Virus record (IMG/VR): IMGVR_UViG_3300050138_000011
Coordinates: 1 to 21,874 of that record
DNA: 21,874 nucleotides
Source of the DNA: a virus
Direction: 5' to 3' (one strand)
Shown: positions 1 through 21,874 of the stretch, in pieces
Position numbering within the stretch: position 1 is the first letter of the stretch
Layout: every line of letters starts with the position of its first letter
Program-made: the position numbers and the translations under genes
The notes under the pieces: generated by a model
What the model saw: only the letters and a program-made list of their open reading frames with translations
What the model was told of the DNA's origin: nothing
The model's database searches: none

Positions 1-97
1 GGACGGTCGTCGCCGTCTGCTGCGTCGTGCCGGTAGCACCCACGGTGTAAGGCTTGAGGTTCGCCACTATAGGCGGACGCGGAAACTGAAAGGACAT
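1..97 (-). CDS. N-terminal part of a fibre-accessory protein paralogue (partial)
   Basis: The frame starts at ATG 97, with GGAG eight bases upstream, and runs off the left edge. Its 32 residues start MSFQFPRPPIVANLKPYTVG and continue ATGTTQQTATTV. Twenty-one of them match residues 111-142 of the two-domain accessory protein encoded at 1945-2622, and the DNA is also clearly related. Here the second domain stands alone as its own gene. A duplication and a later fusion, or the reverse split, are both possible. The function is expected to be the same as that domain, presumably fibre-associated. Confidence 0.7.
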   Translation of the reverse strand, partial: MSFQFPRPPIVANLKPYTVGATGTTQQTATTV

Positions 98-115
98 TTG
101 ATTTACTCCGATCGT
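1..115 (-). repeat. Duplicated segment, copy 2 (start of the paralogous gene, cut by the window edge)
   Basis: This is the second copy of the segment at 2204-2313, covering the ribosome binding site and first 32 codons of the left-edge gene. The homology probably continues beyond the window. Confidence 0.7.
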
Positions 116-119
116 TACT

Positions 120-197
120 TCACAGCCGGCGTTGACGGCATGTCAGGCCAAGAGCGACAAGCGATGCGGCGATTTTCCTAAACATGTTCATTTCCAT
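120..197 (-). CDS. Short secretory-like ORF, 25 aa (possible signal-peptide remnant)
   Basis: Starting at ATG 197, which overlaps the previous TAA (TAATG), the frame encodes MEMNMFRKIAASLVALGLTC and ends in a basic RQRRL before TGA 122-120. The section MFRKIAASLVALG resembles the first residues of the beta-helix protein just upstream (MFKHLASIAAFCLASG). The hydrophobic part then breaks off without a mature region. It may be a remnant of another signal-bearing protein, a tiny membrane peptide, or chance. It fills the space before the next gene. Too short for composition tests. Confidence 0.35.
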   Translation of the reverse strand: MEMNMFRKIAASLVALGLTCRQRRL

Positions 198-1936
198 TAG
201 CAGTGCGTAACCAATCCAGCGGTGATAGTCAGCGTCGTCAGCGATACCGTGTTGGCGGAACAGTTCACGCCCGATGCTCCGTTGACTTCAAGCACGCCGG
301 TTCCGGCTGTAATCAAGTTGATCGAGATGTTCGGCCCGGCGCCGAACGCTGTGATCGTGACCGGCCCAGTGGACGATCCACCGAAACCAACGTTGTTCGC
401 ACTGCCCAGAACATTCACAGCGCCAGCGACAGCCAAATTGCCGAATATCTTGAACGCGCCGCCACTCACATTCTGCGGTTGCACCGTGATCGTGTCGCTC
501 CCCGGAACCAAATTGTCAGCGGCCCCGATCGTCGATCCGAGCCAATTGTTGAGGATCTGGGTGCCGGACCCTGCGGTGCCGTTGAGGGCATACGCCATGG
601 TCTGCGTGCCCTGGTCGTCATAAATGAAGTTGCCATCGAGTAGAATGTTCGTGGCGCCTTGGTCCTCTATCCCCACGCCCAGGGTGTATCCTTGGCCTTC
701 GTCCCATATGGCGTTGCCAAGGAGCTGTGCCTTTGACACGGTGCTGGCAAGAAATACGCCCGTCGCACCCGCTGTGCCATTTCCGTCGCCGCTGATCTGA
801 TTGATGCTGACGAGTAGGACTGAGACATTCTGCGCATTGACTCCACCCTCGCCCGCGTGGTTGCCTTGATTGTTGCCGGAAATCCGATTTCCGGTTATCG
901 AAATCGCATAGTGAGCCGCCGAAGCGCCGATCCCGTTGGCGATATCGACGCCGCTGAACCCATTCCCGGTAAGTTGGTTATTCGAAATGATAATGTCGTG
1001 CGACGCAGAAGGCTGCCCGGCATCATTGAGCACGCTGACGCCAGCCGCCATGTTGTCAGTTATGGTGGAGTTGCTGATGCCACAGTGATTCGTGCCGCCG
1101 TAGAAAGCATATCCCTCGTCGTTGATCCCGCTCACGGTGATGTTGTTGGCCCAGCAATCCGACGAGTTGACTGAGAACCCGACCGAGTTGCCCGAGTTGC
1201 TGAATACCGCGTTGTTGACCCATGCGTGCGTCGTATTCGTAGGGCCGAACGGTGTGTTTCGGAAGTCGGTTGAGGTCAATCCGCTCCACCAGAAATAGGT
1301 CAGAGTTCCGATGTTACCGAATCCACCGGAGAAGCCGCCGGTCTGAGCGGTGGCATTCCCGTCCAGCGTGCCCGCACCTTCAACCACGAGATTGGTTGAG
1401 TCCGCTGCCCCGACGAGCATGTCGCCATTGGTCGCCGCGATCAGCTTAAGCGTGCCGTCTATCACCAGATACGTGTGCGAGGGAAGCGACAGGGTGCCGA
1501 CCATGCAGACGACGCCGGGAGGCACATAGACGCGAGCTTTTGCCGCGCCACTGGTAAGCGCCGACTGGATTGCCGTGGTGTCAGAGGTCGATCCATCACA
1601 CTTGGCGCCAACGTCCACGACGTTGATGACGTTGCTCGCGACATTCAGCACGCCACCGGCAATGGACACACCCGCGCCCGGCGTGATCGTAACAAGGCTC
1701 GTGCCATTGCCACCCAGAAGGGGTGCATTCGGAACGGGAAGGCCGCCCGCCACCGCCTGTCCGTTGTTGTAGATACCTGCGCAGCCGTTGACGGTGCCAG
1801 GACCCATTGGAGCGCACGCGCCGGCTGTGATTCCCGTGCCGCCCAGAACGACAGCGTTCTGATCTGTCACTGGGGCAGCCGCCGCAATTCCGGAAGCAAG
1901 GCAGAATGCGGCGATCGATGCGAGGTGTTTGAACAC
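197..1936 (-). CDS. Right-handed beta-helix (tailspike-like) protein with signal peptide
   Basis: A GTG start at 1936, with AGAGG five bases upstream just after the previous stop, gives 579 residues. The N-terminus MFKHLASIAAFCLASGIAAA is a typical Sec signal peptide, probably cut near residue 21. After a Gly-rich lead, residues 106-145 read VVDVGAKCDGSTSDTTAIQS and VYVPPGVV, the hallmark entry of pectate-lyase-like tailspikes. Beta-helix coils run from about 150 to 480 (TITDNMAAGVSVLND, IIISNNQLTGNGFSGVDIAN, ISITGNRISGNNQGN). The C-terminus with SLTTLTITAGLVTHC is of the type seen at fibre ends of alphaproteobacterial phages. It likely binds or cuts a host polysaccharide. The stop TAA overlaps a short ORF start. 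Confidence 0.78.
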   Translation of the reverse strand: MFKHLASIAAFCLASGIAAAAPVTDQNAVVLGGTGITAGACAPMGPGTVNGCAGIYNNGQAVAGGLPVPNAPLLGGNGTSLVTITPGAGVSIAGGVLNVASNVINVVDVGAKCDGSTSDTTAIQSALTSGAAKARVYVPPGVVCMVGTLSLPSHTYLVIDGTLKLIAATNGDMLVGAADSTNLVVEGAGTLDGNATAQTGGFSGGFGNIGTLTYFWWSGLTSTDFRNTPFGPTNTTHAWVNNAVFSNSGNSVGFSVNSSDCWANNITVSGINDEGYAFYGGTNHCGISNSTITDNMAAGVSVLNDAGQPSASHDIIISNNQLTGNGFSGVDIANGIGASAAHYAISITGNRISGNNQGNHAGEGGVNAQNVSVLLVSINQISGDGNGTAGATGVFLASTVSKAQLLGNAIWDEGQGYTLGVGIEDQGATNILLDGNFIYDDQGTQTMAYALNGTAGSGTQILNNWLGSTIGAADNLVPGSDTITVQPQNVSGGAFKIFGNLAVAGAVNVLGSANNVGFGGSSTGPVTITAFGAGPNISINLITAGTGVLEVNGASGVNCSANTVSLTTLTITAGLVTHC

Positions 1937-1944
1937 GCGAGCCT

Positions 1945-2622
1945 CTATACGCCCGGCACCACGGCGCCGCTCTGCGATACAGACAGAACAACGGCTTGGG
2001 TGTTGACCAATTCAATCGATGTATTGGCAGCCTGATTAATGAAACTATCGCCGGTATACAGATAGACCAAGACAGACAAACCGGAGAAATTTGCGATTGG
2101 CACCTTGGCACCGTTCCATTTCTCCGCCGGGACCGCGATCATGATGCCCGCGCTCGCTGCCGACGCCGAGTTGATCAGGATGTTCGCGAGGAACGGAACG
2201 ATCGCTGCCGTCTGCTGCGTCGATCCGGTTGCTCCCACGCTGTATGGCTGGAGGTTCGTGACGACCTGCGGATATGGGAACGGGAATGGCATGGGGTTTT
2301 CTCCGATCGGCGAGAGCGGGCCGATGCCGCTTTGGACGTAGACGATCGAATCTCCCGCCACGGTCACAGCCGCGATCGACGAGGCATACCCCTGTTGCAG
2401 CAGGACGGATTGCCCCGGCATGATCGGAAGCGATGCCAGCGTGGCAAACACCCAGATGCCGCCCAGCGCCACATAGACCGTCGATGGACCGAGGTTAAGG
2501 ACCAAAAGCGACATGGAGGCGCCAGAGGCCGGCAGGTCCGCGCTCGACGATACCGGCGTCGCCTGGATCGATGTCAGACCGCATGGCACGAACCCAATCG
2601 GCGTGATGGGGTAGGAGTCCAT
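1945..2622 (-). CDS. Two-domain tail-fibre accessory protein
   Basis: The start ATG 2622 overlaps the fibre stop as TGATG; a GTG at 2634 is possible but less likely. The 225-residue protein has two domains. Residues 1-100 form a small beta domain with SMSLLVLNLGPSTVYVALGG, PIMPGQSVLLQQGYASSIAA and DSIVYVQSGIG, a pattern common in phage fibre-associated proteins. After a linker PLSPIGENP, residues 111-225 form a second domain beginning MPFPFPYPQVVTNLQPYSVG, matching the start of the gene at the left edge (21 of 32 residues). A possible internal start precedes Met111. The second domain ends SVSQSGAVVPGV. A role in fibre folding or tip decoration is inferred from place. Confidence 0.68.
   Translation of the reverse strand: MDSYPITPIGFVPCGLTSIQATPVSSSADLPASGASMSLLVLNLGPSTVYVALGGIWVFATLASLPIMPGQSVLLQQGYASSIAAVTVAGDSIVYVQSGIGPLSPIGENPMPFPFPYPQVVTNLQPYSVGATGSTQQTAAIVPFLANILINSASAASAGIMIAVPAEKWNGAKVPIANFSGLSVLVYLYTGDSFINQAANTSIELVNTQAVVLSVSQSGAVVPGV
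2204..2313 (-). repeat. Duplicated segment, copy 1 (start of accessory second domain)
   Basis: About 110 bases around the internal start are related in DNA to bases 1-115, sharing runs such as CCGTCTGCTGCGTCG and GAGGTTCG on the plus strand and GATCGGAG in the start region on the minus strand. Protein identity over the first 32 residues is 21 of 32. Confidence 0.7.
2290..2305 (-). promoter_or_regulatory. Probable internal translation start within the fibre-accessory gene
   Basis: GGAG lies eight bases before ATG 2292 (Met111 of the accessory protein). The stretch GAAAACCCCATG also forms the start region of the 66-aa gene at 19953. The paralogue at the left edge begins at the equivalent Met with GATCGGAG in the same place. 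An internal start would yield a separate 115-residue second domain. Confidence 0.5.
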
Positions 2623-3638
2623 CAATGTCCCCACGCTGTTATCGTGACGCCCAAAGTTGCCCCGCTTAGGAAATTACCGGTAACGTTTACTTCCGAAGCA
2701 TTTACTCGAGCAACGGCGATGCTTCCTGGATTAGAAGAACCTGGAGGCGTTGTGCCGCCGAAGCAGATCGACACACCTAGACATGCCGTCGCAAAGGCAA
2801 CCGGCAAAGTCACTGCGGTTGTAGACAAGCCTGCCCCGACAACTATAGCAGTCTCAAACACCTGCGTCTTGAATCCCCCAGGTAGCGTGTAGGAAAAGTC
2901 ACCCGCGATACCAGCAAGAACCCCTATGGTAAGAAGGTCAGGCGAACAAGATATGACACGCCAGTTTGTCCCGTCGGATTGGACAGACAAGAAAGAGTTT
3001 GTTCCGGTCGGCGAAATCGATGTTCCGGTCAGACCGCCGCCGACAAACCCTCCACCAGATGCTGCAATTGAGGAAGTGTCGCTGGTGCCGAATAGGAACC
3101 CAACCGGCATACCTGAGACGCTAGCCGCAGTCGGAAGGGTGACGGTGATTCCGTTTCCGACATCAATATATTGGCCCCAGTTGGCCGCTGTCAGTGTCGT
3201 GTTGCCGCTGAGAAAAGGACCGAGCCGCGCCGCCAGACCAAGCGGGAATATCTGCCAGTTCGCCCCGCCCGTGTCCGGGTCGGATGTATTGTTGTCCGCC
3301 GTCGAAAGCCATTGGAGCGGGAAGGTCGCCGATGAAATTACGGCGCCCTTTGGGTATCCGCCGATCGCGGTCGAGAAAGTCGCATCGTAGCCGATCGGGC
3401 CGCCGGCTTGCAGCCATTGGCTCCACAGCGTGGCGTAAAGGCCAAGCCCGTTGAAGTCCGCAATGTTCGGAGGAAGGCCGCCGGAGCCAGTCGGCGCGGC
3501 CGTGATCGGCGGGAAGCCAAGCTGCTGCGATGCGTTTCCGCCGCTAGCCGTCGCTGGGATGGTGTCATTGACATATCCAGAGGTCGCGTCCGTCGCCCAT
3601 GGCGTCGCGAACTTGTATGGAATTGAGCTCGCCAGCAT
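2622..3638 (-). CDS. Tail fibre protein with gp53-like C-terminal receptor-binding domain
   Basis: This 338-residue protein starts MLASSIPYKFATPWATDATS and has the N-terminal anchor common in fibres of small contractile phages: GGLPPNIADFNGLGLYATLW, WLQAGGPIGYDATFSTAIGG and PLQWLSTADNNTSDPDTGG, then WQIFPLG. The middle part (about 145-240) is a Thr/Ser/Gly-rich beta shaft with SFLSVQSDGTNWRVIS. The last 80 residues resemble the gp53-like fibre C-terminal domain: GGFKTQVFETAIVVGAGLS, VTLPVAFATACLGVSICFGG, and the final VTITAWGH. This tip would contact the host surface. Position after DUF2612 is as expected. The stop overlaps the next ATG (TGATG). Confidence 0.84.
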   Translation of the reverse strand: MLASSIPYKFATPWATDATSGYVNDTIPATASGGNASQQLGFPPITAAPTGSGGLPPNIADFNGLGLYATLWSQWLQAGGPIGYDATFSTAIGGYPKGAVISSATFPLQWLSTADNNTSDPDTGGANWQIFPLGLAARLGPFLSGNTTLTAANWGQYIDVGNGITVTLPTAASVSGMPVGFLFGTSDTSSIAASGGGFVGGGLTGTSISPTGTNSFLSVQSDGTNWRVISCSPDLLTIGVLAGIAGDFSYTLPGGFKTQVFETAIVVGAGLSTTAVTLPVAFATACLGVSICFGGTTPPGSSNPGSIAVARVNASEVNVTGNFLSGATLGVTITAWGH

Positions 3639-3641
3639 CGA

Positions 3642-4223
3642 TCAGGTCACCACTGTTACAACCACGCCGCACGGCACGGGTAGCACGCCGGAGTAATTCA
3701 CGATAGCAGAAGCTACCAGGTCCAGCGCCGAGGGGAAATTGTATGCCATCGCCATCGTGCCGGTGGTGGACACGTAGGAATTTCCGACCATTGGAATCAG
3801 ACCGTTCGCCCCGAACAGCAGGATCAGGATTTGGTTGATCGCCGGGATCGTCGCGTTGCAAATATTCGCCAGCGCTTTCGCGAGGATCAGAATGCGAAAG
3901 GCATCGTCGGTGAGGGAGTAGTTCGATGTCAGCGGTTCGCCGTCCCAGAATGGCGCCTGGTTCCACGGCAGACCGCTCACTCCAGCCGGACCGGTAAAGC
4001 CGAACCACAAGGTTGATGTGATCTGAAGGACGCGGCTTACCCCGACGATCCTACCCCACACGTCGAGGCCGTAGCCGACAGCGGTTTCGATGTTCCACAT
4101 GTCGGCATAGAACTGGTCGATGTTGGCGCGCGGATCGAAGTAGGCATTCAGGTTGGTGATCAGTTGAACGATCGTCGGGCTGTTCGCGAACTGCGAAAGA
4201 ATCGTGGCCTCGAAATCGATCAT
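3642..4223 (-). CDS. Baseplate protein, DUF2612 family (gp48/wedge tip-like)
   Basis: The start is ATG 4223 at an ATGA overlap; the longer frame overlapping the gpJ-like gene is Arg/Asp-rich shadow. The 193-residue protein closely follows the DUF2612 pattern: TNLNAYFDPRANIDQFYADM, WNIETAVGYGLDVWGRIVGV, ITSTLWFGFTGPAG, SLTDDAFRILILAKALANIC and NQILILLFGANG, ending SGVLPVPCGVVVTVVT. Proteins of this family follow gpJ-like proteins and connect wedges to tail fibres, much like P2 gpI. The C-terminal GxxxPxPxGV pattern is intact, so it looks full length. The tail fibre gene starts four bases after its stop. Confidence 0.86.
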   Translation of the reverse strand: MIDFEATILSQFANSPTIVQLITNLNAYFDPRANIDQFYADMWNIETAVGYGLDVWGRIVGVSRVLQITSTLWFGFTGPAGVSGLPWNQAPFWDGEPLTSNYSLTDDAFRILILAKALANICNATIPAINQILILLFGANGLIPMVGNSYVSTTGTMAMAYNFPSALDLVASAIVNYSGVLPVPCGVVVTVVT

Positions 4224-5644
4224 GAGCCGGTCGTCACATTGATGTCCGCGCCCGCGAGCGTCGGCATCTGATCGCTCTGCACCGTCAGGTCCGCGCTGGC
4301 CGCCGCGACCGCGTTCATCGTGACAGACGATACGGTCTGGTTCACGGCGACGGTCCACGAGCTGCCAGCCCCGGCGGTAATGATCGTTCCGCTCGCCACC
4401 GTATCAGGGCCGCCAACGGCATACACGAACTGGCCGATCGCGATCGTTCCAGTGACGCCGGAAACCGTGAGCGTGACGCCAGCTATCGAGCCAGTGAACG
4501 CCGCCGCTGGCGAGTTGAGCGCCTGCCCGATGGTGATCGATACGACCTGGCAGCCGGCGAATGCTGAGGCCGCCGCCGCCGCATAGTTGAGCGCGAAGAT
4601 TTCGGACCCGATGCCAGGTCGAATCGGGCCGTTTACCATCTCGCCCAAGAATGCCGTCACGATTGCCGCCTGAATCAGAACGGCGGCATTCGACGGAACT
4701 AGGCTTGAACTCTTGATTACCACGTTCATACAGATTGCGTCATTCGTCGCCACATCGTAATTGATCGTGTAGGACGGATAGGGCGGCGAATAGCCGGAAT
4801 TGGAATCATAGACCGTAACGGCGGTCCCGCCCTGCGTCGCACAGCCTGGATTGAGTTTTGACCATATGGCTTGACCGATCGCCTGCGCCGCGCCGCCCGC
4901 CACACAGACATAGAGCGCATTCGCAGCGACGGTCACGCCGTTGATCGTGGCCGGGCTCGCGGTGTTGTTCGAGTAGACGAAGGTCGAGATCACATCAGGC
5001 ACCGCCAGGATGGCGCCACGGATCGTCGGCGGGAACCCGGCACCATTGGCCGCGACCGATGCCCCGCGCCGCGCCTCGAATGCCGCCCGCGTCTCGACCG
5101 CATTGCCGACCACGCCGGATACGAGCGTCGCGGATGACCAGCCCAATATGCTCTGAGCAATCTGCACTGATGCTGGCACCGCAAGTGGGCCTGGATTGAC
5201 TGCGGCGAATGAGAGCGTGATCGATCCAGAGATGGGGATGACCCCAGACCCGGTGCAGAGATAGAGGTTCTGCGGGTCGGACACCACCGCGCCAATCGGT
5301 ATTGGCACGTTAACGAGGCCGCTGCACGCCACCTGGAGGACGGTCGATTGCGCTGGAAGCCGGGTCATGAAGTAAATTCGCCCGATACCATCCTGTTGCC
5401 GGCCGTAGGAAAAGGCAGGGTCCATGCCGTTGAATAGCGTGACCTGCTGGCCTTGTGAATCGCCAAGGATAGCCGACTCGCTGGTCACGAGCTGGCCCTG
5501 TGGTGTCTTGGCGTTCGGGTTGAGATTGCCACCAAATGCCGCGTTGAAGTCCGCCGTGGCGCCTGCCACAAGGGCGCTCTGCGGCGGGGCAATCCAGCCC
5601 GTGGGTGTGATCGTGATTGGTGGAACGCTGGTCTGGCCGCTCAT
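4220..5644 (-). CDS. Baseplate wedge protein, gpJ/gp47-like
   Basis: This 474-residue protein begins MSGQTSVPPITITPTGWIAP, then LVAGATADFNAAFGGNLNPN, with TPQGQLVTSESAILGDSQGQ and YGRQQDGIGRIYFMTRLPAQ, the standard N-terminal pattern of baseplate J-like proteins. Further segments are VETRAAFEARRGASVAANG and FPPTIRGAILAVPDVISTF. They build the peripheral baseplate wedge. Residues about 386-447 carry an extra beta-type module (VTLTVSGVTGTIAIGQFVYA to SGTIITAGAG) that resembles modules in the sheath and neck domain of this phage. The final segment ends VTTGS. It starts at the overlap with the 90-aa cargo gene and stops at ATGA into the DUF2612 gene. Confidence 0.85.
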   Translation of the reverse strand: MSGQTSVPPITITPTGWIAPPQSALVAGATADFNAAFGGNLNPNAKTPQGQLVTSESAILGDSQGQQVTLFNGMDPAFSYGRQQDGIGRIYFMTRLPAQSTVLQVACSGLVNVPIPIGAVVSDPQNLYLCTGSGVIPISGSITLSFAAVNPGPLAVPASVQIAQSILGWSSATLVSGVVGNAVETRAAFEARRGASVAANGAGFPPTIRGAILAVPDVISTFVYSNNTASPATINGVTVAANALYVCVAGGAAQAIGQAIWSKLNPGCATQGGTAVTVYDSNSGYSPPYPSYTINYDVATNDAICMNVVIKSSSLVPSNAAVLIQAAIVTAFLGEMVNGPIRPGIGSEIFALNYAAAAASAFAGCQVVSITIGQALNSPAAAFTGSIAGVTLTVSGVTGTIAIGQFVYAVGGPDTVASGTIITAGAGSSWTVAVNQTVSSVTMNAVAAASADLTVQSDQMPTLAGADINVTTGS

Positions 5645-5913
5645 GGTTTGCGCCTATAGAATGCGGCATATCCGTCGCACCCATCATATAAATTCCCATC
5701 GATGTCAGGGCGAGACATTATTTCGATTAGACCAATGACTCCGTATCCAAACCCTGGGATTGCCTCGACGGCAAGCAATACTCCTTCCACCGTCGGCGGG
5801 CATTCAATGTAAGGAACATCGCATTCCGCTTTCGGACCACCGCATCTCCAAAGACGAATTCCGTCCTTGTCTGAAGGTTCCGAAACCCAAATATCAGATT
5901 CCATCTTGCTCAT
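5641..5913 (-). CDS. Hypothetical 90-aa protein inserted between wedge genes
   Basis: This 90-residue protein is not recognised. It begins MSKMESDIWVSEPSDKDGIR and contains LWRCGGPKAECDVPYIECPP with three Cys, then VEGVLLAVEAIPGFGYGVIG, ending YAAFYRRKP. It is acidic and Trp/Tyr/Cys-bearing, unlike the Thr/Gly-rich structural proteins around it. It has no signal peptide. Both ends are coupled: it starts at TGATG with the gp25-like gene and its TGA overlaps the ATG of the gpJ-like gene at 5644. Its GC content is near 52 percent over 5701-5880, lower than the surrounding genes. Placement within a normally contiguous baseplate pair suggests a cargo (moron-like) insertion. No function is proposed. 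Confidence 0.55.
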   Translation of the reverse strand: MSKMESDIWVSEPSDKDGIRLWRCGGPKAECDVPYIECPPTVEGVLLAVEAIPGFGYGVIGLIEIMSRPDIDGNLYDGCDGYAAFYRRKP

Positions 5914-6266
5914 CAGAAGGATGCCACCTGGGTTGTGCCGGTGTTGCTATCGATGAATTGGACCTGCCCTGTCAACCGCCGCCCGGTCGGGCCGTTGAAA
6001 TAGATGGTCGGGTTGGTGCATCCGGGAACCGTGAGAGCTGCCACGACAAGCTGTGCGCGAATGAAAGAGAGCGGCGGCAGTTGGCCGAGAATTTGCTGAA
6101 AATATGGCACGCCATCGGCGGTGTTATACCAGACTTCGCCGAGGAACGTGCGGCAGGCCGAGGCCACGTCCTGCGTAACCGAATATGGATCGGTCGCCAT
6201 GGCAATGTTGCCGCTGGCGTCTAGGCACAAATCCCAAAGCGTTGTGTCTAAAAGAAGCGTGTTCAC
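5913..6266 (-). CDS. Baseplate wedge protein, gp25-like
   Basis: This 117-residue protein follows the spike, overlapping it by four bases (ATG 6266). Key parts are LLDTTLWDLCLDASGNIAMA, the QDVASACRTFLGEVWYNT segment, then FQQILGQLPPLSFIRAQLV and a closing TGRRLTGQVQFIDSNTGTTQ strand. In gp25-like proteins (T4 gp25, P2 W, Mu gp46 region) the segment QxIxxxLxTxxGExxxxxxxGV anchors the wedge to the sheath; here QDVASACRTFLGEVWYNTAD carries the corresponding GE. The order spike, gp25-like, gpJ-like is normal, although a small unrelated gene intervenes next. The stop overlaps that gene as TGATG. Confidence 0.82.
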   Translation of the reverse strand: MNTLLLDTTLWDLCLDASGNIAMATDPYSVTQDVASACRTFLGEVWYNTADGVPYFQQILGQLPPLSFIRAQLVVAALTVPGCTNPTIYFNGPTGRRLTGQVQFIDSNTGTTQVASF

Positions 6267-6991
6267 GCAACCGGTCCTGTGCTGTCGCTGCCTGTCGTCA
6301 CGTCAGTATGCTCATGAGTTGCCCATACCGTGCCATCGATAAACACGCCAGCGGACCCGATCGTGATGCTGTGGCCGCTTGACGAGAGGCTGATGGTTCC
6401 GCTCGAAACGATGTTTATGCCGGTCTGAGTGATCTGCACATACTGCGTCGCCGTGCCGCCGAGGAACGAGCCGAAGTAGCATCCATCCGACCAGCTCTGC
6501 TGGCGGTATGACCCTGGCGGCGATACGACCTTGGTGTTCTTAACGCCGGAAATGTCGCGGTCACAGATGATTGCCTGTCCGATGTCTCCTACCACCGGGT
6601 CGAGTATGACCGAGCCGACGCCGCTCTGAAGCCGGAAGCATGGCATGCCGGATACAACCCCATGCGGAACCTGATTGCCAAGCACGTCCTGCTGATTGAC
6701 CAGCGGTTGCACGTCCACCGTTGCCGGCGACCCTACGCCGCCACCATGCACCGCCTTGACGATCACGAGGCCTGAGAACGCCTTGCCGGCGATCACTTGG
6801 CGGAACATGAAGTCGAGGGCGCTGAACTGACTCCCCGCCGTCTGAAACCAGGCCTGTCCGGCATATCCGCCGGTATTTGGCAGCGGCGTCCCTGATGGAA
6901 CGCTTGGGGTGCCGCTGGCCGTGCGCGTAGATGGCGTCGCGCCGGGCGGCGCTGAGGCTGTGATGACTACAGTGGGTATGGTGGCGCTCAT
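6263..6991 (-). CDS. Baseplate central spike protein, Gp138/gpV-like with HxH apex
   Basis: The start is ATG 6991, overlapping the hub stop; the longer frame begins in the hub gene. The 242-residue protein has a Pro/Ala/Thr-rich lead, then an OB-fold type domain about 50-165 with VDVQPLVNQQDVLGNQVP and GDIGQAIICDRDISGVKNTK, as in the Gp138/gpV group. A spike stem follows (YVQITQTGINIVSSGTISL, GHSITIGSAGVFIDGT) and the tip is WATHEHTDVTTGSDSTGPV. In P2 gpV a His-x-His motif in each of three chains binds iron at the point of the needle; His226-Glu227-His228 would fit the same role. The protein pierces the host envelope on sheath contraction. Confidence 0.85.
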   Translation of the reverse strand: MSATIPTVVITASAPPGATPSTRTASGTPSVPSGTPLPNTGGYAGQAWFQTAGSQFSALDFMFRQVIAGKAFSGLVIVKAVHGGGVGSPATVDVQPLVNQQDVLGNQVPHGVVSGMPCFRLQSGVGSVILDPVVGDIGQAIICDRDISGVKNTKVVSPPGSYRQQSWSDGCYFGSFLGGTATQYVQITQTGINIVSSGTISLSSSGHSITIGSAGVFIDGTVWATHEHTDVTTGSDSTGPVA

Positions 6992-8121
6992 GGCACTGAC
7001 GGAACCCCAGGCACCCGAACGCATGAGACCTCAGTAAACCACGGGCCGCCGGGAAGCTCGCTTGAAAGCTCGTGCGTAAGGCCGTTCTCCGCGACATACC
7101 AGAGGCCGTTTGGTCCACCGCTCTGGGTAGTTGCGGGCGCGACATAATCGACATCGATCACTGGGCTCGCCGCCGTGCCGCTGATTGCCGTGGTTGCCTT
7201 CACTGGCGGATTGGCATTGCTGGCGGTTGCAGCAGCGCCCACGCTCGATTGCATCTGGATTTGGCCGCCGACTCGGATGTTCGGGTTGTAGAGCGTGGTA
7301 AATGACATGCCGTTGGACTGGTATTTCGGGTATCCAATCAACCCGGAGGCTGCGGAAATCAGTGGAATCTGCCCGATGCGTGTGCCCGACTTCGGCCAGA
7401 TCGCCAGCGTGTTCGGCGTGGTGCCGCTGTCAATATACATCTCAATATTAGCGTCTCTGGCCAATTGATCTGCTTGATGTCGCGCGCTACCAGGATAATA
7501 TCCGTTTGATATTTTTGCTTGCACGCCGTTGTTCTCAAATTTCATTCCCATCGTGAGGGCAAGCCCAGACATGATCTGCGCAACATCGGCCGTGCCGGGA
7601 TAGCTCGTCGGCGGAACCGGTCGGATCGCGCCCTCATAGCCGACAAACGAAATGATTTGCAGGGCGGTTTCCGGCGCCTCGCTGAAGTCCTGCCAGCATC
7701 GATTCAGGTAGCCGTGAAACACGACGGACGGCGCGGTGCCGCCCTCACTGGCCGAAAGTGTTACAAGATTGCCAAGGCGCGCTCCGACGAAGAAAATGCC
7801 CAGCGTCGAGACCGCATTCATTACGCTCGGCTGGACGCCATAGATGCGGATTTCCGCACTGTCGAAAGCGGGCGATGCTGACTTTGTGACCGTGGCTTTG
7901 ATGCGCAGATTGCTCAGCGTGACGATGCTCGCTCCGGTGTTGCCAAACGTGCCCTTTCCCAAGGAAATCGTTACGGTTAACTGCTTCTTGGTGTAGGACG
8001 AACCGGACGGCGCGGTCATTGGGATGCTTGTCGTTTGCGCTGGAGTCGGCGGCGCAGGCGGCGTGGCTCCGCTCCCAAACTGGTCATTGAAAGCATCCGA
8101 GAATGGGTCGTAACCGGACAT
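6988..8121 (-). CDS. Baseplate hub protein (gp27/gpD-like)
   Basis: This 377-residue protein begins MSGYDPFSDAFNDQFGSGAT, a charged and Pro-rich lead, then a beta-rich hub body: KQLTVTISLGKGTFGNTG, RIYGVQPSVMNAVSTLG, FVGARLGNLVTLSASEGG, and VVFHGYLNRCWQDFSEAPET. The later part, IGYPKYQSNGMSFTTLYNP and IRVGGQIQM, is typical of hub proteins that present a central ring for the spike. The place before the spike gene and after the plug supports this. The chain ends in a Pro/Gly-rich tail (GPWFTEVSCVRVPGVPSVP). The stop overlaps the spike start (ATGA, 6991-6988). Confidence 0.8.
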   Translation of the reverse strand: MSGYDPFSDAFNDQFGSGATPPAPPTPAQTTSIPMTAPSGSSYTKKQLTVTISLGKGTFGNTGASIVTLSNLRIKATVTKSASPAFDSAEIRIYGVQPSVMNAVSTLGIFFVGARLGNLVTLSASEGGTAPSVVFHGYLNRCWQDFSEAPETALQIISFVGYEGAIRPVPPTSYPGTADVAQIMSGLALTMGMKFENNGVQAKISNGYYPGSARHQADQLARDANIEMYIDSGTTPNTLAIWPKSGTRIGQIPLISAASGLIGYPKYQSNGMSFTTLYNPNIRVGGQIQMQSSVGAAATASNANPPVKATTAISGTAASPVIDVDYVAPATTQSGGPNGLWYVAENGLTHELSSELPGGPWFTEVSCVRVPGVPSVP

Positions 8122-10025
8122 CAGTTAAAAACGCCATAAAGGCTGCACGCCCCATCCGTTATGGTGCCGCTGGAAAACTGCACCCGTATGCCAGTGATTG
8201 GCAGAACGCCAGGAGACCCAACCAAGGCCGATGCGCCGCTACCGCCCGTGAACACTGGCGTTCCTGCGTCGTTGAGGCCACCGGTCTGCCACATGAAGCT
8301 TTTGTAAGCCACACCGCTGTGTTGTTCCAACTTTCCTATGAAATATAGATCGCCAGATATCCCACTCGACCACGTTACCCCGAGAAGTCCCATACCTGCG
8401 TCCGTGGTCGAGGCGTATCCGGTCGGCGTGGCAGATGCGGCTGTGCTGTAAAGCCCCGAATTTTGGTACCCGGATGTGGCATAAGTCGGCCCGCTGCTTG
8501 TGCCGAGTTGGACGGAAAAGCTGTCTCCAGCCACAGACGACATCATATGGGTGCAATGGATTTCCAATTCAGACCATGGGTAAGCCGTCAATGTAAACGC
8601 CATGCTAGCTTGGCCTGCCGCACCAATCGTTTGCAAGAGCGTGAGAGCACCAAGAGTCTGACCTGTTATGGTTTTTGTCAGGCCATTCGGTCCCGGCCAA
8701 CTGACCGTGTTGTTCGTTCCAGCATCGGTGTATGTCGGCGACGGGAACCCAGCCAGCCCGGTATAGTCAGAATTCCCCAGCACATAGTTTTCGACCGTGC
8801 TAGCATCAAGATATACGTCGGTCGCCGTGCTAAAAGTGTTGCCGTGCACAAAGTTTCCGCCGCTCGCTCCGGTGATTAAGACGCCCGTTCCGGTGATGTT
8901 GCTCCCGTTCTGCTCGACCTTGTTGCCAAAAACATTCGCATTGGCCGAGGCATTCAACAAAAATCCTTCTCCGCCAGCAGCGCGACCTAATGCAATATGG
9001 TTGCCGTAAAGCCACGCATTGGCGACGGTGTTCAGGTAAGCGCCAGAAATAACCACGTCTAACTCAGAGTCGTGAATGTAGTAAGACACACCAGCTAGAT
9101 TTCCCTTCAATGCGTCTGGACCATTGGTTATTTCCAATCCATAGTTGCAATTAACTACAACCATATCTGCATCTATGAATTCCCCATACGCAGACTGCGC
9201 TATAGCTGCGTCAGCTAAATAGGAAATCAACCTATGCACGAACAAGCTGTATGTGCTCTGAAGCTCTATTGCATATACCCCAGAAACCGGAAGATTGGCC
9301 GATGTCGCCGGGCCGGTGAATGTCACGTGATCAGCTTGAGAAAACCACGCTCCATTGAGTCTGATGCCGCCAAGGTAGGAGTTTGGATAAGGTGAAGCCA
9401 CGATCGAGAGCGATGAATATATCGCGATGTCATCGGCTGAGAAATTCTGCGCTGGATAGGAAGAGACCGCAGGCCAACTTACGTCGATCGCCCGAGTTGT
9501 TCCACTCGTCGCCGTGCTGGAAAATCCGAGTCCACTGATCTGAACCGTCTGACTGATGGCGGTCTGTGTGATCTGAATCGGCTCCGCTGACGTGCTTGCC
9601 GTGATGATCGTGGATTTCGATCCATCGCCTATAATCGCGATGTTCTTTCCCGCGCACGCAGTCGCAGTGCCATCGAACAGCCAATTTCCGGTCGGCATAT
9701 AAACCGTGTTGACGGCGCCCGTAGCTGCGGCACATGTGGCATTAAGTGCTTCTGTGCCAAGCGCCATCGTTCCATAGCTCAAGACATTGTAGAAGTTAGG
9801 ACCACTCGTAACTACGGGAGCGATAGGGAATACTGAGCAAACAAAGTTTCGTATTGTCTGTGGAGTAATGTCCTTGTTAGGGACATTATCTGAGAAACTA
9901 CTGAGTAGCTGTCCTTTTGTTTGCAGACTGCACGATGTCTGCGCCCTGGCCGAGATCGGAACCAGGAACGCCGTGATCAGAAGAGCGAGCCAAAGCAGTA
10001 TCTTTGTCACCTGACGACCCATCAT
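8121..10025 (-). CDS. Right-handed beta-helix (tailspike/depolymerase-like) protein with Sec signal peptide
   Basis: This 634-residue protein opens with a clear Sec signal peptide: MMGRQVTK, a hydrophobic core LLWLALLITAFLV, and a cleavage site after SARA at residue 28. Residues about 75-140 (NFYNVLSYGTMALG to VYMPTGNWLFDGT) have the pectate-lyase-like entry segment, and about 140-430 give beta-helix coils, with YIHDSELDVVISGAY and ANVFGNKVEQNGSNITG. A C-terminal beta-sandwich region follows from 450, ending in GACSLYGVFN. Such folds bind and sometimes cleave host polysaccharide. The gene lies between plug and hub genes and its middle DNA is low in GC (43 percent over 9061-9240), suggesting transfer. 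A phage tail protein should not need export, so secretion or misassigned signal are both open. Confidence 0.78.
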   Translation of the reverse strand: MMGRQVTKILLWLALLITAFLVPISARAQTSCSLQTKGQLLSSFSDNVPNKDITPQTIRNFVCSVFPIAPVVTSGPNFYNVLSYGTMALGTEALNATCAAATGAVNTVYMPTGNWLFDGTATACAGKNIAIIGDGSKSTIITASTSAEPIQITQTAISQTVQISGLGFSSTATSGTTRAIDVSWPAVSSYPAQNFSADDIAIYSSLSIVASPYPNSYLGGIRLNGAWFSQADHVTFTGPATSANLPVSGVYAIELQSTYSLFVHRLISYLADAAIAQSAYGEFIDADMVVVNCNYGLEITNGPDALKGNLAGVSYYIHDSELDVVISGAYLNTVANAWLYGNHIALGRAAGGEGFLLNASANANVFGNKVEQNGSNITGTGVLITGASGGNFVHGNTFSTATDVYLDASTVENYVLGNSDYTGLAGFPSPTYTDAGTNNTVSWPGPNGLTKTITGQTLGALTLLQTIGAAGQASMAFTLTAYPWSELEIHCTHMMSSVAGDSFSVQLGTSSGPTYATSGYQNSGLYSTAASATPTGYASTTDAGMGLLGVTWSSGISGDLYFIGKLEQHSGVAYKSFMWQTGGLNDAGTPVFTGGSGASALVGSPGVLPITGIRVQFSSGTITDGACSLYGVFN

Positions 10026-10333
10026 GGCGGGAACACGTAGTTGAGAATCCAGCGCGCGCCGAGGCCGCTGTAAACCGGATCGTCGGCGCCTTGCGTGTCC
10101 TGGAACATCAGGTCGCCGATGAAACCAAGGTAGGCGTCACGCACAATCAGATTGAGATTCTGGCAGATCACGCCGCCGATGATCAGCGCGTCAGACACGT
10201 AAAGGTCGCAGAAAAGATGCTCATACGGCGCGGACCCAAGCGCATACACATTGACCTGGCATGCCTGATTGTTGAGCGATACCGAAACGGTCTGTGACGG
10301 AACCGGATGAAGTGGAACGATGAGCGAGTTCAT
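10022..10333 (-). CDS. Baseplate plug protein, Pam3 gp18/DUF6983-like
   Basis: This 103-residue protein begins MNSLIVPLHPVPSQTVSVSL at ATG 10333, coupled to the gene before by ATGA. The pattern NNQACQVNVYALGSAPYEHL, LYVSDALIIGGVICQNLNLI, then YLGFIGDLMFQDTQGADDP and YSGLGARWILNYV matches the small plug or hub-closing proteins of short contractile phages, of the type first described as Pam3 gp18. Such a protein sits at the tube-baseplate joint and holds the tape measure before ejection. Normally the hub gene follows directly; here a beta-helix gene is interposed. The stop overlaps the next ATG (10025-10023). Confidence 0.72.
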   Translation of the reverse strand: MNSLIVPLHPVPSQTVSVSLNNQACQVNVYALGSAPYEHLFCDLYVSDALIIGGVICQNLNLIVRDAYLGFIGDLMFQDTQGADDPVYSGLGARWILNYVFPP

Positions 10334-11331
10334 GGGTGCACGAAATTGCCGTTGGTATCCGTGAATCCCTGTTGCCAATCGCCGCCGATGACAGGTTGGC
10401 CGTTGGCGTAACTGCCAACGATCGAACCCGCGCCTGGGGTTGTTGACGGCGCCACGCCGATCTGATTCCCATTGTCATCAAAATACGGTTCTGATGGCTG
10501 TCCAACAGTCGCAGCAGTGCCGCCGCCACCCACTCCACTCGGGCCGCCTGTGCCTGGGCTTGGCGTCGTGATGACAGGGCCGTTCGCGCCAGGCTGCGCA
10601 CCGGACGGCCCTGTTACCGCTTCCCCCGATGACGGGAACGCGCTGGCCTGCCCTGCCGTTGGTGTCTGGCCTTGGGCGGTTCCATAGTTCTGCTGCCCAG
10701 CGCCGGCCGGCTGCTGCGCGTTGGTGAATGCCGCAGTTCCGCTCACGCGGACCTGTTCGACCCAGATGTCCACAAGCAACAGCGCGGCGCCCTTGCTGGC
10801 CGATCGCCTGAAGTCGTGGTGCACCACGTCGCATGACGGATAGCTGATCTCGGGCAGGATCAGCGTCAACAGGTTGGTCGATGCTTGAAGCGTCTGGACC
10901 TGCCCGAGGAACGCGCCAACCTGTGCTGGCGGCCCGCTCACGGCATATGTCACGCGCGCCCCGAATGGAGTGCTGACCTTGTTGTAGGACAGGAACGCGC
11001 CTTGCTCCTGTGGCGCTGTGGCGATGCGATGATCCAGGCGGTATTCCACGTTGCCGATCGACTGTCCAGACCCGGCGCCCGTCAGGAACGAAATCAGCGC
11101 CGTCGCGATACCACCGGCTGATGCCGCTGCGAATGCAGGCTGCCCGCTGGCGGTAAACAACCCCCACTGCGGCGCCTGAAGGATGCCGAGGCCAGACAGC
11201 ACGGATGTGACATCGGCCGCCAGCAATACGACGGTGCCGAACGCCTGTGTCGGTGATCGCAGCAACGGCGGAACGCCAGGCAGAGGCGGCACGTTCGGGA
11301 AGGCTGGAACTGGCGTAACCGGGATCGGCAT
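10330..11331 (-). CDS. Baseplate/tail-hub associated protein with disordered C-terminal extension
   Basis: This 333-residue protein has a Pro-rich start (PIPVTPVPAFPNVPPLPGVP) and a core at about 35-235 containing GSGQSIGNVEYRLDHRIAT, FLSYNKVSTPFGARVTYAV and EISYPSCDVVHHDFRRSAS, ending VDIWVEQVRVSG. The core resembles baseplate proteins that follow the tape measure in contractile phages and line the hub. After about 235 it becomes Gly/Pro/Ser/Gln-rich and probably disordered, then ends with two NGN turns (YFDDNGNQIG and FTDTNGNFVHP). Its stop overlaps the next start as ATGA (10333-10330). The exact family was not identified. Confidence 0.65.
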   Translation of the reverse strand: MPIPVTPVPAFPNVPPLPGVPPLLRSPTQAFGTVVLLAADVTSVLSGLGILQAPQWGLFTASGQPAFAAASAGGIATALISFLTGAGSGQSIGNVEYRLDHRIATAPQEQGAFLSYNKVSTPFGARVTYAVSGPPAQVGAFLGQVQTLQASTNLLTLILPEISYPSCDVVHHDFRRSASKGAALLLVDIWVEQVRVSGTAAFTNAQQPAGAGQQNYGTAQGQTPTAGQASAFPSSGEAVTGPSGAQPGANGPVITTPSPGTGGPSGVGGGGTAATVGQPSEPYFDDNGNQIGVAPSTTPGAGSIVGSYANGQPVIGGDWQQGFTDTNGNFVHP

Positions 11332-11334
11332 GGC

Positions 11335-13017
11335 CTATTGTGGGCCTCGGTCGGCTTGGATAACCAGCGCCCCGTAGATGTCCCGGCTGATGCCGCGCGC
11401 ATCAGTGGCTTGGGTGTTCACGTTGAGCGTGTTGATCGTGACTTGCGGTCCGCCTCCACTCGATGCCGCTGGCGTTGCTGCCGCAGCAGACGGAAACACG
11501 CGCGGCAATCCGGTCGGCCAGTTTACCACCCCAGCATAGCGCGAACCATTCTCCATCCCGATGATGGCATGCTCCACTTTCGCCAAGGTTGCTGGGTCAT
11601 TGAGATCAAGATGCTGGCCGGCGCCAAAGCCGGTCGAAGCCGCCACATGAGCGACGTAACCGCTCGTGTCGTTTTCACCGGACGGTGCATATTTCGCGAT
11701 GATCCCGGCAATCGTATCGTTGCCGCGCGACGCATAGATCTGCAACTGGTGCCCAAGTGCCGCGACACCTTGCGCCATCGTGGAGAAGCGAGCGAACCGG
11801 CCGCCCGGCTCCAAGGTCGCGCCGTCTTGGCCAGCGAACTCCAGGTTGCCGGGGTTATTGTTGCGAATGCCGCGCGGCGCTGACTGATCGCCGCCACCAC
11901 CACCCATGATTTGCCGCTCGCGGTTGATCTCATCTTGCTCGCCAGCGCCCGCGCCGCTGATGTGCAACGCCTCATACGTCGTGGCGATTGCCGTCCCGAT
12001 CAGAGTGAGGCGACCAAGCAGCGTCGTCAGACCACCCAAGGCCGTCGCCGCAGCAGCTTCCCCCGCACCCGCAGCAGCTTCCCCCGCACCCGCAGCAGCG
12101 CCACCACCGAGCCATGACTTGACAATGGCCGGGCCTTTTATGAGTGCGACCAGTGCGCCTCCGAGAGTGCCCACGGCCAGCAGCCCCGCCGTCGCCTTGG
12201 GGAACGCATCGCTCATCTTGAGTAGGGCGTTTGTTACCAGGATCAGCGCCGGGTCGAGGTCGGAAACAAGTTTGGCGGCGCCAGCTTCGAGAGAGTTTTC
12301 CAGGTCGGTCCACGCCGCTTTCAGCTCAACCGCGTCTTTTATTGGGGCGTCGGATTGAGCAACCCGTTTGTATGACGTATCAAACTCTTTAGTGAACTCG
12401 GCCACCGACTTTGCTTGCTCTAGCGACTGCAAAGTAGAACGGTCAATACCGGGTATGATCTTGTTCACGAGCGCTTCAAATCTCTGCACCCCGCCAGGCT
12501 GATCTTTCAGCTTTTCGTATTGGGCCTCGATCAGCTTAATGAACTCGATCGGCGTGGTGTTGTCGCCGGCGCCGAAGACACCCGCCGCAACCTGATACTC
12601 TTTATCGCCAGTCAAAAGCGCGTTCGCCTTGGCGGCCGCGAGACCCTGCAACGCAGAGGTCGCACCTTCAGCCGTTCCCCCGAAATGCTCGATCGTCGCC
12701 TCGAAGGCTTTCAGGTTTTGCGGTGTTTCACCGATGGACCGCGCCTGCCGGTTCAACTCCGCAAGGCCGCCGACGGTGTTCTTGACGATGCTCTCAATGC
12801 CGCGCCCGCCGATCAGGACCGCGAACAGTGACAGCGCTTCGGTTTTGATCTTGCCGAAGAACGCCGCCGCCCGCGCGCCCTCGGATTCCATCTGGTTCGC
12901 GGTGCGGTGCGTCTCGTCCAGCATCGCTTTCTGGTAGCCGATCGCCTGCTGACTGCCCGCCTTGAACTTGCTTGCGTCAAGCGAGAGCGTTACGAGTAGA
13001 GAATCGACTAGAGACAT
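11335..13017 (-). CDS. Tape measure protein with C-terminal lysozyme-like (P5-type) domain
   Basis: The start is ATG 13017 (MSLVDSLLVTLSLDASKF), as tape measures of this group begin; the longer frame adds residues overlapping the GIY-YIG fragment. The protein has 560 residues. The first 250 are helical and charged, around EFTKEFDTSYKRVAQSD. Hydrophobic stretches near 270-290 and 330-350 (TTLLGRLTLIGTAIATTYEA) may span the membrane during DNA ejection. Between them is a 7-residue repeat AAAGAGE coded by two 21-bp tandem copies. Residues 382-492 form a lysozyme-like virion domain with RGIRNNNPGNL, ARFSTMAQGVAALGHQLQ and YAPSGENDTSGYV, resembling structural protein P5. At 560 residues it would set a short tail if it is the only length ruler. 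Confidence 0.8.
   Translation of the reverse strand: MSLVDSLLVTLSLDASKFKAGSQQAIGYQKAMLDETHRTANQMESEGARAAAFFGKIKTEALSLFAVLIGGRGIESIVKNTVGGLAELNRQARSIGETPQNLKAFEATIEHFGGTAEGATSALQGLAAAKANALLTGDKEYQVAAGVFGAGDNTTPIEFIKLIEAQYEKLKDQPGGVQRFEALVNKIIPGIDRSTLQSLEQAKSVAEFTKEFDTSYKRVAQSDAPIKDAVELKAAWTDLENSLEAGAAKLVSDLDPALILVTNALLKMSDAFPKATAGLLAVGTLGGALVALIKGPAIVKSWLGGGAAAGAGEAAAGAGEAAAATALGGLTTLLGRLTLIGTAIATTYEALHISGAGAGEQDEINRERQIMGGGGGDQSAPRGIRNNNPGNLEFAGQDGATLEPGGRFARFSTMAQGVAALGHQLQIYASRGNDTIAGIIAKYAPSGENDTSGYVAHVAASTGFGAGQHLDLNDPATLAKVEHAIIGMENGSRYAGVVNWPTGLPRVFPSAAAATPAASSGGGPQVTINTLNVNTQATDARGISRDIYGALVIQADRGPQ
12051..12092 (-). repeat. Two 21-bp tandem repeats in the tape measure gene
   Basis: Two identical copies of CAGCAGCTTCCCCCGCACCC plus G stand head to tail (12051-12071 and 12072-12092 on the plus strand), followed by a partial third. 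They code for the AAAGAGE repeat in an Ala/Gly linker of the tape measure protein. Copy-number change here would be in frame and tolerated. Confidence 0.85.
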
Positions 13018-13205
13018 AGCGAAATCTGTCCAAGGCGACGGCGACGCCAATGATTATCGCCGGCAGCGATTATGATCGCTCCAAGGTGTCGGTTCTTATG
13101 TTTTCCAGGCGCCTTGAAATGCTCCATAGGTCTACTATGGCGTCCTTTTCCAACGTAGCAAATTCTGCCATCGGGACGAAACAGAGCGTAAACACCGTAT
13201 GCCAT
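13008..13205 (-). CDS. GIY-YIG endonuclease-like fragment, 65 aa
   Basis: The N-terminus reads MAYGVYALFRPDGRICYVGK, with GVY for GIY and YVG for YIG spaced as in the GIY-YIG nuclease core, followed by KGRHSRPMEHF, where the Arg fits the usual third motif. After the LGAIIIAAGDNHW helix the chain ends in an Arg-rich run and QISLCL, about 10 bases inside the tape measure gene. The GIY-YIG domain normally needs about 90 residues including a later catalytic Glu, so the fragment appears truncated and probably inactive. It is coupled to the lysozyme stop (TGATG). DNA here is poorer in GC than its neighbours, as expected for an inserted homing-endonuclease remnant. It could instead be a short DNA-binding cargo protein. 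Confidence 0.6.
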   Translation of the reverse strand: MAYGVYALFRPDGRICYVGKGRHSRPMEHFKAPGKHKNRHLGAIIIAAGDNHWRRRRLGQISLCL

Positions 13206-13666
13206 CAGCCGATCGTCAGATAGAGCGCGCGTTCGGCTTCGCGCCGCCGGGTCAGTCCGGCCATGACCCGAAGAGCGCCGTCAATGCGAGCTTCATCCCA
13301 CATCAGAAACGCGGCGGCGGCGGCCTGTGTATCGCCTGAGCGGTGTTTCCTGAGAACGGTTGATCCGGCGAAATTTTCCGAGCCGATGTTGTAGCTCAGC
13401 GAGACCATGGCCGCGAACTGGTTGTCCGTTGTCGCCGCTCCGTCCATCGCTTGGGTAACAGCATCTTCCGCGCCAGACATGTCGTCATCCAACGCTTGAT
13501 CCGCCTGCTCTTGGGTGAATGTCATACCGGCTGACACGTTGCGCGTATGGCCGTAGCCGATTGTCCAGATACCGGCAACATCCCGATACGCCTTCAGCCG
13601 CAGACCCTCGAATGTCTTGATCAGAGCCATCCCGGCGTTGTTGATGATTCGTGCCATGTCAGTCAT
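13205..13666 (-). CDS. Endolysin/lysozyme, glycoside hydrolase family 24
   Basis: This 153-residue GH24 muramidase cleaves the MurNAc-GlcNAc bond of peptidoglycan. The catalytic triad of the T4-lysozyme type is visible: Glu20 in KTFEGLRLKAY, Asp29 in YRDVAG and Thr35 in WTIGYGHT. Further on are the AAMVSLSYNIG segment and the WDEARIDGALRVMAGLTRRR region usual for the family. Counting starts at ATG 13666; ATG 13657 (MARIINNAG) is an equally possible start, just after the chaperone extension stop. There is no signal peptide or SAR-type helix and no holin or Rz pair nearby. Its place inside the tail genes, between chaperone and tape measure, is unusual. The stop overlaps the next start as TGATG. 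Confidence 0.9.
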   Translation of the reverse strand: MTDMARIINNAGMALIKTFEGLRLKAYRDVAGIWTIGYGHTRNVSAGMTFTQEQADQALDDDMSGAEDAVTQAMDGAATTDNQFAAMVSLSYNIGSENFAGSTVLRKHRSGDTQAAAAAFLMWDEARIDGALRVMAGLTRRREAERALYLTIG

Positions 13667-14293
13667 CCGTGCGCTGATTGGCGAGACGCTGATTGTAGCG
13701 GTCTACCGCAACGATTTCGTAAAGATCGTATAGATCACGCAGGCCATAGACGGTCTGCAACTCAATCAGCTTTGCGAGGCCGCTGGAAACGACGGTGGCA
13801 AGGACTCGGTCGCTGTTGACGTATTCGGCCCAAGCGCGCCCATCAGCCCCGTCACCAAGATCCGGTAATACGAGAGCCGCTCGATCAGAGAAAAACCCAG
13901 ATGCAAAGACACGACCTCCTCATAAAGCTGGAAATAGGTCGCCGGCTCCTCGATCTGGGTCCGCACGATCTGCCATTGGCTGATCGGAAGTTGCGCACCG
14001 GCTTTCGTGAGGCCAGTCACGCACGTCAGCAACTCGTCGAGTAGCGGCTTGACATCGGCTGCCGGTGCCTTGCCCAGCCCGGTCACGACGGCGCCTATGC
14101 CCATCGCCGCGAAGCCTGCCCACCCGGCAGAGAAGATCCCCGGAGGGACCTCTGTGCCAGACCGTGCGAGCAACTGGAAACACCGAATCGCCCACCACGT
14201 TGCTTGATCGGCCGGCATCTCCGTGAGGGCGAACACGTCGCCCCGGTCGCGCCCCTCGCGCTGGATCACGACCGATGCGGTGCGCCGCGCCAT
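13659..14293 (-). CDS. Tail assembly chaperone, long form made by programmed -1 frameshift
   Basis: Reading 14293 to 13893 in frame, then -1 from 13892 to the TGA at 13661-13659, gives 211 residues: 134 of the short form plus a 77-residue extension. The extension is free of stops and looks like genuine protein, with WAEYVNSDRVLATVVSSGLA, KLIELQTVYGLRDLYDLYEI and VAVDRYNQRLANQR. It fills the otherwise empty space before the lysozyme and ends eight bases inside that gene's first ATG. The slip site is G GGT TTT (13898-13892), a canonical X XXY YYZ heptamer in the right phase. A GAGGAGGT purine tract lies about 16 bases upstream. By analogy with lambda G-T, the minor long form would bind tube and tape measure. 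Confidence 0.72.
13766..14293 (-). CDS. Tail assembly chaperone, short (0-frame) form
   Basis: This 175-residue protein starts MARRTASVVIQREGRDRGDV and includes FALTEMPADQATWWAIRCFQ and LDELLTCVTGLTKAGAQLP, then LYEEVVSLHLGFSLIERLSY. Size and place (after the tube, before the tape measure) fit a tail assembly chaperone, which wraps the tape measure during tail assembly. The 0-frame tail after residue 155 is low-complexity (TSTATESLPPSFPAASQS), whereas the -1 frame is protein-like. At residues 133-134 it reads through GGGTTTT in the correct phase for a -1 slip. The two-form arrangement parallels lambda G and G-T and P2 E and E-prime. No stop-start overlap with the lysozyme is needed if the long form is made. 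Confidence 0.78.
   Translation of the reverse strand: MARRTASVVIQREGRDRGDVFALTEMPADQATWWAIRCFQLLARSGTEVPPGIFSAGWAGFAAMGIGAVVTGLGKAPAADVKPLLDELLTCVTGLTKAGAQLPISQWQIVRTQIEEPATYFQLYEEVVSLHLGFSLIERLSYYRILVTGLMGALGPNTSTATESLPPSFPAASQS
13892..13898 (-). promoter_or_regulatory. Programmed -1 ribosomal frameshift slippery heptamer GGGTTTT
   Basis: The heptamer is read CTG GGT TTT TCT in frame, so G GGT TTT obeys the X XXY YYZ rule exactly. A -1 slip gives GGG TTT TTC and enters a 77-codon open frame that ends at 13659. GAGGAGGT lies about 16 bases before it and could act as a stimulatory internal Shine-Dalgarno. A small CGAG-CTCG stem lies about 10 bases downstream. Efficiency cannot be estimated from sequence. 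Confidence 0.75.
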
Positions 14294-14737
14294 TTAGCCG
14301 GCCAACCCGACCGGGATCGGGATAATGTTGCCGAGATGGAACATAAACTTCCTCGGCTGGATGGTTTTCTTGACACCGGGAATCCGGTGCAGCCGCACGA
14401 GGTAGATTGGCGTGGCCTGGTAGCTCCGCCCTACGCTGGTGAGTGTGACGTTCATCACGCCGGGATAGGCTGCCGTTCCGGCCTGCTGAGCTTGGTCCAG
14501 GCCCTCCAGAAGCGGGATCGAGTCCGAGTCGGCTTGGAATGTAATCGTCAACTCGGTTTTCTCGAAGATCATGCCCGCACTCAGAATACCGTCAACGCCC
14601 ATGAAGGTTTCGACCGAGTTGACCTCGTTCGTATCGAAAACGTCATCCATCGCGAATCCCTGTAGCTGCACCGGGACAGGTATAATAACCGGAAACATGA
14701 TGAAAATCTGAGCGTTGGCGCCAGTGATATCGCCCAT
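14294..14737 (-). CDS. Tail tube protein (putative)
   Basis: This 147-residue protein begins at ATG 14737 with AGGAG seven bases upstream, overlapping the sheath stop by position; upstream in-frame Met codons belong to a shadow frame. Sequence landmarks are ANAQIFIMFPVIIPVPVQLQ, then DDVFDTNEVNSVETFMGVDG, FEKTELTITFQADSDSIP, and a closing KKTIQPRKFMFHLGNIIPIP. Size, beta content and position directly after a DUF3383 sheath and before the tail chaperone fit the inner tail tube subunit of this phage group. The function is inferred from gene order; no tube-specific motif was verified. Its stop at 14294 abuts the chaperone start at 14293. Confidence 0.7.
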   Translation of the reverse strand: MGDITGANAQIFIMFPVIIPVPVQLQGFAMDDVFDTNEVNSVETFMGVDGILSAGMIFEKTELTITFQADSDSIPLLEGLDQAQQAGTAAYPGVMNVTLTSVGRSYQATPIYLVRLHRIPGVKKTIQPRKFMFHLGNIIPIPVGLAG

Positions 14738-14747
14738 GATCGGACTC

Positions 14748-16760
14748 CTATTGAACAAGCAAGCTGGACATGTCGATCTGCTGTATCGCCCCGCCGTCCA
14801 TGTAAAGCAGGATGACCGTCGGCGATTGGCGCGCCGCGCGCACCGCAGCCGTCGCCGGTTGAATGGACAGATACCAGCCTTGCGCGGAAAGCGTTGGCGC
14901 GATCGTAAGGCCGGCGAGACTGTTAACCACGATCGCCTGTTCGGCAGACAGCGGCACGTTCGGCGTAATGACGCCATTGTTGAGGCCAGCGGCGACCGGG
15001 CTTGCAGGCGGGAGAACGACGGCTCCGGCCTGCGCACCGCCCGTAAGCGTCTGACGAATCGCCGCGTAACCGGCCAGATTGTAGGGCAGCCGGCCGATCG
15101 ATGTGAGGAGCGTCATGAGCGCAATCTGGCATTGGTTATTGAGCCAGAGCTGATTGATAAACGAGTCGAACCAGGCGAACGGCCCGCTGATCTGGCCGGG
15201 ATAGGCAAATTGCCACGTCGCATCCTGCGTCGCCGCCGCCACATAAGAGCCATATCCATTCGCGATCAGATTCGAGAGCGCCGTTGCGCTCCTGACCGCC
15301 GGGACGATGCCGGCCTGGCTCTTGTAGGCGAACGTTGCGCGCCCGTTTGTGGCATTGAAGTTGACCGAGGCCGCGAAAGCCGCAGCAAGCGAGGCAAGAT
15401 GGTTCCCGCCTCCAACCGGTTGCCATAGCGGCACAGTCCCAGAGCTGTTGCTTTGCCCCAGAATGTATCCGAGGGAGCTTGTCGCCGTGGTTGATTCGGT
15501 CGGCGTGATGTCCGTATCGGTGCAGAGATAAGCGAACTGATAAGACGCGGAATTCACCCAGGCAGCGAATAGGAGTTTTTGCGTGTTGCCGCTGCCGCCA
15601 TCAGGATCGAAGAGCGTTTCGAACGTCGCCCAATTCTGATCGACCGAGACGATTCCGGCCATGAATGTCGCGGGCACCGCAGCCGCCGCCCCGAGGCTTT
15701 GGACCGCGCCTGTCGCCTGCGTCAGATTGATCAGCGGCGCCAGCGTGCCAGTGGGGAAATCAACGAAGCTCCCGGCGCCGGTCGTGCTGGACGAAATCTG
15801 GAAACCGCCGTTTACGTAAGTCACACCAGGAGGACCGAACGAAACACCCTCCGATACTTGATTAAATCTTCCACCGTTTGCAAGAGCCATAAGATATACA
15901 CCGGCTCCTCCAGTCGTCCCGCTTACTTGGGAAATAACAAGAGGCGCCTCATCGGTGAATGAACCGCCTGCTACTACAAACGCCTCATAACCTGCGAGTA
16001 TTGTGCCTGTGGCAACTGCCGTTACATCAAGGAAAAAACTCGACCCGGTTGCGGTTGTTCCTGATATGGTTGTCGCGTTGTTTGTGACATACACGCCCGC
16101 GCCATTCGGCGTTCCGCTGGTTTGACTAACGATCGTTGTGTTTGACGGAATGCCAGTTCCCGTAACCGAATCGCCAGAGGGACCAAAGGACACGTATCCA
16201 GACACTGATGCCAGCGTAAGGCTTGTTCCAGACCCAGTGCCGGTGGCAGTGAACCCCATTGCGGCGGTTCCCGTCGCGAGGCTAGGTCCATGGTTAGGCA
16301 GCGCGGAGGATAGCCACTGAGCTGCATTAGCGAAGCTCGTCGCGCTTGAGAACTGCGTAAATGTGGCATCGGTCAGCGTCCCCGTGTCGGTAATGACCGT
16401 AATCGATTCGGAGGGGATCGCTTGCAGTTGTGCAAGCGTCATGTTGAGCGCGCCGCCGCGCACGTAGGCCGCCACCGCAGTCAGGGGATATTGCCCGAAC
16501 AGGAGGGCCGCAGGCAGTTTTGTGCAGCCGTTGTAGCCGGCGAAGTAGACCGCCGCGTGAGCCGACTCGGTTGCCGAGACGCCGAAATAGCTCTGCACCG
16601 CCGCGAGGTTCGGGAATGACAAAACCTGCCCTACCGGCACGATTGGATTGGTCGTCAGCATTAGGCCGATCAACGTCAAGCCGGGCTGCCCCGCGCCGAT
16701 GACGCCGGGCACGATATCGACAAAGTAGCTCGCGGGAATTGTGGTTATCGAGGCGGACAT
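14748..16760 (-). CDS. Contractile tail sheath protein, DUF3383-type
   Basis: The start at ATG 16760 is chosen because AGGAG lies eight bases upstream and the protein then opens MSASITTIPASYFVDIVPGV, the usual DUF3383 sheath start; the longer frame upstream is Arg/His-rich and overlaps the neck gene. The product has 670 residues. Sheath-type features are the YFG and AAVYFAGYNGCTKLPAALL segment at 58-88, the C-terminal half with GYGSYVAAATQDATWQFAYP and WLNNQCQIALMTLLTSIGRLPYN, and a final MDGGAIQQIDMSSLLVQ strand. Residues about 178-305 hold two copies of a beta-rich insertion module, and that DNA is visibly poorer in GC (about 50 percent over 15841-16080). It forms the contractile outer tube. 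The tail tube gene follows immediately. Confidence 0.85.
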   Translation of the reverse strand: MSASITTIPASYFVDIVPGVIGAGQPGLTLIGLMLTTNPIVPVGQVLSFPNLAAVQSYFGVSATESAHAAVYFAGYNGCTKLPAALLFGQYPLTAVAAYVRGGALNMTLAQLQAIPSESITVITDTGTLTDATFTQFSSATSFANAAQWLSSALPNHGPSLATGTAAMGFTATGTGSGTSLTLASVSGYVSFGPSGDSVTGTGIPSNTTIVSQTSGTPNGAGVYVTNNATTISGTTATGSSFFLDVTAVATGTILAGYEAFVVAGGSFTDEAPLVISQVSGTTGGAGVYLMALANGGRFNQVSEGVSFGPPGVTYVNGGFQISSSTTGAGSFVDFPTGTLAPLINLTQATGAVQSLGAAAAVPATFMAGIVSVDQNWATFETLFDPDGGSGNTQKLLFAAWVNSASYQFAYLCTDTDITPTESTTATSSLGYILGQSNSSGTVPLWQPVGGGNHLASLAAAFAASVNFNATNGRATFAYKSQAGIVPAVRSATALSNLIANGYGSYVAAATQDATWQFAYPGQISGPFAWFDSFINQLWLNNQCQIALMTLLTSIGRLPYNLAGYAAIRQTLTGGAQAGAVVLPPASPVAAGLNNGVITPNVPLSAEQAIVVNSLAGLTIAPTLSAQGWYLSIQPATAAVRAARQSPTVILLYMDGGAIQQIDMSSLLVQ

Positions 16761-16771
16761 TCGGCGGGCTC

Positions 16772-17539
16772 CTACGGATTGGCCTGGACGGACCTTACAC
16801 TGACTGCGAGATGGTCCGCAAATTGCATTGTCGTGGTTACGGTGATGTTGGCCTGAAGGCAGAGATCGATCGACCACCGCTCTTCGACCTGTTGCTCGGC
16901 GTTGTCGAAAGCGATCTGCCGGGGATCGGACGTGTAGAGCGGCGCCATCAGAGCGGAATTCGCCATGAATGCGTTGACGCCGAACTCGTCGCGCCAGAGT
17001 GTCGAGATGCGCGTCGCGTTGTCGGCGCTCGCCGGCCCATGCACATCAGCCTGAATCGTGACCTCGGTTTTCTGCGTCGATTGCTGCATGCCGACATAGA
17101 GCGTCTGCATCGGCACGGAAGCGGTCGGCGTGGTCTGATAGGTGCCGATGCCACCGGGCGCGCCTGTGATCTGGCGCATGATCTGACATCCGGCTGTGAC
17201 ACCAAGGCCATAGACCGGTTGGCCGACGATCGCCGATCCAAGCAGGACAGCAGCAAGATCAAGCACGTTATCGACGATCGATCCTGTCACCTGGCTATCG
17301 GTGGTGGCATCGATGTTGGTGGCGAGCCGATCGCGCATCAGCGGCCAGAGGACAATGAAATCGGGCTGGCCTGGCTCGGGGACGCGGTTGACCTGACCAC
17401 GGATGATGGGGACCGTCTGGCCTGGCACCGAGGATGTAAGCCCGAACGTATTGAGGACCGCGACGATGCAGGTAAAAATCCGCGTCTCGGTTGGGGCTAT
17501 CTGCGTGAACCGCTGGGGCGGATTGGGCGCGTCGCTCAG
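16772..17539 (-). CDS. Alternative model: separate neck/tail-terminator protein from CTG start, 255 aa
   Basis: If the neck terminator is translated on its own, the likely start is CTG 17539, giving a 255-residue protein of normal size for the family. AGGA sits six bases upstream (AGGAAACAAGCTGAGC) and the TGA ending another frame at 17536 overlaps it, mimicking the ATGA junctions used elsewhere here. The first residues LSDAPNPPQRFTQIAPTE look like a native N-terminus with the Leu codon in place of Met. The stop TAG at 16774-16772 lies inside the ribosome binding site of the sheath gene. CTG starts are rare, so either this is a true weak start, a mutated ATG, or the domain is made only as part of the fusion. 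Confidence 0.5.
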   Translation of the reverse strand: MSDAPNPPQRFTQIAPTETRIFTCIVAVLNTFGLTSSVPGQTVPIIRGQVNRVPEPGQPDFIVLWPLMRDRLATNIDATTDSQVTGSIVDNVLDLAAVLLGSAIVGQPVYGLGVTAGCQIMRQITGAPGGIGTYQTTPTASVPMQTLYVGMQQSTQKTEVTIQADVHGPASADNATRISTLWRDEFGVNAFMANSALMAPLYTSDPRQIAFDNAEQQVEERWSIDLCLQANITVTTTMQFADHLAVSVRSVQANP

Positions 17540-19138
17540 CTTGTTTCCTGATCCCGGGCGTCGAGGAGCGCGAGCGTGGCATGGCTTGGAGAGGAGCGCG
17601 GAGAGGAAGGTCGGGACCCCGCTAAGGGAATAGGTGTCGGCGCTCGAAGCCTGGTCCGACAGCGCCGCGAAGAAGTGTGCCGACAGCAACGCTGTGTCGG
17701 CGCTCGCCACCGTGTCGGACAGCGTGATAACGGACGTACCCCAAAGCGCTTCCGAGGTCGCCGCCGATTCACTCAGGCCAACGAAGAAGGCGCCATGGCT
17801 GCCAATCGCCTCGGACGTTACCACCACGTCCGCCATGGCGACCGCGAACGATCCCGCCGCAATCAGCGATACCGACAGCGTTTCCGATGTGGCGGCCGTA
17901 TCGGCCGTGCTGGGCGCCGCGATCATCGACCACGCGCTTGCGTCCGACGATGCGGCGGTATCAGACCCGGATGCCGCGGCCAACATAGCCGCCGCCGAAG
18001 CGTCCGACGATGCGGCGGTATCGCTCAATGCCGCCGCGATCAGCATCGACACCGACAGCGTTTCCGTTGTCACGCCGGTATCAGCCCCGGCGACGGCGAC
18101 CCGCATCGCGGCAGTCTGCGCGTCGGAGCTCGCGGCCGTTTCACTGACCGAAGCCGCGACCGTCATCGCGGCCGTCAATGTGTCGGACGATGCCGCCGTG
18201 TCCGCAAGGCTGGCCGAATATGCCCCCGACCCAATAGTGCCGGTTATGACGATTATGCCCTGCGCGCCGTTCGCGCCGGTGGCCGTGTAGGAGGTGCTGC
18301 CAGCGCCGCCGCCGTATAATCCCCCGGTGCCTCCGCTCCCGGAGGCGGAAGTAACACTGGACCCACCGCCGCCACCGCCCGACCCTGCCGTTGTCCATTC
18401 GGTGCCCGGGCCGCCGGCAGCGCCCCCGAACTCTGTGGAGTCGCCGCCACCGCCACCACCACCGGCCGTGCCAGCAACGGCGTAAGCGGTGCCATCATTT
18501 GCGCCTGCCCCGCCGCCTGCGCCAAGATAGTTATTCCCGCCCGCGGCACCATTGCCATTAGCGGTGGCAGAGGCGTTGTTGCCTGCTGACCCCCCCCCCC
18601 CCCCCCCACCGCCACCGCCGCCGCCAGTATAAGTCGCGGAGCCAAGACCCCCTGCGCCGCCGTTCCCAAACGGGCCTCCCGCACCACCACCGCCCGTAGG
18701 ACCCGCCGCGGCGGAACCGCCAGAATATGTGGTCGCTCCTACCCCGCTGGCCGCGGCTCCGCCCGCTGCCCCGGTGTCAGCTACCTGCCCGCCGCCGCCC
18801 CCCTTGGCCCCGGATACAACGCCCGAAGATGTTATTACGGTAGCAGTGTTGTTCAGCGCAATCCAGCTATCCCCGCCGGTTCCGCCGTTGTCTCCCTCAG
18901 CGGCACCACCCACACCGCCCGCGCCGATACTGTAGTTACAGATCGTGCCGGGTGTAACGCTGATGGATCCACTGTTCGAGTATGCGCCGCCGCCGCCGGC
19001 ACCACCCCAATAATATGTGACGTTGCTGTCCGCTGCCCCACCACCACCACCGATCACCTCGAAGGTGGCCGAGGCCCAGCCGCTCGGGATGGTGTAAGTG
19101 CCGGCGCCTGTCGCAGTAATGAATACGACAGTGCTCAT
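16772..19138 (-). CDS. Glycine-rich adhesin-like domain + 20-aa repeats + neck/tail-terminator domain in one frame
   Basis: This is an uninterrupted 788-codon frame with three parts. Residues 1-300: a start typical of glycine-rich phage tip proteins (TYTIPSGWASATFEVIGGGG), then Gly-rich blocks compatible with a polyglycine-II adhesin fold. Residues about 305-507: ten degenerate 20-residue repeats around SDTAASSDT. Residues 534-788: a domain resembling LIC_12616/gp12-like phage neck terminators, beginning LSDAPNPPQRFTQIAPTET and containing VPIIRGQVNRVPEPGQPDF, LATNID and YTSDPRQIAFDNAEQQ. The terminator is normally a separate gene and completes the tail end. At the joint (17539) a CTG lies six bases after AGGA, and a TGA in another frame overlaps it, so this may be two coupled genes with a frame disturbance. 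RBS for 19138 is weak (GGTGA). Confidence 0.75.
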   Translation of the reverse strand: MSTVVFITATGAGTYTIPSGWASATFEVIGGGGGAADSNVTYYWGGAGGGGAYSNSGSISVTPGTICNYSIGAGGVGGAAEGDNGGTGGDSWIALNNTATVITSSGVVSGAKGGGGGQVADTGAAGGAAASGVGATTYSGGSAAAGPTGGGGAGGPFGNGGAGGLGSATYTGGGGGGGGGGGGSAGNNASATANGNGAAGGNNYLGAGGGAGANDGTAYAVAGTAGGGGGGGDSTEFGGAAGGPGTEWTTAGSGGGGGGSSVTSASGSGGTGGLYGGGAGSTSYTATGANGAQGIIVITGTIGSGAYSASLADTAASSDTLTAAMTVAASVSETAASSDAQTAAMRVAVAGADTGVTTETLSVSMLIAAALSDTAASSDASAAAMLAAASGSDTAASSDASAWSMIAAPSTADTAATSETLSVSLIAAGSFAVAMADVVVTSEAIGSHGAFFVGLSESAATSEALWGTSVITLSDTVASADTALLSAHFFAALSDQASSADTYSLSGVPTFLSALLSKPCHARAPRRPGSGNKLSDAPNPPQRFTQIAPTETRIFTCIVAVLNTFGLTSSVPGQTVPIIRGQVNRVPEPGQPDFIVLWPLMRDRLATNIDATTDSQVTGSIVDNVLDLAAVLLGSAIVGQPVYGLGVTAGCQIMRQITGAPGGIGTYQTTPTASVPMQTLYVGMQQSTQKTEVTIQADVHGPASADNATRISTLWRDEFGVNAFMANSALMAPLYTSDPRQIAFDNAEQQVEERWSIDLCLQANITVTTTMQFADHLAVSVRSVQANP
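17536..17556 (-). promoter_or_regulatory. Internal Shine-Dalgarno with CTG start and overlapping TGA at the adhesin/neck joint
   Basis: The sequence AGGAAACAAGCTGAGCGAC has AGGA six bases before CTG 17539. CTG opens the neck-terminator domain. TGA at 17538-17536 terminates a different frame, whose last residues are LALLDARDQETS. The overlap is of the same kind as the ATGA junctions elsewhere in this operon. Confidence 0.5.
17610..18229 (-). repeat. Ten degenerate 60-bp (20-residue) tandem repeats
   Basis: Inside the large frame, units of mostly 20 residues share the core SDTAASSDT (for example ASLADTAASSDTLTAAM, ALSDTAASSDASAAAM, GSDTAASSDASAWSM, ALSDQASSADTYSLSG). The first six are exactly 20 residues long and later ones vary from 18 to 24. 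In DNA, GCGTCCGACGATGCGGCGG recurs 60 bases apart near 17939 and 17999. The repeats form a probable shaft between the glycine-rich and neck domains. Confidence 0.85.
18590..18607 (-). repeat. Homopolymer of 18 G (minus strand) inside the glycine-rich coding region
   Basis: Eighteen consecutive C on the plus strand give exactly six GGG glycine codons in the glycine-rich domain. The neighbouring glycines use mixed GGC and GGT codons, so the pure run is not needed for the protein. Any change of one or two bases would shift the frame into early stops (about 18253 or 18141) before the repeats and neck domain. Sequencing or assembly error in the length is also possible. Confidence 0.9.
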
Positions 19139-19177
19139 ATCAAGTCACCCGGAACTAAAATGATCGCCATCCGCCTG

Positions 19178-19756
19178 TTAGGTCAATGTCGCGGTATAGC
19201 TCGCGGTGATCGTGTTGCCGGAGACCACCGGCTGCGCGGTCGCCAGCGTCCCTGCGTTGAACAGCGTGCCGCCGGTGTTGGCGACGGTTGCGCTCGCCCC
19301 CGACCCAACCACGAGGAACAGCCCTTGGACCGTGCCGGAGTTGGTGAACACAAACGACAGCGCCGCCGATAGCGCCTTCGCCCCGGCCGAAGCCGAAGAC
19401 CATGCACAGGTCGGGCGCGTCGTGCCATAGGCCGGCGCGTTGCTGCTGTCAGCCTCAAGCCAGCCGGAATGCGACGCCATGGTATCGGACGCCGACACCG
19501 CGCTGAAGCTGGCGCTCGAAATCAGGCCCATGTAGTCGGCCGCGGTGTAGGATGATCCGGCCAAGCCTTGGTCGAGTAGGAAATTCTTGCCGAGCGTCGT
19601 CAGCAGATTGGGGACGTTTTCGGACCACAGCGTATTGCCGTCAGCGTCATGGCACTCGACCGCGAACATGCCAGAGGTCCGCACGGCGTCCCCGGACAAG
19701 GCGCCGGCCGTCATTCCGGCAGCGAGCGCGTCGCCGGTTCCAATGCGATCGTTCAT
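19178..19756 (-). CDS. Phage virion-associated protein, 192 aa (unknown function)
   Basis: The start is ATG 19756, with AAGGAA five bases upstream and a four-base overlap with the previous stop; an upstream in-frame Met is less likely. The 192-residue protein begins MNDRIGTGDALAAGMTAG and has the line SGMFAVECHDADGNTLWSEN followed by VPNLLTTLGKNFLLDQGLA. The rest is a Ser/Ala/Thr-rich beta-type region ending in a strand with ITASYTATLT. Proteins of this look (a line of the type VECxDxxGxxxW.ExVxNLxTxxGxN) occur in many phage late operons next to fibre genes. I recognise the pattern but know no assigned role. The following gene is the glycine-rich adhesin-like frame, so a fibre or decoration function is possible. 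Confidence 0.65.
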   Translation of the reverse strand: MNDRIGTGDALAAGMTAGALSGDAVRTSGMFAVECHDADGNTLWSENVPNLLTTLGKNFLLDQGLAGSSYTAADYMGLISSASFSAVSASDTMASHSGWLEADSSNAPAYGTTRPTCAWSSASAGAKALSAALSFVFTNSGTVQGLFLVVGSGASATVANTGGTLFNAGTLATAQPVVSGNTITASYTATLT

Positions 19757-19953
19757 CGTGAGTTCCTTGTTACAACGCCGGCCGGGTTGCTGCACGGCAG
19801 CGCCGCGAGCAGCGTGCCGCTGGACACCGTGATGTCCGGTGACACCGGCTGCGTGCCGCTGTAGATGCAGAGGTAGGCCGCGGTCGAGAGATCGGTGTTG
19901 ATCTGGCTAGCACGTTGGTTCTTCGTCAGCGCCGGAAAGTTGAGATAGGCCAT
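19753..19953 (-). CDS. Short, apparently C-terminally truncated structural protein, 66 aa
   Basis: The start is ATG 19953, not the longer Arg/His-rich upstream frame, because AGGA sits seven bases before it and the protein begins cleanly with MAYLNFPALTKNQRASQ. Up to residue about 62 (SGTLLAALPCSNPAGVV) it looks like the N-terminal half of a phage structural protein. It then ends abruptly in TRNSR, read out of the ribosome binding site of the next gene, and its TGA overlaps that gene's ATG (ATGA, 19756-19753). I recall relatives being about twice as long, which suggests a deletion of the 3-prime half, but this was not checked. The tail could also be native. Confidence 0.55.
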   Translation of the reverse strand: MAYLNFPALTKNQRASQINTDLSTAAYLCIYSGTQPVSPDITVSSGTLLAALPCSNPAGVVTRNSR

Positions 19954-20017
19954 GGGGTTTTCCTGTGAGGTTTTGGCGTAGATTAGATGCTCGTGACGAT
20001 CGCGCCGCTGCCCGACA

Positions 20018-20203
20018 TCAATGGCTCGGCGCGGATTCATCCGCTTTCGGTGTGCTCTTCGCGGCCGTCTTGGCCTTCGTCAAAGCGTCGAGCCACTCAT
20101 AGGCTGGCACCATGAGATGCGATACCAGCATGCCATTTTGGAGCGCCAGCCTGATGCGCGTTTCACCCATCCCGTCGAGAGTCTGCTGCGTCGCCTCGTC
20201 CAT
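20018..20203 (-). CDS. Small hypothetical phage protein, 61 aa
   Basis: This is a short ORF with a strong ribosome binding site: GGAGG lies seven bases before ATG 20203 and overlaps the end of the preceding gene. The protein starts MDEATQQTLDGMGETRIRLA, has a predicted amphipathic helix around VPAYEWLDALTKAKTAA, and ends in a Lys/Ser/Pro-rich tail. It has no signal peptide or membrane segment. Small helical proteins here are common in late operons, but I cannot assign a function. About 64 bases without a gene follow it. Confidence 0.6.
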   Translation of the reverse strand: MDEATQQTLDGMGETRIRLALQNGMLVSHLMVPAYEWLDALTKAKTAAKSTPKADESAPSH

Positions 20204-20206
20204 CGA

Positions 20207-20599
20207 TCAGCCTCCGTTTTGCAGCGTGATCGCCACCGAACACCAGTCCGGCCAGTGCTCAAGCACCTGCGATACGAGCCACGTCGTGGGTCCTGGAAAG
20301 CCCGGCGCGGTCCCCATCGTGATCAGATCGCCGCCCTTGATCGCCTGCCGGTCAAGCCCCTCGACGTTCCCGTTCATGTAGACCTTCCGCCGCGTGCCCT
20401 CGATATTGAGGCCGCCCAACTTTTGGAGATCGGTATAGGTGAGCGCCTGAACCTGGATCGGGACAGATTCGATGACCCGATAGTTCGGCGTGCGCGTGCC
20501 GTCCGGCTGCGTGTTGTAGCCGGTGGACACCCGCCACTCACTGAGCACCAGCGGATTGATGGCGCCGATCGCCCCGGATACGACTTGGTGTAGATTCAC
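20207..20599 (-). CDS. Putative head-tail joining/neck protein
   Basis: This 130-residue protein was not firmly recognised. It reads as a compact globular protein: MNLHQVVSGAIGAINPL at the start, then WRVSTGYNTQPDGTRTPNYR, VPIQVQALTYTDLQKLGGL, and RKVYMNGNVEGLDRQ before a closing WLVSQVLEHWPDWCSVAITLQ. The last part resembles stand-alone phage proteins found between connector and sheath genes, of the kind annotated as head-tail joining or gp-unknown neck proteins. It begins at the ATGA overlap with the gene before and ends four bases before the next ATG. The role is inferred from size and place only. Confidence 0.55.
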   Translation of the reverse strand: MNLHQVVSGAIGAINPLVLSEWRVSTGYNTQPDGTRTPNYRVIESVPIQVQALTYTDLQKLGGLNIEGTRRKVYMNGNVEGLDRQAIKGGDLITMGTAPGFPGPTTWLVSQVLEHWPDWCSVAITLQNGG

Positions 20600-21054
20600 G
20601 TCATGATTGTCCCGGACGGGCCGCTGATGAAACCGCCGGCCGCGAGTGCCGTCACGAATGACCGATGGCCGTTGGTGAGCGTAACCCCGGTCGTGCCAGC
20701 TATCGTGTCGATCGTGTCGCCGCCCTGAGAATAGACGTGCACGGCGGCCGTTCCTACATTGATCATGAGCAGCGGCACGCCCAGAACGTTGCCCGACGGG
20801 GGAAGCGCAACTCCGGTGGTTGACGCTGCGGTGCCGAGTTGGGTGATCTGAGCCGAGATGACTGGCGCTGTCGCTAGGTTGCTACCGGCAGGCGTGATCG
20901 ATCCATATGTCTGGAAGTCAAACCCGACGGCGACCGTGCCGCCATTCACCAGATCGTTAAGCGTGGCCTGCGTTCCGCCATTTGGCGTGACAAGCACGTT
21001 TCCGGCCAAAATGGAGGCAAGCCCGTTGGTATAGAGAATCGTGTCCGTTGCCAT
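20596..21054 (-). CDS. Small phage structural protein with beta-rich GDTI motif domain
   Basis: This 152-residue protein is rich in Thr, Gly, Ala and Val and has no signal peptide or membrane helix. Its C-terminal half (about residues 70-150) follows a pattern seen in many phage virion proteins: a TGVALPP strand, PLLMINVGTAAVHVYSQGG, then GDTIDTIAGTTGVTLTNGH and a final aromatic-poor strand. That pattern suggests a small beta-sandwich used in decoration or tail-completion proteins. It starts at ATG 21054 directly after the neck gene and its stop overlaps the next start as ATGA (20599-20596), so it is translationally coupled. Its place between two neck genes suggests a head-decoration or connector role, but the specific function is unknown. 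Confidence 0.6.
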   Translation of the reverse strand: MATDTILYTNGLASILAGNVLVTPNGGTQATLNDLVNGGTVAVGFDFQTYGSITPAGSNLATAPVISAQITQLGTAASTTGVALPPSGNVLGVPLLMINVGTAAVHVYSQGGDTIDTIAGTTGVTLTNGHRSFVTALAAGGFISGPSGTIMT

Positions 21055-21055
21055 T

Positions 21056-21769
21056 TCAGGCTCCCTTGTTCACTTGATAATGGACCGAATTGAACATTAT
21101 GCGGGTGTCGATCAAAGGCTTTGCCGGGCCTCCTATAGCCTTGGCCAACGCGGATACCTTGCCGCGTGACTTCTTCGCGATCGTGGAGGGAGCAAGCGTA
21201 GGGTCACGCAGATCGAGGATCGATTGCTTCAGCTGCCCCTCAATCAGTTCGCCCATCACACGGAGCGTGCGTGTGGCGTTGAATTTGGTGGCCACCAGCA
21301 ACTTCGCCATCGCAGCGCCCCACGTCGGCGCATTGGCCTTGATCATATTCCGGAAGTATGGCCGAGGCGGAATGTTGATCACATAGGCTCCAACATAGTG
21401 CTTTGTCTCTAGATTGGCCTTTCCGGCCTTAACAAACCGGCCCTGCTTCAAGTATCCCGTAGCGCCGTATTTGTCGAAAAACGCCCCTCTTTCAACTACG
21501 CCAGAAGCCAATTCCTTCAGATACCGCTTGGACAGGGATCGATAAATGATCTGACCCTTTCCCTCGTCGGGATCGTTTGGCTCGCGTTCAATGTGACCAC
21601 CGAACTCATTGACAGCCGCGACAAGCGCTATCGACGGGCCGCCGTTCGGATATGATCCGCCTTCGAGGAACCCGATGCTCACTGACGGCGCAGATCCAGC
21701 GCTCGCGAGGTTGCCCGCCAACGCCTTGAGATGGGCCTGTAACTTGTCGCCGCCTGTCACCGAGGCCAT
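21056..21769 (-). CDS. Head-completion/neck protein, HK97 gp10 or GpS-like
   Basis: This 237-residue protein resembles the HK97-gp10/virion-morphogenesis group, which closes the connector and helps join head and tail. Recognisable parts are VSIGFLEGG near residue 30, VAAVNEFGG near 50, IPPRPYFRNMIKA near 130, GELIEGQLKQSI near 165 and a C-terminal KPLIDTRIMFNSVHYQV, matching the family ending with LxDTGxMxxSxxYxV. About 70 charged residues lie between EFGG and IPPRP, a stretch that is short in many family members. The start ATG is at 21769; the upstream gene ends 11 bases inside it. The next gene starts one base beyond the stop. The family call rests on motif memory, without alignment. Confidence 0.68.
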   Translation of the reverse strand: MASVTGGDKLQAHLKALAGNLASAGSAPSVSIGFLEGGSYPNGGPSIALVAAVNEFGGHIEREPNDPDEGKGQIIYRSLSKRYLKELASGVVERGAFFDKYGATGYLKQGRFVKAGKANLETKHYVGAYVINIPPRPYFRNMIKANAPTWGAAMAKLLVATKFNATRTLRVMGELIEGQLKQSILDLRDPTLAPSTIAKKSRGKVSALAKAIGGPAKPLIDTRIMFNSVHYQVNKGA

Positions 21770-21874
21770 CCGCGCGCCCCAAGGTAGATCGGCCCAAAGC
21801 CAGGCAAGCTCTGCGCACCAAGCGGTATCTGAGGCGCAGCGATGTATAGGCCATTTCGGTATGGCCCCATCGCC
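21757..21874 (-). CDS. C-terminal end of an unidentified upstream structural gene (partial)
   Basis: A reading frame enters from the right edge and stops at TGA 21759-21757, 11 bases inside the next gene. It encodes 38 residues, including PYRNGLYIAAPQIPLG and PGFGPIYLGARGWPR, a balanced protein-like composition. The overlap with the following start resembles the other junctions of this operon, which supports it being the tail of a real gene. In phages with this order the gene before the gp10-like neck protein is usually a head-tail connector or minor head protein, but nothing in these residues identifies it. The frame of the next gene is also open upstream, but that reading is less protein-like. 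Confidence 0.5.
   Translation of the reverse strand, partial: AMGPYRNGLYIAAPQIPLGAQSLPGFGPIYLGARGWPR

Follow-up and report, generated by a model that had tools for sequence, protein, structure and literature searches.

A probable programmed −1 frameshift in the tail assembly chaperone gene of a contractile-tailed phage and its conservation across related phages and prophages

The sequence studied is a viral record of 21.9 kb (21,874 nt; hereinafter the window), in which the chaperone region lies on the minus strand. The part of that strand examined here carries the tail genes of a contractile-tailed phage, in the order DUF3383 sheath, E217 gp32-type tube, chaperone ORF, endolysin, GIY-YIG fragment and tape measure gene (Table 1). 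The GIY-YIG ORF is probably truncated, and the true start of the tape measure gene, whose product is the presumed client of the chaperone, probably lies near position 13014. Elsewhere in the window, a long ORF (16772-19138) codes for a glycine-rich stretch followed by serine/alanine-rich repeats with D-T-A-A-S-S-D-like units; it looks like a structural or appendage protein, and is possibly two genes read as one ORF.

Table 1. Features of the tail gene region in the window.
Feature	Position	Strand	Basis
Tail tube-like gene	directly upstream of chaperone ORF	-	E217 gp32 family, PF22764
Tail assembly chaperone, short form (TAC-N), 175 aa, 0 frame	13766..14293	-	PHROG 1932, gene order
Internal Shine-Dalgarno-like AGGAGGT, candidate frameshift stimulator	13914..13920	-	upstream of heptamer
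Slippery heptamer G_GGT_TTT (5' to 3' on the minus strand)	13892..13898	-	in phase; canonical heptamer at homologous codons of relatives
Putative extension in the −1 frame (77 codons and a stop), forming the C-terminal domain of the long form	13659..13892	-	PHROG 3976, tblastn, divergence, model
Endolysin (phage lysozyme)	13205..13666	-	Pfam Phage_lysozyme, E 1.4e-42
GIY-YIG ORF, LEM-3-like, 65 aa	13008-13205	-	between endolysin and tape measure gene
Tape measure protein gene	11335..13050	-	PHROG 2276 tail length tape measure protein, E 5.7e-41

The 0-frame product of the chaperone ORF matches PHROG 1932, annotated as tail assembly chaperone, over residues 1-136 (E 1.9e-29). Its identification as a tail chaperone combines this family membership with a position downstream of the tube and sheath genes and upstream of the tape measure gene, past the endolysin and the GIY-YIG fragment; relatives share the gene order around it. 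AlphaFold2 confidently models the chaperone domain as a β hairpin with helices (pLDDT 86), and a search of a viral structure library with this model recovers a phage protein (E 6.7e-17), gp01 of Acinetobacter phage AB1 (2.9e-06) and other tail chaperones. The chaperone gave no matches as a single-protein query against the genome and viral contigs, and sequence and fold searches of the PDB yielded no significant match for the chaperone half or for the extension half described below.

Within this ORF, the 0-frame codons CAT CTG GGT TTT TCT contain, at residues 133-134, the heptamer G_GGT_TTT, exactly as the earlier note had described it and in the phase that fits a tandem −1 slip. The only −1-frame stops around the site are at 13922-13920 and 13661-13659, which leaves 13919-13662 open in that frame; the shift window, where both frames are open, spans 13919-13768, and GGGTTTT is the only in-phase XXXYYYZ heptamer in it. 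A slip here would add 77 aa after the shift, giving a predicted fusion of 211 aa. This stop-free −1 frame had been called protein-like in content, with a search against phage proteins proposed as a check: its product matches PHROG 3976 (E 7.3e-20) and has tblastn matches in 37 phage records. As the PHROG 1932 match of the 0-frame product ends at residue 136, adjoining the slip, the two family matches together indicate that the −1 reading is more than a chance opening. Comparison with relatives shows the extension to be under protein-level constraint, the −1-frame differences between the window and relatives being concentrated at third codon positions (with L018, for example, 26/23/41 over the three positions). 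The AlphaFold2 model of the extension is helical (mean pLDDT 84), with a C-terminal helix at residues 51-76. The 0-frame tail beyond the slip, previously set aside as low-complexity, proves to be more than that: close relatives keep the pattern S..RLS...NT.TS. Because this tail is recognisably conserved in the nearest relatives, both the short and the long forms of the chaperone appear to be under selection. The expectation that an ordinary gene caller would leave 13659-13765 empty needs correcting as to span: the gap would be about 13667-13765, since the start of the following gene is at 13666 or 13657.

The closest relatives comprise L018 and seven loci found through their sheath genes (L127-L133; L131 is identical to L130). 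Their genes run sheath, tube, chaperone, extension, tape measure, and their extensions are open for 75-81 codons. GGGTTTT stands at the site in L018 and L127 through L132, and AAATTTT in L133. In L018 and the sheath-based relatives other than L133, the tape measure match begins about 10-45 bases past the end of the extension match; hence, the earlier placement of the frameshift just before the tape measure gene applies to the relatives examined but not to the window, where the endolysin and the GIY-YIG fragment intervene.

We also fetched 14 phage records (L002-L015), chosen by their chaperone or extension matches. Taking the chaperone as frame 0, 13 of them have the matched extension in the −1 frame; in the remaining one, Obolenskvirus AbC62, the extension has no direct match, and the next gene is in the −1 frame, with a slip at T_TTT_TTA joining the two. 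GGGTTTT is present at the site in five records (phiAO1, vB_AsaM-56, 4_D05, IFTN2 and Stenotrophomonas B2), its codons being embedded in a Leu-His-x-Gly-Phe context, or Thr-Gly-Phe in the type represented by IFTN2 and Stenotrophomonas B2, which is more distant. Another seven have TTTTTTN (PA-1, Orisa03, Amjad_SA, Lbo240, KLEP17-4, AbC62 and a Helicobacter pametensis prophage), while the sites of Yersinia P744 (T_TTC_TTC) and of Klebsiella RCIP0114 (C_GCT_TTT) are no more than weak. None of the 14 GenBank annotations joins both parts of the chaperone: nine omit the extension and five (PA-1, AsaM-56, 4_D05, Amjad_SA and AbC62) list it as a separate gene.

A scan with the extension profile widened the sample to 80 viral and 31 bacterial-genome loci, with a chaperone detected upstream in 110 of the 111; the exception, L036, has its extension at a contig edge. 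Every locus with both halves detected has its extension in the −1 frame (110/110), and the frame stays open in relatives, contrary to the closure by stops that the earlier note had named as grounds for rejecting the frameshift. Its other check, conservation of the heptamer, likewise came out in favor: after dropping near-duplicates (>90% identity around the site), 63 of the 72 non-redundant loci have a canonical XXXYYYZ heptamer no more than one codon away from the homologous position; of the 8595 in-phase codons upstream within those genes, 21 have one (a background of ~0.25% per codon). About half of the heptamers at the site are GGGTTTT, the commonest (31 of the 63, or 32 with L018, for which TTTGGGT is listed first). 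Phe is encoded at the site by TTT in 68/69 cases, whereas elsewhere TTC is commoner (179 TTC, 115 TTT), and the codon preceding it is GGT, GAT or AAT in 66/72. Roughly one in eight non-redundant relatives is without a canonical heptamer, most of these keeping a T run of at least 4. Given the shared ancestry of the loci, naive binomial values overstate the significance of these counts.

We consider it about 95% probable that a programmed −1 frameshift yields a short and a long tail chaperone here; with the same slip site in dozens of related phages, the prediction appears sound. The competing accounts differ in what they expect of the phase and the site. Were the extension a separate small gene with its own start, independently translated, one would expect mixed phases and gaps between the halves and no need for a heptamer. 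This is how the five GenBank records annotate it, and PHROG 3976 itself consists of stand-alone proteins of about 67 aa; however, in relatives the open −1 frame reaches back at least as far as the slip site, the phase is invariant, and the heptamer codons are kept with the minority codon TTT, making independent translation very unlikely. Slippage of RNA polymerase on the T run as the source of the −1 product is marginally less likely still. It could draw on the five T of the window and the up to seven or eight in some relatives, but the run lengths quoted for transcriptional slippage are above 7 for A and above 8 for T (PMC3711429), and the window's five T fall below these and short of a long homopolymer of about 8 or more. 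Moreover, relatives with AAATTTT or AAATTTC, with only 3-5 T, keep in phase the X_XXY_YYZ arrangement, required by a ribosomal mechanism alone.

The splitting of one ordinary gene, whether by a recent frameshift mutation or by an error in sequencing, would account for a single frame change within one conserved two-part protein. It is refuted by the conservation of that change, found at the same place in 110 loci that include assembled bacterial genomes and complete phage genomes, and its probability is negligible. The conservation pattern of phase and heptamer, as read from these alignments of related loci, is predicted by none of the rivals to programmed ribosomal frameshifting.

Signals that might promote the slip were sought on both sides of the heptamer. 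The internal Shine-Dalgarno-like AGGAGGT ends 15 bases before it, and its GGAGGT is invariant in 8/8 of the closest sequences. Across 69 sequences, anti-Shine-Dalgarno pairing in the upstream zone is modestly stronger than in synonymous shuffles (z −3.1, with control zones at +0.1 and +2.9), and GAGG occurs in 24 of 68 upstream stretches as against a 12% background; in the window alone, the amino acids explain the Shine-Dalgarno-like sequence. The spacing from AGGAGG to the heptamer (~16 bases) is longer than in dnaX, where the Shine-Dalgarno sequence lies about 10 bases from the slip site. The internal GGAGGT is a candidate that may stimulate the slip. Downstream of the site in the window there is no stem-loop stronger than in shuffled sequences. 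Over the 50 downstream bases of the 72 non-redundant loci and the window, the mean folding z-score is about −1.4 and 23% of the values fall below −2, a hint that some lineages, though not the window, may have a downstream stimulator.

We propose that most ribosomes would read 14293-13766 to yield the 175-aa short chaperone. A minority, possibly stimulated by the internal GGAGGT, would slip back one base on G_GGT_TTT (to GGG TTT) while the P site holds GGT and the A site TTT; reading on in the −1 frame as far as 13659 would give the 211-aa long chaperone with its predicted C-terminal helical domain. By analogy with gpG/gpGT of lambda, many short and few long copies would then coat the tape measure protein, with the extension recruiting tail tube subunits. 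The site, its phase, the homology of both halves and their conserved arrangement are established at the level of sequence comparison, from which we infer the slippage in cells, its rate, the effect of the Shine-Dalgarno-like motif and the chaperone role.

The endolysin is a neighbor of the frameshift signal and lies outside it; in none of the fetched relatives does it have a match. Its start is an ATG at 13666 or 13657, without a strong Shine-Dalgarno sequence, and overlaps or abuts the stop of the −1 extension. As 0-frame ribosomes stop 100 bases upstream, the endolysin might now depend on the frameshift, via reinitiation fed only by shifted ribosomes, though we regard this as unlikely. If the endolysin were indeed made mainly by reinitiation, the ratio of the tail chaperones and the amount of endolysin would both be set by a single slip site. 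At the same extension/tape measure junction, L133 has (2080-2940) a larger GIY-YIG-like reading frame with NUMOD3 motifs of the homing endonuclease type. The occurrence of GIY-YIG elements at this junction in both the window and L133 suggests that it serves a homing endonuclease as an insertion site.

That tail chaperones are made by frameshifting is textbook knowledge, and the window adds a predicted example of this established mechanism. The likeness to lambda G/G-T and P2 E/E' drawn in the earlier note holds for mechanism and gene position. Lambda gpG/gpGT resembles the window in a −1 slip near the 3' end of the chaperone gene, upstream of the tape measure gene, that yields a minor long form; however, lambda is a siphophage, unlike the contractile-tailed phage of the window, and slips on GGGAAAG; the proteins are likened by mechanism and position. 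P2 E/E+E' is a myophage chaperone with a −1 frameshift between the tube and tape measure genes; no P2-type family is found among the family and tblastn matches of the window proteins. Frameshifting of tail chaperones in the −1 direction has been reviewed, with the P2 shift reported as 2-3 fold more efficient than that of lambda (PMC5009743), and two tail chaperone genes of HK97 type gave measured rates of 6-7% (PMC3711429). The temperate Burkholderia myophage PhiE067 has a chaperone frameshift (ORF16/16.1) at the same GGGTTTT, known as a prediction only (PMC7266877); likened by site and lengths, it would slip at G127 to give 204 aa, as compared to residues 133-134 and 211 aa in the window. In Vandenendeviridae, a predicted −1 chaperone frameshift is conserved at GTTTTT, and in these and Andersonviridae, which are other phage families likened by description, the conserved shift lies at a G-plus-T-run motif and the extension is routinely misannotated (PMC12846349).

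Relatedness in one or both halves extends to Obolenskvirus, Popoffvirus, Kunmingvirus, phiAO1 and related phages, which have the chaperone half or both halves with the same −1 phase and slip codons. We recognised no paper on frameshifting in the PHROG 1932/3976 family in the literature searched, outside which most subscription papers fall; the annotation gap in this family, whose public records either give the halves as separate entries or lack the second, may thus be new. The finding leaves the picture of how tail chaperones work unchanged. As far as sequence goes, it settles one frameshift prediction, and it places the same slip codons across contractile-tailed phages and prophages of Acetobacter, Aeromonas, Acinetobacter, Pseudomonas and Bordetella, together with many environmental ones. 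The natural variants of the slip site among them (GGGTTTT, AAATTTT, TTTTTTN and T runs without a canonical heptamer) offer a means of measuring the trade-off between site and efficiency.

Follow-up and report, generated by a model that had tools for sequence, protein, structure and literature searches.

The window analysed here, a single assembled metagenomic virus contig of 21,874 bases from IMG/VR rather than an isolate, contains a run of eighteen guanines (G18) inside the coding sequence of a glycine-rich gene. The tract is present in the sequence record, and we tentatively attribute its uniformity to homogenisation of mixed GGN codons rather than to the evolution of a switch. A preliminary description of this DNA had proposed the latter; its account of the tract, of the reading frame and of a probable internal start for the neighbouring gene was supported by the analysis, while the on/off or host-range switch built upon them did not.

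Table 1. Coordinates of the G18 tract and of the features that surround it in the window.
Feature	Position	Strand	Remarks
Neck/tail terminator gene	16772..17539	(-)	PF23961; probable own start CTG 17539, AGGA upstream
Upstream gene 3' end	17540..17600	(-)	frame +1 TGA (17536-17538) overlaps CTG
Ala/Ser/Asp-rich imperfect repeats, 3' of glycine-rich domain	17600..18238	(-)	
Glycine-rich domain, residues 1-300 of accessory ORF	18239..19138	(-)	PF21722 Gly_rich_2 match below cut-off
G18 tract	18590..18607	(-)	codons 178-183, six GGG, second half of 12-glycine run
Accessory gene preceding glycine-rich gene	19178..19795	(-)	phrog_8123; 182 relatives in other viral contigs
Small accessory ORF	19753..20040	(-)	phrog_3758 virion structural protein
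Head protein	20207..20599	(-)	phrog_1912; directly or nearly directly before terminator in relatives

On the coding strand the tract occupies nucleotides 532-549 of the open reading frame 16772-19138(-), and on the plus strand it is C18. It sits exactly in frame and encodes six glycines, as had been claimed, with GGC GGC GGC GGT GGC GGT on its 5' side and TCA GCA on its 3' side; the glycine runs that neighbour it likewise use mixed codons, in agreement with the earlier account. The run is also rare: it is the sole homopolymer of at least 7 bases in the window, where ten-G matches number 9 against 0.12 expected from dinucleotide shuffles (9 or more were reached in 0 of 100 shuffles). GGG makes up 17% of the glycine codons outside the tract in this ORF (23/133) and 17% in the other genes, and redrawing the glycine codons yielded a run of at least 18 in 10 of 20,000 trials with the gene's own usage and in 6 of 20,000 with that of the other genes. 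Since these simulations so rarely reach it, G18 exceeds chance synonymous codon choice. If a poly-G tract is taken as a coding-sequence run of at least 7 bases in which a change of length shifts the frame, G18 is such a tract: at -1 or +2 the protein ends at 294-295 aa (stop near 18253), and at +1 or -2 it ends at 192-193 aa (stop near 18558).

The explanation that we tentatively prefer begins with a polyglycine stretch in a putative glycine-rich accessory virion protein, whose gene would be an insertion between those for a head protein and the neck terminator. Its GGC, GGT and GGG codons would have become uniform G when G was over-called or the consensus collapsed during assembly of short metagenomic reads, and because homogenisation of this kind preserves length, the frame would be preserved as well. 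Two-colour Illumina machines both over-call G and miscall T as G in NT[TG] contexts (PMC13218037), which would bear on the tract if such a machine produced the reads behind the window. A run that is improbable by codon choice and yet exactly six codons long is what homogenisation would leave, and this length, together with the glycine-codon context, makes us lean slightly towards it. Other findings weigh against it: the T residues directly before the tract (GGT GGC GGT) were not converted to G; the tract lies ~3.3 kb from the contig end, and neither codon usage nor the Gly_rich_2 match is interrupted there; and long G tracts that differ in length (G15 and G16, in the pair L240 and L253 described below) exist in the collection. 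We read the site as ordinary polyglycine coding within a glycine-rich accessory protein, the uniformity of G18 being perhaps artefactual.

Long G tracts elsewhere in viral contigs bear on this choice. At least 120 viral contigs carry G18 or longer, and in 92 of the contigs listed every tract of this length lies no more than 200 bases from an end of the sequence available, as would be expected if poly-G read artefacts had produced them. Three GGH codons followed by at least 12 G were found in only 22 viral contigs, and few of these cases fall in a glycine-rich ORF that is credible. One of them, L239, has a G14 (5275-5288) inside a PF21722 phage gene and is 99.96% identical over 5,523 bases to L259, from another metagenome, with two mismatches and no gap. 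Both mismatches are a C within the G14 (GGTGGGGGGGGGGGGGGTGG versus GGTGGGGGCGGGGGCGGTGG), and the tract reads GGGGGCGGGGGCGG in L259. That the two differences in 5.5 kb both fall inside 14 bases points to systematic error; the change is a substitution at constant length, not slippage, pointing to homogenisation during base calling or assembly, in one sister pair of which either member may be the correct one and in which the L259 sequence ends ~220 bases past the tract. By analogy with this pair, the same process may have acted at G18. L125, L150 and L154 also carry C tracts paired with G tracts in clusters (C20 beside G23, and similar), with flanks that are partly conserved (86% alike between L125 and L150); these paired tracts are unlike terminal poly-G artefacts.

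It is quite possible, if less probable than homogenisation, that G18 is real and grew by slippage within a glycine run, with the gain or loss of one or two glycines being tolerated and serving no adaptive role; off-frame variants would then arise constantly and be lost or complemented. Repeat growth would yield a tract far above synonymous expectation, as G18 is, and differences of the slippage type, biological or technical, also occur in the collection: L240 and L253 show no difference in 5,747 bases apart from G15 versus G16. The poly-G of this pair (L240:2502-2516 and L253:3231-3246) separates an AGGAGG from the start codon (ATG) of a small ORF, where a tract of spacer length could affect translation initiation, or the difference may be technical. 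If real, G18 would indeed be slip-prone, as the earlier account held: for poly-G tracts of C. jejuni the published rate at G13 reaches 0.004 deletions per division (PMC8224891), and at rates like these a burst of ~7 doublings would leave ~3% of tracts altered. Against passive growth stand the dominance of deletions in the long tracts of C. jejuni, where lengths above 13 are rare (PMC8224891), and the pure G14 of L239, which its sister contig contradicts.

The glycine-rich gene has as neighbours a tail-completion/Neck1 protein, a head protein, a virion structural protein and a protein without assigned function, with DUF3383 and gp32-like proteins further downstream; we infer that its product is a virion protein. 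Its PF21722 Gly_rich_2 match is contiguous across the tract (residues 8-213; E=0.0022 for the whole ORF, 0.0005 for the domain alone) and scores 20.6 bits, short of the curated cut-off of 24.3. Searches for relatives of the Ala/Ser/Asp-rich repeats found none, nor were close relatives of the glycine-rich gene itself found, and G18 occurs in no relative examined. A flank-pattern scan for sister contigs of the window, which demanded at least 9 G and so would have missed shorter tracts, also found none in a collection that may leave out near-identical records. The glycine-rich protein has no sequence match among solved PDB chains, and a single-sequence structure model of residues 1-505 was uninformative (pLDDT 32). 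With the family match below cut-off and the model uninformative, the adhesin function suggested in the preliminary description is only a guess.

The block that holds this gene (17540-20206) looks like an insertion in the window's virus. In relatives with both genes the terminator gene follows the head protein gene directly or after a gap of <800 bases, with no glycine-rich gene between, so the accessory block is extra in the window's virus. Some relatives of the accessory gene at 19178-19795 have other glycine-rich ORFs next to them; nine such ORFs contain glycine runs of 5-10, with G runs never above 6, which counts in favour of homogenisation at G18. The same accessory gene, searched in bacterial genomes, gave a single weak match in a Microbacteriaceae MAG, which does not identify the host. 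Elsewhere in the window, the large proteins encoded at 197-1936 and 8121-10025 have N-termini that resemble signal peptides; the former matches the tail-spike family phrog_2234 and the latter has no PHROGs match.

Downstream of the glycine-rich part, the long ORF (788 aa) runs stop-free through the repeats into the terminator, and its C-terminal 256 aa match PF23961 (Phage_tail_terminator_9) at 56.3 bits, above the cut-off of 27. In all 10 of the relatives examined closely the terminator stands as a gene apart and starts at an ATG of its own, which often overlaps the upstream stop by 1-4 bases (ATGA). At the equivalent point the window reads ...GATCAGGAAACAAG CTGAGC..., with the CTG at 17539 and AGGA just upstream. 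Because the relatives have a separate ATG gene and the window has CTGA and AGGA here, CTG 17539 probably serves as an independent start codon for the terminator, in line with the internal start that had been proposed. Codon usage follows frame 0 throughout the glycine-rich part, shifts weakly to frame +1 at ~17590-17545 and returns to frame 0 in the terminator, the shift being a weak signal in windows of ~16 codons. This usage suggests that the upstream gene ends in frame +1, as ...HATLALLDARDQETS with TGA at 17536-17538 (within 17530-17620), in which case a one-base indel or error near 17600 may be concealed within the 788-aa ORF. Read most simply, the terminator is a gene of its own that starts at CTG (or at ATG, should that base be wrong), and the gene upstream of it has its last codons in another frame, the long joined ORF being a coincidence or the result of one indel near 17600. 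A covalent fusion of the glycine-rich part and the terminator as the functional form was set aside, as relatives never have the fusion. No terminator was found in the bacterial genomes searched, and phage GenBank records gave weak matches to the terminator only, with no DNA match.

We consider it unlikely that slippage switches the glycine-rich protein on and off and alters adsorption, with the CTG start keeping the terminator expressed throughout. Such a switch would fit the truncation of the protein at 192-295 aa by off-by-one tract lengths, the plausible insulation of the terminator, and the poly-G phase variation that is known, according to papers citing Sorensen 2021, for receptor-binding proteins of Campylobacter phages (PMC10579305, PMC10877375). 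However, neither the tract nor the long joined ORF is present in any relative examined; the gene lies among head and neck genes, apart from the tail-fibre and spike-like genes at 197-3638; the adhesin role is conjectural; the window holds no second tract of at least 7; and the sister contig of L239 contradicts the comparable poly-G there, by substitutions instead of slippage. The host-range switch of the preliminary description is thus unsupported, and we regard as improbable the specific arrangement of an uncultured phage whose phase-variable virion gene is controlled by G18 and is followed directly by an essential neck gene insulated by its CTG. That assembly fused two unrelated sequences through poly-G into a chimera, an idea brought to mind by the many G18 tracts at contig ends in the collection, is very improbable and was set aside, as the reading frame, codon usage and glycine-rich domain are the same and continuous on both sides of the tract.

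If G18 is real and variable, phase variation through poly-G would extend to virion genes of phages other than those of Campylobacter. At present its chief value is as a warning: a long G run within a glycine-rich gene of a metagenomic contig can be an artefact of the substitution type, and because such artefacts keep the frame, an in-frame position is not evidence of biology. The tail fibre adhesin of Salmonella phage S16 has a polyglycine-rich domain. Both it and the window's protein are glycine-rich phage proteins, but the latter matches no solved chain, and its gene lies in the neck region, apart from those of the tail fibres. Phage PF21722 Gly_rich_2 proteins share with the window's protein a glycine-rich domain at the N-terminus that contains long runs of glycine; they have mixed codons, whereas the window has an uninterrupted G18, a score below the cut-off and trailing Ala/Ser/Asp-rich repeats without relatives. 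The hypermutable poly-G tracts of Campylobacter phages (Fletchervirus), as conveyed by papers that cite the original study (Sorensen et al., 2021, Cell Rep 35:109214), resemble the window in placing a G homopolymer in virion-type coding sequence where off-by-one changes alter the product; there variation is reported, whereas the window is one contig with one tract in a putative virion gene.
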